Assembly (NCBI GenBank): GCA_013289795.1
Contig: JABCZH010000001.1
Coordinates: 186,001-250,000 of the forward strand
Length of the DNA stretch: 64,000 bases
Direction: 5' to 3'
From: Acidobacteriota bacterium
GTDB taxonomy: Bacteria; Acidobacteriota; Terriglobia; Terriglobales; Acidobacteriaceae
Shown: in pieces, positions 1-64,000 of the stretch
How the letters are laid out: each line of letters opens with the position of its first letter
Position numbering within the stretch: the stretch's first letter is position 1
Notes under the pieces: model-generated
Databases searched by the model: none
Seen by the model: the letters and a program-made list of their open reading frames with translations, nothing else
Told to the model about the DNA's origin: nothing
Program-made: the position numbers and the translations under genes

Positions 1-34
1 CATCAGGAAAATGGGTTTGTACGGAGGTCATTAG
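1..34 (+). CDS. nadD: C-terminal end of nicotinate-nucleotide adenylyltransferase (partial)
   Basis: Reading from base 2, the window opens inside a frame that ends at the TAG at 32-34 with the residues IRKMGLYGGH. NadD proteins commonly end in a pattern like YI-x-x-HGLY, and nadD very often lies directly upstream of rsfS, which starts here at 116. Only ten residues are visible, so the call rests on that short match plus gene order. NadD makes NaAD from nicotinate mononucleotide and ATP in NAD synthesis. A second frame is open to the stop at 73-75 and cannot be excluded. Confidence 0.5.
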   Translation, partial: IRKMGLYGGH

Positions 35-115
35 CCGGCGGCCTGGAACCGGGGCGGGAGCCGGCTCTCAGGTAGAATGGTAGTAGATAGTAGAGCCAGC
101 CTAGCCCATGACCGC

Positions 116-532
116 ATGAAGAAAAACGACCTGAAACGCCAAGTCGCCGAAGCCATTACCGCCTGCCAGGACAAGAAGGCGGACGAAATCACAATTTTGG
201 AACTGGAAAAGGGATCGGGAGCGTTCACCGACTATTTCGTCGTGTGTAACGGCAGCAATCCGCGCCAAGTCCAGGCGATTGCCGACGAAGTGGAACTCCG
301 GCTAAAGAAGGCGGGAATGCACCCCACCAATGTTGAAGGCTACAAACTCGCCGAATGGGTGCTGATCGATTACTTTGATTTCGTGGTGCACGTGTTCTCG
401 GAGAAGTCGCGCCGGTTCTATGACCTGGAGCGGCTGTGGAAGTCGGCCAAGAAGTTGGAGCCCGCGGAGCTGATGGGGCGCACAAGAAGTAAACGCGCAC
501 CCGCGCGAAGTCTGGCTCGTAAGGGAGCCTAG
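116..532 (+). CDS. rsfS: Ribosomal silencing factor RsfS (DUF143)
   Basis: A protein of 138 residues with the whole RsfS/Iojap domain. The landmarks are DYFVVCNGSN near residue 38, the EGYKLAEWVLIDYFDFVVHVF region in the middle, and RRFYDLERLW towards the end. The family binds ribosomal protein uL14 and blocks subunit joining when nutrients are scarce. The ATG at 116 is preferred over the ATG at 77 because family members start close to the KK-DL-x-x-x-V-x-x-A helix and the extra 13 residues look random. A basic 20-residue tail (KRAPARSLARKGA) extends past the conserved domain. It follows nadD, the usual partner, and rlmH lies 930 bases downstream with a methyltransferase in between. Confidence 0.93.
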   Translation: MKKNDLKRQVAEAITACQDKKADEITILELEKGSGAFTDYFVVCNGSNPRQVQAIADEVELRLKKAGMHPTNVEGYKLAEWVLIDYFDFVVHVFSEKSRRFYDLERLWKSAKKLEPAELMGRTRSKRAPARSLARKGA

Positions 533-558
533 ATCAAAAGCAGTTTTTGATCGTTCCT

Positions 559-1386
559 ATGAATGCTTCTACCAAACTGGACTGGGGTTCTTCATATCGG
601 CTGATTGCCGCAGATAAATGGAAGGCCAAGTCTGCTGCGATGGGGCGGGATGTCACTGAAGCGCTGGTAGAATACGCGCAGCCCCGCGCAGGCATGAAGA
701 TATTGGATTTGGCTAGCGGTACCGGCGAGCCAGCCATTAGCCTGGCTTCGCGGGTTGAGCCGGGCGGACAGGTCACGGCATTGGATCTCAGCGCCGAGCT
801 TCTGGAGATTGCCGCAGAGCGGGCGCGCGAGCGAAAGCTGGCAAATCTCACAATCAAGCAAGCTGATGCACGCAAGATTCCTTTTCCAGATGACAGCTTT
901 GATCTGGTGACATCGCGATTCGGAGTTATGTTCTTTCAGACGAAGGCGCTCCAGGAAGCGCGTCGAGTGCTGAAACCCGGTGCGCGGGCCTGCTTCGTTG
1001 CGTGGGGACCGTTTGAGCAGCCGTTCTGGCTGAGCATGATGGGAGTTGTGCACGAGTACGCGGGCGGAGAGCGGACGGCTCCAGGGCAAGACCCTTGCCG
1101 GTACGGACAGCCCGGCAGCCTCTCGGGAGCACTCCGTGAAGCTGGATTTCAGCAGATTGAGGAAGCCACCAAGACCCTACCCTGGACATGGCCCGGTCCA
1201 GCGGAAGAAGTTTGGGAGCAGGCGCAGGCTATGTCGACGCCCTTCTTGCCGATGATTAAGCGGGTTCCGGTGGAGAAGTGGGAGGAGCTGAACCGCGAAG
1301 TGCTGGAGTCGGTGGGACAATACGCCGATGGCGGGAGCATCAAGTTCGGTGCTGTCGTGGTGTTGGCGTCGGGCACCAAAACCTAA
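559..1386 (+). CDS. Class I SAM-dependent methyltransferase (UbiE/Methyltransf_11 type)
   Basis: About 275 residues with a Rossmann methyltransferase fold. Motif I is LDLASGTGEPA near residue 49, the acidic residue after strand 2 is in TALDLS, motif II/III is ADARKIPFPDDSFDLVTSRFGVMFF, and a VLKPG motif follows. This resembles UbiE/COQ5-like enzymes, but the substrate cannot be read from the sequence. The ATG at 559 is chosen over an in-frame TTG at 547. The gene sits between rsfS and rlmH, two genes normally next to each other, so it looks like an insertion into a conserved pair. Its stop codon touches the palindromic repeat at 1386-1452. Confidence 0.85.
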   Translation: MNASTKLDWGSSYRLIAADKWKAKSAAMGRDVTEALVEYAQPRAGMKILDLASGTGEPAISLASRVEPGGQVTALDLSAELLEIAAERARERKLANLTIKQADARKIPFPDDSFDLVTSRFGVMFFQTKALQEARRVLKPGARACFVAWGPFEQPFWLSMMGVVHEYAGGERTAPGQDPCRYGQPGSLSGALREAGFQQIEEATKTLPWTWPGPAEEVWEQAQAMSTPFLPMIKRVPVEKWEELNREVLESVGQYADGGSIKFGAVVVLASGTKT

Positions 1387-1452
1387 CCACAGAGGTCACA
1401 GGGGAACACAGAGGAAGCCGAAAACTCTGTGTTCACCTGTGTGCTCTGTGGT
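1386..1452. repeat. Palindromic repeat, family A (CACAGAGG word)
   Basis: Two 28-base arms at 1386-1413 and 1425-1452 are close to perfect reverse complements around an 11-base loop. Both arms are made of the words ACCACAGAGG, TCACAGG and ACACAGAG. A second copy with the same words lies at 63751-63849 and a degraded half copy at about 60935-60955. As RNA it would fold into a very stable hairpin between the methyltransferase and rlmH, so it could end or stabilise transcripts. Confidence 0.85.
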
Positions 1453-1461
1453 TAAATCCTC

Positions 1462-1908
1462 GTGGTGAAAATCAAGATTGCATGGATCGGTAAAACCAAA
1501 GCAACAGCGATCCAAACCCTCACCGACGAATACCTGAAACGACTAAAGCACTATGCCGAGGTTGAAGGCGTTTCGGTAAGGGATGAGGCCAGCCTGCTGA
1601 AGTTGTGTGAACCGCGCGCGCGTCCGGCGAGGCATGCCCTAGTGCTGCTGGATAGCCGCGGAAAACAGCTCTCCTCCGAAGAGTTCGCCAAGTGGCTGGG
1701 CGACCATCAAGACCGCACTTCGTCGCCGCTTTTGCTCGCCATCGGCTCAGCGGATGGCTTCAGCGACGAAGCCCGGCGGGCTGCGACTCTTGTTCTCTCG
1801 CTGGGCAAAATGACCTTGGCGCATGAGTTGGCGCGGGTGGTTTTGCTCGAGCAGCTCTACCGCGCATTCACCATTCTGAAGGGGCATCCCTACCACCTGG
1901 GGCACTGA
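1462..1908 (+). CDS. rlmH: 23S rRNA (pseudouridine(1915)-N(3))-methyltransferase RlmH
   Basis: A protein of 148 residues, the expected size of this small SPOUT methyltransferase, which acts on assembled 70S ribosomes at helix 69. Family marks are MVKIKIAWIGK at the start, the SAM-knot segment LLAIGSADGFSDEA (most relatives have IGG-x-x-G; the second glycine is serine here), and the end AHELARVVLLEQLYRAFTILKGHPYHLGH. Two GTG codons, 1462 and 1465, can start it; neither has a strong ribosome-binding site, and the upstream leader is the family A hairpin. Confidence 0.93.
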   Translation: MVKIKIAWIGKTKATAIQTLTDEYLKRLKHYAEVEGVSVRDEASLLKLCEPRARPARHALVLLDSRGKQLSSEEFAKWLGDHQDRTSSPLLLAIGSADGFSDEARRAATLVLSLGKMTLAHELARVVLLEQLYRAFTILKGHPYHLGH

Positions 1909-1945
1909 CCGTCCCGCGAACAGGTACAATCAAGATTCACCTACA

Positions 1946-2482
1946 ATGACAGACGTTCGCCGTGGTTTGATCATCGTCAATACCGGTCCCGGCAAGGGCA
2001 AGACCACAGCCGCCATGGGGACCGCGCTAAGGGCGGTGGGCCAGGGCATGAAGGTGCTGATGCTGCAGTTCCTGAAAGGGTCATGGCACTACGGCGAACT
2101 GGACGCGGTACAGGCCTTCGGCGACAAGTTTGTCATGAAGCAATTGGGCCGGGGATTCGTCAAGGTGGGGGCGGAGAAGCCTGATCCGGAAGACGTTCGC
2201 ATGGTTGAGGAAGCCTGGGCCGAGAGCGAGAAGGCGATCCAGTCGGGAACGTGGGATCTGGTTATACTCGACGAGATCAATTACGCCATTAGCTACGGCA
2301 TGCTCGATCCGGCCAAGGTGGTCGAGAGCCTCAAGAAAAAGCCGGAAATGGTGCATGTGATCTTGACGGGGCGGAACGCCCATCCGACAATTGTGGAACT
2401 GGCGGACACCGTGACCGAAATGCGTCAGGTAAAGCACGCCTACGAGAAGGGCGTGATGGCGCAGCGGGGAATCGAGTACTAG
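1946..2482 (+). CDS. cobO: Corrinoid adenosyltransferase (cob(I)yrinic acid a,c-diamide adenosyltransferase)
   Basis: 178 residues of the CobO/BtuR/CobA type. A modified P-loop, GPGKGKTTAAMG, is at about residues 14-25, then MLQFLKGSWHYGEL, the Walker-B-like LVILDEINYAISYGML, and LTGRNAHPTIVELADTVTEM close to the end, all standard for the family. The enzyme moves the 5'-deoxyadenosyl group from ATP to Co(I) corrinoids. No other cobalamin gene and no visible cobalamin riboswitch accompany it, so it may serve salvage. It ends ten bases before accD and is probably co-transcribed with it. Confidence 0.92.
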   Translation: MTDVRRGLIIVNTGPGKGKTTAAMGTALRAVGQGMKVLMLQFLKGSWHYGELDAVQAFGDKFVMKQLGRGFVKVGAEKPDPEDVRMVEEAWAESEKAIQSGTWDLVILDEINYAISYGMLDPAKVVESLKKKPEMVHVILTGRNAHPTIVELADTVTEMRQVKHAYEKGVMAQRGIEY

Positions 2483-2491
2483 CGACTAATC

Positions 2492-3334
2492 ATGGCCTGG
2501 TTCAAGCGAGAAGCCGGCGAGCTGGACACCTCGGGCGAGAAGAAAGTCCGTACCGAGGGGCTGTGGGTGAAGTGTGAGGGTTGCCGACAGATCATCTGGA
2601 AAAAAGATCTGGAAGACAATCTCCAAGTCTGCCCCAAGTGCAACAAGCACTTCCGCATTGATGCTCGCACCCGGCTGGCGCAGCTTCTGGATGACGATCA
2701 GTACGACACTTTTGCCGACAACCTGAGTTCGACCGACCCTCTACAATTCTCCGACCTGAAGTCCTACTCCTCCCGCCTGGAAACGGCGCAGGCCGAGACC
2801 GGGCTGACGGACGCTGTTATCAATGCCCGCGGTAAGTTGAACGGACAGCCGGTTATTGTCAGTTCCATGGAATACGCGTTCATTGGCGGCAGTATGGGCG
2901 CGGTGGTGGGCGAGGTGATCACGAGGGCCATTGAAGAAGCACAAAAGACCCGGACGCCTCTCATCATTGTTTCGGCTTCGGGCGGGGCGCGCATGATGGA
3001 GGGAGTGGTCAGCCTGATGCAACTGGCCAAGATTTCAGCGGCACTGGCCCGGTTGGATGAAGCGCGCGTGCCCTACATCTCGGTGCTGACTGATCCCACG
3101 ACCGGTGGCGTGACCGCATCGTTCGCCATGCTGGGCGATCTGAATGTGGCGGAGCCGGGTGCGCTGATCGGATTCGCGGGTCCGCGCGTGATTGAGCAAA
3201 CCATCCGCACGAAGCTGCCTGCCGGTTTCCAGCGCAGCGAATTTCTGCTGGAGCACGGTATGCTCGACGCCGTAGTGTCTCGCAAAGATCTGAAGTCGTA
3301 TATTGGGCGGGCACTGGAGTTCATGGCGGCATAG
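2492..3334 (+). CDS. accD: Acetyl-CoA carboxylase carboxyltransferase subunit beta
   Basis: 280 residues, normal for AccD. A Cys4 zinc ribbon is formed by C28, C31, C47 and C50. The crotonase-fold core shows GGSMGAVVGE, SASGGARMMEG and TDPTTGGVTASFA. With AccA it transfers the carboxyl group from biotin to acetyl-CoA, the committed step of fatty acid synthesis. The following genes, folC and plsC, run the same way; accD-folC is a common order. birA, which would biotinylate the partner AccB, is about 44 kb away in this window. Confidence 0.96.
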   Translation: MAWFKREAGELDTSGEKKVRTEGLWVKCEGCRQIIWKKDLEDNLQVCPKCNKHFRIDARTRLAQLLDDDQYDTFADNLSSTDPLQFSDLKSYSSRLETAQAETGLTDAVINARGKLNGQPVIVSSMEYAFIGGSMGAVVGEVITRAIEEAQKTRTPLIIVSASGGARMMEGVVSLMQLAKISAALARLDEARVPYISVLTDPTTGGVTASFAMLGDLNVAEPGALIGFAGPRVIEQTIRTKLPAGFQRSEFLLEHGMLDAVVSRKDLKSYIGRALEFMAA

Positions 3335-3464
3335 CCATCAGCTTTCAGCCGTCAGCTTTCAGCCAACCCCAGTTCGACCCTGTTCAGCGGCCCGTAATCC
3401 CCTTCTGATTCAACCCTCTGGAAAGTCTAGGGCTGATAGCTGAAACTGGTAAGCTGACAGCTAG
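3335..3464. repeat. Palindromic tandem-word repeat, family C (CAGCTTTCAGCC)
   Basis: The 136-base gap between accD and folC is almost entirely this element. The left arm at 3335-3364 holds two tandem copies of TCAGCTTTCAGCC. The right arm at 3431-3464 reads GGCTGATAGCTGAAACTGG followed by AAGCTGACAGCT, the imperfect reverse complement. A sister element built on CAGCACTCAGC lies at 51521-51620. The central 66 bases show nothing recognisable. Confidence 0.8.
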
Positions 3465-3470
3465 GTACCG

Positions 3471-4898
3471 ATGGCCAAGAGCCCAGCCAACGACCAACAG
3501 CCTGCCCTGAGCCGAACGGCGAAGGGACGAACGACCGACGACCGGTCTAGGTCCTACGAAACCGCGGTTGCACGCATGTATGCGTTGGGCCACGAACTTG
3601 CGCAGACGCCCTCGCACAAGTTCGATTTGGCGCACATGCGGACGCTGTTGGGAGCTTTGAACTACCCGGAACGGCAATTCCCCAGCGTTCTGATCGCAGG
3701 CACAAACGGCAAGGGATCCACGGCAGCCACACTGGGTTCAATCCTGCGAGCTTCGGGATTACGCACTGGACTGTACACGTCTCCCCACTTGGTGAGTATC
3801 AATGAGCGGATTCGGATCGACGGCAACAACATTCGCGACGACAAGTTCGCCTTGACCCACGACCTTGTGGACCGGACAGCGGAGCGCCTCGTCGAAGAGG
3901 GTGAACTGCCCTGGCATCCCAGCTTTTTTGAGATGCTGACCGCCATCGCCTTTGAATACTTTGCACAGAACAAAGTGGACATCGCGGTGTTGGAAGTAGG
4001 TATGGGCGGGCGGTTGGACGCCACCAACGTGGTTGAGCCCCGAGTCAGTGTGATTACGGACATCTCGCTTGATCACGAGAAGTTCCTCGGGAACACAGTG
4101 ACGGAGATCGCCCGCGAGAAGGCGGGAATCATTCGGCGAGGCGGTGTGGTGGTGACGCTGCCGCAACAGCCGCAAGCCAACGATGTGATTGGCAACGCCA
4201 TTCTTGATTTAGAAGCTCAGGCAGTGAGCGCCGTGGCCTATGTTCCGCCGGTGTCACCTGCGAGTAGCGAGTATCTAGTGCCGAGTAACGAGGGCGCTGC
4301 GGTTCTCCGCTATCCGCTGCAAGTCATGGGCAAGCAGATCCTGGTTGAAACCCCGTTGATCGGACGGCATCAGTTAAGAAATGTTGCTCTCGCCGTCGCA
4401 GCAGCGGAGCAACTGGCCACGCAAGGGTTTGCGGTCACGCCGGAGTCGGTTGAGCTTGGGATTCGTCAGACGCACTGGCCGGGACGTTTCCAAGTTGTGC
4501 CGGGCACAGACGGATTCCCGGAACAAGTTCTCGATGTGGCGCACAATCCGGCGGGTGCCTGGGCCCTGCGTTCGACTCTGTCTGCCTGCTACGAAGACCG
4601 GCAGCTTACGTTGGTGTTTGGAGCGATGCGCGACAAAGCCATTGCCGCGATGACGGAGATTCTCTTTCCGCTGGCGGAGCGGGTGATCGCTACGCAGGCA
4701 GACAATCCGAGGGCGGCCACGGCGGAAGAGATTCGACAGGCGGCCGCGCGCACTTCGACAGAGATTGAGGCCGCGCCTAATGTTGCCTCAGCGCTGGAGC
4801 GAGCCCGTGTACTGGCTGGCCCGCGTGGGGTGGTGGTTATCACCGGTTCCATATACATTGTGGGAGAGGCCATGCGACGGCTGGGAGTGAGGGTCTGA
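3471..4898 (+). CDS. folC: Bifunctional folylpolyglutamate synthase / dihydrofolate synthase
   Basis: 475 residues, longer than the usual 420-440. Mur-ligase-type motifs are clear: the P-loop GTNGKGS near residue 77, TSPHLVSINERI, EVGMGGRLDATNVV, TDISLDHEKFLG, HWPGRFQ, and LDVAHNPAGAW for the C-terminal domain. It adds L-glutamate to dihydropteroate and to folates using ATP. Two stretches look like absorbed repeat DNA: the N-terminal segment coded by 3487-3543 (tandem ACGACC words) and 4261-4292 (tandem CGAGT words) in a variable loop. The start may be ATG 3471, or ATG 3576 at MYALGHEL, although that would cut into the first conserved helix. plsC follows without a gap. Confidence 0.92.
   Translation: MAKSPANDQQPALSRTAKGRTTDDRSRSYETAVARMYALGHELAQTPSHKFDLAHMRTLLGALNYPERQFPSVLIAGTNGKGSTAATLGSILRASGLRTGLYTSPHLVSINERIRIDGNNIRDDKFALTHDLVDRTAERLVEEGELPWHPSFFEMLTAIAFEYFAQNKVDIAVLEVGMGGRLDATNVVEPRVSVITDISLDHEKFLGNTVTEIAREKAGIIRRGGVVVTLPQQPQANDVIGNAILDLEAQAVSAVAYVPPVSPASSEYLVPSNEGAAVLRYPLQVMGKQILVETPLIGRHQLRNVALAVAAAEQLATQGFAVTPESVELGIRQTHWPGRFQVVPGTDGFPEQVLDVAHNPAGAWALRSTLSACYEDRQLTLVFGAMRDKAIAAMTEILFPLAERVIATQADNPRAATAEEIRQAAARTSTEIEAAPNVASALERARVLAGPRGVVVITGSIYIVGEAMRRLGVRV
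4261..4292. repeat. In-frame tandem-word repeat inside folC
   Basis: The bases consist of four diverged copies of a roughly 8-base word, CGAGTNNC / CTAGTGC. They are translated as ASSEYLVPSNE in a loop of FolC between conserved motifs. Such tandem pentamer-octamer words otherwise occur in the intergenic repeats of this window, which suggests an intergenic-type element landed in, and was tolerated by, a coding sequence. Confidence 0.5.
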
Positions 4899-5729
4899 GT
4901 GCCGGAACTGCGCACATCCGTGGATGACGAAACCAAGGCTGATGGCGGCAATCAGGAATCGTTGTCTTCTCAGGCGCGGACGACAACCGCTTCGAGGGAT
5001 GAGCGAAAGTACGGCTGGGCGAGCCGCCTGCGCTCGTATTTAATCTTCGATCCTCTCATCTGGTTGTATACCGTCGTCCTCGGTCCTATTTCGATACCCG
5101 CATCCTGGTTCGGCGACCGAGAACGCATCCTCCACGGTTTTGCGCGATTCTGGACCAAATGCATCATGGCAACGATCGCTTCTCCCGTGAAAGTGACGGG
5201 GCTGGACAAGATCGACACTTCGAAGACCCACGTCTACGCCGTGACCCACGCCTCGGCGCTGGACATTCCAGTTCTTTTCGCCAATCTTCCTTTTCAGTTC
5301 CGCATCGTCTTCAAGAAGGAGTTGCTATCGTATCCTCTGATCGGCGGGTACCTGAAGCGATCGGGACAGGTCTGCATCAACCAGCAGACGCCAACCCGCT
5401 CGATTGCCGATATCCGCTCGGCGGTGAAGAGCCTGAAAGCGGGCATGCCGCTGGTGATTTTTCCTGAAGGCGGACGCACTCCCGATGGCGAGATCAAGCC
5501 ATTTCTGCCGGGAGCCTTTTACCTGGCGATCAAGGCACAGGTGGATATCGTGCCCATCGCGCTGGTCGGAACCTATGAGCTGCTGCCCATGAACACCTAC
5601 CACATCAAGAGCCGACCGCTGGAAATGCGGGTGGGCGAGCCTATTTCGACTGCCAGCTATGGACCGCGTGAAATGGAACAGTTGTCAGCGAGAGTGAAGA
5701 AGGCGATGGAAGAGTTGTACTACTCCTAA
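4899..5729 (+). CDS. plsC: 1-acyl-sn-glycerol-3-phosphate acyltransferase (PlsC family)
   Basis: 276 residues. The acyltransferase HX4D motif appears as HASALD near residue 117, and the phosphate-binding motif as FPEGGRTPDG near residue 189, followed by PGAFYLAIKA and the VPIALVGTYELLP strand. A hydrophobic segment around YLIFDPLIWLYTVVLG should anchor it to the inner membrane. It makes phosphatidic acid from lysophosphatidic acid. The GTG start immediately follows the folC stop, so translation is probably coupled. The first 40 residues are poorly conserved in type. Confidence 0.88.
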   Translation: MPELRTSVDDETKADGGNQESLSSQARTTTASRDERKYGWASRLRSYLIFDPLIWLYTVVLGPISIPASWFGDRERILHGFARFWTKCIMATIASPVKVTGLDKIDTSKTHVYAVTHASALDIPVLFANLPFQFRIVFKKELLSYPLIGGYLKRSGQVCINQQTPTRSIADIRSAVKSLKAGMPLVIFPEGGRTPDGEIKPFLPGAFYLAIKAQVDIVPIALVGTYELLPMNTYHIKSRPLEMRVGEPISTASYGPREMEQLSARVKKAMEELYYS

Positions 5730-5746
5730 GGCTTTCGTCGTTCCCT

Positions 5747-6538
5747 CTACGCCACCACTTCCGGAGTCGCTTGCAGCAGGCTCCGCGTGTAGGGATGCTG
5801 CGGCTGCATGCTGATTTGCGGAGTTGTTCCAATTTCCACGATCTTACCGCGATACATCACGGCGATGCGCGTGGCCAGATAGCGAACCACCGGCATTGAG
5901 TGCGAGATGAACAAGTAGGTCAAGCCGAACTCGCGCTGCAACTGCGCCAGCAGATTCACGATTTGAGCCCCGACACTGACGTCGAGAGCGGAGACGGGTT
6001 CGTCCGCGACAATGAATTTGGGGCGCAGGGCCAGCGCCCGGGCAATGCCGATTCTCTGCCGCTGTCCGCCGCTGAATTCGTGGGGAAAGCGGCGTGCGGC
6101 GGATTCGTCGAGCCCGACTACTCGCAGCAGTTCTTCGATGCGCTGGCGGCGGGCTGGCGCGCTCATCGACTCATGGATGATTAGTGGCTCGGCAATTACG
6201 TCCTCGACCCGCATACGGGGATCGAGCGATCCGAATGGATCCTGAAAGATGATCTGCATGCCGCGGCGGAGGCGGCGCATTTCGGAGGGATTGGCGGCCA
6301 GCAAATCGCGGCTATTGAACGAGATGCTACCCGAGGTGGGCTCGATCAGCCGGAGAATCAAGCGGCCGAGGGTGCTCTTGCCCGATCCCGATTCACCGAC
6401 CAACCCCAGAGTTTCCCCGGACTTGATGTCGAAGGAAACATCGTCCACGGCACGGACTTCACCTTTCGCGTTGCCGCCGAAAACGGATTCGCCCAAGGGG
6501 AAGACTTTGATCAGGTTGCGGACTTCGAGTAGGGACAC
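5747..6538 (-). CDS. ABC transporter ATP-binding protein, oligopeptide/dipeptide (OppF/DppF) type
   Basis: 263 residues from the GTG at 6538. It carries Walker [10 protein letters not shown], the Q-loop [10 protein letters not shown], signature [14 protein letters not shown], Walker [13 protein letters not shown], and a switch His in FISHSM where relatives have FISHDL. The C-terminal [14 protein letters not shown] is the mark of the Opp/Dpp subfamily. No permease or binding protein is nearby, so it must pair with proteins coded elsewhere or be an orphan. The longer reading from 6580 would translate the family B repeat (MSIRGRFF), so it is rejected as the start. Confidence 0.85.
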
Positions 6539-6562
6539 AAAAAGAATGCTAACAGGAAAAAA

Positions 6563-6629
6563 GCGGCCACGGATAGACACGGATTAGAGCAATCGAGTTT
6601 TGAAGAAAATCTGTAAGATCCGTGACCGC
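6563..6629. repeat. Palindromic repeat, family B (CACGGAT word)
   Basis: The left arm at 6563-6585 contains two spaced copies of the word CACGGAT. The right arm at 6608-6629 is its imperfect reverse complement, ending GATCCGTGACCGC. The element lies between the eamA-like gene and the ABC ATPase, both on the minus strand. A degraded copy with the same words is at about 60885-60925. Confidence 0.8.
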
Positions 6630-6632
6630 CTC

Positions 6633-7475
6633 TTATCTTCCCGCGATCAGGGGTACGGCCAGCAATGCCGCAAACATGCCTACCATCTTCCAACCGGTAA
6701 AGTGCTCTTTGAGGAACAGCCGGGCAAGCAATACCGTGATCGCGGGATAAAGTGAGCTGATAACGACAGCTGCGTCGAGACGGCCGGTTTGCGTGGCGCG
6801 GACAAACATCACGCTGCCGGAGATGTCGAGAACCCCCGCTACGACGCCTATGCCAAGACCCGCGCGAGTGATCTGGTAGTTGCGTCCCCAAACCACAATG
6901 AGTCCAGTGAGTACAAAAGAAGCTACGCGGGACACTGCGGCCAGCCAGATGGCGGAATTGTCTCCAGCTTGTTTAATGAACAGGTAGTACCCAGCGAAGC
7001 AGATACCAGCGAAAATGGCGGTGCCAATTCCCTGGGGGCGGCTGCCGTCTTCAGGGCGAGAAATCAGCCAGATTCCGGCCGCGGCAAGAACAAAGCCTGC
7101 GACCTGCACCGATCGCGGTACGCCCTCGGTGAAGATCCCGAAGACGGTGGGAATGATTGCGCTGAGCACCGCCGCAACCGGGGCGGTCAGCCCCATCCTT
7201 CCGGAGGCTAGCGCCCGGTAGAAGATGGCCAGACCCCCTCCGCCCGACAATCCCGCAGCCAGGGCCCACGCAATCCCAGCGCGGGATGGAAACGGAGAAT
7301 GGCCGGCGACGGCGACCCCCGACATCAAGAGCAATCCGCTGAGGTGAACGATGGTGGTGAATACGAATGCATTCGATCGGCGGGAAGCGTATCCGCCCAG
7401 AAAGTCACTCGTCCCCCAGACGAAAACCGCCCCCAGGCTGAAAGCGGCGGGCAGAAATTGTGAGGGCGGCACCAT
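6633..7475 (-). CDS. EamA/DMT-family inner-membrane transporter
   Basis: 280 residues made of about ten hydrophobic segments in two EamA-like halves, the typical size of drug/metabolite transporters. The start MVPPSQFLPAAFSLGAVFVWGTSDFLGGYAS shows the family pattern of a small-residue-rich first helix with a W-x-x-x-x-F motif. The second half begins near GIGTAIFAGICFAGYYLFIK. The substrate is unknown; RhaT-like, nucleoside or amino-acid exporters are all possible. It lies just downstream of mfd on the same strand with a 56-base gap. Confidence 0.82.
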   Translation of the reverse strand: MVPPSQFLPAAFSLGAVFVWGTSDFLGGYASRRSNAFVFTTIVHLSGLLLMSGVAVAGHSPFPSRAGIAWALAAGLSGGGGLAIFYRALASGRMGLTAPVAAVLSAIIPTVFGIFTEGVPRSVQVAGFVLAAAGIWLISRPEDGSRPQGIGTAIFAGICFAGYYLFIKQAGDNSAIWLAAVSRVASFVLTGLIVVWGRNYQITRAGLGIGVVAGVLDISGSVMFVRATQTGRLDAAVVISSLYPAITVLLARLFLKEHFTGWKMVGMFAALLAVPLIAGR

Positions 7476-7531
7476 GATGGCTAGGCGAAGTATTTGAGAT
7501 TAACACGCCATGCTGCGGGCAACTCACAGGA

Positions 7532-10500
7532 CTACGATGCGGTTCTGGAAGCCGAGACGGCTGCTGGACTTTCGGTCCCCAGTTCTTGGAGAAGCTGGTG
7601 CAACGAAGCGAGTGTTTCCGTGGCAGCCGTGGTCTTCAAAGAGAATTTCAGCGTCCCATCTGGGCTAAACTGCGCGCCTCGCTGGGAGGAGACAAAGCGC
7701 GCCAGCTTTTCCGGATCAATCGCCGCATTCTCGCGGAACTTGATGGTCATAAGGTCTCTTTTGCGCTCGATGGCGATGACACCGACGCGAACCGCCAGCA
7801 ACTTGAGCGACGCGTAATCCAGCAGATTTCGCACTGCCGGCGGCGGCTCACCATAGCGGTCTTCAAGTTCAGCGCCAACGTCCGCCAACTGTGATTCTGT
7901 TTCCACCCCGGCGACCCTTTTGTACATCCGCAACCGCTGGTTCTCTTCCGGAATATATTCGAACGGAATACGGATGTTGAGGCCGAGGTTGAGCTGGGTC
8001 GTGGTTTCCTCAACTGCGGATTCTCCTTTCATCTCACGCACCGCGCGATCCAGCATCTGGGTGTAAAGCTCGAATCCAATGGCCTCGATGTGCCCGCTCT
8101 GCTCGCCACCCAACAAATTGCCGGCCCCACGGAGTTCGAGGTCGAGGGCAGCGATCTTGAAGCCTGCTCCCAAGTCAGAGAATTCCTTCAGCGCCGCTAA
8201 TCGCCGTCGAGCGATTGGAGTTAGCTCTATGTCGGCTGGAATCAACAGGTAGGCGTAAGCCCGCCGATTCGACCGCCCCACACGGCCGCGCAGTTGGTAG
8301 AGCTCCGACAGTCCGAACCGGTCGGCGCGATTGATGATGATGGTATTGCACAGGGGAATGTCGAGGCCGTTCTCGATGATGGTGGTCGCGACCAAGATGT
8401 CGGCCTCGTGATGCATGAATTTCAGCATCATTTTTTCCAGCTCGCCTTCTGACATCTGGCCGTGTCCGACGATGATGCGGGCTTTCGGCACCAACACCTG
8501 CAGCTTGGCGGCGATCTCCCAGATGCTTTCTACGCGGTTGTGAACGAAATAGACCTGGCCGCCACGCGCGAGTTCCTGCTCAAGCGATGACTGAATCAAC
8601 TTCTCGTCCCAGCTTGCGACCACGGTCTGAATGGCGATGCGGTCTTTGGGTGGGGTCTCAATCACGCTCATGTCCCGCAATCCCACTAGAGACATATGCA
8701 GGGTGCGCGGAATGGGCGTGGCTGACATGGTGAGGACGTCCACCTCTTTGCGCATCTGCTTCAGCCGCTCCTTGTGGCGCACGCCGAAGCGCTGTTCTTC
8801 ATCCACTACCAGCAGCCCGAGATCGGGGAACTTTATATCTTTCGAGAGCAGGCGGTGGGTGCCGATGAGGATGTCGATCTTCCCAGCTTCGACTCTCTGC
8901 AAAATGTCTTTTTGCTGTTTGGCGGTGCGGAAGCGGCTGATCATCTCGATGCTGACGGGAAACGCCGCGAAACGCTGCTTGAAAGTTTCGAAGTGCTGGA
9001 ACGCAAGAACGGTCGTGGGCGCCAGCACGGCCACCTGCTTGTTGTCGTTGACAGCTTTGAAAGCCGCGCGCATGGCGATTTCCGTCTTGCCGTAGCCGAC
9101 ATCACCGCAGAGGAGACGGTCCATAGGCTGGGAAGATTCCATGTCGCGCTTGACGTCAATGATTGCCATGTCCTGGTCTTCGGTTTCGCTGAATTCGAAC
9201 GAATCTTCGAACTCGCGCATGAACTGGCTGTCGGTGGAGAACGCGTGACCCTTGGCAGCTCTGCGCTCGGCGTAGAGCTTGAGCAGTTCGTCGGCCATGT
9301 CTTTCATGGCCTTTTTCACACGTGCCTTGGTCTTAGCCCAGGCGGCGGTGCCGAGATGATTTAAAGCTGGCTTAGCCCCTTCGGAAGAGCGGTATTTCTG
9401 GATCAGGTCTAGCCGCGTGAGTGGCACATAGAGGCGCGCGCCTTCGGCATACTCGAGCAGCATGAATTCGGCATTGCCGTCGCCTTGATTGATCTCTTTG
9501 AGTCCCTGATATTGCCCGATGCCATGCTCGACGTGGACCACGTAATCTCCGACCTGGAGATCACGGAAGTCGGAAAGAAACGCCGAAGTCTTGGATTTCG
9601 ACCGCTGCGGACGAGAGATCACGGAGTCGGATTCGTCAAAAAGATCGCGCGCGCCGAATATGGCAAGGTGCGCAGCGGGAAGGACGACGCCGTCTGGAAT
9701 ATAGGCCTTGGCAAGAGTCGAGGTGTAGACTTCACCGGCAAAATAGGCAGTTTCGTCGGCATAGCTCTCACCGCCGCGGGTGCGGCTGCCCAGCCGGAAA
9801 GAAACAGCGTTCTCGCTGAAAAGGTCGGCCAGTCGCTCGACTTCTCCGATGTTGGGGACAGCAATGAGCACGCGGTTCTGCTCCGCGACTTGCTTCTTGG
9901 CGTCCTCCAGCATCGCATTCACAGAGCCGTGGAAACGCGGCGCGGGTTGGGAGTGAAAGCTAATTGATTCGGCGCGGTTAGGCCGCGTTACTTCGAGATG
10001 CTCGACGTCGGCGCCCGGCAGGCTGGAGAGTTTCTCCCACCAGGCATCCTTCTCCAGGTAAAGGTCGGCAGGTTGTACCAGTTTGCCGACACCACTGCGT
10101 TCGTGAGCCTCCTCGATACGGGTCCAAACTTGATCGAATTCGTTGCGCAGGGTGTCGGGTTCATCGGCCAGGACTGTGGCCCGGGGCATGAGGTCGAATA
10201 CAGTGCGGTCGGCGCCGGCGACGGGCGCATAGAACTCCCACCCAGGGAATACGGTAACTCCGCCCGAGCGTACAGCTTGCTCCACCACTTCCTCCGCGCC
10301 GGTGATTCGTCTGCCGGAGAGGCGCGCGTGGATTGCGCCCAGCAGTTCCTCGGTGACCGGAGTCTCGGTTAGCGGAAGCAGCAAAGCCTCGTCAACTGGC
10401 ATGGAAGAGCGCTGGGTTGCTGGATCGAACTTGCGGATGGACTCGACTTCATCGCCGAAGAATTCGATGCGCAGCGGCCGGTCGGCCTCAGGCGAATATA

Positions 10501-11080
10501 CGTCAAGAATTCCGCCCCGTGAGGCGTACTCACCGGGCATTTCGACCACATCGGTCGCTGTGTAACCAACCGTGTTGAGATGAGCCAGCAGAGGCGCAAT
10601 GTCCACAGTCTCGCTGCGGCGTACCACTCGCGCCAGGTCGGCATAGTAATCGGCGGATCGCAGACGTAGCGCTGCGGAAGCGATCGGAACGACCAGGATC
10701 GAAACCGCTCCGGAGGCAATCTTCCACAGCGCAACCGCCCGCTCCTCCTGAATTTCCGGGTGGGGCGAAAGATTCTGAAACGGCAGCACATCGCGGGTGG
10801 GCAATGAGACGATGGAATCAGGGTCGTTGCCTCCGGTTAACTCGTTGAAGGCTTGCAGCACCGGAACCATGTCTTCGGCAGTGCGATTGTCGGGGACAAC
10901 CACGATCAGGGGCCGCTGGGCAGCGCGTTGCCACAGAACCAGAAACAGAGCTTTGGCGGTGGGGGTGAGTCCAGAGACACCGATCCGCCCCGTGCCCTCG
11001 CGAAGGTGGGAGGCAACACGCGCAAAGGCGGGCAACTTTTCTACGTCCGCGAAGAGATCGCGGACGAAGGGAAGAACCAT
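7532..11080 (-). CDS. mfd: Transcription-repair coupling factor Mfd
   Basis: 1182 residues, full length. The UvrB-like N-terminal modules are followed by the CarD-like RNA-polymerase-interacting domain (DYVVHVEHGIGQYQGL), then a RecG-type translocase with Walker A CGDVGYGKTEIAMRAAF, DEEQ box VVDEEQRFGV, SATPIPRTL, and the motif VI region QLRGRVGRSNRRAYAYLL. The TRCF C-terminal domain closes the protein. Mfd removes RNA polymerase stalled at lesions and recruits UvrA. The gene is intact, with no frameshift, and starts at an ATG. Confidence 0.97.
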   Translation of the reverse strand: MVLPFVRDLFADVEKLPAFARVASHLREGTGRIGVSGLTPTAKALFLVLWQRAAQRPLIVVVPDNRTAEDMVPVLQAFNELTGGNDPDSIVSLPTRDVLPFQNLSPHPEIQEERAVALWKIASGAVSILVVPIASAALRLRSADYYADLARVVRRSETVDIAPLLAHLNTVGYTATDVVEMPGEYASRGGILDVYSPEADRPLRIEFFGDEVESIRKFDPATQRSSMPVDEALLLPLTETPVTEELLGAIHARLSGRRITGAEEVVEQAVRSGGVTVFPGWEFYAPVAGADRTVFDLMPRATVLADEPDTLRNEFDQVWTRIEEAHERSGVGKLVQPADLYLEKDAWWEKLSSLPGADVEHLEVTRPNRAESISFHSQPAPRFHGSVNAMLEDAKKQVAEQNRVLIAVPNIGEVERLADLFSENAVSFRLGSRTRGGESYADETAYFAGEVYTSTLAKAYIPDGVVLPAAHLAIFGARDLFDESDSVISRPQRSKSKTSAFLSDFRDLQVGDYVVHVEHGIGQYQGLKEINQGDGNAEFMLLEYAEGARLYVPLTRLDLIQKYRSSEGAKPALNHLGTAAWAKTKARVKKAMKDMADELLKLYAERRAAKGHAFSTDSQFMREFEDSFEFSETEDQDMAIIDVKRDMESSQPMDRLLCGDVGYGKTEIAMRAAFKAVNDNKQVAVLAPTTVLAFQHFETFKQRFAAFPVSIEMISRFRTAKQQKDILQRVEAGKIDILIGTHRLLSKDIKFPDLGLLVVDEEQRFGVRHKERLKQMRKEVDVLTMSATPIPRTLHMSLVGLRDMSVIETPPKDRIAIQTVVASWDEKLIQSSLEQELARGGQVYFVHNRVESIWEIAAKLQVLVPKARIIVGHGQMSEGELEKMMLKFMHHEADILVATTIIENGLDIPLCNTIIINRADRFGLSELYQLRGRVGRSNRRAYAYLLIPADIELTPIARRRLAALKEFSDLGAGFKIAALDLELRGAGNLLGGEQSGHIEAIGFELYTQMLDRAVREMKGESAVEETTTQLNLGLNIRIPFEYIPEENQRLRMYKRVAGVETESQLADVGAELEDRYGEPPPAVRNLLDYASLKLLAVRVGVIAIERKRDLMTIKFRENAAIDPEKLARFVSSQRGAQFSPDGTLKFSLKTTAATETLASLHQLLQELGTESPAAVSASRTAS

Positions 11081-11161
11081 CGTAGTTTGATTTTAGCAGG
11101 TGCGGAAGGTTGCCGAGCTGTGCTCAGCCGGACAGTCTGAGGTCCCCACGCGATCAGAAAT

Positions 11162-12013
11162 TTATCCCCTTGCCAGCGGCCGTGTCAGGCAGGTCGGCCC
11201 ACCACTGCCGTTGATGCACAGCTCGGAGCCGGGGAAAGTACGAACGTCGAATCCGGCGGCGCGCAGCTTGGCGTTGGTCTTGGGGTTTTCTTCCAGCGTG
11301 AGCAGACGCTTATTTCCCAGCGAGAGAACGTTGCAGGCCAGCGTGTCTCTTTCCGAATGGTCGATCTCAACAAATTTGTACCCACGGGCCTTAAGTAGTT
11401 CCACTGTCTCTACCGCGAGCCAGGGCAAATCCACTAACGCCGTGTGCTCGTCGAGCAGACTAATCAGCGACATTAAGTGCAGGCACGAGGCTGGCCCGGG
11501 CCCGTAGGGCAGCGGGGCGGTATGCACTTCCACCCCTTTGGGAACGAGCAACGAGCACAACTGCTCGATGCCGGACGGATTAGTGCGGTAGCCGCTTCCA
11601 ATCAGCAGCGTATGTGGATCCAACCATAGGATGTCGCCAGCCTCGCTCGTCCCGGGATCCCGGATTTCTCCCAGCAACCGTGTTCCTAACTTCCGGTAAA
11701 GCTCCGCTTGGCGGCGGGCTTCCGCCCGGCGATTCGGCTTGCCCGGATTCATGACGATGGCGCCATAGTCCGTGGGGAGTGAGGGATCGTGAGCGTAAAC
11801 CGCATCGAGCGAAAGGTCGGATGCCGGCGGAAGCTCTACAACTTCCGCGACTTCCTGCAACTGGCGGCACAACTCGTGATGCTGAGCTTGGGCCACACCG
11901 AAATCCGGACGGCGAAGAAATCCCAATTTCTGCCACTCGCTGGATTGTCCCGGCGTATCCCATCCAGCGGAGCGAGGTGAGCAGACCATCACGCGACGGA
12001 GCGGTCCGACCAT
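11162..12013 (-). CDS. Amidinotransferase-superfamily hydrolase (dimethylarginine dimethylaminohydrolase-like)
   Basis: About 283 residues from ATG 12013; a TTG at 12055 would add 14. The pentein fold is marked by AVYAHDPSLPTDYGAIVMNPGKPNRRAE, ILWLDPHTLLIGSGYRTN, the catalytic-His segment GPASCLHLMSLISLLD, and the C-terminal GGPTCLTRPL that carries the nucleophilic Cys. The active-site residues of DDAH/arginine-deiminase-type enzymes are therefore present. The true substrate (methylarginine, arginine or another guanidine) is not known. It stands alone downstream of nothing obvious and upstream of mfd. Confidence 0.8.
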   Translation of the reverse strand: MVGPLRRVMVCSPRSAGWDTPGQSSEWQKLGFLRRPDFGVAQAQHHELCRQLQEVAEVVELPPASDLSLDAVYAHDPSLPTDYGAIVMNPGKPNRRAEARRQAELYRKLGTRLLGEIRDPGTSEAGDILWLDPHTLLIGSGYRTNPSGIEQLCSLLVPKGVEVHTAPLPYGPGPASCLHLMSLISLLDEHTALVDLPWLAVETVELLKARGYKFVEIDHSERDTLACNVLSLGNKRLLTLEENPKTNAKLRAAGFDVRTFPGSELCINGSGGPTCLTRPLARG

Positions 12014-12088
12014 GGAATTCGCGCTGAAAGTTGCTGGTTTCGTCAAAGTTTGCAACTGTGGCTCCGTTCAGCAATCTAAATGGGCACA

Positions 12089-12373
12089 ATGGCAAAAGCA
12101 ACTTGGGAAGGTACGGTGCTGGCGGAATCAAACCAATGCGTCGAGGTGGAGGGCAATCAGTATTTTCCGCCTGACGCCATCAAGCAGGAGCATTTCAAAC
12201 CCAGCGCGACCCACACGATCTGCCCGTGGAAGGGCACGGCCAGCTATTACGATGTCGAGGTGAGTGGGAAGCGCAACCAGGATGCCGCCTGGTTTTACCC
12301 CGAGCCGAAACCTGCTGCAAAGCAGATCAAGGGCTACGTCGCGTTTTGGAAAGGTGTGAAGGTGGAGAAGTAG
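12089..12373 (+). CDS. DUF427 domain protein
   Basis: A 94-residue protein that is essentially one DUF427 domain: ATWEGTVLAES, YFPPDAIKQEHF, the hallmark TICPWKGTASYYDVEV, and AAWFYPEPKPAAKQIKGYVAFW. The family is small, cytosolic and of unknown function. ATG 12080 and ATG 12089 are both possible; the latter matches the usual MAKATW start. It is a lone plus-strand gene ending two bases before the convergent porin gene. Confidence 0.88.
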   Translation: MAKATWEGTVLAESNQCVEVEGNQYFPPDAIKQEHFKPSATHTICPWKGTASYYDVEVSGKRNQDAAWFYPEPKPAAKQIKGYVAFWKGVKVEK

Positions 12374-12374
12374 C

Positions 12375-13844
12375 TTAGAATTCCATGTGCGCGCGGAAGC
12401 TGGGCACAGTGACTGGACCGCGGTCCTGGTTGTATCCGGGATTATTGATGTGCTGTACCCCCGGAGCGACGTAGATCCCGCGCCACAGGTGAGCTGTGTA
12501 GTAAGCCTCAAAGATATTTTCCCGTCCATAGGTCAAACGACCGTCGCCGAGCAGGAACCCAAGTCCTCCATCGGCCAGGTAGGTTTGATGGTCTTTGACG
12601 ATGCCATTGGAAACGAATGCTATTCCAGCGCGGTCCTGCTTGCGGTGCCACTTTGCGCCGTTTACCCCCAGACCTTCCAGGAAGGTTGAATCAACTTCAG
12701 TGTAGGCAAAGGACTCGGTCCGGCCATTGTCCCAACCCCAGCGTGCGAAGGCCACGAAGTTCGGGGAGAGATTCTGCTCCAAGTTAATTCCGAAACCATA
12801 CTTGAGCGTGATGTGCCAGGGATGGTTGGTGATGTCTGGAACGGGCACCCGACCCGCCTCGAACTGGGCAACCGCCTGCCGGTAAATGCCCATGTTGGCA
12901 TGATTGGCGTATCCGATCAGCCGAATCACACCCGGCTTTTTCGGAAGAATACCGTGTTGCCAGTCGAACTCAAGGTTCTCGGCGTGCGCCTGCCAGGGCT
13001 TCCATACCAAATCGATTCCGTTGGCGACCTTAGGCATCAAGGCCTCGGCAAACTTGAGGCTAAACTTGGGGTCCTCATAATCGGCCACCGCGCCGACGGT
13101 GTAGCCGCGCGTGTCCGCGGCGTAGTCATAGGCCCCGTTGTTGTCCACCGTCCAGTTGAGGAATTGCAGGTGAGTGTCCGAGCCGGCTGAGTTCTGGTCA
13201 AAGAAATCCGGCATGCTGAACTTTCCGACCCGAACCTCAAGGCGGCGCTTTGGAAGCTCACCGAACAATGACAGAGGATTACGCACGTTCTCAATCTTCT
13301 CGTCGCTCAGCGCAAAGACTTTGTGAATCATGGCGCGGGCTACATAGGGTGCCTTGCTCAACAAGGGATTGCGAACAATGTCCAGATTGGTAAAGCCCGC
13401 CAGGCCAAAGCCCGAACTGAGCGCCGCGCCCCCGGCTTCTTCGATGTCCACCAGGATCTCGGTGGAATCGTTCAGGCGCACGCCGGTGTAGAACGTCAAC
13501 ACGCGTGAAGTCGCTTTCTGGTAGTCGGGACCAAGACTGTGCGGGCCGCTGTACTTGGCAAAGAACGACGGGTTGGCCTGAAAGATGAAGTTCGCCTGAC
13601 CGGATAACCAGAAACGGTCGTCCTTTAGGCGCGGGAACATGCTCTCGGGGGCAGGGTCGGCGGAGGGATCGGTCGCCGTATCGGCGGCCTGAGTAGGCGC
13701 AGTCGCGGCCTCCTGAGCAACCGCCGCCTGTTGGGCGATCGCGAACGAGGTCCAGCCAGAGCAGGCAAACGCACACAACGCAAGCGCCAGCCAGCGTCCG
13801 ACAACCGTTCCGAATTGGAGTGTGTCCTTCATTTGTCCGGGCAT
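12375..13844 (-). CDS. OprB-like carbohydrate-selective porin
   Basis: 489 residues. A hydrophobic signal sequence (WLALALCAFACSGWTSFAIAQ) is followed by an Ala/Thr/Pro-rich linker and then a beta-rich barrel sequence ending in MEF, with the terminal phenylalanine required for Bam-dependent insertion. Segments such as RFWLSGQANFIFQ, LTYGRENIFEAYYTAHLWRGIYVAPGVQHINNPGYNQDRGPV match carbohydrate porins of the OprB type. It sits downstream of the Nramp-like unit. A second ATG at 13832 may be the real start. The substrate is unknown. Confidence 0.78.
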   Translation of the reverse strand: MPGQMKDTLQFGTVVGRWLALALCAFACSGWTSFAIAQQAAVAQEAATAPTQAADTATDPSADPAPESMFPRLKDDRFWLSGQANFIFQANPSFFAKYSGPHSLGPDYQKATSRVLTFYTGVRLNDSTEILVDIEEAGGAALSSGFGLAGFTNLDIVRNPLLSKAPYVARAMIHKVFALSDEKIENVRNPLSLFGELPKRRLEVRVGKFSMPDFFDQNSAGSDTHLQFLNWTVDNNGAYDYAADTRGYTVGAVADYEDPKFSLKFAEALMPKVANGIDLVWKPWQAHAENLEFDWQHGILPKKPGVIRLIGYANHANMGIYRQAVAQFEAGRVPVPDITNHPWHITLKYGFGINLEQNLSPNFVAFARWGWDNGRTESFAYTEVDSTFLEGLGVNGAKWHRKQDRAGIAFVSNGIVKDHQTYLADGGLGFLLGDGRLTYGRENIFEAYYTAHLWRGIYVAPGVQHINNPGYNQDRGPVTVPSFRAHMEF

Positions 13845-13875
13845 CGAGCCTACACCAACTCGATTAATACAGTAA

Positions 13876-13917
13876 CGGCAGTCGTGGGGCCCAAGTATCG
13901 AAAGAGCCCCCCTGCCG
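13876..13917 (-). other. Hairpin in the porin leader (possible terminator or attenuator)
   Basis: CGGCAG (13876-13881) pairs with CTGCCG (13912-13917), and inside it GGGGCCC pairs with GAGCCCC with one G-U, around an 11-base loop. On the minus strand it lies between the 67-residue protein and the porin start. No long T tract follows it, so a role as an intrinsic terminator is uncertain. Confidence 0.5.
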
Positions 13918-13933
13918 GGATATAATTAACGTA

Positions 13934-13963
13934 AGTATACACGCGGTAGTAAACTATGGTTAA
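13934..13963 (-). promoter_or_regulatory. Candidate promoter of the porin gene
   Basis: Read on the minus strand, TTAACC and TATACT are separated by 18 bases, a plausible sigma-70-type pair. Transcription would begin near 13927 and include the 13876-13917 hairpin as leader. Confidence 0.4.
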
Positions 13964-13980
13964 CCACGCCAGAGTGTCAT

Positions 13981-14184
13981 TCAGCAATCGTCCGCAAGTT
14001 TCCAGCGCATACGGAGGTGCCGCCTGCCATGTTCGTCGGTGACCACGACCCAGCTCATCTTCAAAGGCAGATTGGGTTCCACAATCTGCTCCGTGAGTTC
14101 CGCGTAGGACTTCTCGAAGCAGACCGAGCGCGCGAGCTGTGACGTCGTCATCGCCAGCGGTGCTAATAAGGTCTTGCATGACAT
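13981..14184 (-). CDS. Small protein of unknown function in the Nramp-like unit
   Basis: 67 residues with no recognised family. The strongest ribosome-binding site seen in the region (AAAGGAGGTAA, 14191-14201) sits 6-7 bases before the ATG, which is good evidence for translation. The C-terminal half, LPLKMSWVVVTDEHGRRHLRMRW, looks like a compact beta-hairpin with basic and aromatic residues. There are two cysteines (C3 and C22) and one at the last position. It is the third gene of a minus-strand unit after the transporter and a small membrane protein. The overlapping longer frame 13850-14830 has no comparable start signal. Confidence 0.65.
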   Translation of the reverse strand: MSCKTLLAPLAMTTSQLARSVCFEKSYAELTEQIVEPNLPLKMSWVVVTDEHGRRHLRMRWKLADDC

Positions 14185-14304
14185 CGTTTCTTACCTCCTT
14201 TCCTTCGGTTTTCATTACCCGCTCCAATTCGATGCCCAGAGTTCCAAGGATCGAACGAGCGAACCATAAAGTCTTCATAAAGAATTCGACCCTCAGTGTC
14301 CGGG

Positions 14305-14541
14305 CTAAACCGGAATTCCAGCGAGATCCAGTACGTGATAAAGCACCAACAACATCATGAGTATCAGATAGCCGCGCAGCGCCATCAGCGACAGTCTCAC
14401 GCTCGGCGTCATTGGCATGGGCCCGAGTGTGGAGGTGTCTACTTTCGTCTCCACAACGTCGTCGAGCGGATGAACCACTGCGAAATGGTTCGCCGGCACT
14501 TCGTCGATGACGGACGGTCTTAGAAAACCTAGTACGCTCAT
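14305..14541 (-). CDS. Small single-pass membrane protein of unknown function
   Basis: 78 residues. The first 50 are hydrophilic with several acidic residues and two histidines (NHFAVVHPLDDVVETKVD), followed by one hydrophobic helix near residues 56-74 (YLILMMLLVLYHVLDLAG). A good Shine-Dalgarno sequence (GCAGGAGGTGC, 14545-14555) precedes the ATG at 14541, and the transporter stop codon is only 18 bases upstream, so the two genes are almost certainly one transcript. It could be an accessory subunit or regulator of the transporter; that is inference from position only. Confidence 0.68.
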   Translation of the reverse strand: MSVLGFLRPSVIDEVPANHFAVVHPLDDVVETKVDTSTLGPMPMTPSVRLSLMALRGYLILMMLLVLYHVLDLAGIPV

Positions 14542-14559
14542 GTTGCACCTCCTGCTTTC

Positions 14560-15888
14560 CTAGATATGGGGGAAGAGATTGGGGGCGACCACTTGGGCCG
14601 CCAGGACTAATGAAAGAGCGAACATGGCGATGATGATCGTCCAGTTCACCCAGTTGTTCCATCGCCGGTTGACGAACCGTTCTCCCAGCACTTCTTTGTC
14701 GTTTAGCAATAGCTGCAGGAAGATGATGGCCGAGGGCAGCATGATGCCGGCCAAAACCTGCACGCCGATGATGATCAACTGCAAGGGCGCGCCGGGAATC
14801 AGGACGATCGCAGCGGCCAGCGCAACGCACACCAGGTACGTCGTGTAAAAATCTTTTGCCTGGCTTACCGGCATTTCCAGGCTATGCGGCCAGCCTTTGA
14901 CTTCCCCATAGGCCCAGGCACTGGAGAGCGAGATGGCCGTCGTCCCCAGCACTGCCGCGTTGATCATCAACAGCAGAATGCCGCTGCGAATTGCTTCCCC
15001 CGAGAACCAGCGAAGATCATTGGCCATTTGCGCGGGATCAAGAAACTGAACTCCATGAACTCGGGCGGCATTTCCCGCGATCATCATGCAGCCAGCCACC
15101 ACAATGGTGAACACTGCCCCCAGAAGAGTATCCAGACGCGACCACTTCAAATCAGCGAAGCGCAAGCGCTTGTCGGCAATGCAACTCTGCTGAAAGAACA
15201 ACTGCCAGGGAGCGATCGTCGTGCCTACAATCGCAATCACCAGGAACACTAGGCTCGCAGTTACTCCGCTTGCAGGCACACTGGGCACAAACGTGTCATG
15301 CAAGACTTCCCCAAAGCCCGGGTGCAGCTTGAACGCAATCACCAGCCAGGCAACATCAAGCAGGCAGAGAAAGACTGTGATCCGCTCCCAGCGCCGATAA
15401 CTGCCGGTCAGCACCATGAACACCAGGCCAACTGCCGCGACGGGAACGCCGACTCTTGGCGTGATATTCATGTGGCTGATTGCGAGAGCAATGGCGGCGA
15501 ACTCCGTGACCAGTGTCAGGAAATTCACCAATTGCAGATCAACCAGGGAGAACAGCCCCCACCACTTTCCGAAACGCTGATAGATCATGGCAGCGTGTCC
15601 TTTGCCGGTCGCGATTCCCAGCCGCACCACCATTTCCTGAATGAAGTAAGTAACCGGCAACAGCAGCAGCAGCAGCCAAAGCAGCTTGGTGCCGTACTGA
15701 GCGCCAGCCTGCACATAGGTTGAGACTGCACCCGCGTCGTTGTCCGCTTCCATGACAATCAGGCCCGGGCCAAATACCATCAGGAAAGTGAGCACGCTGT
15801 ACAGCCACTTGCTGCGTACCACGCGGCCACGAACCGGCGGCGTGGCGGCAACACCTGCGGTTGAAATCGAAAGCACCTCCTGCTGCAT
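14560..15888 (-). CDS. Divergent Nramp-family metal ion transporter
   Basis: 442 residues with 11 or so hydrophobic helices. The Nramp fold is shown by FGPGLIVMEAD in helix 1, QAGAQYGTKLLW, the RLGIATGKGHA segment, and the helix 6 segment TTIAPWQLFFQQ. The helix 1 DPGN motif is DAGA at residues 51-54: the metal-binding Asp stays but Asn is Ala. In helix 6 the A-x-x-M-P-H motif is A-P-W: the selectivity Met is Ala and His is Trp. In known Nramp proteins that Met favours transition metals, and its loss is known in Mg2+-carrying relatives (NRMT). The ATG at 15888 has an AAGGAGAAAAACC site. The longer frame to 16017 translates a palindromic leader and is rejected. Confidence 0.85.
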   Translation of the reverse strand: MQQEVLSISTAGVAATPPVRGRVVRSKWLYSVLTFLMVFGPGLIVMEADNDAGAVSTYVQAGAQYGTKLLWLLLLLLPVTYFIQEMVVRLGIATGKGHAAMIYQRFGKWWGLFSLVDLQLVNFLTLVTEFAAIALAISHMNITPRVGVPVAAVGLVFMVLTGSYRRWERITVFLCLLDVAWLVIAFKLHPGFGEVLHDTFVPSVPASGVTASLVFLVIAIVGTTIAPWQLFFQQSCIADKRLRFADLKWSRLDTLLGAVFTIVVAGCMMIAGNAARVHGVQFLDPAQMANDLRWFSGEAIRSGILLLMINAAVLGTTAISLSSAWAYGEVKGWPHSLEMPVSQAKDFYTTYLVCVALAAAIVLIPGAPLQLIIIGVQVLAGIMLPSAIIFLQLLLNDKEVLGERFVNRRWNNWVNWTIIIAMFALSLVLAAQVVAPNLFPHI

Positions 15889-15913
15889 GGTTTTTCTCCT
15901 TTTCCCAAGGGTT

Positions 15914-16001
15914 GCCGGGGCACAGCTCAGCAGCGCACGCTCGCGGTTTGTGCCGATAAAGGCAAAGCGAGCGTGACGCCGCTGGGTCGAACGGCCCCGG
16001 C
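15914..16001. repeat. 88-bp imperfect palindrome in the transporter leader
   Basis: Two 41-base arms (15914-15954 and 15961-16001) flank the loop GATAAA. The ends pair as GCCGGGGC with GCCCCGGC, eight of eight. After an unpaired 9-by-9 internal loop, CAGCGC-CACGCTCGC pairs with its complement, including nine uninterrupted pairs CACGCTCGC/GCGAGCGTG, then TTT and GCC pair next to the loop. In the minus-strand mRNA the structure ends 25 bases before the transporter start codon. It could be a regulatory RNA or a mobile palindromic element. Confidence 0.7.
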
Positions 16002-16147
16002 GTAAACGTGTCTTCAATTGGTTTGCGGAGTGGAAGCAGCAGAGGTGACGATAGGCGGGAAATCGGTCTACCGGTTCAGTTCTATTGCTTCTACACCGGA
16101 CAGCCAGCCGTACTCGGAGGTCTGTCGTTACCTTGTTTCATACGCTC

Positions 16148-16177
16148 TTGACTGCTTGTAGCATACCCCCCTATAGT
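16148..16177 (+). promoter_or_regulatory. Sigma-70-type promoter of the metal-sensor gene
   Basis: TTGACT at 16148-16153 and TATAGT at 16172-16177 are separated by 18 bases. The predicted start of transcription, near 16184, is only about nine bases before the GTG start codon at 16193, so the mRNA would have almost no leader. Confidence 0.65.
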
Positions 16178-16179
16178 AT
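16163..16179. promoter_or_regulatory. CsoR/RcnR/FrmR-type operator
   Basis: ATACCCCCCTATAGTAT has the arrangement typical of this repressor family: a run of C/G flanked by an AT-rich inverted repeat, ATAC...GTAT. It overlaps the spacer and -10 box of the regulator promoter and faces the transporter leader on the other side, so one site could control both directions. Confidence 0.7.
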
Positions 16180-16192
16180 TGTCAAGAAAAAA

Positions 16193-16471
16193 GTGGCGCA
16201 CACCATACGAGAAAAAGAAAAGCTGGTTCTGCGCATCCGTCGGATTCGCGGCCAGATCGAGGCGCTGGAGCGCGCCCTTACTGACGAAATCGAATGCTCA
16301 GACGTCTTGCAGCTAATTACCGCAGCGCGAGGAGCGCTTAATGGGTTGATGGCTGAACTAGTCGAGGACCATGTCCGCTTTCATGTCCTGGACCCGAAAC
16401 AAAAGCCGACCTCTGAACAGGCCTTGGCCGCGGATGAACTGGTAGACATCATTCGTTCCTACTTGAAGTGA
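16193..16471 (+). CDS. Metal-sensing repressor of the CsoR/RcnR/FrmR (DUF156) family
   Basis: 92 residues from GTG 16193, all helical. The core RIRRIRGQIEALERAL, ECSDVLQLITAARGALNGLMAELVEDHV and the end IIRSYLK are closest in style to FrmR, but the ligand positions are His3, Cys35, His60 and His64, the set of nickel/cobalt-sensing RcnR, with Glu34 beside the cysteine. These repressors bind G-tract DNA as tetramers and release it on binding metal or aldehyde. An upstream ATG at 16085 would translate through the promoter and operator, so it is rejected. It is divergent from the Nramp-like transporter and probably controls it and itself. Confidence 0.85.
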   Translation: MAHTIREKEKLVLRIRRIRGQIEALERALTDEIECSDVLQLITAARGALNGLMAELVEDHVRFHVLDPKQKPTSEQALAADELVDIIRSYLK

Positions 16472-16523
16472 TTCGCCCGTTGGGATTTGAGCGCGGCGGG
16501 GTTGAAAGCGAAGATTCGGCCCC

Positions 16524-16563
16524 AAAAAAATCAGGACGGCTCGGAGCCCCCCGAAGCCGTCCT
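16524..16563 (-). terminator. Minus-strand intrinsic terminator with no annotated upstream gene
   Basis: AGGACGGC (16533-16540) pairs with GCCGTCCT (16556-16563), and TCGG pairs with CCGA inside it, around a short AGCCCC loop. On the minus strand the hairpin is followed by seven T residues (A tract at 16524-16530). That is a textbook intrinsic terminator for leftward transcription. The plus side has no T run. The only leftward gene to the right is the polysaccharide deacetylase, beyond the oppositely oriented hemL. Confidence 0.75.
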
Positions 16564-16636
16564 TAAGACCCTCCCGGTTAGAAGGGCGTGTAATGAGATA
16601 AAGCCTACTGGCCACGTGTTTCAGCACTGTTGCTGA
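16524..16636 (-). ncRNA. Candidate small structured RNA
   Basis: The minus strand from 16636 to 16524 would fold into three hairpins: TCAGCA/TGCTGA with a four-base loop, CCCT/AGGG, and the terminator at 16524-16563. It contains no convincing open frame. A possible -10 box (TACAAT) overlaps the first hairpin at 16637-16642 but no good -35 box is visible. Read-through from the deacetylase gene is the alternative explanation. Confidence 0.3.
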
Positions 16637-16756
16637 ATTGTAAAATTCCGGTGAATTCCGTTACCTGTTTGACACTGGCTGGTTCTTGCCAAGATGCAGT
16701 CGCCCGAGCGTTTAGCGACTGTTAACATGTTTGCCAACCATTCCCTAAGGAGACTC

Positions 16757-18058
16757 ATGGGCCGAAAAATGGAGATTTCTCGTGCGCTGCAAAAACGCGC
16801 CGACAAAATGATTCCTGGCGGTGTCAATTCACCGGTACGCGCTTTTTGCGCGGTCGGCGGAGATGCCCCCTTCATCCTGCACGGTGAAGGCTCGCGGCTG
16901 TTTGACGCTGACGGCAACGGATACATCGACTACGTGGGTTCCTGGGGTCCGCTAATTCTCGGGCATTCCGCGCCTGCAGTTGTAGAGGCGGTCATAGCCG
17001 CGGCCCGCAATGGCACCAGCTTTGGCGCCTCGACACCCAGCGAAGCCGATCTGGCGGAAGTTGTGATCTCAGCCTTTCCCCACATTGAAAAAGTGCGATT
17101 CGTCAATTCCGGCACCGAGGCCACCATGTCTGCCATTCGCCTGGCCCGGGCCTACACCAAGCGCAAGTATGTGATTAAGTTTGAAGGCTGCTATCACGGA
17201 CACGCCGACGCCCTGCTGGTGAAAGCCGGATCGGGCGTGGCCACGCTCGGGATTCCAGGCTCGGCGGGGGTTCCGGAGGAGTTTGCACAATTCACGCTGG
17301 CACTGCCTTTCGGCGACCTGCATCCGCTGGAGGAAGCATTCAAGAAATTCAAACACCAGATTGCCTGCGTGATTGTAGAACCCATAGTTGGCAACATGGG
17401 TTGCGTGCCGGCAACGGGCGAGTACCTGGCGGCCTTGCGTTTGATGACGCACCAGGAAAAAACCGTCCTGATTTTCGATGAGGTTATGACCGGATTCCGC
17501 GTGGCTCTTGGAGGCGCCCAGGAACTTTACGGCATCCAGCCTGACCTGACCACGCTGGGCAAGATCATCGGGGGAGGACTTCCGGTCGGAGCCTACGGAG
17601 GCCCTTCGGACATCATGGATCTTGTAGCGCCCCTCGGGCCGATGTACCAGGCTGGAACCCTGTCAGGTAATCCTTTGACCATGGCTGCCGGCCTGGCAAC
17701 CTTGCGCCATTTGCGCGAACACAAGCAGGAGATCTATCCACGCCTGGAGAAGCTGAGCGGGGAACTGGTGGCCGGAGTTGCAGCCGCGGCGACCGACGCT
17801 GGCGTGCCCATCTGCCACAACCGTGTGGGATCGATGTTCACCTGGTTCTTCCAGCCCGGCCCGGTGACCAATTGGACTTCCGTGACGAAATCCGACACCA
17901 AGGCCTTTGCCCGCTTTTTCCGCTCCATGCTGGAGAGCGGGGTGTACCTGCCACCTTCGCAATTCGAAGCGGCCTTCTTGAGCGCAGCGCATACTGAGGA
18001 AGACGTCCAGAAGACGATCGCGGCAGCGAAGCAGGCGTTTGCACCGGCGCACGCGTAG
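16757..18058 (+). CDS. hemL: Glutamate-1-semialdehyde 2,1-aminomutase
   Basis: 433 residues from ATG 16757, which has AAGGAGA at 16747-16753; the earlier in-frame ATG at 16694 lacks one. PLP-dependent class III aminotransferase motifs are present: [11 protein letters not shown], the [16 protein letters not shown] segment, [12 protein letters not shown], the Asp of [11 protein letters not shown], and the Schiff-base lysine in [17 protein letters not shown]. It converts glutamate-1-semialdehyde to 5-aminolevulinate in the C5 haem pathway. A TTGACA box at 16669 may belong to its promoter, but no clear -10 box follows. Confidence 0.97.
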
Positions 18059-18067
18059 GACTGGGAA

Positions 18068-18787
18068 CTACCCGCCGGGAATTGCTTTTCCCTTCATCTC
18101 GGCAACGGTTACGAAGTCGTAGCCTTCGGCCTTATAGCGGGCGATTAATCGATCCGTGACGATCACAGTTTGGGAACGATCAATTCCAAGTTCGGCATGT
18201 CCGCCGTCGTGCAGCAGGATGACATCGCCGCCGCGAATCTGCTTGTAGACCTTTTTTTCGACATATTCTGCTGGTTTAGCGCTCCAGTCCCAGCCGGTGA
18301 CACTCCACATCACTGGCTCCAAGCCAAGGCTGCACGCGATCCGCAAGGTGACAGGCCTGCGTCCTCCGAAGGGCGGACGGAATAGCCGGGAGTGTTGTCC
18401 CACTGCGTCGTATAGAGCCTGCTCGCACCCTTGGAGTTCGGTCCGAGTCTTACGCGCTGAGGCGAAGATCAGATTGGGATGGCTGAAAGTGTGGTTCCCG
18501 ATGGCATGGCCCGCTTGGGCGATCTCGCGCGCGATGTCAGGCCGTTGCTTTACGTAGCGGCCGATTAAGAAAAAAGTGGCACGGACCTTATGCTTGTCCA
18601 GGACTTCCAAGAGATGCAGGGTGTGGGGGTCATTGGGGCCGTCGTCGTAGGTCAACGCGAGTTTTTTTGAGCCTGAAGGCAGTCCAGTGAAAGTCTGGCC
18701 ATACCACTGGCCGGTGGGGGACATCGACTGATAGCCAGCGGAGAAAACCGCGGCCATTCCACCTGCGGCAAGCGCCAATTGCAGCAT
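18068..18787 (-). CDS. Polysaccharide deacetylase (NodB domain, CE4)
   Basis: 239 residues. An N-terminal hydrophobic stretch (LQLALAAGGMAAVFSAG) should direct it to the membrane or periplasm. The CE4 motifs are in order: LTYDDGPND (base Asp and metal Asp), GNHTFSHPNL (metal His pair), RPPFGGR, GWDWSAKP, and ILLHDGG. Likely substrates are N-acetylated cell-wall or exopolysaccharides. It is convergent with hemL, nine bases apart, and lies downstream of the POTRA protein on the same strand. Confidence 0.92.
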   Translation of the reverse strand: MLQLALAAGGMAAVFSAGYQSMSPTGQWYGQTFTGLPSGSKKLALTYDDGPNDPHTLHLLEVLDKHKVRATFFLIGRYVKQRPDIAREIAQAGHAIGNHTFSHPNLIFASARKTRTELQGCEQALYDAVGQHSRLFRPPFGGRRPVTLRIACSLGLEPVMWSVTGWDWSAKPAEYVEKKVYKQIRGGDVILLHDGGHAELGIDRSQTVIVTDRLIARYKAEGYDFVTVAEMKGKAIPGG

Positions 18788-18843
18788 GGCAGAGATTGTA
18801 ATTGCATTTCGCTAGTGAGCCCGAACAAACTCAGTGAAGGCTG

Positions 18844-20151
18844 CTACCTGGAAAACTGAAAAGTAACATCGACGGTCTTGGTGTCGCGGTGCAGGCTCGG
18901 GCTGTATTGAACATGTACGCCCTTGAAATCGAACTGTCTGGCCGCACCCGAAAGGAACAGACCGGGGTAGCTGGAATCGTATGGGTCCCCGGGATGCAGC
19001 TTCCATAGCTTACGCAGGCTCGCAACCGCATTTTCGCTCAAGCCTCGGAATTCCACATTGCCCATGTGATATTGCGCGCCTTCATTTGCCTGGATCGCCA
19101 CCACCACGCTTTGGCTTGCATCGTCGCAGTTGTACTTCGGATCCAATCGCGCTTCCATGTAGCCGCGGGTGCCGTAGACTTTTGAAATCCCGCCAAGTTC
19201 TTCTTCCAACTGCACTTGGTTGAGCGGCTTTCCGGGTTCGTCCTTGAGGGCCTTGGTGAGATCATCTAGCGAGAAAGCTTTGTTCCCCGACCACTGTATC
19301 GCCGTCAGGTTGTACCGTAGTCCTTCGTGAACCGGAAGCCGAACCGCGACAAGGTTGAGAGTTCTATCTTGCAATTCCGCAGTCGGGTCGTCACATGCTG
19401 CCTTCAGATAACCGCGCATGTGATATTGGGCCAGAAAGTCGAGCCCAGCAACGCCGATTACAGCCCTTTCGGAGTAATTGTTTTGCATCAAGGAGCTCCC
19501 GACGGCGGCCTTCTGCAACACCAGCGTCATATCGGCAGACGAGCCTGGGAACTCGACCCTCACGACCGGGATGGTCACGCCTTGCACCGAATACGTGAAT
19601 CCGAGGATTTCTTTTGAGGTTGGCGAAACGCGGGGCATCACCCTGGCCGTGCCGGAAACCTGCAGGCTGGCGAGGATGCCCGTGAGATCTTCGCTCAGCC
19701 GTTCAAACATTTCGCCGGCATACGGGACTTTTCCAACAAATAACGGTTCGCGTTTTTGCAACTCCTTCAACAAGTCGGTCCGCGATAGCCACACGAAATT
19801 GTCGAAAAAAAGTGGGAACAACTGGTCGGCGTCAACCACATGGAATTCCGCACGGGTTCCTTTCGGACTCGACACGTAGCTGTAGGTAATGTCGCTGAAC
19901 ATGCCGGAGGCGGCCAGGCGGTCAGCTGCTTGCTTGAGCGGACCATCAGAGGCGTCGTCTCCAAGTTTGAGGCCGGTGGCCGCAGCCACCACCTCAGGCT
20001 GGAAGCGCTCAGAACCGATGACCCGGAGCTGGGTCAGTTTGGTTGAGTTTTTCGCGACGGCCTTGGACTGAGCCTCGGTTTGAGGTAACCCAGGCAGCAG
20101 CAACAAGGCGAGACCGAACGCCACCCTTTTAAGCACTGAGAATCTCCGCAC
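18844..20151 (-). CDS. Secreted POTRA-repeat protein without a barrel
   Basis: 435 residues with a signal peptide (FGLALLLLPGLPQTEAQ). POTRA-like units are seen at about residues 38-110 (LTQLRVIGSERFQPEVVAAATGLKLGD) and 270-430 (TAIQWSGNKAFSLDDLTKALKDEPGKPL... MGNVEFRGLSENAVASLRKLWKLHPGDPYD). Such domains feed BamA/TamA barrels. No C-terminal 16-strand barrel follows: the protein stops after the last POTRA-like unit at TFQFSR. It may be a periplasmic assembly adaptor. GTG start at 20151. It is divergent from the deoxynucleoside kinase. Confidence 0.72.
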   Translation of the reverse strand: MRRFSVLKRVAFGLALLLLPGLPQTEAQSKAVAKNSTKLTQLRVIGSERFQPEVVAAATGLKLGDDASDGPLKQAADRLAASGMFSDITYSYVSSPKGTRAEFHVVDADQLFPLFFDNFVWLSRTDLLKELQKREPLFVGKVPYAGEMFERLSEDLTGILASLQVSGTARVMPRVSPTSKEILGFTYSVQGVTIPVVRVEFPGSSADMTLVLQKAAVGSSLMQNNYSERAVIGVAGLDFLAQYHMRGYLKAACDDPTAELQDRTLNLVAVRLPVHEGLRYNLTAIQWSGNKAFSLDDLTKALKDEPGKPLNQVQLEEELGGISKVYGTRGYMEARLDPKYNCDDASQSVVVAIQANEGAQYHMGNVEFRGLSENAVASLRKLWKLHPGDPYDSSYPGLFLSGAARQFDFKGVHVQYSPSLHRDTKTVDVTFQFSR

Positions 20152-20266
20152 CGATGATCGGGCGATTCTCGAATTCCGTCAACTCGGACTAGTAACCTTT
20201 TCCTCAATTGCCAGCCGCGCGCACTCGCGTTATGCTGCCATGCGAAGCAGCGGTCCTCAAAATCCC

Positions 20267-20932
20267 ATGGCCAAGCTTTTCGAGCTTCCCCGCTACATTG
20301 CAGTGGAAGGCCCCATTCGCGTCGGAAAGAGCACGCTGGCGCGCGTTTTGGCAGAGCGCCTCAATGCCCAGCAGGTGATGGAAGTCGAGGACAATCCCTT
20401 CCTGCGCGCGTTCTATGAGGGCGAACGCGGGGCCGGGTTCCAGGCGCAATTCGCGTTTCTGATTCGCCGCTTCGAGCAGCTCCGGGCGCTGGACATGGGC
20501 GCGAACTCGCAGAAGATGGTGGTCGCCGATTTCATTTTCGAGAAGGACAAGCTCTTCGCCTGTCTCAACCTCACCGACCAGGAACTGGACACCTACAATC
20601 GCTACTACAACCATTTTCGCGAGCAGTTGCCCACGCCCGATCTGGTAATTTATTTGCAGGCCACGCCGGAAGTCCTGAAAAAGCGGCTCAAGAAGAAGAA
20701 CGCGCCCGGAGAAAAGGCGATCAATGAAGCGTATCTCGAAGAAGTGATCAAGGCCTACGAACACTTCTTTTTTCACTACACATCGTCGGACCTGCTCATC
20801 GTAAATACCTCTGAGATTGACTTCGTGGAACGCAACCAGGACTTGCAGGAGTTGCTGCGAAAAGTCTCCGCGCCGATCAAAGGCACGCAGTACTTCCTTC
20901 CGCTGGGAAGGGAGGAAGCCGCCAGCGCGTAG
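20267..20932 (+). CDS. Deoxynucleoside kinase (dNK family)
   Basis: 221 residues from ATG 20267; an earlier ATG at 20240 gives nine unlikely residues. P-loop GPIRVGKSTLA is near residue 15, the substrate Glu is in MEVEDNPFL, then FQAQFAFLIRRFEQL, and DFIFEKDKLFA. The lid is basic (KKRLKKKN). The family phosphorylates deoxyadenosine or deoxyguanosine for nucleotide salvage; which base cannot be told here. In related genomes this gene often precedes panB-panC, and here a toxin-antitoxin pair separates them. Confidence 0.87.
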   Translation: MAKLFELPRYIAVEGPIRVGKSTLARVLAERLNAQQVMEVEDNPFLRAFYEGERGAGFQAQFAFLIRRFEQLRALDMGANSQKMVVADFIFEKDKLFACLNLTDQELDTYNRYYNHFREQLPTPDLVIYLQATPEVLKKRLKKKNAPGEKAINEAYLEEVIKAYEHFFFHYTSSDLLIVNTSEIDFVERNQDLQELLRKVSAPIKGTQYFLPLGREEAASA

Positions 20933-20997
20933 GAACTTCGGTCGTTGGCCGCTGCTACTCGCCACATTCCAAAGGTCATGGCTGCCGCTCTTTTTCC

Positions 20998-21026
20998 TTG
21001 CACGCTCTAAATTATGTTATTACAAT
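20998..21026 (+). promoter_or_regulatory. Promoter of the toxin-antitoxin pair
   Basis: TTGCAC at 20998-21003 and TACAAT at 21021-21026 are spaced by exactly 17 bases, a good sigma-70 match. The -10 box lies inside the palindrome at 21016-21035, so a protein bound there would block transcription. Confidence 0.65.
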
Positions 21027-21035
21027 TGTAATAAC
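21016..21035. promoter_or_regulatory. Perfect 20-bp palindromic operator
   Basis: GTTATTACAATTGTAATAAC is a perfect 20-base palindrome, ten bases each side without a spacer. It overlaps the -10 box and ends 13 bases before the antitoxin ATG. AbrB-type antitoxins bind such sites as dimers, so it is very likely the autoregulatory operator. Confidence 0.75.
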
Positions 21036-21048
21036 GATGGAGGCGTTC

Positions 21049-21276
21049 ATGGTCGAACTCAAGGTCCGCAAGTTTGGCAACTCCCTCGGGGTTGTACTGC
21101 CGAAAGAGGTGATCAACCGTCTACGAACCGATGATGGCGAACGTCTCTTTCTGATCGAGGCCGCAGAGGGCGGTTACCGTCTCACGCCCTACGATCCCGC
21201 ATTCGAGAAGAAAATCAAGAAGGCCGAGGAGATCATGGGCCGCTACCGCAATACGCTGCACGCCTTGTCAAAGTGA
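21049..21276 (+). CDS. AbrB/MazE-type antitoxin
   Basis: 75 residues from ATG 21049, with GGAGG at 21039-21043. The N-terminal swapped-hairpin DNA-binding domain is VRKFGNSLGVVLPKEVINRL. The C-terminal half (FEKKIKKAEEIMGRYRNTLHAL) is a basic amphipathic helix of the kind that wraps and neutralises the toxin. The stop codon overlaps the start of the Doc-like toxin gene, so the two are translated together. It likely represses its own promoter through the palindrome just upstream. Confidence 0.88.
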   Translation: MVELKVRKFGNSLGVVLPKEVINRLRTDDGERLFLIEAAEGGYRLTPYDPAFEKKIKKAEEIMGRYRNTLHALSK

Positions 21277-21689
21277 AGAAACGTGAACCGACCTGGATTG
21301 AGGAGCGCGACATCCTTGCGATTCACGACCGACTACTAGCCGCACACGGCGGCGCCTCGGGATTGCGCGACAGAGGGCTTCTCCAATCCGCTTTGGCCCG
21401 TCCCCGTCAGCATCGCGCTTACGCCGACTCGGCCGATGTGATTGAGATGGCTGCTCTCTACACAGCGGGCATCGTCCGCAATCACCCTTTTGTCGATGGT
21501 AACAAGCGGGCCGGTTTTGTCGCAGGCGTTCTCTTTCTCGAACTGAATGGGTTCAGTTTCGTTGCGAACGAAGAGGATGCCACCCAGTCCGTCTTGGACC
21601 TGGCCGTAGGTACTATCGACGAAGCTGCATTCGCAGCCTGGTTGCGGGCCAACTGCATAAAAGGGCGAGAGCAGCGCCTAACTCTCTGA
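21273..21689 (+). CDS. doc: Doc/Fic-family toxin (death-on-curing type)
   Basis: 138 residues. The Fic signature is HPFVDGNKR, with the catalytic His and the Doc-type D-G-N-K-R loop; the protein also has the Doc-type N-terminal IHDRLLAAHGGASGLRDRGLLQSALARP and a C-terminal LFLELNGFSF. Phage P1 Doc phosphorylates EF-Tu; whether this one does the same, or adds AMP, cannot be read. The GTG start overlaps the antitoxin stop (GTGA). Partner and toxin are from different families than in P1, where Phd neutralises Doc, but AbrB-Doc pairs are common in chromosomes. The gene looks intact. Confidence 0.88.
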   Translation: MKKREPTWIEERDILAIHDRLLAAHGGASGLRDRGLLQSALARPRQHRAYADSADVIEMAALYTAGIVRNHPFVDGNKRAGFVAGVLFLELNGFSFVANEEDATQSVLDLAVGTIDEAAFAAWLRANCIKGREQRLTL

Positions 21690-21801
21690 TTGCGCTTTGG
21701 TAATGCCAGCCGACTAGCCACAGGCCTGCGCCAGCGACTACAATAGCCTGAGCATTACACAGACTCTATCCGGCGAAGCCGGAGGGGCACTGGAGGGCAT
21801 T

Positions 21802-22692
21802 GTGAGTCTCACACCGGCTGGCGAACCTCGCCAGAAAATCACTGTAGCTTCGCTTCGCGAAAAGAAACTCCAACACCAACCCATTACTTGCCTGACCGCC
21901 TACGACTACGCCGCTGCGCGCCTGGTGGATGAAGCGGCGATCGACATCATCCTAGTCGGGGATTCGCTCGCCCAGACCATGCTGGGCTACGAAAACACGC
22001 TCGCCGTCTCGGTGGATGAAATGCTGCATCACACTCGGGCTGTGCATCGTGGCGTGAAGCACGCGTTTCTGATCGCCGACATGCCTTTCGGGTCATACCA
22101 TGTTGGCACCGACGAAGCGGTCAAGAACGCGACCCGCTTCATCAAAGAGGGAGGCGCGGAGGCGGTGAAGATGGAAGGCGGCGAAAAGCGGGCCGACCTG
22201 ATTCGCCGCATCATCGACGCCGAGATTCCTGTGGCCGGCCATATCGGGCTGACGCCGCAGTCGGTGAACGTCATGAGCGGATACAAGGTGCAGGGCAAGT
22301 CGCTCAGCGCCATCGAACAGCTCATGCGGGACGCTGTGGCGCTCGATCGCGCAGGGGTGGCCTGCATCTACCTGGAAGGCATTCCTCGGGAAGTGGCGGC
22401 CATGATCACGGCTGAAGTGGCGACTCCGACCATTGGCATCGGCGCTGGTCCTGATTGCGATGGCCAGGTGCTGGTGATCCACGACATTCTGAATCTGACG
22501 TTCGCTCCCGCGGCCAAGTTTGTACGCCGTTACGGCGATGCGGCAGCGCTGATCACAGATGCTGTTCAGGCTTTTCGCGCGGACGTGACGTCACGCCAGT
22601 ATCCCGCGGATAGCGAGTCCTATCATCTGCCCAAGGAAACGCAGCAGGCGCTGGAAACCGTACTGGAGCGCAAACGCTGGATGCAGCGATAG
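21802..22692 (+). CDS. panB: 3-methyl-2-oxobutanoate hydroxymethyltransferase
   Basis: 296 residues. Key segments are ITCLTAYDYAAARLVDEA, the metal-binding LVGDSLAQTMLGYENTLAVSVDEM, ADMPFGSYH, EGGAEAVKMEGG, GHIGLTPQSVNVMSGYKVQGKS, and IGIGAGPDCDGQVLVIHDIL. It adds a hydroxymethyl group to ketoisovalerate from methylene-tetrahydrofolate, the first pantothenate step. GTG start with GGAGGG at 21793-21798. panC follows after a small lipoprotein gene. Confidence 0.97.
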   Translation: MSLTPAGEPRQKITVASLREKKLQHQPITCLTAYDYAAARLVDEAAIDIILVGDSLAQTMLGYENTLAVSVDEMLHHTRAVHRGVKHAFLIADMPFGSYHVGTDEAVKNATRFIKEGGAEAVKMEGGEKRADLIRRIIDAEIPVAGHIGLTPQSVNVMSGYKVQGKSLSAIEQLMRDAVALDRAGVACIYLEGIPREVAAMITAEVATPTIGIGAGPDCDGQVLVIHDILNLTFAPAAKFVRRYGDAAALITDAVQAFRADVTSRQYPADSESYHLPKETQQALETVLERKRWMQR

Positions 22693-22702
22693 AATTAGCG
22701 AG

Positions 22703-23149
22703 ATGAAATGTCTCCCTTTGATTGCGCTGGGGATCAGCCTGGCTGTGGTGGCGGGCTGCGCCGGCTCCAAGTCCTCGGGTAGCTCGACCTCTCAGGTCAA
22801 TCCGGTGCTGCGTATCGAAGCTCTGCCTCCTGCTGACAACCAGAAGGTGAGTGCGGTGCGGGAGATGAAGAACTGGAAGAATCCCTATCTGATCGTCCGA
22901 ACGGACGGGGTAGGATTGCTGGATCCCGCGAACAACGAGCAGAAAATCCTGACGCCCGATCAATTGGTGGAGGCGCTGGCCCAGCTGCCAACATCAGCCT
23001 GGCCCTACGGTCGAGTGGTAGCGGTGGCGGAGAGCGCTGCAACGGGCTCGTTGGAATCCGAAAGGGCACAATTGCGCCGAAACCGGGCCTTGGTCGCGGG
23101 GACGCTGGAAAGTCTGCACGTAACCATCAACTGGGTCCCCTCCGTGTGA
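22703..23149 (+). CDS. Lipoprotein of unknown function
   Basis: 148 residues. A signal peptide ends in a lipobox, LAVVAGC, with the acylated Cys near residue 19, and a Ser/Gly-rich spacer (AGSKSSGSSTSQ) follows. The globular part (VLRIEALPPADNQKVSAVREMKNWKNPYLIVRTDGVGLLD and WPYGRVVAVAESA) resembles ExbD/TolR-type periplasmic folds in style, but I do not recognise a family with confidence. It lies between panB and panC, ten and sixteen bases from each, and so is in the same transcript. Confidence 0.75.
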   Translation: MKCLPLIALGISLAVVAGCAGSKSSGSSTSQVNPVLRIEALPPADNQKVSAVREMKNWKNPYLIVRTDGVGLLDPANNEQKILTPDQLVEALAQLPTSAWPYGRVVAVAESAATGSLESERAQLRRNRALVAGTLESLHVTINWVPSV

Positions 23150-23165
23150 CGGTCACTAACGTTTC

Positions 23166-24011
23166 ATGAGAATTTGCGAAAGCGTCGCCGAGATGCGGAA
23201 GGCGCGTGTTCTCATGCGCCAGGACCGCCGCGTGGGTCTTGTGCCCACCATGGGCGCATTGCATGAGGGGCATTTGTCGCTGGTGCGCGCCGCCCGGGCG
23301 CAGTGCGATTCGGTCGTAGTTTCCATCTTCGTAAATCCTCTGCAGTTCGGTCCCAGTGAGGACCTCGCCAAGTATCCCCGTCCGTTCGAGCGAGATCGTG
23401 AACTACTGGAACGCGAGAAGGTCGACATTCTGTTCACGCCTTCAGTGGATGACATGTATCCGAAGAATGCGGTCACTTACGTGACACTTGAAGGCATGAG
23501 CGAGAAGCTATGCGGCAGGTCTCGCCCCGGACACTTTCGAGGAGTAACGACCGTCGTGGCGAAGCTGTTCCACATCATCGAACCAGAACTGGCATTTTTC
23601 GGGCAAAAAGATGCGGCCCAGTGCGCGATCATCCGCCGCATGGTGCGTGATTTGAACTTTCCAGTCGAGATCGTCGTCGGACCGATCGTGCGTGAGCCCG
23701 ATGGCTTGGCTATGAGCTCGCGTAATGCCTACTTGAGTCCCCAGGAACGCAAGTCGGCGCTGGTGCTTTACCGTGCACTCGGCGAAGTGCAGAAGCGCTT
23801 CGATCAGGGCGAACGGAATACTGAGAGGCTTGTGGAAACCGGGAAGCAGGTGCTATCGCAGGAACCCGGGGCTCGCGTGGACTATCTGGAAACTGTGGAT
23901 CCGGACACACTCGACCCCACTTCGGAGATTCGAAGTGAGACTCTAGTCGCGGTCGCAGCCTTCGTCGGCGGGACCCGGTTGCTCGACAACATTTTGCTCT
24001 CTCCCAAGTAG
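23166..24011 (+). CDS. panC: Pantothenate synthetase
   Basis: 281 residues, full length. HIGH-type motif VPTMGALHEGHLSLVRAA, SIFVNPLQFGPSEDL, the GRSRPGHFRGVTTVV loop, FGQKDAAQCAIIRRMV, and the KMSKS-like MSSRNAYLSPQER are all present. It ligates pantoate and beta-alanine with ATP. It ends three bases before the convergent ankyrin gene. The window contains panB, panC and coaX but no panD or panE. Confidence 0.97.
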   Translation: MRICESVAEMRKARVLMRQDRRVGLVPTMGALHEGHLSLVRAARAQCDSVVVSIFVNPLQFGPSEDLAKYPRPFERDRELLEREKVDILFTPSVDDMYPKNAVTYVTLEGMSEKLCGRSRPGHFRGVTTVVAKLFHIIEPELAFFGQKDAAQCAIIRRMVRDLNFPVEIVVGPIVREPDGLAMSSRNAYLSPQERKSALVLYRALGEVQKRFDQGERNTERLVETGKQVLSQEPGARVDYLETVDPDTLDPTSEIRSETLVAVAAFVGGTRLLDNILLSPK

Positions 24012-24014
24012 TAT

Positions 24015-25232
24015 TCATGCCGCGCCATGACGCCGGAGCAATGCTTCAAGCCGTACCTTGGTTGAGGATGCCCCCCGTTGCTGCGCCAGCCAAGCCAGGG
24101 AATCGGGTTCAACCTTTGCGCCAGCGGCGATGAGCATGTCGATCACTGGGATATAGTCAATTCCCGAGTCTCCGTTCATTGCAGACCAGAGGGCCTGGCC
24201 GAGAGCAGTGCCGCCGTAGGCGTTCTTCGCTTCGAGCGGCGCCCCGCGCCCCACCAGCAACTTAATCGTTGCCAGTTGTCCGCCAACCACAGCCCAGTGC
24301 AGTCCAGTCAGTCCGGTGTTCGCTTGCGCACCTAAATCCACACCCCTTTGCAGCAAGAACTCGACGACATTGTCCCGACCATACTCACACGCCCACAGGA
24401 AGCCAGATTCCATCTGCGCCTTTGTCGTATTGGCTTTCAGATTGCCGTCTTGGTTGAAGAAATTCCTGACCAGATCGAGTCGTCCCACTCCCGCTGCTCC
24501 CTCGATGTCCAAGTTGGCCCCGCGCTCGGCTAGAAACTCCGCAGCTTCACCGCGCCCGTTGTGCAGAGCTGAAATCACCGGGCTCAACCCTCCCGGGACG
24601 CCGTCGACAGCTGCACCCGCCTCCAGCAGCGCCGCGAGCAGCGCGATTTGCACACCGGCCAGTTTGGGATGGATGCTCGTTGCCACTAGACCCAACGTGG
24701 TTCCCTTGCCATAAGTGTCGGCCACCGCGTCGACTTCAGCGCCTGCGCTCAACAGGATCCTCGCAATCTCAACAGCGTTCTTAGGGGACTTCTGGCGGTA
24801 ATCCTCAAAGCCGTTCGCACCCAGGTAGTGAAGAAGCGTGGCCCGATGTACGCGTGCCGAGCGCTCTCGAATCAACGCCGGATTTCCGCGCAGTAACCGC
24901 TTCAGTGTGGCCGCGTCGCCCACGACGACCGCATCCGCGGCGAGTTCGAATAGTGAGACGGCAGAGTCTTCGTGAGTCAGGGCTTCGATGTGTTTCGCAA
25001 ACCTCGGCCAACTCTCGAACGCGTGTTCGCGAGCGATCGCCAGCTGAGCGTCGGCAAGAGTGACCTTGCCGCTCAGAGCCCTTGAGTCGACCGCTTTGCT
25101 TGGTTGGGAATGGTGCCGCTTAATTCGCTGAATGGCCTCCGAATCGCCTGATTTGCAGGTTTTGAGGAGTTCTTTGGCTTGTTTGCGGTATTGGTCCAGG
25201 CTGGGGCGGACAGGTAGCTTTTTGGCATCCAT
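24015..25232 (-). CDS. Ankyrin-repeat protein
   Basis: 405 residues. The N-terminal 95 residues (LDQYRKQAKELLKTCKSGDSEAIQRIKRHH...LADAQLAIAREHAFESWPRFAKHIEAL) form a conserved helical leader seen on many bacterial ankyrin proteins. Then come about eight ankyrin units, with LL-x-AGAEVDA, LAERGANLDIEGAAGV, LLQRGVDLGAQANTGLTGLHWAVVGGQL and LVGRGAPLEAKNAYGGTALGQA the clearest. No signal peptide or membrane helix is visible, so it is probably cytosolic and binds a protein partner. It is convergent with panC. Confidence 0.88.
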   Translation of the reverse strand: MDAKKLPVRPSLDQYRKQAKELLKTCKSGDSEAIQRIKRHHSQPSKAVDSRALSGKVTLADAQLAIAREHAFESWPRFAKHIEALTHEDSAVSLFELAADAVVVGDAATLKRLLRGNPALIRERSARVHRATLLHYLGANGFEDYRQKSPKNAVEIARILLSAGAEVDAVADTYGKGTTLGLVATSIHPKLAGVQIALLAALLEAGAAVDGVPGGLSPVISALHNGRGEAAEFLAERGANLDIEGAAGVGRLDLVRNFFNQDGNLKANTTKAQMESGFLWACEYGRDNVVEFLLQRGVDLGAQANTGLTGLHWAVVGGQLATIKLLVGRGAPLEAKNAYGGTALGQALWSAMNGDSGIDYIPVIDMLIAAGAKVEPDSLAWLAQQRGASSTKVRLEALLRRHGAA

Positions 25233-25405
25233 ACGATCTTCCTTTCGTGAATGCGCCTGGAGTCCGCCCGAGTCAGGCTAAAAGTAGGATCGTATCCTTC
25301 GAGTTGTGAGACAAGGTGGGCACGGCCCTTTCCGCGGACTGGATGCGCCCTTCGCGCTGGCGAACAGCGTAAGGCTTTCCGCGTCGCGAGTCAATCGCGG
25401 AGCTG

Positions 25406-25852
25406 CTACTCCGAAAGCACCGTTTCTTCCGGCACGTCGGTAAAGCTCTCGAATTCGATTCTGTAGCCGTCTGGGTCGGATACAGAGGTCACCCACATGC
25501 CGTTACCGACAAAGGGGCGCGAAGCTTTGATCCCACGTGAGGTGACCTCGCGATAGATAGCCAGTGCGTCTTCACACTGAAAGCAGATCGTTACGCCCAC
25601 GCCTACTTTACCTTCGGGCGTCCATGAATTGAGTCCCTCCTTGCGGAACTCCTGCAGCATCAGGGCTGCGTCGCCATGCTGCAGCCAGCACCAGCGCAGC
25701 TTTCCTTCAGGTGTCCATTTCTTGGTCATCTCGAAGCCCAGGCCGTCGACGTAAAAGTTAACGGACTCTTCGATATTCGACACCCCGAAAAACGGCACTG
25801 CCTGCTTGACGTTCGTTCCAGCCTTCGTCTCGGTCTTGTTTTCGACGCTCAT
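25406..25852 (-). CDS. VOC-superfamily (glyoxalase-like) protein
   Basis: 148 residues. Two beta-alpha-beta-beta-beta units are visible: AVPFFGVSNIEESVNFYVDGLGFEMTKKW and VTICFQCEDALAIYREVTSRGIKASRPFVGNGMWVTSVSDPDGYRIEFESFTD. The DPDGYRIEFE end is the usual metal-binding edge of this superfamily. Possible roles include a dioxygenase or glyoxalase activity or resistance to an antibiotic; nothing nearby tells which. GGAGGG precedes the ATG. The neighbour upstream is a separate unknown gene on the same strand. Confidence 0.85.
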   Translation of the reverse strand: MSVENKTETKAGTNVKQAVPFFGVSNIEESVNFYVDGLGFEMTKKWTPEGKLRWCWLQHGDAALMLQEFRKEGLNSWTPEGKVGVGVTICFQCEDALAIYREVTSRGIKASRPFVGNGMWVTSVSDPDGYRIEFESFTDVPEETVLSE

Positions 25853-25907
25853 GGTTCCCTCCGGGCGAATTCAGTTTAGCCAGTTACTATGGAAGCTTAG
25901 ACGGGCC

Positions 25908-26408
25908 TCAGGCCCGTTTGGTCTCAGCCTCTCGAAAGGCCGGCACGATGGCCTCTCGCAACACCTTAATTCTTCTCTCCACGTCGGCAGCGTTCTCTGG
26001 CGTCGCTGGTATGTACACAGGAATCGCGTCCTTGGACGATCGCCCTTGTTTTGCCAACTGTATCCACTTAGATACTTCCTCGATGTAGCCTTCCAAAGCC
26101 TGGGAGGGGGTCTTGCACAAGTCCGTTACCAGGTATGCGGGGGACACATCGCAAGAGATAACCCACAGCCACTCGTCCACATTCGCCCGCGCAGGTTCAA
26201 TGTGGAAGAGGAAGACAGCCACAACCCCGCCGTAGCCGTCGCCGAAGTACACTTCTCGAACATTTTTGCACCAAGGAAAAGAACGAAGATAGTTCTGGGC
26301 TCCAGCTGCCATCACCTTTAACAGTTTGAGGTCCTCGTCATCCCCTCCCGCCATCTGAGCGAGCGGCACCACACCTGTCACTGGTATTTTGCCGCTGCTA
26401 TCGTTCAT
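25908..26408 (-). CDS. Unknown protein overlapping the DNA glycosylase gene
   Basis: About 166 residues from ATG 26408, which lies inside the last codons of the upstream DNA glycosylase gene: stop 26398-26400, an 11-base overlap, so translation is probably coupled. I do not recognise the family. The middle (VREVYFGDGYGGVVAVFLFHIEPARANVDEWLWVISCDVSPAYLVTD) is beta-rich with several aromatic residues, and the end is a charged helix. There is no signal peptide. A longer start at 26465 also exists. Confidence 0.62.
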   Translation of the reverse strand: MNDSSGKIPVTGVVPLAQMAGGDDEDLKLLKVMAAGAQNYLRSFPWCKNVREVYFGDGYGGVVAVFLFHIEPARANVDEWLWVISCDVSPAYLVTDLCKTPSQALEGYIEEVSKWIQLAKQGRSSKDAIPVYIPATPENAADVERRIKVLREAIVPAFREAETKRA

Positions 26409-27081
26409 CCGTAGTCCCCTGGTGACTAGGGATCTTCTTAAGCAGATTTCTCGGCCCGGAGACAAACGGATTTCCCGCGATCACATACCGCCAAGGACGC
26501 TCGGCGGCCTTGGTGATGCCAATCCGTGGCGTGGTCAAGACCTTCCTCACGCGATAGCCGTCATCCGCAATAAACAGGTCCGATTCTGGCGAAGTGAGGT
26601 CTTTCTCATTGTCGCGCTCCCGGGTGATTCCGAACGCCTCTGCCAGCCGGCCCGGACCGCTGGTCAGGTTGCGCAAGTTACGCGTGCCGTTCAGTTCCAA
26701 TCCGCGGGCCTTCGCGATGGTCTCGATTCCCACCAGCGGTTCCACAGCTCGAAACAGAATTCCTCCAGCCACGCCATCCGGCAAACAGGAAACATTCAGG
26801 CAGTAGTGATTGCCATAAATGAAATAAACGTAGGCGTGGCCGGGAGGGCCAAACAGAACGGCATTGCGCGCGGTGCGTCCGGCAAAAGAATGCGCTGCCC
26901 CGTCACTCTTGCCGAAATACGCTTCGACTTCGACGATACGAGCGGCAAGATACTTCTGAGGCGCATTGCGCACCAGCACTTTGCCCAGCAATTCGCGGCA
27001 AACGCGCCGCGGATCACGGTCGTAAAACTCGGCCGGCAGCGCCGTGCGTAGGCGCTCCAAGGGAGTGGTTAAAGTTGCCAT
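26398..27081 (-). CDS. 3-methyladenine DNA glycosylase (MPG/AAG family)
   Basis: About 227 residues from ATG 27081; a start at 27132 would add 17 unlikely residues and reach into bcp. Alkyladenine glycosylase marks are RRVCRELLGKVLVR, IVEVEAYFGKSDGAAHSFAGRTARNAVLFGPPGHAYVYFIYGNHYCLNVSC, ILFRAVEPLVGIE and SGPGRLAEAFGI. The catalytic Glu is in EVEAY. It removes alkylated purines from DNA. Spacing to the upstream bcp gene is 17 bases, and the next gene overlaps its end, so the three genes form one unit. Confidence 0.93.
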   Translation of the reverse strand: MATLTTPLERLRTALPAEFYDRDPRRVCRELLGKVLVRNAPQKYLAARIVEVEAYFGKSDGAAHSFAGRTARNAVLFGPPGHAYVYFIYGNHYCLNVSCLPDGVAGGILFRAVEPLVGIETIAKARGLELNGTRNLRNLTSGPGRLAEAFGITRERDNEKDLTSPESDLFIADDGYRVRKVLTTPRIGITKAAERPWRYVIAGNPFVSGPRNLLKKIPSHQGTTDER

Positions 27082-27098
27082 CTGCAACTGCCGCGAAC

Positions 27099-27572
27099 CT
27101 ACGCCGCGCCCTTGGCTGCTTCCTTCAACCACACCAGCACTTCGTCGGCGTGGCCTTCCGGCTTAACTTTGTGGAAGATGTGTTTAATCTTTCCATCCGG
27201 GCCAATCATGAACGTCGTGCGCGCCACCCCCATGACCTTCTTCCCATACATGTTCTTCTCCTGGATCACGCCGTAAGCGTTGCAAACCCTTTTATCGGCA
27301 TCGCCGAGCAAGGTGAAGGGCAGACCGAATTTGTCTTCAAACTTCTTCAACGCTTTCGGTTCGTCAGGAGACACGCCCAGCACCACGGCTCCGACGTTCT
27401 CGACTTTCTTGTAGGAATCGCGGAAGCTGCATGCTTCGATGGTGCATCCCGGAGTGTCGGCGCGCGGGTAGAAATACAGCACTACATACTTCCCCCGAAA
27501 ACTCTTAAGCGAGACGCTCTCACCATTCTGGTCAGGCAAAGTGAACTCTGGGGCTTTATCATTGATGTCCAT
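27099..27572 (-). CDS. bcp: Thioredoxin-dependent thiol peroxidase (Bcp/PrxQ)
   Basis: 157 residues from ATG 27572, with AGGAAGAG just before it. The peroxidatic Cys is in ADTPGCT and the resolving Cys five residues later in EACSF, the classical 2-Cys Bcp arrangement. KAPEFTLPDQNGESVSLKSFRGKYVVLYFYPRADT and VARTTFMIGPDGKIKHIF complete the fold. It reduces peroxides using thioredoxin. The ORF extends upstream to 27839 only because no stop interrupts it; that region belongs to the divergent neighbour. The start codon overlaps, on the opposite strand, the likely ATG of the next gene. Confidence 0.94.
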   Translation of the reverse strand: MDINDKAPEFTLPDQNGESVSLKSFRGKYVVLYFYPRADTPGCTIEACSFRDSYKKVENVGAVVLGVSPDEPKALKKFEDKFGLPFTLLGDADKRVCNAYGVIQEKNMYGKKVMGVARTTFMIGPDGKIKHIFHKVKPEGHADEVLVWLKEAAKGAA

Positions 27573-28926
27573 GGCTATCTCTTCCTCTCGATCAAGGTTA
27601 TACCGCACGGCTGGGCAGTTCGTCATCTCGGCCACTCTGGCTTTGATAACGGCTCCGAGCGCGGCGGCGCAAGCTTCCCACGGCGCTAAGGCCAACCCGG
27701 GGCCGCGCGCGCTGGGGCTGATCGAGATGAGCAATGGCAAGGCGCGGCTCATCCCCATCGCGATTTTGATTGATGGGCAATACTTCGACGCCAACGCGTA
27801 CAAAGCTTCTCCGGTGCCCATGGCGCTGTGGGGTGACACGGTCTATGAAGGCGTGCGCACGGGAGTGTCGCAAGGACTGTTTACGGTCAAGAGCGTACTT
27901 GAAAAGCCGGAAACACATCAGTGGATCGGGGAAGGGACCTGGCTGCCCGCCAGCGAAATTCGTCCCAAGTCAGCTCGGAAAGAATCGCCGGTACCGCGTG
28001 GATTGAACGACGACGAAGGCCCGCCAGTGCTGCGGCACGAAGGGCCCGCCAAACCGAAGGCTCCGGATGCCACTCCCGCAGCGCCAACGCCGCCAAGTCC
28101 ACCGGCGCCTTCCCAGCCTGCGCCTCCAAGTACACCACCGCCGGCGGCGCAACCTCCGGTTGACGAGACCAAGCCAACTGCTCCGACGTCAGTTCCCGAG
28201 CCGGATAAAGATGCTCCCACGTTGAAACGCGGGATTCCCGCGCCCAGACCACCTGAGCCTTTGACCGGCACGCCTGTTGGTGAGGCCAAGCGCGGGAGTT
28301 CAGCCAAACCCGCCGCAACTGCACAAACCCAAGTGTTTCCGGCAATCTCAGCCGACGACGGGCCCGAGCCGCGTCCTTATAGCTACTCCATGAAGCAAGA
28401 GGAGGAGCAACAGTACCGCAAGAAAATGCTGGCGATGGCTGCCGATGAGGTTCGCGGGCGGGCGCGACTACTGGCTGGGCAGACTATTCAGGCGTCTGAG
28501 CCTGCGAAGAATCCAGGGTCGCGGAAGCTGGCTGCTACCAAGCCTCCGCTGCCGGACTTCGAGGACGTGCAGCTTCGCGTCTTCGATCTCAACAGCAGCA
28601 ACGAGCCGGTCCTGATATTGAGCGCAAAGGCGCATCTTTCCCAGAATCCCAAAGAGAAAGAAACTAGCGGGCCGCAATACATTGTGACGCTGGTGGTCCG
28701 GCAAGACGCCAATGCCGACTTTCACAAGGTGTTTTCGAATGTAACTGACACCAGCCACCTCGATGTCATTCCGCGGATGGAGCTGATCGATGCGGTCGAT
28801 GCCGATGGAGATGGGCGCGGCGAACTGCTCTTCCGCCAGGTTTCCGATACCGGCACCGCGTTCGTGGTGTATCGCGTGATTGGGAATCAACTCTACGCGT
28901 TGTTTCAGGGCACGCTCTCGGAGTGA
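27571..28926 (+). CDS. Secreted Pro-rich protein with a C-terminal repeat-like domain
   Basis: 451 residues from ATG 27571. A hydrophobic signal-like stretch (AGQFVISATLALITAPSAAAQA) ends near residue 35. A domain with PIAILIDGQYFDANAYKASPVPMALWGDTVYEG is followed by a Pro/Ala-rich linker near residues 145-260 and a C-terminal domain with DAVDADGDGRGELLFRQVSDTGTAFVVYRV, an FG-GAP/VCBS-like calcium-site pattern. I do not recognise the whole protein. The start is uncertain: the ATG overlaps the bcp start on the other strand, so the promoter would lie inside bcp. Confidence 0.7.
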   Translation: MAISSSRSRLYRTAGQFVISATLALITAPSAAAQASHGAKANPGPRALGLIEMSNGKARLIPIAILIDGQYFDANAYKASPVPMALWGDTVYEGVRTGVSQGLFTVKSVLEKPETHQWIGEGTWLPASEIRPKSARKESPVPRGLNDDEGPPVLRHEGPAKPKAPDATPAAPTPPSPPAPSQPAPPSTPPPAAQPPVDETKPTAPTSVPEPDKDAPTLKRGIPAPRPPEPLTGTPVGEAKRGSSAKPAATAQTQVFPAISADDGPEPRPYSYSMKQEEEQQYRKKMLAMAADEVRGRARLLAGQTIQASEPAKNPGSRKLAATKPPLPDFEDVQLRVFDLNSSNEPVLILSAKAHLSQNPKEKETSGPQYIVTLVVRQDANADFHKVFSNVTDTSHLDVIPRMELIDAVDADGDGRGELLFRQVSDTGTAFVVYRVIGNQLYALFQGTLSE

Positions 28927-28932
28927 GGGCTG

Positions 28933-29583
28933 CTACTTTCCGGTCATCACCAGTTCGCCATTTTCCACTTTGATTCCGTCCACGTTGTCGGGCAGCTTCA
29001 GGCGATCGCGCTGCTCGGTGAGCCGTTTCTGTAAGGCATCGTTTACCAGCGAAACCGGAATGCTGAGGTCACCCACCTTGAACTCCGTGGGGTCAAACGT
29101 GGCATAGCCGTCCTTGGAGCCAAGGTGTCCGGCGAGTGTGACGTACACGTCTTTGCCGCCGATCTGGGTTACAAACTGGCCGCGAGCAACATCACCATCG
29201 AAGTTGACCTGATAATCCTTTACTTCGGGCTGCCCGGGGCCGAAGGCGGCGTCCGCGGACGTGGGCGGTACGCTGGGAAGGCTCGAGCTCGATGTGGGCT
29301 GCTGCGGCTGAGGCTGGGCAGCCGGAATCATTCCGGCGGCCTGGGCCAGCGCAGCGCTGATTTCGTCCGAGCTCAAGTGTACTTCGGAGGGTGCTTGGCC
29401 TGGTTGTTTCGGCTGCTCAAACTGCTCGACCTTCTCCTGGAACGACTCGGCTTTAGCGGCGGCGACCGCGGCGGGCATCGGGGGCGCAACCGGATGCGGC
29501 TTCTTCAGCACCAGAACGATGGCAATCAGCGAACTGGCCAGCGTGGCCACGCTGATAATGCGGTCCCATTTCCATTTCTTCAT
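28933..29583 (-). CDS. Membrane-anchored protein of unknown function
   Basis: 216 residues. One helix near residues 8-26 (ISVATLASSLIAIVLVLKK) anchors it, followed by an Ala/Pro/Gln-rich linker and a C-terminal beta-rich domain (VNFDGDVARGQFVTQIGGKDVYVTLAGHLGSKDGYATFDPTEFKVGDLSIPVSLVNDALQKRLTEQRDRLKLPDNVDGIKVENGELVMT). It is convergent with the Pro-rich protein, six bases apart. No family is recognised; the layout suggests a periplasmic domain on a membrane stalk. Confidence 0.75.
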   Translation of the reverse strand: MKKWKWDRIISVATLASSLIAIVLVLKKPHPVAPPMPAAVAAAKAESFQEKVEQFEQPKQPGQAPSEVHLSSDEISAALAQAAGMIPAAQPQPQQPTSSSSLPSVPPTSADAAFGPGQPEVKDYQVNFDGDVARGQFVTQIGGKDVYVTLAGHLGSKDGYATFDPTEFKVGDLSIPVSLVNDALQKRLTEQRDRLKLPDNVDGIKVENGELVMTGK

Positions 29584-29652
29584 ACGCCAATGTTAACGGG
29601 CGGAACGCGAGGTTCTTAGGTGACGGAAGATACTGGCCGGAGGGTCAGTCAG

Positions 29653-30156
29653 TCAGCCTGACACGCTGCGTTCCTTAACCTGTTCTGAAGTAAGGCCGTA
29701 GAGCGGAGGTGTGGCGACCCCCAGCATGGCGAGAGAGAGGTAGATCTGGCCGCGGTGGTGAATCTCGTGCTCAACCATCGATCGCAGCCATTTCCAGGTG
29801 GTGATTGGTGTTCCCCCGGGAGTTTCGCACTTGCGATTCAGATCTTCTGGACTGAGGCGGGAAAAGATTTCGACCGACTCGCGATGCATGCGCTCCATGA
29901 ACAGCACCACCTCATCGTAGCCGTCGGCAAGTTCCTTTCCGCAGCCCGGATAGCGGCTGGGTCTGCCCTGCACATTTTCGCCAAACATGTGTCGTTCGAT
30001 CGCCGCGATGTGCCGCACCAGGTCGCCTAGTGTGAACTTTCCCGGAGCACAGGACCAGTCGAGCTTGTCGGGAGGAATGCAACGAACCACGCGCATAGTG
30101 CGTTGGTGAACTTTGTCTAGATATTCGAGGAAGGCATCGATGTCTTGGATTTGCAT
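29653..30156 (-). CDS. DinB-superfamily protein
   Basis: 167 residues from ATG 30156; a start at 30213 would overlap the end of gatB by 16 bases. The four-helix DinB fold shows LVRHIAAIERHMFG, with the first metal His in the LVRHIA segment, and the paired His residues in WLRSMVEHEIHHRGQIYLSLAMLGV. This is the YfiT/DinB metal site (His, His, His). DinB proteins are often thiol-dependent transferases or of unknown activity, despite the name. It follows gatB on the same strand. Confidence 0.88.
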   Translation of the reverse strand: MQIQDIDAFLEYLDKVHQRTMRVVRCIPPDKLDWSCAPGKFTLGDLVRHIAAIERHMFGENVQGRPSRYPGCGKELADGYDEVVLFMERMHRESVEIFSRLSPEDLNRKCETPGGTPITTWKWLRSMVEHEIHHRGQIYLSLAMLGVATPPLYGLTSEQVKERSVSG

Positions 30157-30196
30157 GGAATTGGCTCTGTCGACAAGATATTCATTTGATTCGAAC

Positions 30197-31678
30197 CTAA
30201 GCGTTCGGCTCAAGTTTTTTCGCCAGCAGCTCGTTCACCATCTGGGGATTGGCCTGGCCCTTGGAAGCCTTCATCACTTGGCCTACAAAAAAACCTATGA
30301 CTGTCTTCTTGCCGGCCCGGTACTGCTCAAGCTGTTTGGGGTTGGTGGCGATGATTTCGTCGATGATCTTCTCAATGGCAGCTGGGTCGGTGATCTGCTG
30401 CGGCCTGGCGTTTTCATAAATGGTAGGAAAATCCTGGTTGCGCTCGAAGCACAGATCGTACAAGTCTTTGAGCATCTTGCCCGAAATCGCGCCACTCTCG
30501 ACTAAATCCGCGGACAACGCCACGCCCTTCATCGAAATGGGCGAGCTTGCGATCTCCAGACCTTTAGCTTTGAGCCGGCCCATCAACTCGCTCTGTACCA
30601 GGTTGGCCACGCGCTTGGGGTTCTTCGCGGCCTTGGCGGCGAGTTCGAATTCATCTGCCAATGTCTTCGAAGCGGTGAGCACTTCGGCATCGTAGTCGGT
30701 GATGCCGTAGTCGGCCACCATGCGCTTTCTCCGGGCTTCCGGGAGTTCGGGCAGGCTGTGGCGGATTTCCGCGTGCGACTTCTCATCTACCACCAGCGGC
30801 AACAAGTCAGGCTCGGGAAAATAACGGTAGTCGTGGGCTTCCTCTTTCGAGCGCATGCTGTAGGTTTTGCCCTCGGCGGAGTTGTAGAGCCGGGTCTCCT
30901 GCGTAATCTTCCCGCCGGATTCGAGAACGGCGATCTGGCGGACGATCTCATATTCCAGCGCGTCCCGAATAAAGCGAAAAGAATTCACGTTCTTGATTTC
31001 GGTTTTGGTGCCAAACTGCCTTTGGCCGCGCGGACGCACGCTCACGTTGGCATCGCAGCGCAGTGAGCCTTCTTCCATGTTGCAATCACTGACTCCGGTG
31101 TACAGGATGATCTCCTTCATCCGCGTTAGGTACTCATAGGCTTCGTCGGGTGAGGCGATTTCCGGCCCGCTGACGATCTCAATCAGCGGCACCCCGCTGC
31201 GGTTAAGGTCGATGGCGGTCTTCTCGGCGGAATCAGGAAAGCCTTCGTGCAGGCTCTTGCCCGCGTCTTCTTCCAGGTGCAAACGGGTGATGCCGATTTT
31301 CTTTTGGCTGCCGCTGGACGTGATGTCGATCGCACCAAACTCGGCAAGCGGCTTGTCATATTGCGAAATCTGGTAGCCCTTGGGCAAGTCGGGATAGAAG
31401 TAGTTCTTGCGGGCGAAGATCGATGTCTGATTGATGCGACAGTGCAGCGCCATCGCCGCCAGCACAGCAAACTCGACTGCCTTGCGATTCAGCACCGGAA
31501 GCGCTCCCGGAAGACCGAGACACACCGGGCACACGTTGGTGTTCGGCAGGGCGCCAAAGCGCGCCGAGCAGGAGCAGAATATCTTCGTCACGGTCAGGAG
31601 TTGAACGTGGACTTCGAGGCCAATGACCGGTTCGTACTTCGCACGAGCCGCGACTGATATCTCGGGCGTGGTGGCCAT
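30197..31678 (-). CDS. gatB: Aspartyl/glutamyl-tRNA amidotransferase subunit B
   Basis: 493 residues, full length. GLEVHVQLLT, the Cys-rich CSCSARFGALPNTNVCPVCLGLPGALPVLN, FYPDLPKGYQISQYDKPLAE, MEEGSLRCDANVS and YRYFPEPDLLPL are standard, and the C-terminal YqeY-like domain ends in GFFVGQVMKASKGQANPQMVNELL. With GatA and GatC it turns Glu-tRNA(Gln) or Asp-tRNA(Asn) into the amidated form. The other subunits are not in this window. Confidence 0.97.
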   Translation of the reverse strand: MATTPEISVAARAKYEPVIGLEVHVQLLTVTKIFCSCSARFGALPNTNVCPVCLGLPGALPVLNRKAVEFAVLAAMALHCRINQTSIFARKNYFYPDLPKGYQISQYDKPLAEFGAIDITSSGSQKKIGITRLHLEEDAGKSLHEGFPDSAEKTAIDLNRSGVPLIEIVSGPEIASPDEAYEYLTRMKEIILYTGVSDCNMEEGSLRCDANVSVRPRGQRQFGTKTEIKNVNSFRFIRDALEYEIVRQIAVLESGGKITQETRLYNSAEGKTYSMRSKEEAHDYRYFPEPDLLPLVVDEKSHAEIRHSLPELPEARRKRMVADYGITDYDAEVLTASKTLADEFELAAKAAKNPKRVANLVQSELMGRLKAKGLEIASSPISMKGVALSADLVESGAISGKMLKDLYDLCFERNQDFPTIYENARPQQITDPAAIEKIIDEIIATNPKQLEQYRAGKKTVIGFFVGQVMKASKGQANPQMVNELLAKKLEPNA

Positions 31679-31708
31679 AAGCAGCGATTATAGTGGTTCG
31701 TTGGACTG

Positions 31709-32368
31709 CTACGGCTTGCTGGGTGCGCTCAGATACTTCTCCAACGGCACTTCGAAGTACATCAATTCGTGGCCTTTGGCATCCAGCACACGGTTCAGGT
31801 AAAAGCGCGCGCCCGCCAGCGGAGTCGAAATGCCGGACACATCGAAAAACATGAATCCGCATTGAGTGCTGTGGGGTTCGACGGCGCGGGCGGCAAATTG
31901 TGAGTTCTGAATCTCGTCTTGAGCGTCTTTGGTGACGCCGCCCTTCTTTTTGGGCCAGGGCAACGGGCTGGTTGAAGGCCCGCTGGCGGGCGGACGCGTG
32001 ATGCGCCGATAAATATCGTCTTCGGTGGCCGGCGGAATCTTAGTTCGATCCACCGTGACCAGTTCCGCCGTGGCATCAGTGAGCGATACGGGTTGGTCGC
32101 TGGCATTGGTGATAACGACAAAAATCGGTACGAAGCCGACATCGCTGTATCGAACCGAGAAGATGCTGGCTTTGTCGGCCAAGTCATAGGGATCGAGGCC
32201 TAACGTGATCCCCTCGTCCGCATGCTCATCGTGCGCGGGATAGGCCTTGGCGGCCAGGGGCGTGGGCATAACAAAGTGCTTGCCGCCCACGCACAGAGTA
32301 GGAAGCAACAACAAGGCAGCCACGAGTGACAAACGTACAGTTGAAAAATGCCAGAGTTTGCTCAACAT
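31709..32368 (-). CDS. Secreted protein of unknown function
   Basis: 219 residues with a signal sequence (LSLVAALLLLPTLCVGGKHF). The body is beta-rich (ASIFSVRYSDVGFVPIFVVITNASDQPVSLTDATAELVTVD), which reads like an immunoglobulin-like or FxLYD domain, and ends with GISTPLAGARFYLNRVLDAKGHELMYFEVPLEKYL. I do not recognise the family. It is upstream of gatB on the same strand, separated by 30 bases, and divergent from waaA. Confidence 0.72.
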   Translation of the reverse strand: MLSKLWHFSTVRLSLVAALLLLPTLCVGGKHFVMPTPLAAKAYPAHDEHADEGITLGLDPYDLADKASIFSVRYSDVGFVPIFVVITNASDQPVSLTDATAELVTVDRTKIPPATEDDIYRRITRPPASGPSTSPLPWPKKKGGVTKDAQDEIQNSQFAARAVEPHSTQCGFMFFDVSGISTPLAGARFYLNRVLDAKGHELMYFEVPLEKYLSAPSKP

Positions 32369-32446
32369 GGTTTCGATTATAGGATGCGGCCAGCACAGTA
32401 AGCGGTGCCAGCCAGGCCGGGGTACAGTTAGAATGTCCCTTCCTGC

Positions 32447-33760
32447 ATGTATTTGCTCTATAGCGCGCTGCTAGCGGCCGGACTGCTGGTGACCATCCCC
32501 TACTGGCTGTGGCAGATGTCACGCCACGGCAAGTATCACGCGGGATTGGGCCAGCGACTGGGCCGGGTTCCGGAACGGTTAGCCCTGCAACCGGGTCGGC
32601 CGGTCATCTGGATTCACGCGGTTTCAGTCGGCGAAGTGCTGGCAGTGAGCGGACTGGTGTCAGAGTTGCGGCGACGGCACCCTCAGCATCAGGTAGTGGT
32701 CTCGACCACGACCGATACCGGACAGAAACTCGCCGTCAAACATTTCGGGGAAGAAAACGTCTTCTACTTCCCTATGGATTTTGGCTTTGCGATCCGGCCC
32801 TACTTGCGGTTGCTGCTTCCGGAATTGATCGTGATTGCGGAAACCGAATTCTGGCCGAATTTCCTGCGGCTGGCGCACGCTAGTGGGGCGCGAATCGCCG
32901 TGGTCAATGCGCGTATTTCTGATCGGTCGTTCCCGCGTTATCGTCGGTGGCGCTTCTTGCTGACGGAAGTGCTCCAGGCGGTTGATATGTTTCTTGCGCA
33001 GACTGAGGAAGATGCCCGCCGGCTGTGCGACATCGGTGCACCTGCCGGGCGAGTGCAGGTCAGCGGCAACTTGAAGTTCGATCTACCCCTACCGCCGATA
33101 CCGCCCATCGTCGCCAGTCTACGCGCGGCACTGGGAGATGTGGGCCCCGTGATCGTCTGCGGCAGCACGGTGGAAGGCGAAGAACCTTTGCTGCTGCGTG
33201 CCTTCGAGAAGGTCCTGGCCAGCCATACGCGAGCGGTGATGATTCTGGCGCCGCGGCATCCGGAACGATTTACCGAAGTGGCGCATTTGCTGTCGTCGCT
33301 GGGAATCCGGTACTCGAAACGATCGCTATGGAGTGGAGACGCGCTCGCGGGCGGTGTGCTGCTGGTGGATACGATCGGCGAACTGGCGGCGCTTTATTCC
33401 CTGGCGGACATTGCTTTCGTCGGCGGAAGTCTGATGCCGCGCGGCGGCCACAATATCATTGAGCCGGCGCAACATGGCGTGGCCATTGTTGTGGGCAAGC
33501 ACACCGAGAACTTTCGTGACATTGTGGAGCTCTTTCAAGGCCGCGATGCGCTGAGGGTGGTTGGCCCGGACGAACTTCCCCTGGTTTTCATGGAACTGAT
33601 TTCCAACCCAACGGCCCGAGCTGAGCTGGGCCGGCGCGGGGCTGAAACTCTGCGTTCCCAAACCGGCGCGACCCAGAGGACTGCGGACGCGTTGAAGGGA
33701 CTGCGCGAGCCGGCGCCAGACCGGTCGCCCGTGGGCAAAGGCGCCCGCGCCACACCATGA
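32447..33760 (+). CDS. waaA: 3-deoxy-D-manno-octulosonic acid transferase
   Basis: 437 residues, GT30 family. A membrane anchor at the N-terminus (LYSALLAAGLLVTIPYWLWQM) is followed by IWIHAVSVGEVLAV, VIAETEFWPNFLRLA, VNARISDRSF and GSLMPRGGHNIIEPAQHGVAI. It transfers Kdo from CMP-Kdo to lipid A precursor on the inner membrane. It opens a run of LPS genes with small or overlapping junctions: the ATGA overlap with lpxK shows coupling. The start is ATG 32447 without a strong ribosome-binding site. Confidence 0.95.
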   Translation: MYLLYSALLAAGLLVTIPYWLWQMSRHGKYHAGLGQRLGRVPERLALQPGRPVIWIHAVSVGEVLAVSGLVSELRRRHPQHQVVVSTTTDTGQKLAVKHFGEENVFYFPMDFGFAIRPYLRLLLPELIVIAETEFWPNFLRLAHASGARIAVVNARISDRSFPRYRRWRFLLTEVLQAVDMFLAQTEEDARRLCDIGAPAGRVQVSGNLKFDLPLPPIPPIVASLRAALGDVGPVIVCGSTVEGEEPLLLRAFEKVLASHTRAVMILAPRHPERFTEVAHLLSSLGIRYSKRSLWSGDALAGGVLLVDTIGELAALYSLADIAFVGGSLMPRGGHNIIEPAQHGVAIVVGKHTENFRDIVELFQGRDALRVVGPDELPLVFMELISNPTARAELGRRGAETLRSQTGATQRTADALKGLREPAPDRSPVGKGARATP

Positions 33761-34701
33761 ATCCCCTGGCCGCCATCTATGGCGCAGGCGTCAGCCTGCG
33801 AAACCGACTCTACGATCGGGACACGCTCCAACCGAAAAAGCTGGCTGGGCCGGTGGCCAGTGTCGGCAATCTCTCAGTCGGTGGCTCGGGCAAGACTCCG
33901 TTTGTGATACTACTCGGAGAATTGTTGAAGGCTCGTGGAATGAAGTTTGACGTTTTGTCTCGGGGGTACGGCCGTGAGTCACGTGGCGTGGCATTGGTTG
34001 ACCCCGACGGGTCAGCCAGAGATTTCGGCGACGAGCCGCTGCTGATTGCCCGCCGGTTGGGTGTGCCTGTGGTTGTGGGTGAAGAACGGTACCAGGCTGG
34101 GGTCGCGGCTGAGAGCAAGTTTGGCCCTCAGTTGCACTTGCTCGACGACGGCTTTCAGCATCGCACTCTGGCGCGCGACTTTGACATCGTCATGGTCATC
34201 CCTGAAGACGTTCGCGACCAACTGCTCCCCGCCGGTCGCCTGCGCGAGCCATTGCGGTCTCTGGCTCGGGCAGACGCCGTAGTGGTCACCAGTGGTGCTT
34301 CGGCGGAGTCGTTTCCCGTAAAAGGCAAGCTGGTTTGGCGGGTTCGCCGGGGCATTGTTCCGAAGAATGTCCCCAGCCGTCCGGTTGTCTTCTGTGGCAT
34401 TGCCAGGCCCAAGAATTTTGTCCTGCAATTACGTACGGCTGGCATTGAACCGGCTGCTGAGGCTTTCTACGGCGATCATCATGCGTATCGGGAGCGCGAC
34501 ATCCGTGATCTGCTGTCGCTGCGTAAGAAGAGCGAGGCAGATGGTTTCGTCACCACCGAGAAAGACGCCGTCAATCTGGGTGGATTGCTAACCGCCCTCG
34601 ACCCGCTGGCGGTGATCCCGGTCAAGATGGAGTTGGTGGACGCCGCTAACGCCGTGGATACCATGCTGCGCGTGATCGCCGAACGACGACGGCAGTCGTG
34701 A
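33757..34701 (+). CDS. lpxK: Tetraacyldisaccharide 4'-kinase
   Basis: 314 residues. P-loop SVGGSGKTPFVI near residue 43, SRGYGRES, DEPLLIARR, HLLDDGFQHR and FVTTEKDAVNL are the family signature. LpxK phosphorylates the lipid A disaccharide. The start ATG at 33757 overlaps the waaA stop (ATGA). After a gap of about 50 bases the kinase hldA follows. Confidence 0.96.
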   Translation: MNPLAAIYGAGVSLRNRLYDRDTLQPKKLAGPVASVGNLSVGGSGKTPFVILLGELLKARGMKFDVLSRGYGRESRGVALVDPDGSARDFGDEPLLIARRLGVPVVVGEERYQAGVAAESKFGPQLHLLDDGFQHRTLARDFDIVMVIPEDVRDQLLPAGRLREPLRSLARADAVVVTSGASAESFPVKGKLVWRVRRGIVPKNVPSRPVVFCGIARPKNFVLQLRTAGIEPAAEAFYGDHHAYRERDIRDLLSLRKKSEADGFVTTEKDAVNLGGLLTALDPLAVIPVKMELVDAANAVDTMLRVIAERRRQS

Positions 34702-34752
34702 GAGAATTCATTCTGTAACGCGGTTGTCTCGGCTGTTGGTTTGCAGTCAAGT

Positions 34753-35787
34753 ATGGCAAAACATCCCCACGAATCCGATCGCTTGAAGAAGATCGTCGAG
34801 TCCTTCCCCAACGTCACCGTCACCGTGGTCGGTGATCTGGTGGCGGATGAATTCATCTATGGGGAAATCTCGCGTGTCTCACGCGAGGCGCCGGTGCTGA
34901 TCCTGAAGCATCGCGAGCGGACGGTGGTGCCGGGCGGAGGGGCCAATGCCATCAGCAATCTTGCCGATCTCGGAGTGAACGTGCTCCCGGTTGGGGTGGT
35001 GGGAGACGACGAACCGGGACGATTGCTGATCAAGGCGTTCCGCCACAAACACATAGCTCTCACCGGCATTTTGAAGGACAAAGCCTACACCACAGTCACT
35101 AAAACGCGGATTCTCGCGGGCATGACCCACACCGCGCGACAGCAGGTGGTCCGAGTGGATCGCGAGCCCGAGGCTGAACCGACCCCTCATCTGAAGCGCG
35201 AGCTGATTCTCGCCGCGCGGCAGTATGCGCGTGTTTCCGACGCCATGCTGATCTCGGATTACGGATACGGGGCCGCGAGTCCGGCGATCCTGAATGCGAT
35301 CCGCGAACGCGGCCGGCTTGATCGCGTTCCGGTGGTTCTCGATTCGCGTTACCGCATGTTGCACTATGCCGGCATCGCCGCGGCCACCCCCAACGAGCCT
35401 GAAGTGGAAGCGGCCCTGGCCACAAGAATTGGCAACGACTGGCAGCGATTGTGCGTAGCTGGTGAACAGATCCTCTCGCGTATGAAGCTGCAATCGCTGG
35501 TCATCACTCGCGGGCGCGATGGCATGGTGGCGTTCTCGGGCAAACACAAACCGGTCGACATCCCGATCTTTGGCTCTGACCAGGTCGCCGACGTGACCGG
35601 GGCAGGAGACACCGTTATAGCTACCTTTACCGCCGCCTTTGCCGCTGGAGCCAGCACCGAAGAAGCCGCGCAGCTGGCAAATTACGCCGGGGGACTGGTA
35701 GTGATGAAGCGGGGCACGGCGACGGTCTCGCAACGAGAGTTGCTGCAAGCGATCGCGCAGACGCCGCCTGCCACGCGTTCCCATTGA
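34753..35787 (+). CDS. hldA: D-glycero-beta-D-manno-heptose-7-phosphate kinase
   Basis: 344 residues of the PfkB/ribokinase fold, from ATG 34753; TTG 34741 would add four. GDLVADEFIYGEISRVSREAPV, PGGGANAISNLADLG, DYGYGAASP and the catalytic motif VADVTGAGDTVIATF are all present. In E. coli this is the N-terminal half of the HldE fusion; here kinase and adenylyltransferase are separate genes 18 bases apart. It makes the bisphosphate sugar precursor for ADP-heptose, used in the LPS inner core. Confidence 0.92.
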   Translation: MAKHPHESDRLKKIVESFPNVTVTVVGDLVADEFIYGEISRVSREAPVLILKHRERTVVPGGGANAISNLADLGVNVLPVGVVGDDEPGRLLIKAFRHKHIALTGILKDKAYTTVTKTRILAGMTHTARQQVVRVDREPEAEPTPHLKRELILAARQYARVSDAMLISDYGYGAASPAILNAIRERGRLDRVPVVLDSRYRMLHYAGIAAATPNEPEVEAALATRIGNDWQRLCVAGEQILSRMKLQSLVITRGRDGMVAFSGKHKPVDIPIFGSDQVADVTGAGDTVIATFTAAFAAGASTEEAAQLANYAGGLVVMKRGTATVSQRELLQAIAQTPPATRSH

Positions 35788-35805
35788 GCTTTTATATGAA
35801 CTCTC

Positions 35806-36291
35806 ATGCCGACAAGTAAAATCCTGACGCGGGAGGCGCTTAAGAGCCGGGCGGCGGAATGGCGCGCCGCCGGGGAGTCCATCACCCTGGCCAATGGTTG
35901 CTTCGATCTGCTTCACGTAGGTCATGTGCGGTATCTGCGCGCAGCCAAGGCGCTAGGTGGACGGTTGATTGTTGCCGTCAACTCGGATGATTCCGTGCGG
36001 GAGCTAAAAGGAGACGGGCGTCCACTGATGCCGGCAGAGGAGCGCGCTGAGATTCTTTCCGCTTTCGAAGACGTGGACGCGGTCGTCATATTTCCCGAGC
36101 GGGACGTGCGGGCGCTGATCCGTGAAATTCGCCCGAACATTCAGGCCAAAGGCACGGACTACACCGCGGGCACCGTGCCCGAGCGTGACGTGGTGGCCGA
36201 GCAGGGCGGCCGGGTGGAAATTGTGGGCGACCCCAAGGACCATTCTGCGAGCGAGATCATCCGTAGCCGTCTTCGCTCGCGGCCGTCTTAA
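35806..36291 (+). CDS. hldC: D-glycero-beta-D-manno-heptose 1-phosphate adenylyltransferase
   Basis: 161 residues of the cytidylyltransferase-like fold. [24 protein letters not shown] carries the HxGH motif, [13 protein letters not shown] and [13 protein letters not shown] follow, and [17 protein letters not shown] ends the domain. This equals the C-terminal half of HldE. It makes ADP-heptose from heptose-1-phosphate and ATP. The heptose phosphatase gmhB and isomerase gmhA are not seen in this window. Confidence 0.93.
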
Positions 36292-36298
36292 CGTGAGA

Positions 36299-37399
36299 AT
36301 GCAATCCCCGCCTGCCTCCGAGCATTTGAGTGCGCCGTCGGGAATCCGGCGGCTGCTGATCGTGCGCCTCGGGTCGATGGGGGACATTCTGCACGCCCTA
36401 CCGGCGGTCAGCGCTCTTCGAATAGCCTTGCCGGCGGCCGCCATCGGCTGGGTGGTTGAAGAACGCTGGGCGGAGTTGTTGTGTACCCTGTCGGAGCCGC
36501 GATCCGGCCCGCGCTCGCTGCGGCGCCCGTTGGTTGATCAGGTCCACGCCGTTGATACCAAGAAGTGGCGCTCCTCGCTGTTGTCTCCCCAGACTTGGGA
36601 ACGAATCGGCGCAACCCTCAGTGAGCTTCGTGCCCCGAAATACGACGTTGCCGTGGATTTGCAGGGTGCCGCACGCTCCGCAATGCTGGCGCGGTTGTCG
36701 AAAGTCCCAGTGGTTTATGGAGCAATGCAGCCGCGCGAAAACATCGCCAGCATGTTTTACTCGCGACAGGTGATGGCCCGTGGAGCTCACGTCGTAGAAC
36801 AGAATATTTCCCTCGCAGAGGCTGTTCTCGGTAAGTCGCTGGAAATCCCGGCTGTGGAACTTCCTTGCGATGATCGAGCCGAAACGCAATGCGACGATTG
36901 GTTGAAACGCGACGGGATCACCGACTTCGTGTTGCTCAATCCCGGCGCTGGATGGGGTGCCAAGCAATGGCCTGCCGAGCGATACGGACTCGTGGCCAAA
37001 CAATTGGCCGCGGACGGTCTGAAGCCTTTGGTTAACTTTGGTCCCGGCGAAGAAGAGCTGGCGCAGGCGGTCGAGGCAGCGAGCGCAGGCGCGGCCGAAG
37101 CGGTCGGCTGCACGCTCACGGAACTGATTTCTCTCACCCGCCGCGCACGACTATTTGTTGGCGGCGATACTGGCCCCATGCATCTGGCGGCCGCATTGGG
37201 CATTCCGGTCGTTGCCGTCTTCGGTCCCACCGATCCGGCGCGCAACGGGCCGTTTGTAGCTCCGAGCATCGTTCTGCGGAACCCGGTCAGTCCCACCACG
37301 CACAAACGTCGTGCACGGCCGGACCCGGGTCTGCTGGAAATCAGTGCTGATCAGGTTGTTGCAGCGGCGCGAGAGTTGTTGAGGAGATGCCGTGGTTAG
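36299..37399 (+). CDS. Lipopolysaccharide heptosyltransferase (GT9 family)
   Basis: About 366 residues from ATG 36299; a GTG at 36293 could also start it. GT9 motifs are RRLLIVRLGSMGDILHALPAVSALR near the start, AVDLQGAARSAMLARLS, LLNPGAGWGAKQWPAERY, and FVGGDTGPMHLAAALGIPVVAVFGPTDPARNGPF near the end. It adds heptose from ADP-heptose to the LPS core. Whether it corresponds to WaaC or WaaF is not clear. The next gene overlaps its last codons by eight bases. Confidence 0.9.
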   Translation: MQSPPASEHLSAPSGIRRLLIVRLGSMGDILHALPAVSALRIALPAAAIGWVVEERWAELLCTLSEPRSGPRSLRRPLVDQVHAVDTKKWRSSLLSPQTWERIGATLSELRAPKYDVAVDLQGAARSAMLARLSKVPVVYGAMQPRENIASMFYSRQVMARGAHVVEQNISLAEAVLGKSLEIPAVELPCDDRAETQCDDWLKRDGITDFVLLNPGAGWGAKQWPAERYGLVAKQLAADGLKPLVNFGPGEEELAQAVEAASAGAAEAVGCTLTELISLTRRARLFVGGDTGPMHLAAALGIPVVAVFGPTDPARNGPFVAPSIVLRNPVSPTTHKRRARPDPGLLEISADQVVAAARELLRRCRG

Positions 37400-37937
37400 C
37401 TGGTCAAGGATCGCGCGCCGTGGCCGAGTGCCCCTGGGCTTTGCCATTGCCGCGCTTTATATGTGGCTTGCCAACCCGCTTGCGATATCTCTGCTGGTCG
37501 GCGCTATGTTCATCATTCCGGGCTTGCTGATTCGCGCACTGGCCTCGGGCCACGTGCAGAAGAACGAGCGGCTGGCAACGACCGGGCCTTATGCTTATAC
37601 CCGCAACCCGCTGTACCTCGGCTCGTTTATTATTGCCACAGGCTTCGCGTTTGCGGCCAGAAGCTGGTGGATCGTTGCGGTCCTCGCGGTGATGTTGGTG
37701 GCGATTTATCTGCCCGTGATTCGCGCGGAGGAAGCGTTTCTCGCGCAACACTTCCCGGAATTTGCGGAATACGCCCGCCGGGTTCCGCGGTTGCTGCCAG
37801 GCCCTGCTCCGCGCGGTATGCGGCGCTCGGAGTTTTCCTGGGATTTGTATAAGAAGCATCGGGAGTACAATGCCACGCTGGGTGCGGTCGCAATCACGGC
37901 GGTTCTGATCATCAAGTTGTTGTGGCTATCCCCGTGA
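37392..37937 (+). CDS. Isoprenylcysteine carboxyl-methyltransferase-like membrane protein (ICMT/PEMT)
   Basis: 181 residues with about four or five hydrophobic segments. The methyltransferase signature is the conserved GPYAYTRNPLYLGSFIIATG, followed by a second segment with YLPVIRAEEAFLAQHFPEFAEYARRVPRLLP, where the E-E pair is usual for the family. Bacterial relatives methylate phospholipids or small lipophilic compounds. GTG start at 37392, overlapping the heptosyltransferase end, so it belongs to the same transcript. Its place after LPS genes suggests a lipid substrate, an inference. Confidence 0.85.
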   Translation: MVSWSRIARRGRVPLGFAIAALYMWLANPLAISLLVGAMFIIPGLLIRALASGHVQKNERLATTGPYAYTRNPLYLGSFIIATGFAFAARSWWIVAVLAVMLVAIYLPVIRAEEAFLAQHFPEFAEYARRVPRLLPGPAPRGMRRSEFSWDLYKKHREYNATLGAVAITAVLIIKLLWLSP

Positions 37938-38003
37938 CGGTTGCGAAGACATCCTGCAACCGCGAGAGTGCGTCTTATCAGATACTGAATCGGTCGGATC
38001 GAA

Positions 38004-38831
38004 ATGGGGCGTTTCCTGACAATTAAACTCGCATGGGCCCTGGCTGGGCTGGGCTGCCTGCCGTTCTTTCTGAAACTGGAGGCCCGGTCACAATCGACTC
38101 AGGGCAGTCTTCCTACAATCAGCGCAGCGCCGGCAGCGCAAGTCCTTCCACCTCCCCCAAACCATCACTTTCCCAATGGCCAAACCTACGTGTACGCAGT
38201 GGAATGGCACATGTTCACGGCGGGAACCGCGAGAGTCACGCTGCAAGCCGAGGGCGCGGAGCAGCACGTGATCGCGACCGCAGTTTCCACCGGATTCGTG
38301 AACGCGCTCTACAAGGTGAATGATCACTTCGAAGCGTTTTTCGATCCCCGCAAGTTCTGCTCGCTTCGAGTGTCGAAGCACTCGGAAGAAGGTTCGCGAG
38401 CACGGCAGGTGGAACTAGGCTTTGACTACTCTCGCGGCAAGAGCGTCGAGGATGAGAAGAACCTGAAAACCGGCGAGACCAAGCATATTGAAAACGACGT
38501 CCCTGGATGCGTCACCGATGTGGTCAGCGGTTTTTACTACATGTCGTCCCTGCCGCTCCAGGAGGGCAACAGCTATGCCTTTCCCGTCAACGACGGCGGC
38601 AAAACGACGGAAGTCACAATTCGGGTGGAAGCCCACGAGCAGGTGAAGGTTCCTGCAGGCACGTTTCAAACTCTGCGCGTGAAAGCCGAACCGACCTCCG
38701 GCGCCCTGAAAGGCAAGGGCACGGTGTGGACCTGGTACACCGCGGATGACAAGCACCTGCCCGTGCAGATGCGGTCCAAGCTGGGTTGGGGTACGTTGCT
38801 GTTCCGGCTGCTACGAGTGGAAAAGCAGTAG
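38004..38831 (+). CDS. DUF3108 domain protein, secreted
   Basis: 275 residues. A signal peptide (LAWALAGLGCLPFFLKLEARSQ) precedes a DUF3108 domain: TYVYAVEWHMFTAGTARVTL, STGFVNALYKVNDHFEAFFDP, GCVTDVVSGFYYMSSLPLQEGNSYAFPV and TVWTWYTADDKHLPVQMRSKLGWGTLLFRL. The family is periplasmic and of unknown role, often near lipid or envelope genes. It follows the LPS genes by 66 bases on the same strand. Confidence 0.87.
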   Translation: MGRFLTIKLAWALAGLGCLPFFLKLEARSQSTQGSLPTISAAPAAQVLPPPPNHHFPNGQTYVYAVEWHMFTAGTARVTLQAEGAEQHVIATAVSTGFVNALYKVNDHFEAFFDPRKFCSLRVSKHSEEGSRARQVELGFDYSRGKSVEDEKNLKTGETKHIENDVPGCVTDVVSGFYYMSSLPLQEGNSYAFPVNDGGKTTEVTIRVEAHEQVKVPAGTFQTLRVKAEPTSGALKGKGTVWTWYTADDKHLPVQMRSKLGWGTLLFRLLRVEKQ

Positions 38832-38847
38832 ATCACTTCTGCTGTGG

Positions 38848-40467
38848 TCAGTTATTTTTCGCTACCAGGGCTTTCGCCTTGCTCAACTCTGGACGGTCGG
38901 AACCGGCTCCATTGCAGATCTTCAGCAACTGAGCGTAATAGGTGGTCGCCTCGGTGCTCTTGCCCGCTAGCTCGGCCGCGTGCGCAGCTCCGTACAAACC
39001 GTCAAAGCGATTCGGATTGAATTTCAAGTCGTTCTCGTATTCCGTTAGCGCCTGTGCGGGCTGGTTCATATCCGTCAACATGTCGGCAAGCATTTCGCGT
39101 GCGGGAATCGCCAGCGGCTCGTCACCTTCGGCTTCCTGCTTTTCGGCAATGGTACGAAGAGTTTTCAGAGCCTGGTCGTGATTGCCCTCAGCATAGGCTA
39201 GCCAGGCTTCCGCCTCTTTCTTGTCGGCGTCGACGTAGTCGATGAACTCGGTTCTCTTCTGCTTCACTAGACTCTTACGGATGCTCGCTATCTCCGCAAT
39301 GTCCTTGCGTGCCTCCGCCTGATTTCCGCTGCGGGAAGCCCCGATTGCGCGCGCCCAGTAAGTGACCGCGTTGTCGCCTATGCTGGCCCCCGGGACCAGG
39401 GGCAATGACCCAGCCTCACTCCAGTGGTGAAGTTCCAACGCATAGCGGGCGGAAAACACCACTAGCGAGTAAGTGCGCGGATCGAAGTCGGTTCCATACA
39501 TGTTGTCTTTCATCTCAGGCATAGCCTTGATCTCGTCGATCAAACGCTGCGCGTCGGCTTCGCGGCCGGACTGCAGGTACGCGTATTCCAGGAAATCCAT
39601 GGCATGAAACTGGTGACTCTCACCGCCCATATGCATGGCCGCCGTTTTGCGTGTAGCAGCAACGGAGGCGAGATTGGAATCAATATCGTCCTGCCAAAGC
39701 CCCAGCCGGGCAAAAATGTGCGAGGGCATGTGCAGAGCGTGGGGAGCAGCAGGAGCGATCTTGGCGTAGGCGCGCGCCGCCGGCAGCCCCATCTCCGCTA
39801 ACTGCGGGCTGTCATAGCTGTGTATGATGTAGTGCGCAATTCCCGGATGGTTCGGCTCTTCCGCAAAAAGCGTTTCCAGAATCGCCCCGGCCTTCTTTTG
39901 ATTGGTGAAGGTTGTGTCCTGATCGGGAGCGGAGGCCAGCAACGCCAACGCGTAGAAAGCTGCCCCTTCGCGATCCTCTGGATGACGCTGATAGTTCGTC
40001 TCCATGATTTTCGTATAGGCCGCAACGCGGTCATGATAATCGCGGCGCTTGGAACCGCCATAGAAGGCGTCGATGGCGGAGATGTATCCACGCTCGCGGT
40101 CATCGGTGGAATGCATTTTCTTCGCCTTATTTACCTCAGCCAAGCCCTTCTTGATGGTCTTGCGGTCGGGATGGTTCCAGAGCTGGTGCCAGATGCTCAT
40201 GGCCACGCCCCAGTGCGCCATGGCGCAACGCGGGTCCTCCTGCACGATGTGACTGAACTGCTTTTCCGCTTCCTCATACCAGAACGAGTGCAGCAACGCC
40301 ACGCCGCGTTCGAACTGCGCTTGAACCTGGATGACGCAGGTAGTCGGAAAGTGCACGGTCCCCAGTTGTTCGGGAGTCACGTCCTCGTGATGATGAGCAT
40401 CATCATCGGCGGGGGCAGTGTAAGCGCATAAAATAACGGCGGTGAGGATCAGAACCAGACGCTTCAT
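38848..40467 (-). CDS. Secreted TPR-repeat protein
   Basis: 539 residues with a signal peptide (LVLILTAVILCAYTAPADDDAHHHEDV). A short His-rich stretch follows. The body is tetratricopeptide-like: ERGVALLHSFWYEEAEKQFSHIVQEDPRCAMAHWGVAMS, HYIIHSYDSPQLAEMGLPAARAYAKIAPAAPHALHMPSHIFARLGLW, and AREMLADMLTDMNQPAQALTEYENDLKFNPNRFDGLYGAAHAAELAG. The HALHMPSHIF block is typical of one subset of secreted bacterial TPR proteins. A periplasmic scaffold role is likely; the partner is unknown. Confidence 0.85.
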   Translation of the reverse strand: MKRLVLILTAVILCAYTAPADDDAHHHEDVTPEQLGTVHFPTTCVIQVQAQFERGVALLHSFWYEEAEKQFSHIVQEDPRCAMAHWGVAMSIWHQLWNHPDRKTIKKGLAEVNKAKKMHSTDDRERGYISAIDAFYGGSKRRDYHDRVAAYTKIMETNYQRHPEDREGAAFYALALLASAPDQDTTFTNQKKAGAILETLFAEEPNHPGIAHYIIHSYDSPQLAEMGLPAARAYAKIAPAAPHALHMPSHIFARLGLWQDDIDSNLASVAATRKTAAMHMGGESHQFHAMDFLEYAYLQSGREADAQRLIDEIKAMPEMKDNMYGTDFDPRTYSLVVFSARYALELHHWSEAGSLPLVPGASIGDNAVTYWARAIGASRSGNQAEARKDIAEIASIRKSLVKQKRTEFIDYVDADKKEAEAWLAYAEGNHDQALKTLRTIAEKQEAEGDEPLAIPAREMLADMLTDMNQPAQALTEYENDLKFNPNRFDGLYGAAHAAELAGKSTEATTYYAQLLKICNGAGSDRPELSKAKALVAKNN

Positions 40468-40532
40468 GGGAAAACCTCGCGGTAAGTCGAGTTTAGTTCG
40501 ATGTCTGCGCCAGGGTCAATTCTAGCTGGCCA

Positions 40533-40802
40533 CTACTGGAGGCGATAGCGTTCGTTCATCAGGCGTTGTAGGCGGGGTTTGTAGAGCAGATCGTAGGCGA
40601 GCTCCTTGTCAGGAAACATGGCGAGGGCGGCGCGTTTGGCGTTGGCGGCGAGCGCGGAGGCTTCTTCCACGGTGAGGCTGGGGTCCTGGCTGATCACCGA
40701 CATCACCATGCTGATCATGACCTGCAGGCGGCGAATGTTGCGGGCTTCCTGTTCCTGTTCGCTGATCCTACCCGTCTGTACAGCCCGCTGTGCACTCTCC
40801 AT
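40533..40802 (-). CDS. Small helical protein of unknown function
   Basis: 89 residues from ATG 40802, with GGGGAG close upstream; a GTG at 40847 would add 15 Pro-rich residues. The sequence is almost all helix (SEQEQEARNIRRLQVMISMVMSVISQDPSLTVEEASALAANAKRAAL) and ends in AYDLLYKPRLQRLMNERYRLQ, which looks conserved in style. There is no signal or transmembrane segment. It is a separate unit on the minus strand, divergent from the DUF2007 gene. Confidence 0.65.
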   Translation of the reverse strand: MESAQRAVQTGRISEQEQEARNIRRLQVMISMVMSVISQDPSLTVEEASALAANAKRAALAMFPDKELAYDLLYKPRLQRLMNERYRLQ

Positions 40803-40985
40803 TGCTCCCCACTTCCCGCGCTCCGGCGCAGGAGGTTGCGCCGGCACACCAGCTTATTCTCCCGGCAATCGCGCCCCCGCGCAATGGCCCCAAGGTGTAG
40901 GACTTCGGTCACCTATGGGCGTAGAATCGCAGTACGGGCAAGGCGGCTGGCCGAATTGCCTGGCAGCAGTTTTCGAGGAGGGATG

Positions 40986-41294
40986 ATGCCAGAGGTTGAT
41001 ACCGCAAACAAAGAACGTCCAAATCCCAATGAAAAGCTGGTGCGGGTTTTCGACACCGAACAGGAGTCGGAAGCGCTGGTAGTTCGCGGGCTGCTTGAGT
41101 CCGCGGGGATCGATTGCGACGTCACTTCCCTGGATGCGCCGCAGGACATCCTGCCGGGGGTGGGTGGCACCGTGATCCTGGTGCGCGAGGAAGACGCCGA
41201 GAACGCGCGGCGAATGATTGAAGAATACCGCCGCACGCCCGATACGCTGGAGACCGCCGAAATCGACGTCAGCGATCTGGTTGGCGAGGAGTAA
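40986..41294 (+). CDS. DUF2007 family small protein
   Basis: 102 residues. The DUF2007 fold is seen in EKLVRVFDTEQESEALVVRGLLESAGIDCDV...DILPGVGGTVILVREEDAENARRMIEEY. The family is called a putative signal-transducing protein, but the function is unknown. GAGGAGGG at 40975-40982 is better spaced to ATG 40986 than to ATG 40983. The longer frame from 40836 is not supported. Its last 26 bases overlap, on the opposite strand, the end of comEC. Confidence 0.85.
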   Translation: MPEVDTANKERPNPNEKLVRVFDTEQESEALVVRGLLESAGIDCDVTSLDAPQDILPGVGGTVILVREEDAENARRMIEEYRRTPDTLETAEIDVSDLVGEE

Positions 41295-43869
41295 CCGTCT
41301 CTCCGTCGAGATACATCGTGACCGCTCCGTCAAGGTCCGTGCGATAGGTCTGGATGTGTGACTCAGCCAGCCGTTCAAGCACTTCGTGCCGCGGGTGTCC
41401 GTACACGTTGCGCGCGCCCACCGAAATCACCGCAAAGCGGGGATGCACGGCGGCCAACAGTTCCGGGATGGTAGAAGTTGCGCTGCCGTGATGCCCCACC
41501 TTGAGCAGGTCAGCCTGCGGCTGCTGTTGCGCAATTCGCCTTTCGCTCTCTTTCTCGGCGTCACCCTCCAGTAAAGCCGCAGTGTGACCGTACTGCACAC
41601 TCATTACCAAAGAATCGTCGTTTCGTTTCCGCGCAGAACCTTCCGCGTCCGCTGCCGGAGCGAGGACCCTGAAGTAAAGCTGGTCTGCGGTGAAGTTGTC
41701 TCCCGCCTTGAGCGGCGCAATGGCAACTTTGAGTTCTTTCGCCTCCCGCAGTAGACCATCCAATTCCGCGCTGGGCGGATTGGCGCTCATCCATAGCTCG
41801 CGCGGACGGAAGTTCGCCAAAACCGCCTTCATTCCACCAATGTGATCCGCGTGGGCATGCGTGATGGCCACTGCATCCAGATGGCTGACTCCTCGGGACC
41901 ACAGATACGGCGACACTACATCTTCGCCAATGTCGAGTTCGGAGCGCATCCACTGCGGGATTCCACCGGCATCCACCAGCAAGGTGTGGCCGTCGGGCGC
42001 AACCAGCAGAATCGAATCTCCTTGCCCCACATCGATGGTGGTTACCTCAAGCGCACCTCGCCTCATCTGGAGCCGCGGCGGAACTGCGCAGATCCAGACA
42101 GCAGTAGCGGCCAGAACGGCTAGTCCTGTTGCCGCTAACCGCCAGCGTTTGCGCGCCAGCACCATGGCCAGCACTAAGGCCCCGAGCCCAACCAGAGTCA
42201 GCCACAGCGCGGGAGTGGCAACGCGAGTGTCGGAGATCCGCAGACGCCCGATCCAGTGAACTGACCCGGCCATCGCTTGCAACGACCAACCTGCGATCAG
42301 CACCGGCAACTTGGCGATGTGCAGCGAAGCATAGCTGCTCCCGAGGGCTGCGAGGCAAGCGATCAGAGCAATCTCGGTCAAGGGCACCGCCAGCATGCTC
42401 GCAGGCAGAGAAACGATGGTCGCGCGATGGAAGTCGTAGGCCATGGGCAGCGTGAACCCCAGTTGAAGCACCAGGGAAATCACCAGAAACTCAGCACCCA
42501 GCAGCATGATGCGAGCAGTAATGGCAAGCAGAGGCAACGCAACCCGTGGTCCTAAAAAACGTTGCAGCCGCCCAGCAACCATCCGCAGATCGAGCCGCAA
42601 TTGGACCAGCGCAGGCGGAAGCGCAAAGTCGTAGCCGATAGAATCCAGATTCTTCACCGCAGATGAAACCGGCTGGGTGGTTCGCTCCAGGATCGGTGTT
42701 CCGATGGCGGTGATGATCAGCACGCACAAGAAACTGAGTTGGAAACTGGCGCCAAAGAGCGCTTCTGGATCGATCAACAGGAGGATGAGAGCAGCGATTC
42801 CGATGGCGTTGAGGACAGATTTTCTGCGGTACAGCAGCCTCGAGCACAGATAGAGGGCGAGCATCAGGGTGGCCCGCCAGACCGGCGCGCCCACACCGGT
42901 CAAGACTGCATAGCCGACGGTAAGGAAAACAACGATTGCCGCGGAGGCGAAATCGCTTACCCGCAAACGTCGCAGCAGCCAGAATGTGACCAACGCCAGG
43001 ATGCTTACCTTCAATCCCGAAATTACCAGCACGTGGTAGGTGCCCGTACGCTGAAAATCGGTGAGCAGGTCCCGTCCGACGAAAGCATTCTCGCCAATGA
43101 GCATGGCGTCAGCCAGCGCGGCTTCCTTTTCCGGCCAGAGAAGATGAATCCTTTGCATCACGTCGTGACGGGCGCGGGTTCGCCAGAGTTCGAAACGGTT
43201 GCCGGCAAATCCCGGAAGCATTTCCACTTCTGCTGTTTTCGCAGACGCCAGCACTGCGATTCCGTTTTCAGCCAGGTAGCCCGCGTAGTCAAAAGCGCCC
43301 GGGTTGCGGAAATTGTGGGGCCGATAAAGTTTGGTGGTAAAGCGAATCCTCTCCCCGTAGCGAAAGTCGTGTGCCGGAGTGACCGCCGCCGCGTCGCTGG
43401 CCGCTTTGCTGTAGAAGCTCGCGCGAATCCCGAGGTTGAGGTTCAGCATTCGCCCGTCGGTCGCGATTTGCTCGGCTTCCAAATCCAACTTTTGCTGAAG
43501 GTCGCCAGCGCCTTCACGCAAGAGACTTCCTTCCCGGATCACATGCGCGGTAACTACTACGTCCTGCCCATCGAACTGTGAAGCGTCTGTAATTCCATCA
43601 CTCGCAGAGCCACGTACTTGAAGCGTGAGGGCCCCAAAAACAAGGAGTGAGGACAAGGCTAGAGCGATGCCAACCCGGGCGCGCCGGCGACAGTAATACG
43701 CCGCCGAAAAGCCGAATACCAGTCCGGCAATGAGCCACCACAACGGAGGACGCCAGGCGTAATGGCCCACAAATACCCCCCCGGCAAAGACCAACGTCGC
43801 CCACAGCATCGGCTGTCGCGTGGCTGGTCTTGGCACACCAAGAGCATGCGTGTTGGGAGGAGAACTCAT
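41269..43869 (-). CDS. comEC: DNA internalisation competence protein ComEC/Rec2
   Basis: 866 residues. The N-terminal DUF4131 region (VDVVVTAHVIREGSLL type segment) lies between two hydrophobic runs, then the competence domain with LADAMLIGENAFVGRDLLTDFQRTGTYHVLVISGLKVSILALVTFWLL and many helices, and last a metallo-beta-lactamase-like domain with STIDVGQGDSILLVAPDG, the zinc site THAHADHIGGM, and KVGHHGSATSTIPELLA. It forms the DNA channel for uptake. No other competence gene is in the window. Confidence 0.95.
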   Translation of the reverse strand: MSSPPNTHALGVPRPATRQPMLWATLVFAGGVFVGHYAWRPPLWWLIAGLVFGFSAAYYCRRRARVGIALALSSLLVFGALTLQVRGSASDGITDASQFDGQDVVVTAHVIREGSLLREGAGDLQQKLDLEAEQIATDGRMLNLNLGIRASFYSKAASDAAAVTPAHDFRYGERIRFTTKLYRPHNFRNPGAFDYAGYLAENGIAVLASAKTAEVEMLPGFAGNRFELWRTRARHDVMQRIHLLWPEKEAALADAMLIGENAFVGRDLLTDFQRTGTYHVLVISGLKVSILALVTFWLLRRLRVSDFASAAIVVFLTVGYAVLTGVGAPVWRATLMLALYLCSRLLYRRKSVLNAIGIAALILLLIDPEALFGASFQLSFLCVLIITAIGTPILERTTQPVSSAVKNLDSIGYDFALPPALVQLRLDLRMVAGRLQRFLGPRVALPLLAITARIMLLGAEFLVISLVLQLGFTLPMAYDFHRATIVSLPASMLAVPLTEIALIACLAALGSSYASLHIAKLPVLIAGWSLQAMAGSVHWIGRLRISDTRVATPALWLTLVGLGALVLAMVLARKRWRLAATGLAVLAATAVWICAVPPRLQMRRGALEVTTIDVGQGDSILLVAPDGHTLLVDAGGIPQWMRSELDIGEDVVSPYLWSRGVSHLDAVAITHAHADHIGGMKAVLANFRPRELWMSANPPSAELDGLLREAKELKVAIAPLKAGDNFTADQLYFRVLAPAADAEGSARKRNDDSLVMSVQYGHTAALLEGDAEKESERRIAQQQPQADLLKVGHHGSATSTIPELLAAVHPRFAVISVGARNVYGHPRHEVLERLAESHIQTYRTDLDGAVTMYLDGETVTPRQPDR

Positions 43870-43887
43870 GGGACGCCGAGCGGCGAG

Positions 43888-45177
43888 CTAGCGAACCAGA
43901 TGAAACACACTCTCCACGTGATAGGTCTGGGGGAAAAGGTCCACCACGTGGGCTTGCTGAATGCGATATCCAGCGCCGAGCAGACCCGCCAGGTCACGAC
44001 TCAACGTCGCCGGATCACAGGAAACATAAACCATGCGCCCTGCTCCCAGACCTGCCAGCCTGCGGACCACCGTTTCCCCCAGCCCACTGCGCGGCGGATC
44101 AACTACGACGAAATTGGGCCGCAACTTATCCGCCACACCTTCCAGGAACTGCTCCGTGGTTTTGGGAACAGCTCTCACGTTGGATGGTGAATTGTGCGCC
44201 AGGTCGGTGCGTGCTGTCGGTGACGACTCAACTGCGATTACCTGTGCAAAAGTGCGGGACACGACAGTGGAGAACAGTCCCGCTCCGGCATAAAGATCTA
44301 GCGCCACGTCTCCGGATTGCCCCTCCGTGACCGTTTCTACCAATTCGTCCACCAGGTGGCGATTGACCTGAAAAAAGCTCCCATGGCTGACGCGGTAAGA
44401 GGCACGCTGCGTCTTGTAAGCGAAGCTGCCAGCTCCCAGGGCCACGATCTGTTCCGATTCGGAACCATGGCCTGGACTCTTTCTCAGTATCGAGATTCCA
44501 GCGGCCTCGGGCAGAACGGACCTCATTTCCTCCCCAACTTGGATTGCCGCTTGGCGGCGAATATCCGCGACGTGCAGTTGCAGCAGAAGTTCAGAGTCAT
44601 CAGCATTGGCGAAGAACTCGATTTCCTGAATCCCTGGCCCGATCCTGCCCGCTCGACCCAGCAGCCAGACGGCGGCCAAAACGCGGTTGATCAGCGGCGA
44701 ACTGATAGGGCATTGCTCGACCGGCAACACTTCGTGCGAGTTGAATTTGTAGTAGCCGAGCGCAAACTGAGGCTCGGTCCTGACTTGTAGCCGGGCTCGA
44801 TTCCGGTAGTTCCACTCCGGCGAAGGATGAACGATCAGGTCCGTGTCCAATTCGATCTTGGCGATGCGACGAAGGTTTTCTTTCAGAATTGTGGCTTTGA
44901 TCTCCAGTTGATGTGCGTAGGCCGTGTGCTGATAATGGCAGCCTCCACATTCGCCGAAGTATGGACATTTCGCAGCGATGCGCAGGGGAGAAGCTTGAAG
45001 GATGTTCTCGGCGCGGGCGCGGGCAAAGCCACGCTTCTGTTCCAAAAGCGAGGCTTCGACAGTCTCGCCTTCGAGCACAAACGGCAGAAAGACCGCCTTG
45101 TTTCGGCCCTGTTCGTCGGCGGGCAGGCGCGCCAGTCCGTCCCCGCCATACACGAGTTTTTCGATGGTGAGCTGCAA
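43888..45177 (-). CDS. rlmD: 23S rRNA (uracil-5-)-methyltransferase (RlmD/TrmA family)
   Basis: 429 residues. A TRAM domain comes first (TIEKLVYGGDGLARL), then the iron-sulphur cysteines in KCPYFGECGGCHYQH, VLPVEQCPISSPLINRVL, the SFFQVNRHLVDELVETV segment, the SAM site DLYAGAGLFSTVVSRTF, DPPRSGLGETVVRRL, and the catalytic SCDPATLSRDLAGLL. The closest match is RlmD/RumA (U1939), but RlmC or TrmA activity cannot be excluded. Start codon TTG; a stop lies two codons further upstream, so there is no longer choice. Confidence 0.9.
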   Translation of the reverse strand: MQLTIEKLVYGGDGLARLPADEQGRNKAVFLPFVLEGETVEASLLEQKRGFARARAENILQASPLRIAAKCPYFGECGGCHYQHTAYAHQLEIKATILKENLRRIAKIELDTDLIVHPSPEWNYRNRARLQVRTEPQFALGYYKFNSHEVLPVEQCPISSPLINRVLAAVWLLGRAGRIGPGIQEIEFFANADDSELLLQLHVADIRRQAAIQVGEEMRSVLPEAAGISILRKSPGHGSESEQIVALGAGSFAYKTQRASYRVSHGSFFQVNRHLVDELVETVTEGQSGDVALDLYAGAGLFSTVVSRTFAQVIAVESSPTARTDLAHNSPSNVRAVPKTTEQFLEGVADKLRPNFVVVDPPRSGLGETVVRRLAGLGAGRMVYVSCDPATLSRDLAGLLGAGYRIQQAHVVDLFPQTYHVESVFHLVR

Positions 45178-45189
45178 GCGAGCCTAAGT

Positions 45190-45888
45190 CTACATGTAGA
45201 ACAAACTCAACCGTGGCACGCCATATTTCTCCATCAGGCGTTTGTGGACGAACTGCTTTTGCAACTGCTCGATCTGCGAGCCCGGCATCTTGCTGCGGTA
45301 AGGAGCCAATTCGCGATCAGCCTCCGCCCGCACTGCGACAATCTGGTCATCGGGCGTTGCCGCCAGTAGCACCGCGAACAATTTTTCTTCGGCTACTGTG
45401 AGCCGTCGCTCCAGGTCTTCCAGGCGCGGCTTGCCTTCCCCGGAATCCATCTCATCGGCCATTCCGCGTAACGCGTTCGCTGTTTCCCTGGCCACCACCT
45501 GTCCGGAAACTGCTGTGCTCCCCGGCAGGTTGGCTCCCTCCAGCAACTCGGCATTGCGGCGGACAAACGCGGCGACTTCAGCGTGACCAAAGCCGCTCCG
45601 CCGCTCGGATTTCGCGGTTCCAACCGCGGCTTCCTTGATATCCTCTGCGGCCACCAGCACGGCTTGCGCACAATAGGCAAGGCTGTTGATCTTCTGCGAC
45701 TTCGAAGGCCGCTGGGCATACTTGTCGAAGGCCGCATCGATGCCGCGCAACACCGCTTCCAGCGGGATGCCGGCATCTTTCCAGGTCTCAATCAACGCCC
45801 AGTCGAGCGTCGACAACAACAGGCCGCTCCCGCGCCGCCGCTGAAAGTGCTCTTCAATTTCGGTAAAGTAGTTGAAGTAGTTTTCCAC
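45190..45888 (-). CDS. Helical protein of unknown function
   Basis: 232 residues, GTG start. No family is recognised. It is highly helical: STLDWALIETWKDAGIPLEAVLRGIDAAFDKYAQRPSKSQKINSLAYCAQAV, then RLEDLERRLTVAEEKLFAVLLAATPDDQIVAVRAEADREL and QIEQLQKQFVHKRLMEKYGVPRLSLFYM. The first part has the look of a DNA- or protein-binding helical bundle. It lies between coaX and rlmD on the same strand, with gaps of six and twelve bases, so all three are likely co-transcribed. Confidence 0.75.
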   Translation of the reverse strand: MENYFNYFTEIEEHFQRRRGSGLLLSTLDWALIETWKDAGIPLEAVLRGIDAAFDKYAQRPSKSQKINSLAYCAQAVLVAAEDIKEAAVGTAKSERRSGFGHAEVAAFVRRNAELLEGANLPGSTAVSGQVVARETANALRGMADEMDSGEGKPRLEDLERRLTVAEEKLFAVLLAATPDDQIVAVRAEADRELAPYRSKMPGSQIEQLQKQFVHKRLMEKYGVPRLSLFYM

Positions 45889-45894
45889 GACAAC

Positions 45895-46773
45895 CTAGCG
45901 GTCCCTGCTTCCGGAAGAAGCTCGGGGCGACCGCCTCGCGGAGTTCTCGATCACAGCTGTGGAGGCCACGTTGCGTTCCCAGATGATGCGCAATCCCTCG
46001 AGTGTCAGGAAGTCATCCACCTGCTCAATGTACTTTGAGCCCTTACCAATCAATGACGCCAGGCCGCCGGTCGCAACCACTTTTGTTTCCTTGCCCAGTT
46101 CCGCCAGCAACCGCTCCAGGATGCCATCCACCAGACCCAAATATCCGTAATACAGTCCCGATTGCAGACTGGCAACAGTGTTGGTGCCAATGATGCGCGC
46201 CGGCTTGCGAATGTCCACACGCGGCAGACGCGCGGTGCGTCCGAATAGAGCGTCAGCGGAAATCCCGATCCCCGGGCAAATCACCCCGCCTTGATATTCT
46301 CCCTTGGCAGTCACGCAGTCGAAGGTAGTCGCGGTGCCGAAGTCGACTGCGATCACCGGCCCGCCATACTTTTCGAATGCTGCCACCGAGTTCACAATGC
46401 GGTCGGCGCCGACTTCGGCTGGATTTTCGTAGAGCACCGGCATTCCGGTCTTCACGCCCGGCCCAATGAACAGCGGCTTGGTGTTGAAGTAGCTCTCGCA
46501 CATCTGGCGCAGCGTGGAGTCGAGCGGCGGCACCACCGAAGAAATCACGATGCCATGGATTTCCTTCACCTCAAGATTGTCCATGGCAAACAGATTGCGG
46601 AAGAGTACGCCATACTCGTCCACGGTTTGGGTCGCAATAGTGGCCACCCGCCAGTTCGCTACGAGGTGTTCGTAGCCGGACGTGGCGCCGCCCTTCACCG
46701 GAGCCACCTTGGCAGCTCTCGTGAAGACGCCCAGGACCGTATTCGTGTTGCCGACATCAAGGACCAGAAGCAT
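45895..46773 (-). CDS. coaX: Type III pantothenate kinase
   Basis: 292 residues, at the long end of the family. LLVLDVGNTNTVLGVF opens the ASKHA fold, VIAVDFGTATTFDCV and VICPGIGISADALFGRTARLPRVD follow, and the GTNTVASLQSGLYYGYLGLVDGIL segment is typical. The enzyme phosphorylates pantothenate without feedback by CoA. A basic Ser/Arg-rich tail (SARRSPRASSGSRDR) extends past the fold. It overlaps the end of birA by 17 bases; birA and coaX are usual partners. Confidence 0.96.
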   Translation of the reverse strand: MLLVLDVGNTNTVLGVFTRAAKVAPVKGGATSGYEHLVANWRVATIATQTVDEYGVLFRNLFAMDNLEVKEIHGIVISSVVPPLDSTLRQMCESYFNTKPLFIGPGVKTGMPVLYENPAEVGADRIVNSVAAFEKYGGPVIAVDFGTATTFDCVTAKGEYQGGVICPGIGISADALFGRTARLPRVDIRKPARIIGTNTVASLQSGLYYGYLGLVDGILERLLAELGKETKVVATGGLASLIGKGSKYIEQVDDFLTLEGLRIIWERNVASTAVIENSARRSPRASSGSRDR

Positions 46774-47764
46774 AGGCGTTACAGTTTCTGACCGTCCCGC
46801 TCAGCACAGTGCGAAGCCCTGCTGCGGTTCGCACTTGCAGAAATCCCCGCGAATCTAACCCTTCAGTGATGCCTTCAAAACCGCCATTCTCGTCAACCGT
46901 GACACGGACGCCCTGAAGCGAAGACGACCGCTCCGAGAATCGCCGCAGTATCGACTCGCGCGCGTTTGCATTCTCTACCACTTCACGGTATTCCCGGTCG
47001 AGTGATTTTAGCAAAGCGGCGCACAGATCCACTCGCGACCACTCGCTTCCCGTCGCCAGCCGCAAAGATGTCGCCAGGCCCTGCAACTCGGGAGGAAAAG
47101 TTGCCTGGTTGACGTTAATCCCGATTCCCACTACTACGTGCCGGACGCGCGTCACTTCGGCGTTCATCTCGGTGAGAATGCCGCAGAACTTCTTGTTTTC
47201 GATCAGAAGATCGTTGGGCCACTTCAAGTCAACCTTGACACGAGGATCGACGTCCTCAATCGCAGCCTGGACCGCCAAGCCAGCGGCCAGCGACAGAACC
47301 AACACTTCCGAAGGTGGCAGCGCAGGCCGCAGCACCACCGAACAGTAGATCCCCACCGACCGGGCGGACTGCCATACATGGTCGCCGCGTCCACGTCCTG
47401 CGGTCTGTTGCTCGGCAAGAAATACGCTCCCTTCGGGAGCCCCAGTGCTGGCGGCGTCCATGGCGAGGTGGTTGGTCGAACCGGTCTTGTAATAGTGATG
47501 GATGTTCTTGCCGAAAATGGTTCCGTGCAGCAACGGCGCGAGGAAGTCGGGCAGCAGAAGGTCGGGCATGGACTTCAGGCTGTACCCCGTTGCCGGATGC
47601 CCGCCGATGTTGACGCCCAATTCGCGCAACTGCTGCACCAGTCGCCATACTTCCGAGCGGCCGATGCCGATCTCAGATGCGATCTTGGTCCCACTCACCA
47701 CCACGGTCGCGTGATCCGCCAGCAGTCGGACGACGCGGCCCAGCCGGGCATCGGTTTGCGGCAA
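46757..47764 (-). CDS. birA: Bifunctional biotin operon repressor / biotin-[acetyl-CoA carboxylase] ligase
   Basis: 335 residues, TTG start. A winged-helix domain lies at residues 5-62 (VVRLLADHATVVVSGTKIASEIGIGRSEVWRLVQQLRELGVNI), so it can act as a repressor; the ligase domain follows with AEQQTAGRGRGDHVWQS (biotinyl-AMP loop; the usual final GR is GD), KWPNDLLIENKKFCGILTEM, and the C-terminal SH3-like domain GVRVTVDENGGFEGITEGLDSRG. No biotin biosynthesis gene is nearby, so its operator is not in this window. It overlaps coaX. Confidence 0.94.
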   Translation of the reverse strand: MPQTDARLGRVVRLLADHATVVVSGTKIASEIGIGRSEVWRLVQQLRELGVNIGGHPATGYSLKSMPDLLLPDFLAPLLHGTIFGKNIHHYYKTGSTNHLAMDAASTGAPEGSVFLAEQQTAGRGRGDHVWQSARSVGIYCSVVLRPALPPSEVLVLSLAAGLAVQAAIEDVDPRVKVDLKWPNDLLIENKKFCGILTEMNAEVTRVRHVVVGIGINVNQATFPPELQGLATSLRLATGSEWSRVDLCAALLKSLDREYREVVENANARESILRRFSERSSSLQGVRVTVDENGGFEGITEGLDSRGFLQVRTAAGLRTVLSGTVRNCNAYASGP

Positions 47765-47877
47765 GGGCTTCTTGGGGGATGCGGACGGTTTGGGTCTCGC
47801 AGTGCGGATTGTGGTCGATTGCTTGATGGAAGAATTATGAGCGTAGGGGCCGAAAACGACAAATGCCGCTTGCAGAA

Positions 47878-48756
47878 CTACACCGGGCCCACGCGCAGGC
47901 TCATGTCCACTGCCGGGGCCGAGTGCGTGAGTGCGCCCACGGAGATGAAATTCACTCCGGTCTCCGCATAGGCCCGGACATTCTCCAGCGTGATGCCGCC
48001 CGAAACCTCCAGCGGAATATGACGGCTGGCCTGCGAACTCCGCTCCACGGCGCGCTTCACCGTTTCCACCGGCATATTGTCGAGCAGAATAGCCTCAGCT
48101 CCGTGTTTCAAGGCTTCATCCAGTTCGTCTAATGAGCGCACTTCGATCTCGATTACTTGCTCGCCACGCCGGTTCTGGTGCGCTCGCTCCAATGCCGGAC
48201 CGACCCCGCCGGCGAGCGCGATGTGGTTGTTCTTGATCAGCACGCCGTCCGACAAATCCAGGCGGTGGTTGTGTCCGCCGCCGCACCGCACCGCATATTT
48301 GTCCAGCGTTCGCAGTCCGGGCACGGTTTTTCGGGTATCCAGAATTCGAGCGTGAGCGCCGGAAATCGCGTCCACGAATTTGCGTGTGAGTGTGGCGATG
48401 CCGCTCAACCTTTGCATGAAATTCAAAATCACGCGCTCGCAGGAAAGCACCACACGAGCATTGTGCCGGATCACGGCAACCGACTGGCCTTTGTGCAAAC
48501 GAATTCCGTCGAAAATCTCCGGATGCGTGGTGACCTCGTAATGCGAGGTGACGGCGCCGTCCAGTTCTGCGTAAACGTCGAGAATGCGGGCCACGCAGCC
48601 GATGCCGGCCAGAATGCAATCCTGCTTGGCGAGGATCGTGCCCGTGGCGCGCTGACTGGCGTCGACACAGGCGTAGCTGGTCGCGTCTCGCGTCGCCCGG
48701 TCTTCCTGCAGCGCGTTCTCGATGATGGCGGTAGTGCGTCGGCTATTCCAGTCCAT
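47878..48756 (-). CDS. nadC: Nicotinate-nucleotide pyrophosphorylase (carboxylating)
   Basis: 292 residues. Key segments are ENALQEDRATRDATSYACVDAS, ILNFMQRLSGIATLTRKFV, ILDTRKTVPGLRTLDKYAVRCGGGHNHRLDLSDGVLIKNNHIAL, IEIEVRSLDELDEALKHGAEAILLDNM and LEVSGGITLENVRAYAETGVNFISVGALTHSAPAVDMSLR. It turns quinolinate and PRPP into nicotinate mononucleotide. The birA frame begins 113 bases further on; that gap holds an open frame without an ATG or GTG. Confidence 0.97.
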   Translation of the reverse strand: MDWNSRRTTAIIENALQEDRATRDATSYACVDASQRATGTILAKQDCILAGIGCVARILDVYAELDGAVTSHYEVTTHPEIFDGIRLHKGQSVAVIRHNARVVLSCERVILNFMQRLSGIATLTRKFVDAISGAHARILDTRKTVPGLRTLDKYAVRCGGGHNHRLDLSDGVLIKNNHIALAGGVGPALERAHQNRRGEQVIEIEVRSLDELDEALKHGAEAILLDNMPVETVKRAVERSSQASRHIPLEVSGGITLENVRAYAETGVNFISVGALTHSAPAVDMSLRVGPV

Positions 48757-48761
48757 AAATT

Positions 48762-48787
48762 CAGTCGTTGGCCGTTAGTCGTTGGCT
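48762..48787. repeat. Tandem-word repeat, family E (GTCGTTGG)
   Basis: CAGTCGTTGGC and TTAGTCGTTGGC are repeated in tandem right in front of nadC. The same word, reversed, occurs in the 5' part of folC (3487-3543) and a single copy follows the deoxynucleoside kinase at about 20941. No second arm is seen here. Confidence 0.55.
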
Positions 48788-48800
48788 TGGGCTGTGTGGA

Positions 48801-51515
48801 TCATTTCAGTTCTTCTAGCTTGCTCTTTGTCTTTTCTCGCAAGACCTTCAATTCCCCAGCACGCTTTCTCAGTCCTTCAACCACACTCGCCGGCGCCTTC
48901 GCCAGGAAGCCTTCATTGCTCAACTGACGCTGTCCGTTCGCGATTTCTTTTTCCATCTTCTCGAGTTCTTTTGTCAGCCGCTCGCGCTCGGCAGCTACGT
49001 CGATCTTCTTTTCGTAGACTACACGCACGTCGAACTGCGCAGTAGCGCGGGAAGGTGCCTGGCTCGCCTGCGACTGCGCCACATGGCTGATTGTCGACAC
49101 GCTGCCCAGTCGCTCGATGGCTTCTCGCTTCTGATCAACCAGTGTTTTCGTGTGTGGATCATGGGCGAAAAGCTCGATGGGCACCTTCACTTTTGGCTCA
49201 ACTTTCGATTCCGCCCGCAGATTGCGCACGCTGACTATCAAGTCCTGCAGAATGGCCATCTCGGTCTCCGCATTCAAGTCGAGTTTCTTTTCATCTGCCT
49301 GCGGGTAGGCCGCCAGAGCGATCGATTGCAGCGGCGGCTTGCCGTCGTAAATTGCCTGCCAGATTTCCTCCGTGATGAACGGCATGACGGGATGGAGGAG
49401 CCGCAATGCAGCCTCAAACAAGCTGACCAGGTTCTGACAAGCGCTCTGCGCCGATTCTTGCGAGGCCTCATCCAACAGCCGCGGTTTGATCAGCTCCAGA
49501 TACCAGTCGCAGAACTCACCCCAGAAAAAGTCGTAAATCTGGTTCGCAGCCTCGTGAAAACGGTACGTCGCGAGCGCGTCGTTCACACCCTGGGTTACAC
49601 GATTGAACCGGGAAAGAATCCAGCGATCTTCGAGCGCCACAGGCTTGAAGGCCGGAACACCAGCAACGCCGACTCTGTCCACATTCATGAACATGAAGCG
49701 CGCAGCGTTCCAAATCTTGTTGGCAAATGCCCGATAGCCCTCCGTCCTGCTCTCGTTGAACGCGATGTCGGTTCCCGGCGCGGCCATGGCTGCCAGCGTG
49801 AAGCGGGTGGCGTCGGTTCCAAAGCGCTCGATGATCTCCAGCGGATCAATCACGTTGCCCTTGGTCTTCGACATTTTCTGCCGGTCGGCATCGCGCACCA
49901 AGGCGTGAATGTAAACCTGGCGAAAGGGAACGCTGTCGTCTTTCATGTCCGCCCAGCCGCTAGCAGCTTTGATCTTCGGATCCTGCTGATGGCCATCCAT
50001 GAAGTGGCAGCCGAACATGATCATGCGCACCACCCAGAAGAACAAAATCTCGTACGCAGTGATCAGGAGCGTAGTGGGATAAAACACTTGCTGGTCGCGG
50101 GTCTTCTCCGGCCAGCCCAGGGTGGTGAACGGCAGCAAGCCGGACGAAAACCAGGTGTCGAGAACATCGGTGTCCTGGGTAAGCTTTGCGCCGTCACACT
50201 TCGAACACTTGGCGGGCGCTTCCCGGGCAACAATGATTTCGCCACAGGCACAATGCCACGCCGGAATCCGATGTCCCCACCACAACTGGCGCGAGATGCA
50301 CCAGTCGTAAATGTTGTTCATCCAGTTCAGATAGATGGTCTTGTAGTTTTCCGGGACAATGGTGATTTCGCCGCTTTCCACCGCTTCGGTGGCGCGCTTG
50401 GCCAGCGGCGCAATCTTGATGAACCATTGCGTCGAAAGCCGCGGCTCAACCACCACTCCGCAGCGATCGCACTTGCCCAACGCAATGGTGTAGTCCTTCT
50501 CACCCACCAAGAAGCCCTGCTCACGCAAATCCTCCAGAACTCGTTTGCGGGCCGCGAAACGGTCGAGTCCGGCGTAAGGTCCCGAGTTCTGGTTCATGCG
50601 CGCATTTTCGTCCATTACTTCGATCTGAGGCAGCTGATGGCGCAGACCCGCCTGGAAATCGTTGGGATCATGTGCCGGGGTCACCTTCACCGCGCCCGTG
50701 CCGAACTCGGGCTTCGCGAGATCGTCGGTGATGATGGGAATCTCACGATTCATCAGCGGCAACAAGACCTTCTTGCCATGCAGATTCGTATAGCGCTCGT
50801 CCTTTTCATTCACTGCAACCGCTGTGTCACCCAGCATCGTCTCCGGACGCGTGGTCGCAACGGTAATGAATTCATTCGTGCCGACCACCGGGTACCGAAT
50901 CTCGTACAGCTTGCCTGCCACTTCCTCGTGCTTGACCTCAAGATCGGAAATCGCCGTCTCGCAGCGCGGGCACCAATTCACGATGTACTTCCCGCGATAG
51001 ATCAGGCCTTCTTCATACAGGCGGACGAACACCTCGCGCACCGCGCGATTGAGGTTCTCGTCCATGGTGAAGTATTCCCGGTCCCAATCGACCGACGCGC
51101 CCAGGCGCTTCATCTGGTCGAGGATCGCGTTGCCATAGAGCTGCTTCCATTCCCATACCCGCTCAATAAACTTCTCGCGGCCCAGATCGCGGCGCTTCTT
51201 ACCTTCACTCACCAATTGCCGTTCGACCATCATTTGCGTAGCGATACCGGCATGATCGGTACCGGGCAGCCAAAGTGTCACAAACCCACGCATGCGATGC
51301 CAGCGCACGATAATGTCCATCTGCGTCTGATTGAGCATGTGGCCCATGTGCAAACGTCCGGTAACGTTTGGCGGGGGCAACAGCAGCGTAAACACGGGCC
51401 GCGTCTCGCCCGGCGGAGGCGTCTTCACCGAAAACAGCTTCTCGCTGATCCAGTACTCAGCCCAGCGCTTTTCAATCGCGCCTGGCTCGTAGGATTTTTG
51501 GAGTTCGTGGGGCAT
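48801..51515 (-). CDS. valS: Valyl-tRNA synthetase
   Basis: 904 residues, full length. PPPNVTGRLHMGHMLNQTQMD holds the HIGH motif, WLPGTDHAGIATQM and NWCPRCETAISDLEV follow, the editing domain includes TRPETMLGDTAVAVN, and KMSKTKGNVIDPLE the KMSKS motif. A C-terminal coiled-coil arm (AERERLTKELEKMEKEIANGQRQLSNEGFLAKAPASVVEGLR) is present. The ORF track on the opposite strand is open for 838 codons; that is a shadow. No T-box leader is visible. Confidence 0.97.
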   Translation of the reverse strand: MPHELQKSYEPGAIEKRWAEYWISEKLFSVKTPPPGETRPVFTLLLPPPNVTGRLHMGHMLNQTQMDIIVRWHRMRGFVTLWLPGTDHAGIATQMMVERQLVSEGKKRRDLGREKFIERVWEWKQLYGNAILDQMKRLGASVDWDREYFTMDENLNRAVREVFVRLYEEGLIYRGKYIVNWCPRCETAISDLEVKHEEVAGKLYEIRYPVVGTNEFITVATTRPETMLGDTAVAVNEKDERYTNLHGKKVLLPLMNREIPIITDDLAKPEFGTGAVKVTPAHDPNDFQAGLRHQLPQIEVMDENARMNQNSGPYAGLDRFAARKRVLEDLREQGFLVGEKDYTIALGKCDRCGVVVEPRLSTQWFIKIAPLAKRATEAVESGEITIVPENYKTIYLNWMNNIYDWCISRQLWWGHRIPAWHCACGEIIVAREAPAKCSKCDGAKLTQDTDVLDTWFSSGLLPFTTLGWPEKTRDQQVFYPTTLLITAYEILFFWVVRMIMFGCHFMDGHQQDPKIKAASGWADMKDDSVPFRQVYIHALVRDADRQKMSKTKGNVIDPLEIIERFGTDATRFTLAAMAAPGTDIAFNESRTEGYRAFANKIWNAARFMFMNVDRVGVAGVPAFKPVALEDRWILSRFNRVTQGVNDALATYRFHEAANQIYDFFWGEFCDWYLELIKPRLLDEASQESAQSACQNLVSLFEAALRLLHPVMPFITEEIWQAIYDGKPPLQSIALAAYPQADEKKLDLNAETEMAILQDLIVSVRNLRAESKVEPKVKVPIELFAHDPHTKTLVDQKREAIERLGSVSTISHVAQSQASQAPSRATAQFDVRVVYEKKIDVAAERERLTKELEKMEKEIANGQRQLSNEGFLAKAPASVVEGLRKRAGELKVLREKTKSKLEELK

Positions 51516-51520
51516 GAAAA

Positions 51521-51620
51521 AGCACTCAGCACTCAGCCGTCAGCAATCAGCCAGCCGGTTTCCGAAGGATCGCTCCGGAACGTCAGGGCTGAATGCTGAC
51601 TGCTGAATGCTGAGTGCCCT
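51521..51620. repeat. Palindromic tandem-word repeat, family C
   Basis: The left arm at 51521-51552 holds tandem words AGCACTCAGC, ACTCAGCCG, TCAGCAATCAGCC. The right arm at 51587-51620 is the imperfect reverse complement, GGCTGAATGCTGACTGCTGAATGC and so on. It fills the gap between the TetR gene and valS. It would form a long hairpin in either transcript and is related to the accD-folC element at 3335-3464. Confidence 0.82.
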
Positions 51621-51650
51621 CTTGATCTTACAGGCGGTTTCAAAAAGCGG

Positions 51651-52280
51651 TCAAACGAGTGGAGCTTCAGTGTTGCCACTCTCCAGCTGTTGAGAGGCGC
51701 CGAAAAGGACCGGACTCACCACGGTTTCAATCGTGGCTGCCATCTCCTCGGCGGGGACACGGTTGGTGGTCTGAAACCAGCGGCGCGCAGCCCCAAAAAC
51801 GGCCCAGGCCGCGGTGGTCGCCAGCAGTGCTGTATCGACACGGGGTGCCGTCCCATGAAGGGCAAGGCCTTCCTTAAACATGCCCTCGACGACGGGAATG
51901 ATGGAGCCTTCGAGCGACATCCGCGCCAACTGACTGGGACAGCCTGTGGTCTCCGCAAGATAGTCGCAGACGCCCAGGGCAATGGCGCGCAGTGCTCCAT
52001 GGCAGTCGGTAAAGGTGATGGCGCGGCGCTTTATCAGGTCCCGGAAACGGGCTTCTGTCATGGCCTGGAGCAGCGCGTTCTTGTCGGGATAGTGAAGGTA
52101 AAAGGTGGCCCGGTTTAGCGTCGCGTCATCGGCTATCTCCTGGACGGAGATGTCTTCGAACTCCTTTTTTTTCAATAACCTTCCTAGTGAATCCATGAGC
52201 ATGCGGCGGCTGCGCAGAATGCGCGGATCCGTCGTTCCGGTCTCGGGCGTTCCCTTCTCGGGTTGAAGAAGCTGGGCCAT
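51651..52280 (-). CDS. TetR/AcrR-family repressor
   Basis: 209 residues from ATG 52280; 52307 would add nine. The helix-turn-helix is LLKKKEFEDISVQEIADDATLNRATFYLHYPDKNALLQAM, then a helical ligand domain (GALRAIALGVCDYLAETTGCPSQLARM) ending in IIPVVEGMFKEGLALHG and AAWAVFGAARRWFQT. It is divergent from azoR-doxX with operator-like repeats between, so it very likely represses them and itself; the inducer would be a quinone, azo compound or related electrophile. Confidence 0.9.
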   Translation of the reverse strand: MAQLLQPEKGTPETGTTDPRILRSRRMLMDSLGRLLKKKEFEDISVQEIADDATLNRATFYLHYPDKNALLQAMTEARFRDLIKRRAITFTDCHGALRAIALGVCDYLAETTGCPSQLARMSLEGSIIPVVEGMFKEGLALHGTAPRVDTALLATTAAWAVFGAARRWFQTTNRVPAEEMAATIETVVSPVLFGASQQLESGNTEAPLV

Positions 52281-52315
52281 TCCTACCGTGAGAATACCTT
52301 TTCCCACAGATTAAA

Positions 52316-52371
52316 GCGACACTTGTTTATTTTCTTGAATCGACAAATGTCTATTACTAATCAAATGTCGC
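52316..52371. promoter_or_regulatory. Operator-like inverted repeats for the TetR-type repressor
   Basis: GCGACACTTG (52316-52325) and CAAATGTCGC (52362-52371) form an inverted repeat, nine of ten bases matching. In the middle lies the near palindrome CGACAAATGTC (52341-52351), which contains the same half-site. Three related half-sites in 56 bases in a divergent region, and no other gene present, make them the likely operator. Confidence 0.55.
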
Positions 52372-52387
52372 GTAAGAGGGATTATCA

Positions 52388-53014
52388 ATGTCGACGCTGC
52401 TACATATCGATTCCAGCCCACTCTACGGCCGGTCAGTCTCCCGCGAGCTGACCGCCGCGTTTGTCAGCCAATGGAAGGCTACGCACCCGGATGGAAGGGT
52501 CATAGACCGCGACCTGAACGCAACCGCGATGCCGCCAGTCAATGCGGAATGGGTCGGTGCCGTCTACACGCCGGAACAGGCCCGCACTCCCCAGCAAAGG
52601 GAATTGCTTTCGCTCTCCGACTCCATGCTCGCCGAATTGGAGCAGGCCGACGAATACGTCATCGGAGTGCCGATGCATAACTTTGGTGTGCCTTCCGTGC
52701 TCAAGCTATGGATCGATCAGATTGCGCGGGTCGGCAGGACCTTCTCCTACGGCGAGGGAGGACCGAAGGGCCTGATTCGCGGTAAGAAGGCGACCTTCAT
52801 CATCGCAACCGGCGGGATCTACGACGCTCAGACGCAGAGGGCCTCGTTCAATTTCGTGGAGCCGTATCTGCGGTCCGTATTTAGTTTCCTTGGCGTGACG
52901 GACACCACCTTCCTCACCGCAGGCGGGACCAGCGCGCTGAACCAGGGGAAGGACCGGAACGCGTTCCTTGCACCACATCTCCAGGCCGTGCAGACGCACG
53001 CGCAGACTTTCTAG
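52388..53014 (+). CDS. azoR: FMN-dependent NADH-azoreductase
   Basis: 208 residues of the flavodoxin-like fold. LHIDSSPLYGRSVSRELTAAF opens it, IGVPMHNFGVPSVLKLWIDQIARVGRTFSYGEGGPKGLIRGKKATFIIATGG follows, and the end carries FLGVTDTTFLTAGG. AzoR reduces azo dyes and quinones with two electrons from NADH. It is divergent from a TetR repressor and upstream of a DoxX protein, a common detoxification set. Confidence 0.94.
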   Translation: MSTLLHIDSSPLYGRSVSRELTAAFVSQWKATHPDGRVIDRDLNATAMPPVNAEWVGAVYTPEQARTPQQRELLSLSDSMLAELEQADEYVIGVPMHNFGVPSVLKLWIDQIARVGRTFSYGEGGPKGLIRGKKATFIIATGGIYDAQTQRASFNFVEPYLRSVFSFLGVTDTTFLTAGGTSALNQGKDRNAFLAPHLQAVQTHAQTF

Positions 53015-53025
53015 AGAGGACCCTT

Positions 53026-53418
53026 ATGAAAACTACTTCAATTGTTGCTCGCTATCTACTGGGCCTTATGTTTACGGTCTTTGGGTTGAACGGATTTCTC
53101 AACTTCATCCACCAGCCGCCCCCGGCGAATCCGCTGGCAATGCAGTTCTTTGTTGCCGTCAGCGTATCGCACTTTGCCGCGTTCTTTTTCGCGGTGCAGG
53201 TTCTTGGCGGACTGTTGCTGCTCTTCGGCTACTGCGTGCCACTGGCGCTGACAGTGTTGGCGGCAGAGCTCTACAACATCCTTGCGTTTCACCTGACGTT
53301 TGCTCCGGCGACCATCGCACCGGCTTTGGTGGCCTCCGTACTGTGGGTACTGGTCTTCCTTCAGTATCGCGAAAGCTTCAAGGGCATCTTCAGCGCGAAT
53401 GCTGCGACGCAGGCATGA
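53026..53418 (+). CDS. DoxX-family membrane protein
   Basis: 130 residues and four hydrophobic helices. YLLGLMFTVFGLNGFLNFIHQPP and AVQVLGGLLLLFGYCVPLALTVLAAELYNILAFHL are typical of DoxX/SURF4-like proteins. It starts 12 bases after azoR and is probably part of the same electrophile-response operon. Confidence 0.88.
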   Translation: MKTTSIVARYLLGLMFTVFGLNGFLNFIHQPPPANPLAMQFFVAVSVSHFAAFFFAVQVLGGLLLLFGYCVPLALTVLAAELYNILAFHLTFAPATIAPALVASVLWVLVFLQYRESFKGIFSANAATQA

Positions 53419-53510
53419 ATTGCGTCGCAGCAATTGCCGCGATTCGTACCGCGCGGGTGTGGAGCTGAGCTTGTCCGAGTCTGAGACGAAAGGGTGCAGT
53501 GAGGCGTCAG

Positions 53511-56231
53511 TTATGGCAACGGGATGCGATAGAGGTTGCGGCGCGTGTTCCGGCGAGTGTAGGCGTAGACGGATGGACTGATGGCAGAGCTCACGAACTG
53601 GGGAATCTCAGCAGCCGGTTTTGCAGCGGTCAAATCCTCTAGTCGTCCGATTCCGGATGATGGCAGCTTCGGAAGTCCGGTGTCATGCAGAACGGGCAGG
53701 GCGTAGCTACCCTCGTGCAGGGATGGAAAGTAGATGTACAAGATTGTCCCACTGGTGTTCCAGGTGGGCAAGCAGTAGACCTGGCAGAGCGGAACAGCCT
53801 CACCTCCATCAACCGGGAACGCTGTGATAGCAGCCTTGACCTCCTCACTTGAAACTGGAGAGCCGCCAACCACCCAACGACCGTCCGGCGACACAGCTAT
53901 GATATCGAAAACCCGCCGGGAGGATAGCTTGCGGCGACCGGTTCCGTCTGGTTTCGTGCGATAGAGAAAATTCGATCCACCTTCGATTGCTCGAAAGACC
54001 AAATCGCCATCGGGTAGGAAATGCGGAGAATCTTCGATCTCGGTGGACGAAATGCGCGTCGGAGAGGAGCGACGGTTGGTAGGTGCAACCCACAGGCTGG
54101 AATGGCCGCTCGAATCGTTCATGGCGAACGTGACTGCCTTTCCATCCCGCGAAACTGAGTAGCTTTCCATGGAATAGCCCGGCAGGACCCTTTCTTCTTT
54201 CCCGCCGGTCAGGTCTTTGCCCCATAGCTCGTAACCGGCTGCTTGGGCGTTGGCTACCAAGTAATAGAGGTTGTTCCCATCCCAAGAGAAAGAAGGTTCG
54301 GCCGCATTCCCTTCCGAGGAAAGCTGGTGGTCGCCGTCCTTGTCGTGAAGCCAAACCGTGCTGTCTTGCGATCCCACGGAGGTGATAAGTGATTTGCCGT
54401 CGGCCGCCATTGCAATGCCCTCTTGCGAGGTTGGGCCAGAAGTCACCAGCTGTGGTTCACCGTCCGGGAAACGCTGCCGCCAGATATGTGATTCTCGTCC
54501 TGCTCCGATTCCTGGTTCGAGTTGTAGCTGTAATTTGTCACCCTCTTTGAGAGTGAGGTACAGCCATTTGCCGTCCGGCGACCAGGCACCTGACGTACAG
54601 GCGCTGTTGGCAAGACCAACGACTCGCCCGTCGCCAGCGCGCTCGAAAGGAACAACCCGGCACGGCAGAAATACTTCCTGACTGCCCATTTCAACGATCA
54701 GCACCCATCGACCGTCCGGGGAAAGATAGGAATGATGCGCCATGCTGCGGTCACCGGGCGGAACGTAAACCTCGCGCCTCTGCCCTCGGCCTTCGTCGGT
54801 GGTCACAACCACCATGTGCAATCCTTCTCTGATCTCAGAAAAGAGCAGCTGCTTTCCATCTTCGACCCAAGTCAATGACGACGCATTGGGCAGCAGCATG
54901 TGGGGTTCGCCACCGAGCACGGGCACTTCCCACATGTTCCAAGGCGGGATGGTGCCGTATGCAATGCGTGAGCCATCTGGAGAGAAGACTGGACTTAACT
55001 TCCACAGAGCGTCGTGGGTGAGCTGGACGGGCTCGCCGTTGGGCAGGATCTTGACGTAAATTTGGCCAGGGCCGAAGAAGGAATCACCTCCACGGATGAA
55101 AGCAAGCATCCGCCCATCCGGGGAGAGCGCCGGGTAAACCGCGGAGTCAGTGAAGAAAGTGAGTTGCTGCCATTCCGTGCTGGGCGCCGGGCTGCTCCGG
55201 GACGAGCGATATAGAAATGCTCCGGCTACGGCTGCGAGAGCAAGCAGCGCAACCGCAATATAGTAGTAGCCCTTTCGCAACGGGATTCTTGTCACGCCCG
55301 AGGTCACAGCCCGTGATTCTGGACCCTCCGTTTCCCGTTGTCCTGAAGGTGACGCAGGGACGCGGCCCGAACTGCTGTCGCGCTTCAGCCGTTGTAATTC
55401 TGCCCCCAGGTCAGACGCGTGCTGGTAGCGCAGGTTGGGATCTTTCTCCATCGCCCGATTGATGACTTCCTCCAACCTGGCAGGCAGAGCCGGATTCAGG
55501 CGGATGGGTGCGACCGGTTCTCGATTGAGGATGGCATCGAAAATGACGCCGGAAGTTTCTCCTCGAAATGGCAAAGTGCCTGTGGCCATTTCATACAGCA
55601 CCACGCCGAACGAGAACAGGTCGGTTCGGGCATCCAGTTCCTTGCCTCGCACTTGTTCCGGCGACATGTAGACGACGGTGCCTACTGCAGTGCCAGGGCT
55701 TGTCAGCAGTTCTTCTGCTGTTGCAGTCGGCGTCGCAGAAACACCGCCCTCCCCGGCGACGAAGGCGAACTTCGCCAAACCGAAATCAAGGACCTTGGCG
55801 TGCACATTCTTGGTGACAAAAATGTTCCCAGGCTTGATGTCGCGGTGCACGACGCCCCTGGCGTGCGCCGCATTCAGAGCATCGGCGATTTCGATGGCCA
55901 GCGATAGAATCAGTTCGGTTTCCAGCGCACGCCCCGCAATACGGTGCTTCAGCGTCATTCCCTCCAGGAATTCCATGGCGATGAACGCTGCCTCGTGCTG
56001 GTCATCAATCTCGTATATGGTGCAAATGTTGGGATGGTTCAAAGCGGAGGCAGCCTGAGCCTCACGTTGGAAGCGAGCTAGAGCTTGTGCATTCTTGGCA
56101 ACGTCGTCGGGCAGGAACTTCAAGGCAACAAAGCGGTGCAGCCTTACATCCTCGGCCTTGTAGACGACACCCATCCCGCCGCCGCCCAGCTTCTCGACGA
56201 TGCGATAATGCGAGATGGTCTGGCCGATCAT
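53511..56231 (-). CDS. Serine/threonine protein kinase with C-terminal PD40/TolB-like repeats
   Basis: 906 residues. The kinase domain is at about residues 8-290: [29 protein letters not shown] (catalytic Lys), [31 protein letters not shown] and DFGLAKF, and [31 protein letters not shown]. One transmembrane helix ([20 protein letters not shown]) near residue 330 divides it from an outside beta-propeller with units such as [32 protein letters not shown] and [16 protein letters not shown]. Such sensor kinases abound in acidobacteria. Confidence 0.92.
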
Positions 56232-56402
56232 TGGATTGAAATCTTAGGACTCGCTGTTTGGCAAGTCAATGAAGCCGTGGATTTGGCAGAGCCTCGGAAG
56301 ATTCTTGAGGATAAATCGTTGCCTCGCCCCTATCCGTCAAACGACGCGAGGTCGAGTCGAAGATCCGGTATAGAATTCGAGAAGTACAAGGGGCGAGCAG
56401 TC

Positions 56403-56591
56403 ATGGAAACCCAGAGTGAACCCAGTCCTAGGCAAAATCCAGCCCAGGCAGCAGAGCATATCGCAAGTGCTCACCAGGTTCTTAAGGCGCTGCAAGAGAA
56501 GATCGGGAAGCATCCAGAACTCGGCGCCGCCATTGCGAAACTGGAGATGGCGCTGAATATTCTGACGGTGAAGACGGGTGGGATGCTGTAG
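56403..56591 (+). CDS. Small protein of unknown function
   Basis: 62 residues from ATG 56403, in the gap between the kinase and the response-regulator gene. An extension of the frame to 56085 overlaps the kinase start and is unlikely to be coding. The body (AAEHIASAHQVLKALQEKIGKHPELGAAIAKLEMALNILTVKTGGML) is a helical hairpin with a pattern of hydrophobic residues. GGGG lies before the ATG. It is the only plus-strand gene between 53.4 and 60.9 kb. Confidence 0.55.
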   Translation: METQSEPSPRQNPAQAAEHIASAHQVLKALQEKIGKHPELGAAIAKLEMALNILTVKTGGML

Positions 56592-56607
56592 CGGAATACC
56601 GGCGGGC

Positions 56608-58395
56608 TTACTTGTTCTTTTTCTCTTTGCTCATCTTTTTGGAAATTTCTTCCATCAGTCTGGGCTTGAGATCCGCCAGCACGCTGTCCACGATGCTGGC
56701 GACGGACTCCTCTTGGCCGCCAGTTTCACTATCAGATTCAGCGTCCGGAGTGGAAACTGGTGCTGCTTCGGGTAGGTTCTGTGTCGGGATCTGTGTCGCA
56801 GCAGCGGCATCGACGACAGATTCGCGAATGTGTTTCCAGCTCTCCCACGCTGCCGCCAGTTCCGATTCGCGTTGGCGCTCGTCCGCGTTACTCGAGGAAG
56901 CCCCACTCTGCGGGACTTCCGATGGCAACGCCGATTGTGAAATTGCGTCCCCACTCCCCGCTGCTGCGGCGGCAAAGGCCGCCCCTTGCGATTCAGACGT
57001 TGCTGCCTCGGCCGAGGCGCGAGGCAGAACCGAATCAACCAGGTTCGACAATGTTGGCAGGGCCGTCTCATTGATCGTCGCCTCGGTGATCGCCGCCACC
57101 AGCGAACTACGCTCCGCAGCTAACTCAACCGCTTCCTGATGCAGCTCATCAGTACTGCTGTACGCCGCAACTTCCACCGCCGGGGCGGACTGCCCGGTTT
57201 CATCGGCGTGCACGGCCGCCATCGCTGCGAGCGCCTTCTGCATCTCCTGCTCCAGGACTAGCGCAGACTCCGCGTCTGTGACCGCCACCAGGTCAGCTGT
57301 CCAGCGCGGCCCAGTGAATCGCTGTGACACTCCATGCCCATTCGAGGGTCCGAGCGTTTCCAAGGCGGCGGCAAAGTCATCCCGCTCCTCTGGTTTGGAC
57401 AGCGTTTCGGCGGGAGCGGTGCTCGCGACTTCCTCCACCGGGGCCTGCGTTTCCGGCTGGGGTTCAAGAGCGGCACTCGTCGCCATTTCCACAACTTCCG
57501 GCTTCGTTTCCTCCACGACCGGCGGTTCGTTTTTCTGCTCCGCCTCCACGCGCTCGGGTTCTGCCGGAGTTTCTTCGATCGAAGCGGCAGTCGCGAAGGT
57601 CGCAACAACTTCGTCTCTCGCATCGGCCATCGTTTCTGGTTTTGCCTCTTCCATCGAAGTCGGCATCGTGACGGCCGGCTCGCTCGCAGTCACAGTCTTC
57701 ACTTCCGGCTCCACTGTCGGTTCCGAGGCTTGGGTTCCGAATGCTGCCGCAGCGGCATGGATGGCGGCGATCTCGTCGGGCGTAATGTCAGGCGGTACGG
57801 CTCCGGGTGTGTCCACCGTTGGCTGTTCTTTGCGGACCTCAGGCTTTGGTGGCGGACTCTGCTCCTCAATCTCCACCTCCGGACCATGGCTCTGCGGCAC
57901 GGGAATCTTCAGGCGGTTCTTCCATCCACTTTCGAGGTCACCGTATTCGTTGGAGGGAGCGTCGGTCTCGAGGGCGGACATCGCTTTAGCAAATCGGCCC
58001 GGCTTGTAGGGCGCGGGTTGAGGAACGATCCGATCTTCCAGCTTGGTGAGAGCGGTAAGCAGTTCGCTGGCTTCAAAAGGCTTAACGATGAAAGCATCAG
58101 CCCGAACCCGGCGTGCCTCTTCCGGCTTGAATGGCTCCAACTTTCCCACCGTCAGTAGTACCGGAATGCGCGCTGTCTCCTTGGACTCGCGCAGCCGCTG
58201 GCAGACTTCGAGGCCCCCGTAGCCCGGCATATACACATCGAGAACAATCAGATCTGGTTTGGACTCTGCAATCTTCTTCAGCGCGGCCGAGCCGTTGTTG
58301 ACCGTAGTGACTTCATAGCCGGCATCGCTAAGGATTCTCCGGCCCATGTTCTGAGCAGTCACACTGTCATCGGCAAGCAGGATTTTGCGCGCCAA
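56608..58395 (-). CDS. Response regulator receiver protein with a long low-complexity tail
   Basis: 595 residues with TTG start after AAAGGAC. Residues 1-120 are a complete receiver domain: acidic pair D9-D10, phosphoacceptor D53 in VLDVYMPG, T82 and K105 in VKPFEAS. The remaining 470 residues are rich in Ala, Glu, Pro, Thr and Ser, with no DNA-binding or enzyme domain, until a Lys-rich end (EISKKMSKEKKNK). A short motif in the tail, EKVSSVVEIAANAE type, is absent. Function of the tail is unknown; it may scaffold partners like the FrzS/PilZ class. Confidence 0.85.
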   Translation of the reverse strand: MARKILLADDSVTAQNMGRRILSDAGYEVTTVNNGSAALKKIAESKPDLIVLDVYMPGYGGLEVCQRLRESKETARIPVLLTVGKLEPFKPEEARRVRADAFIVKPFEASELLTALTKLEDRIVPQPAPYKPGRFAKAMSALETDAPSNEYGDLESGWKNRLKIPVPQSHGPEVEIEEQSPPPKPEVRKEQPTVDTPGAVPPDITPDEIAAIHAAAAAFGTQASEPTVEPEVKTVTASEPAVTMPTSMEEAKPETMADARDEVVATFATAASIEETPAEPERVEAEQKNEPPVVEETKPEVVEMATSAALEPQPETQAPVEEVASTAPAETLSKPEERDDFAAALETLGPSNGHGVSQRFTGPRWTADLVAVTDAESALVLEQEMQKALAAMAAVHADETGQSAPAVEVAAYSSTDELHQEAVELAAERSSLVAAITEATINETALPTLSNLVDSVLPRASAEAATSESQGAAFAAAAAGSGDAISQSALPSEVPQSGASSSNADERQRESELAAAWESWKHIRESVVDAAAATQIPTQNLPEAAPVSTPDAESDSETGGQEESVASIVDSVLADLKPRLMEEISKKMSKEKKNK

Positions 58396-58555
58396 GCGAT
58401 GTCCTTTTGAGCAATCGGAGGATAGGCCGAAGGTAACGTGTCCGGGACCCTAAGTCAATGAGAATAGACCTATTACGCAGGTTACGAGGGGTCAGTATCC
58501 ACCGCGCCGAAGCGGGGTTCAGCGAAACTGGGACATTCCTCCCAGAAGCTTCGAC

Positions 58556-60028
58556 TTAGAAGGGAACAATCTTGTGAATACCCTTTTTTTTCTTATGCTT
58601 GCTGGAGGCGACGGTGGAGTCGTCAGCAGTATCGTCGGCGGTCGAAGACGCTGAACCGGTACCCGTCCCCGCAGCCGTAACGGCGCCGGCTGGGTGGCTT
58701 CCACCCTGTATTTCATTCACCTGCTGGGGCGGAGGCAACGCTTGGTTTCCGTCGGCGGGTACGGTGGGTTTCAGTTCGTTGGCATCTGGGGGCGCAACAT
58801 TGGGCTGAAGTTCGTTGGCATCTGCCGGTGCAGCAGGAGCAGTCGCGTTGGCGGCATTGCCCGGGCTCGCGCCCGCGTCTGCGGATGGAGGAGCGTCGGA
58901 ACGAGGAGTGCTCTCATTGGGCGCGGGCGCACCGCTCACCGTCTCAATCGTGACTGACTTGTCATCGCCCAAGCCGCCGGACGCAGTTCGTGGGGTGGGC
59001 TGCATCACCGAGCTTGGGCTCATGGGCGTGGGATCGACCAGCGTGGGCTCACCAACCTTTGCCGCCTCTGCGACGTTCGGATGCTTGGCAAAAGCCCTCA
59101 TCACTTTGGCGAGCGCATTGTCTTCCTTACGGCTGTCTTCCTCCGCCTTGTTCTGTGCAACCTCCGCCTTGGTGGGTTTGGGCACCGGCTGGTGCAGCGC
59201 CTCCAGCCGCGCCTTGGCGCTGTCAGCCCGTTCCATCACCGGATAACGAGTGATGATGCGGTCATAAGCTTCGGTGGCTTGCTTGGTGAATGCTTGAATG
59301 AAGGCGGACTTCGTGGCCTCGTTCAGCTTGTGGTTATTGTGCACCAACGCGATCTCGCTCTCGTACGACTGCCCGAGCAGGAACAAGGCCTCGTCGGCTT
59401 TGCTGTAGAGCGGGTATTTGTCCACCAGAGACTGCAACCGGGCGATGGCCGCGGGATACGATTCCCGTAAGTAATAGAAGCGCCCCACCCCAAACTCGCG
59501 CTCCGCAATTACCTCCTGCACTTCCCGCAGGTGTTGCTTGGCCTCAGGGATCAACTTGCTGTCGGGCCACTGCATGATCAGTTGCCGGTATTCTTCCTCG
59601 GCGCGCATGGCGTGGGTGTAATCGCGATCGGGCTTTTCCATCTCCTGATAGTGGATGTTCGCGATCTTCAATTGCGCTTCCGCCGCTTCCGGCATGTTGG
59701 GGAAGAAGGTGATGAAATCCTTGTACTGGATCTCGGCCTGTGCCAGCGCAGTGGAACCCCCCTCGTCGTACCAGGAGTCGGCCACGGCCAGCTTGGCTCG
59801 GGCGATGAATTCAGAATCCGGGTAGGTGTTGATCAGGGTTTCCAGAGTCAACCGCGCGAGGTCATAGCGGTTGTGCTTAAGGGCGTCCATGGCGCGATCG
59901 AACAGCACCTTGTCCGGCTGCTTGGAACTCACGTCTGCCAGAGGGTTTGTGGCCTTCTTGTTGGTGGCGCAGGCGGTGGTGAGTGCCAACCCAGCCAGCA
60001 GCGCGACTACCGCGATACGACGAGACAT
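58556..60028 (-). CDS. bamD: Outer membrane assembly lipoprotein BamD-like, with a long Pro/Ala-rich C-terminal tail
   Basis: 490 residues against about 245 in E. coli. The lipobox LALTTAC gives a Cys at about residue 20. Residues 35-270 are five TPR units of the BamD/YfiO type (LFDRAMDALKHNRYDLARLTLETLINTYPDSEFIARAKLAVADSWYDEGGST, and AEAQLKIANIHYQEMEK). After KHPNVAEAAKV the tail of 180 residues is low complexity, with tandem DANELQP/DANELKP units, and ends in a Lys-rich KHKKKKGIHKIVPF. The tail is unlike BamD of model organisms. Confidence 0.85.
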   Translation of the reverse strand: MSRRIAVVALLAGLALTTACATNKKATNPLADVSSKQPDKVLFDRAMDALKHNRYDLARLTLETLINTYPDSEFIARAKLAVADSWYDEGGSTALAQAEIQYKDFITFFPNMPEAAEAQLKIANIHYQEMEKPDRDYTHAMRAEEEYRQLIMQWPDSKLIPEAKQHLREVQEVIAEREFGVGRFYYLRESYPAAIARLQSLVDKYPLYSKADEALFLLGQSYESEIALVHNNHKLNEATKSAFIQAFTKQATEAYDRIITRYPVMERADSAKARLEALHQPVPKPTKAEVAQNKAEEDSRKEDNALAKVMRAFAKHPNVAEAAKVGEPTLVDPTPMSPSSVMQPTPRTASGGLGDDKSVTIETVSGAPAPNESTPRSDAPPSADAGASPGNAANATAPAAPADANELQPNVAPPDANELKPTVPADGNQALPPPQQVNEIQGGSHPAGAVTAAGTGTGSASSTADDTADDSTVASSKHKKKKGIHKIVPF

Positions 60029-60044
60029 GAGACCTCGGAAGATC

Positions 60045-60120
60045 AGTTTCTAGTTTCTGGTTTCCAGTTTCTAGTTGTCCGTTACCACTGACGGCAGCGA
60101 AACTAGAAACTCGATTCTAG
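60045..60120. repeat. Tandem-word inverted repeat, family D (AGTTTCTAG)
   Basis: The left side at 60045-60074 holds three tandem copies of AGTTTCTAG-like words. The right side at 60099-60120 (GAAACTAGAAACTC...) is its reverse complement. The right arm ends inside the last codon of rpe, so the element overlaps its stop. It fills the gap between rpe and bamD. Confidence 0.75.
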
Positions 60121-60818
60121 ACTTTCTGCAGTGTAACTTCAGCTGCTGCCTTGAGCAGCTTTCGGGCGTTGCTAGTTGGATCGCCTGCACCGAACACGGC
60201 GTTGCCTGCCACCAGAATTTCAGCTCCAGCCCGGACGACCTCGGCTAGCGTATCCAGTCCAATTCCGCCATCGACCTCGATCCGGTAATGCAATCGCCGG
60301 CCTGCCCGCAAGTCCGCCAGTCTGCGGATCTTATGCGCTGCCGCCGGAATAAACTTCTGTCCGCCAAAGCCGGGATTCACTGACATCACCAGCACATAGT
60401 CAACGATGTCCAACACTTCGCTCAAAGTTTCGATCGGCGTCGCCGGATTGATCACTACACCCGCCTGGGCGCCGTGGCTACGAATCAGATGCAGCGTCCG
60501 ATTGAGATGCCGGCAGGCCTCCTGGTGGACCGAAATCCAATCTGCCCCGGCTTCCACAAACTCGGCGATGTACTGGTCGGGATCCTCGATCATCAGGTGG
60601 CAATCCAGCGGCAAGTCTGTCGCCTTGCGCAGAGATCGCACCACCGGCGGACCAATCGTAATGTTGGGGACGAAATGCCCGTCCATAACATCCACGTGGA
60701 TGACCGTGCCCCCGCCCTCGGCCGCCGCCCGGACTTGCTCCCCTAGGTGGGCGAAGTCTGCCGACAAAATCGAAGGTGCCAGCTCAATCAAAATGGGCTC
60801 CGGAGGGACGAGATTCAC
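60117..60818 (-). CDS. rpe: Ribulose-phosphate 3-epimerase
   Basis: 233 residues from GTG 60818. Landmarks are [96 protein letters not shown], and [29 protein letters not shown]. It interconverts ribulose-5-phosphate and xylulose-5-phosphate. The stop codon lies in the family D repeat. Confidence 0.95.
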
Positions 60819-60884
60819 AGAAATTCTAACACGTGGTTAAGCTCTCACCTGCGGCCTTTCTTCGCGATCTCTACGATAAAGGCT

Positions 60885-60955
60885 GTTGGCAGATTCGTGT
60901 TGATCCGTGTAAATCCGTGGCCAACGCCTTTCCTCTGTGCCCTCCGTAGTGGTCA
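60885..60955. repeat. Degraded repeats, families B and A joined
   Basis: GATTCGTGT, TGATCCGTGT and AAATCCGTGGC (60891-60921) carry the family B word; CTCTGTGCCCTCCGTAGTGG (60933-60952) is a diverged right half of family A. GTTGGC and GCCAAC flank the B part. No complete hairpin of either kind is left, so it looks like a remnant. The remaining sequence up to galU shows nothing else. Confidence 0.5.
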
Positions 60956-61009
60956 TTTCACGCCACATTGGTCAGCCTGCAATCGCAAAAGGTACAATCG
61001 GAACTGACC

Positions 61010-61885
61010 ATGCGAGTTCGCAAAGCCGTTTTTCCCGCCGCCGGGCTGGGTACCCGCTTTCTCCCCGCTACCAAAGCCCAACCCAAGGAAATGCTGCCCT
61101 TGGTGGACAAGCCCATCATTCAGTACGGCGTCGAGGAGGCTATGGCCTCAGGTTGCGACCAGATCATCATCATCACCGGCCGCGGCAAGCAGGCGATCGA
61201 AGACCATTTTGACGTCAGCTACGAACTCGAACGCATGCTCGCCGATCGCAACAAGACTGACCTGCTCGAAATCGTGCGTCATATTTCCGACATGATTCAC
61301 GTCTTCTACGTTCGCCAGAAAGAAGCTCTTGGCCTGGGCCACGCCGTCCTCATGGCGAAAGAATTGGTGGGAAATGAGCCCTTCGCCGTGCTGCTCGCCG
61401 ATGATGTCATCGATGCGGAAGTTCCATGTCTCAAACAGATGATCGACGTATTTGATGAAGTGAACGGCTCTGTGCTCGCCGCCCAGGTGATTGAAGGCCC
61501 GGCCATCTCGTCGTATGGCGTGCTTAAGGTCAAGCCAGCGGACGGCAGGTTCGGCGGTCGTCTTTATGAGATCGAAGACATGGTTGAGAAACCGAAGCTG
61601 GCGGATGCGCCGTCCAACCTGGCGGTGATCGGACGCTACGTCCTGACGCCGGGATTGTTTGGCACTCTGGCCGAAACCAAGCCGGGTGTGGGCGGAGAAC
61701 TCCAGCTTACCGACGGCCTGAAAGCGCTGCTGAAGAAAGAAAAAATGTACGCCTACGTCTTCGAAGGCAAGCGCCACGACACCGGCGACAAACTGGGTTT
61801 CCTGAAGGCCACCGTGGAGTTCGCGCTGAAGCGGCTGGATCTGGGACAGCAGATGCGTGAGTATCTAAAGAGCCTGAAACTGTGA
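61010..61885 (+). CDS. galU: UTP--glucose-1-phosphate uridylyltransferase
   Basis: 291 residues from ATG 61010; the longer frame from 60968 lies in the leader. The nucleotidyltransferase fold opens with PAAGLGTRFLPATKAQPKEMLPLVDKPIIQYGVEEAM, then IIIITGRGKQAIEDHFDVSYELE, FAVLLADDVI, VVEKPKLADAPSNLAVIGRYVL and TGDKLGFLKATVEFALKR. It makes UDP-glucose, used for LPS and trehalose. It is a single transcription unit here. Confidence 0.96.
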   Translation: MRVRKAVFPAAGLGTRFLPATKAQPKEMLPLVDKPIIQYGVEEAMASGCDQIIIITGRGKQAIEDHFDVSYELERMLADRNKTDLLEIVRHISDMIHVFYVRQKEALGLGHAVLMAKELVGNEPFAVLLADDVIDAEVPCLKQMIDVFDEVNGSVLAAQVIEGPAISSYGVLKVKPADGRFGGRLYEIEDMVEKPKLADAPSNLAVIGRYVLTPGLFGTLAETKPGVGGELQLTDGLKALLKKEKMYAYVFEGKRHDTGDKLGFLKATVEFALKRLDLGQQMREYLKSLKL

Positions 61886-61897
61886 GAGTCGCGACCT

Positions 61898-62404
61898 CTA
61901 TGTTCCCAGCGTGATCCTCAACTTCTTCGATTTCTCTTCCACACCGTTGGCCAGCTTTTCCTTGTGCGCGTCCAGTTTCTTTTCCACCGCCGCGCTGGAG
62001 AGACCCAGAATCTGTGCCGCCAGAATGCCGGCGTTGGTGGCTCCCGGCTTGCCGATCGCGACCGTTGCCACCGGAATGCCAGCGGGCATCTGAACGGTTG
62101 CCAGTAGCGAATCCAAGCCATTCAACGCAGTCGAAGGAATGGGAACTCCGATCACCGGCAGAGTGGTGTGAGCGGCAATCACGCCCGCCAGGTGTGCCGC
62201 ACCGCCCGCACCGGCGATGATCACTCGAATGCCGCGGCCAGCCGCCTTGCGCGCGTATTCTGCGGTTCGCTCGGGTGACCGGTGCGCGGACGTGACATCG
62301 ATCTCATAGGCGATGCCAAATTCCTCGAGCGCCTTGGCCGCCTCGCGCATGATGTCGAGATCAGAATCGCTGCCCATCACGATGGAAACCTGTGGTTTGC
62401 TCAT
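61898..62404 (-). CDS. purE: N5-carboxyaminoimidazole ribonucleotide mutase
   Basis: 168 residues, class I Pur[25 protein letters not shown], the [14 protein letters not shown] catalytic segment, [27 protein letters not shown] and [28 protein letters not shown] are all normal. It moves the carboxyl group in the sixth step of purine synthesis. Its start overlaps the purD stop by four bases (ATGA), so translation is coupled. Confidence 0.97.
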
Positions 62405-63690
62405 AGACTCCTTTTTCCGGCGCTGTTCAGCGCCCGCGCTGCAATGTCCTTGCGGTAATGCGCGCCTTCGAAGCCAATCTCGGCGACTGCTTGATAAGCG
62501 CGGTCCACTGCGGTCTTGAGGTCCGCGGCCCTAGCCGTCACTCCCAATACTCGCCCGCCGGACGTAAAGTACGCGTCGTCGTGTTTGGTAGTTCCCGCGT
62601 GAAATACTTGCACGCCCGCAACTTTCTCCGCCTCAGCCAAGCCGGTGATCCGCCGGCCGGCTTCGAATGTTCCCGGATAACCGCCAGACGCCATTACCAC
62701 GCAAACCGACGCATTGGGTGACCAACGGAAATCGCCCGCACTGACCCGCCCCTCGATCGACGCTTCCAGTGCCTCCACGAGGTCGCTCTCCAGGCGCATC
62801 AGGATAGGCTGGGTCTCGGGATCGCCAAAACGGCAGTTGAACTCCAGTACCATGGGCCCGCGTGCGGTCATCATCAGGCCGCAGTACAACACGCCTTTGT
62901 ACTCGGCACCCTCAGCCTTCATTCCATTCACGACGGGCTGGGCAACGTGTTGGATCAGCCAGTTTTGCATCTGCTCGTCCAATATCGCAGGAGTCGAGTA
63001 GGCGCCCATCCCGCCGGTATTCGGACCGGTGTCGCCATCGCCCACGCGCTTGTGGTCCTGCGCCGCCACTAGCGGAGCTACGCGCTCGCCGTCGCTGAGC
63101 ACAAGGAAAGAAAGTTCTTCCCCTTTAAGACATTCTTCGAGCACTACCCGCGCCCCCGCCGTGCCCAGCATCTTGCCACAGAGCATCTCGGCGGCGACTT
63201 CGCACGCCTCATCCTTCGTTTTGCAGATCACAACGCCTTTACCAGCCGCCAGGCCGTCAGCCTTGACCACGATGGGCATGTGAAAGTGCGGTAAGGCGGC
63301 GCGAACCTGTTCGAGGGAATCGCAAATGGCGTAATGCGCCGTGGGGATGTGGTGCCGCTGCATGAATTCCTTGGCAAAACTCTTACTCGACTCCAGCTGC
63401 GCCGCGGCCATGGTCGGCCCGAACGTCTTCCAGCCCTGGCGAGTAAATTCGTCCACTACGCCCAGAGTCAGAGGCAACTCGGGGCCAACTACGGTGAGAT
63501 CAGGCTTGATCTGCGCAGCCAGTGCCAGTAAAGAAGCTACACTCTTCAAGTCGGCCGCAACGCACTCGGCCTGCGCAGCGATGCCGCCGTTCCCCGGCGC
63601 ACAGTAAACCTTCGAGACGCGCGGCGACTGGCGTAGTTTCCACACCAGCGCGTGCTCGCGCCCGCCGCCTCCAATGACCAGAACCTTCAT
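62401..63690 (-). CDS. purD: Phosphoribosylamine--glycine ligase
   Basis: 429 residues. ATP-grasp motifs are in place: [104 protein letters not shown] and [18 protein letters not shown]. It makes glycinamide ribonucleotide. purE follows with a four-base overlap. The family A repeat lies upstream. Confidence 0.97.
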
Positions 63691-63750
63691 AGTTGGGAGA
63701 CCCTAAGGGTAGGTGTCCTCGGAGCACGATGTCAAACCAAAGCAAAACTC

Positions 63751-63849
63751 ACCGCAGAGGCACAGAGTCACAGAGGAAAATGGGGGCTGCGCGCTTCCCA
63801 ATCATGAATATCTATTCTTCTTTTCTCTGTGACTCGGTGTCTCTGCGGT
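63751..63849. repeat. Palindromic repeat, family A (CACAGAGG word)
   Basis: The arms at 63751-63775 and 63825-63849 match as reverse complements in 23 of 25 bases, with a 49-base loop. The words are ACCGCAGAGG, CACAGAG and TCACAGAG, as in the copy at 1386-1452. It fills most of the gap between purD and the DtxR-like gene. Confidence 0.85.
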
Positions 63850-63893
63850 GGGTTTTGTATTTAACCATGCTTAACTGCGTATAATCGCGTGAG

Positions 63894-64000
63894 ATGATCA
63901 CCGGCTCCAAAGAAGATTATCTCAAGGCGATCCTGGAAGCCGAAAGCGAGGGCGAACCTGTCATTTCCGCAACACTCGCTCACTGGCTGGCCGTATCGCC
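63894..64000 (+). CDS. DtxR/MntR-family metal-dependent regulator (N-terminus only)
   Basis: The first 35 codons are visible before the window ends. MITGSKEDYLKAILEAESEGEPVISATLAHWLAVSP is the start of the winged helix of DtxR/IdeR/MntR proteins, where the pattern is S-x-EDYLK-x-I-x-x-L and the recognition helix follows LAxxLxVSP. These are Fe(II) or Mn(II) activated repressors; the metal cannot be told from so little. It would be a second metal sensor in this region besides the RcnR/FrmR-type one at 16193. The A-type hairpin lies in its leader. Confidence 0.82.
   Translation, partial: MITGSKEDYLKAILEAESEGEPVISATLAHWLAVS

Follow-up and report, generated by a model that had tools for sequence, protein, structure and literature searches.

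The window (the whole 64,000-nucleotide stretch of acidobacterial DNA analysed here) carries a unit consisting of an Nramp-related transporter gene, two small genes, small1 and small2, a CsoR/RcnR/FrmR-family gene and an OprB-type porin gene, with a G-tract operator common to both divergent sides. The ORF positions given in an earlier note on this DNA agreed with our re-reading, and the genes listed there stand; the limits drawn for the unit do not, as it reaches as far as the OprB porin (12375-13844), and a short ORF in the leader had been overlooked. The features are as follows.

12375..13844, minus strand: OprB-family porin gene (Pfam PF04966), 489 aa, probably the unit's outer-membrane component
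13981..14184, minus strand: small2, 67 aa, C-terminal motif MSWVVVTDxxGxRxLxxxW, with a homologue in L147
14305..14541, minus strand: small1, 78 aa, the transporter's last transmembrane helix on a gene of its own, by profile match to the fused clade
14560..15888, minus strand: NRMT-related Nramp transporter, 442 aa, motifs DAGA and TTIAPW, best start ATG at 15888 (Pfam Nramp, 225 bits)
16025..16100, minus strand: leader hairpin between the 3' end of the short ORF and a segment ~50 nt downstream, inner stem CGGTAG..CTATCG (single-sequence folds)
16091..16141, minus strand: leader peptide ORF MKQGNDRPPSTAGCPV with an acidic/Pro-Pro motif, same place and motif in relatives
16148..16177, plus strand: sensor-directed promoter, TTGACT - 18 bp - TATAGT (promoter scan)
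16155..16185, minus strand: transporter-directed promoter, TTGACA - 19 bp - TACAAG, its spacer containing the operator (read from sequence)
16163..16179, no strand assigned: type I G-tract operator ATACCCCCCTATAGTAT (pattern count against shuffles)
16193..16471, plus strand: CsoR/RcnR/FrmR-family repressor, 92 aa, GTG start at 16193, H3-C35-H60-H64 (Pfam, NCBIfam)

The 56-locus set used for comparison is what was left after removal of 20 duplicate or partial loci; L127 belongs to it and lies outside the M-box scan, and L039 contributes 300 nt upstream only. The split-clade set (n = 48 loci) includes three duplicates (L005, L007 and L008). The transporter clade is patchy, occurring in 23 of 399 genomes of the class (E up to 1e-120), and the earlier claim of a recurring metal-homeostasis neighbourhood held, with small1 lying behind the transporter in 45 of the 48 split-clade loci.

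The transporter keeps the helix 1 Asp and has lost the Asn of DPGN together with the helix 6 Met and His, exactly as had been noted; we read DAGA for DPGN and TTIAPWQ in helix 6. The proposal of a divergent Nramp of the Mg-transporter kind also gains support, EleNRMT (7qia) being the closest solved chain at 193 bits, with MntH second at 74 bits, and the modelled structure of a fused homologue returning EleNRMT at Foldseek rank 1 (E 4.7e-17). The NRMT helix 6 signature TxxA/T is present as TxxA in all 53 split-clade rows; the helix 1 signature DxxG is absent from these rows, which read DAGA in 52 and DAGS in 1. By kinship, the window transporter would work like an NRMT, and we do not claim strict NRMT membership. 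In the transporter tree the placement of EleNRMT is unsure, with long branches, and the tree labels L130 as a sensor locus, though the sensor there is a fragment only.

In the fused sister clade, a 45%-identity clade in which the small1 part is joined to the transporter C-terminus, the profile of small1 hits the very C-terminal end of the protein in 21 of 35 members at i-E < 1e-3; one member, L083, has no small1-profile match among the matches listed. Judged by this homology, which rules out small1 as an unknown protein, small1 is the detached last helix of the transporter. Both of the small proteins proposed earlier look real, and the description of small1 as an unrelated unknown falls. With its last helix coming from the adjoining gene, the transporter is expected to work as two polypeptides, and this natural gene split, separating the last Nramp helix, would make the role of the helix directly testable. 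Apparent fused small1 sequences in L049 and L070 were ruled out, since the ORF there runs in a different frame and its start codon lies far away. In the literature searched, mainly open-access, no leader peptide or detached helix is described for an Nramp among the matches listed.

The second small gene, small2, has one clear homologue among the searched loci, in L147 at the same position (46% identical, E 1e-11), and scored above the cut-off of no Pfam or NCBIfam family. It has a short W...W motif in common with small ORFs beside other copies; many further loci have such an ORF between the leader and the transporter gene. Since the W...W small-protein profile (A5) gave no match in the window genome at E 0.01, it is a short motif, noticed by eye, that ties small2 to this family. 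A W...W small protein precedes an OprB porin in G017 and G012, with no transporter match in the stretch taken.

The porin belongs to the OprB family by a wide margin (PF04966, 90.7 bits against a cut-off of 22.9). Of the 38 split-clade loci, other than the window, whose sequence continues for 2 kb or more downstream, 11 contain an OprB homologue, as does 1 of 32 fused-clade loci, so that in most relatives no porin was found. Promoter-like sites lie ahead of it at 13963-13934 and 13980-13953 on the minus strand, and the porin may be driven by its own promoter. At L073, an M-box precedes the porin.

The sensor, the sole PF02583 match of its genome, belongs to the CsoR/RcnR/FrmR family (77.2 bits against a cut-off of 22.8; Cys35 and His60 present), and with the GTG start at 16193 the RcnR-like ligand set His3, Cys35, His60 and His64 reported before is indeed there. 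Its score for the RcnR NCBIfam equivalog is 75.1 of 138 bits and that for FrmR, the formaldehyde sensor, 97.2 of 133 bits, with Ala2 in place of Pro2; its solved relatives are FrmR 5lbm and 5lcy. Several sister sensors are without His3 (e.g. L043, L045 and L048).

The operator between the divergent genes, at 16163-16179 as proposed, recurs beyond chance: its pattern, derived from the first sites seen, hits 19 of 56 leaders, whereas 100 dinucleotide shuffles gave 0.12 on average and never more than 2. Lying in the transporter-side spacer and overlapping the sensor-side promoter, it is placed to control both genes, which supports the earlier suggestion of joint control. One might consider instead that the sensor controls itself only and that its adjacency to the transporter is a coincidence. 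The overlap with the sensor-directed promoter fits that reading too, as does L006, where the sensor sits on the other side of the transporter, and four of the 19 operator leaders (L053, L056, L057 and L067) have no -35 box facing the transporter. On the other hand, a TTG box faces the transporter at the same place in the other 15 (TTGAC in 9), with a -10-like hexamer (4 or 5 of 6 matches, 19 bp) in 12 of those 15, window included. Moreover, the operator, which 13 of the 15 loci with a divergent sensor alongside possess (L069 and L123 do not), is kept in six leaders without an intact adjacent sensor (L046, L053, L056, L057, L067 and L130; short N-terminal sensor matches persist in L130 and L046). 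We therefore regard self-control only as quite improbable and go on with the shared operator. A standard promoter scan with 16-18 bp spacers did not list the transporter-directed pair of the window; its 19-bp spacer brought to mind a MerR-like arrangement, in which the bound protein would be an activator, and this reading was considered.

In 14 of the 56 homologous loci (L127 outside the scan), the operon starts with an M-box, a Mg2+ riboswitch reported to turn genes off at high Mg2+ (PMC12810186; this and the other papers are cited from extracts). The operator is present in none of these 14, the chance of no overlap being 0.001 with kinship ignored. With no operator among the M-box leaders, protein repressor and riboswitch seem to replace each other at one operon. 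The window itself gave no RF00380 match between 12000 and 17000 at E up to 5, leaving no remnant M-box found by that search, and with stricter filters an M-box was found in 0 of 41 genomes, the window genome and 40 relatives (51 of 76 candidates scored in the window's own genome). In the window genome, which is 99.9% complete, neither CorA nor MgtE was found, nor did any Mg P-type ATPase score above cut-off.

These observations bear on the direction of transport and on the metal. The earlier note favoured export or detoxification, with the repressor opening on Ni/Co or aldehyde and the transporter removing the metal, and the RcnR-type His3, Cys35, His60 and His64 with a type I operator would suit such a role. 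It did not hold up: the nearest solved relative, EleNRMT, is reported to be an uncoupled importer carrying Mg2+ and Mn2+ without H+ (PMC8806188), the M-boxes ahead of the same operon in relatives would turn it off at high Mg2+, and no CorA or MgtE was found, leaving export very improbable in our estimation. More weight, still in the range of the unlikely, goes to a Mn2+ or general divalent importer tuned by the repressor to transition-metal status, Mg2+ being incidental. The Mn2+ transport of EleNRMT and the transition-metal ligand set of the sensor are in line with this, and the acidobacterial NrmT of Shin et al. is reported to behave as a Mn transporter, rescuing a Mn transport defect and relieving Mg starvation only when Mg was in the low millimolar range (PMC4072509). 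The tested protein, from A. capsulatum, however, adjoins a MgtE_N gene, and its counterpart in the window genome by this neighbourhood is another Nramp, L001; the M-box, described as a mark of Mg-type NrmT (PMC4072509), stands ahead of the present clade in the 14 loci, and the missing CorA and MgtE likewise argue for Mg2+. Mg2+ uptake is the reading we carry forward.

The overlooked short ORF may add a further layer. Among the 56 leaders, 38 carry the motif [DE].?PPS where shuffles give 0.65, and the looser [DE].?PP occurs in 32 of the 42 leaders of the first set (10 being without such an ORF) against 4.55 (max 10) in shuffles, the pattern having been picked after inspection of the first leaders. 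A second locus set has it in 11 of 14 non-duplicates, L125 and L126 carrying identical leader peptides, and by eye the leaders of L115 and L121 read QPP and that of L118 KPAG; among fused-clade leaders it is found in 6 of 35. In the window, no clear Shine-Dalgarno sequence precedes the short ORF, whose first codon lies about 7 nt past a start site placed by eye. An Rfam mir-8791 match at 15917-15998, minus strand, was dismissed as chance (22.4 of 85 bits).

Let us assume, for comparison, that the conserved element acts as RNA rather than as peptide, its CCUCC(N)AGU pairing with a GGAGG-type sequence and hiding a ribosome-binding site. Of 32 rows, two of which are other L006 ORFs caught by the pattern, 31 encode the first Pro by CCT and 26 use AGT, the preferred codon, for Ser, and some folds, such as those of L036 and L038, do pair CCTCC with a GGAGG close by. 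Yet the third positions of the second Pro, which uses all four codons, and of Glu (GAA/GAG 11:11) vary freely, Ser is also encoded by TCT, and in one group of nine leaders pairwise differences at codon positions 1/2/3 amount to 188/201/354, the third varying most. An in-frame ATG lies at varying distance, with a ribosome-site-like AGAAAGG ahead of it in L035, L036, L054 and L074. On this balance a purely RNA role is unlikely, and we prefer a translated peptide, one which in the window may sense magnesium. In the relatives, the stem between the short-ORF 3' end (segment A) and the downstream segment B is conserved and covaries, the alignment fold of nine leaders containing 12 pairs, 5 of them changed on both sides; pairing of B with a later segment C reaches 89.9% of cells without excess covariation, and the window has no obvious segment C.

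Gene content, helix fusion and fission, the conserved short ORF, the hairpins of relatives, the operator position and the exchange of M-box and operator can be read from the DNA; around them we infer a substrate, a ligand, a direction of attenuation and a role of the porin. The NRMT-like Nramp uniporter and the small1 helix would work together as an importer, with the OprB-type porin providing the outer-membrane step. The CsoR/RcnR-family repressor, sitting on the G-tract of the shared promoter region, would shut off both the transporter and itself until a Co/Ni/Zn-type or aldehyde-type ligand released it, and in some relatives an M-box would take its place. At low Mg2+, the acidic/Pro-Pro stretch would stall or abort translation, the short-ORF 3' end would then pair with segment B, and the operon would be read; with ample Mg2+, the ribosome would reach the stop codon, B would pair with C, and expression would be cut. 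We judge it somewhat probable that the cluster is such a Mg2+ (perhaps also Mn2+) uptake unit, comprising a two-polypeptide NRMT-like uniporter, a porin, a repressor and a Mg2+-sensing leader peptide. More tentatively, at slightly less than an even chance, it might represent a Mg2+ system of acidobacteria and scattered other phyla, in which a two-polypeptide Nramp and a porin are joined by a new acidic-PPS leader-peptide family in tandem with either an M-box or a CsoR-family repressor, and on which the window cell, CorA and MgtE wanting, may depend. Against the Mg2+ uptake unit, it would be odd to pair an importer with a repressor freed by toxic metal; the DxxA helix 1, the Mn-type acidobacterial NrmT, the failure to find an M-box in the window or a porin in most relatives weigh on the same side.

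Lastly, we consider how the unit compares with known systems. With NrmT and EleNRMT (PMC4072509, PMC8806188) it shares the helix 6 TTIA, the loss of Met and His, the nearest sequence and modelled fold and, in those 14 relatives, an M-box in front; it differs in a helix 1 ending in Ala, in a last helix supplied from a separate gene and in the added porin and repressor, and a MgtE_N-type neighbour is seen in the window clade only in L068. With RcnR and FrmR (PMC5146963, PMC4528141) the sensor shares the family and the type I G-tract operator, and with RcnR the ligand positions, whereas it falls under both equivalog cut-offs, has Ala2 replacing Pro2, targets a probable importer and has sisters varying at positions 2-3. 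As in the mycobacterial M-box-uORF2-pe20 leader (PMC12810186), a conserved small ORF comes after an M-box in an operon connected with Mg2+; the mycobacterial peptide, however, is reported to be mycobacteria-specific, with one conserved proline and a PE/PPE operon. The enterobacterial Mg2+ leaders MgtL, MgtQ and CorL (PMC11282234, PMC11552253, PMC8092293) likewise place a short ORF in the leader or intergenic region of a Mg2+ transporter, with acidic and proline residues in MgtL and MgtQ, and have alternative stems downstream of it, as predicted for the relatives of the window. The window type differs from them in its transporter family, in its PP(S) core and in the position of the short ORF behind an M-box or G-tract operator, and has no demonstrated sequence relation to them; if our reading is correct, it would constitute a further family of Mg2+ leader peptides and a test case for ribosomes reporting Mg2+ via acidic/proline nascent chains.

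The earlier note had placed a candidate metal-homeostasis unit here, with an Nramp-family transporter and two small genes on the minus strand facing a CsoR/RcnR/FrmR-family gene on the plus strand. ORF and domain searches in this 4.67-Mb, 99.9% complete assembly bore out that layout, and the unit is longer than described, as an OprB porin gene belongs to it too.

12375-13844, minus strand: OprB porin gene
13981-14184, minus strand: small2
14305-14541, minus strand: small1
14560-15888, minus strand: Nramp-family transporter gene, 442 aa
16091-16141, minus strand: predicted leader peptide MKQGNDRPPSTAGCPV
16155-16160 (TACAAG) and 16180-16185 (TTGACA), minus strand: transporter-facing promoter boxes
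16163-16179: predicted operator, inside the 19-bp spacer of the transporter-facing promoter, also overlapping the sensor-facing TTGACT/TATAGT
16193 (GTG start), plus strand: CsoR/RcnR/FrmR-family sensor gene, 92 aa

The transporter's named relatives are mostly Acidobacteriota, and its clade is patchily distributed: at a cut-off of E 1e-120, 23 of the 399 genomes in the class contain it. The nearest solved protein is EleNRMT (7qia, 193 bits), followed by Mn/Fe Nramps (74 bits), and helix 6 carries the NRMT signature TTIA. Helix 1, in contrast, reads DAGA in 52 of the 53 rows of the split clade (transporter plus separate small1 gene) and DAGS in one, unlike the DxxG that PMC8806188 gives for NRMTs. 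In a 117-row tree, made by a quick method with a midpoint root, the window copy lies inside this 53-row clade (SH-aLRT 99), with 35 longer proteins as sister (99) and the two joined at 89; the position of EleNRMT in it is unsure because of long branches. Judged from sequence, the window transporter would work like an NRMT, strict membership not being claimed because of helix 1 and this unsure placement.

Small1 lies behind the transporter in 45 of 48 split-clade loci and was not found in the other three (L057, L067 and L072; L-numbers denote homologous loci). The 35-member sister clade, from Actinomycetota, Burkholderiaceae, Chromobacteriaceae, Alicyclobacillaceae and others, has a C-terminal extension of ~90–110 residues in most rows. 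A small1 profile matched the extreme C-terminus of 21 of these 35 fused proteins at i-E < 1e-3, and 13 further ones more weakly at the same place (L083 was not among the matches listed); with 27 other Nramps as control, the best i-E was 0.033. In the AlphaFold2 model of the fused Paraburkholderia homologue L100 (pLDDT 88.3), whose best structural match is EleNRMT (405 columns), the small1-like part is one helix (523–552). By these comparisons small1 is the last helix of the transporter, separately encoded, which implies either a gene fission or the fusion of two genes; such a history argues for a physical partnership of the two products.

An OprB homologue is present in 11 of the 38 split-clade loci with enough sequence (window excluded), compared with 1 of 32 fused-clade loci. 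L147 holds the full set of sensor, transporter, small1, small2 and porin, and L073 has the order M-box, porin, transporter, small1, where the M-box ahead of the porin supports an outer-membrane role of the latter in Mg2+ uptake. The C-terminal W...W motif of small2 recurs in many other loci, in small ORFs with two Trp that follow the short leader ORF and precede the transporter (L006, L043-L048, L051-L053, L056-L058, L066, L072). Most of these have a W-x-x-T-G-x-P-x-x-P-L-x-x-x-W-like motif, of which window small2 shares the W...W part only, and a Pfam scan of two of them gave no family match. In the relatives G017 and G012, a W...W small ORF stands ahead of an OprB porin (L145 4397-3120, L146 5451-6728) that is 49–54% identical to the window's; the stretch taken around each pair held no transporter match.

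Of 56 distinct loci (L127 included but unscanned), 14 have an M-box Mg2+ riboswitch above the gathering score ahead of the same operon; Shin et al. proposed that association with an M-box marks NrmT proteins of the Mg type (PMC4072509). A domain search of the window's genome found neither CorA nor MgtE, although in 14 control genomes the same search detected CorA in 14 and MgtE in 9, and no Mg P-type ATPase in the window's genome exceeded the cut-off. We consider Mg2+ the likely substrate of the window transporter. Against this, the acidobacterial NrmT assayed by Shin et al. acted as a Mn transporter (PMC4072509), and a search with stricter filters found no M-box in the window's genome and 40 relatives (0/41). 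The genome has two more Nramp-like genes: G000:C1:250810-252033, just past the window's end, and G000:C3:150515-151726 (L001), adjoining an MgtE_N-type ORF. A gene of cluster c9, which we take to be MgtC-like, neighbours the transporter in a few loci from both clades (L046, L048, L062, L096, L098).

The operator was found in 19 of 56 leaders (shuffles, 0.12). A TTG box stands at the same place in 15 (TTGAC in nine; no such box in four), accompanied in 12 by a -10-like hexamer at a spacing of 19 bp. The standard promoter scan, allowing spacers of 16–18 bp, listed the sensor-side pair alone, because the 19-bp transporter-side spacer exceeds that limit. Transporter-side promoters mostly have spacers of 19–20 bp filled by the G-tract (window 16161-16179) rather than the usual 16–18; MerR-like activation by a bound protein is conceivable. 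Of the 15 loci where a divergent sensor is adjacent, thirteen carry the operator, L069 and L123 being the exceptions. Six operator leaders lack an intact adjacent sensor; L046 and L130 have short N-terminal sensor matches in the 1.6 kb preceding the transporter, which look like remains of a decayed sensor gene, and the remaining four point to control in trans.

The sensor's His3-Cys35-His60-His64 is the RcnR ligand set. In Salmonella FrmR, addition of His64 alone conferred Co and Zn sensing, and Pro2 is required for formaldehyde sensing (PMC4528141, PMC5146963); the window sensor has no Pro2, and residues 2–3 vary among its sisters. A conjectural reason for placing an importer under such a sensor is that excess Co, Ni or Zn would compete with Mg2+, which derepression would restore.

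The operator is missing from all 14 loci with an M-box; L073 combines its M-box with a sensor farther upstream. In the tree, operator copies (window, L054, L115) are nearest to the M-box copy L034, and L054, L034 and the window have a neighbouring cluster, c10, in common, presumably hemL-like. The simplest reading is that one regulator took the other's place at one locus.

Comparison of leaders of close homologues brought to light a short ORF, absent from the earlier note and not described in the papers that our literature searches listed. Peptides comparable to the window's are:

L054: MAKESDQPPASGGLPV
L034: MSELKREDQPPSSGGFPV
L043: MSKESAQEPPSTRRSFLCCDERSDNLL
L055: MSDGSVSILREQQTDAESAEPPSPMPA

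With motifs defined after inspection of the leaders, and among loci that are relatives of one another, [DE].?PPS ORFs occurred in 29 of 42 leaders of the first set versus 0 of 35 fused-clade leaders (60 shuffles: mean 0.53, maximum 3), and the looser [DE].?PP in 32 versus 6 (shuffles 4.55, maximum 10). Fourteen non-duplicate loci fetched later had [DE].?PP in 11, and reading added two QPP and one KPAG. Overall the strict form is present in 38 of 56 leaders (40 shuffles: 0.65, maximum 3); among them are 17 of the 19 leaders with the operator and 9 of the 14 loci with an M-box. Over 32 aligned rows (two being other L006 ORFs that the pattern picked up), the core is E/Q-P-P-S, Glu is GAA in 11 and GAG in 11, all four Pro codons occur at the second Pro and Ser is AGT or TCT; nine Granulicella-type leaders differ pairwise 188, 201 and 354 times at codon positions 1, 2 and 3. 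Variation of this kind points to a translated peptide. The first Pro codon is nearly invariant (CCT in 31 of 32), and an RNA role as well may be indicated. In the window, the short ORF lacks a clear ribosome site, and its start lies ~7 nt downstream of the transcript start as placed by eye. Apparently related short ORFs, by eye, start MNPR, MKRR or MKPR in L064, L065, L068 and L070 (Acetobacteraceae and related), with the acidic-PPS motif in L070 only.

In ten Granulicella-type leaders, segment A, formed by the short ORF's 3' portion, pairs with a downstream segment B in 94.0% of cells (slid versions, at most 58.8%). No shuffle of 500 reached the covariation score; the covariation is nevertheless modest, because the number of pairs with two-sided change (two) was reached in 87 of 500. 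B also pairs with a later segment C (89.9% of cells, with little sequence variation and no excess covariation), and the two pairings are mutually exclusive. For the nine leaders of the window's group an analogous A:B stem is predicted, with an inner CGATAG..CTATCG stem and two-sided changes in 5 of 12 pairs; C has no clear counterpart in the window leader. By eye, a terminator-like hairpin with T's behind it lies between M-box and transporter in L035, L049 and L118, preceding the short ORF in L035 and L118; these leaders may hold two Mg2+-type attenuators in tandem. In the systems described for MgtQ, MgtL and CorL (PMC8092293; PMC11282234; PMC11552253), inefficient translation of a small ORF alters the downstream fold, the cause in MgtQ and MgtL being acidic or proline codons. 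We infer the direction and mechanism of attenuation here; in anatomy, the leaders with alternative hairpins resemble those of MgtQ, MgtL and CorL.
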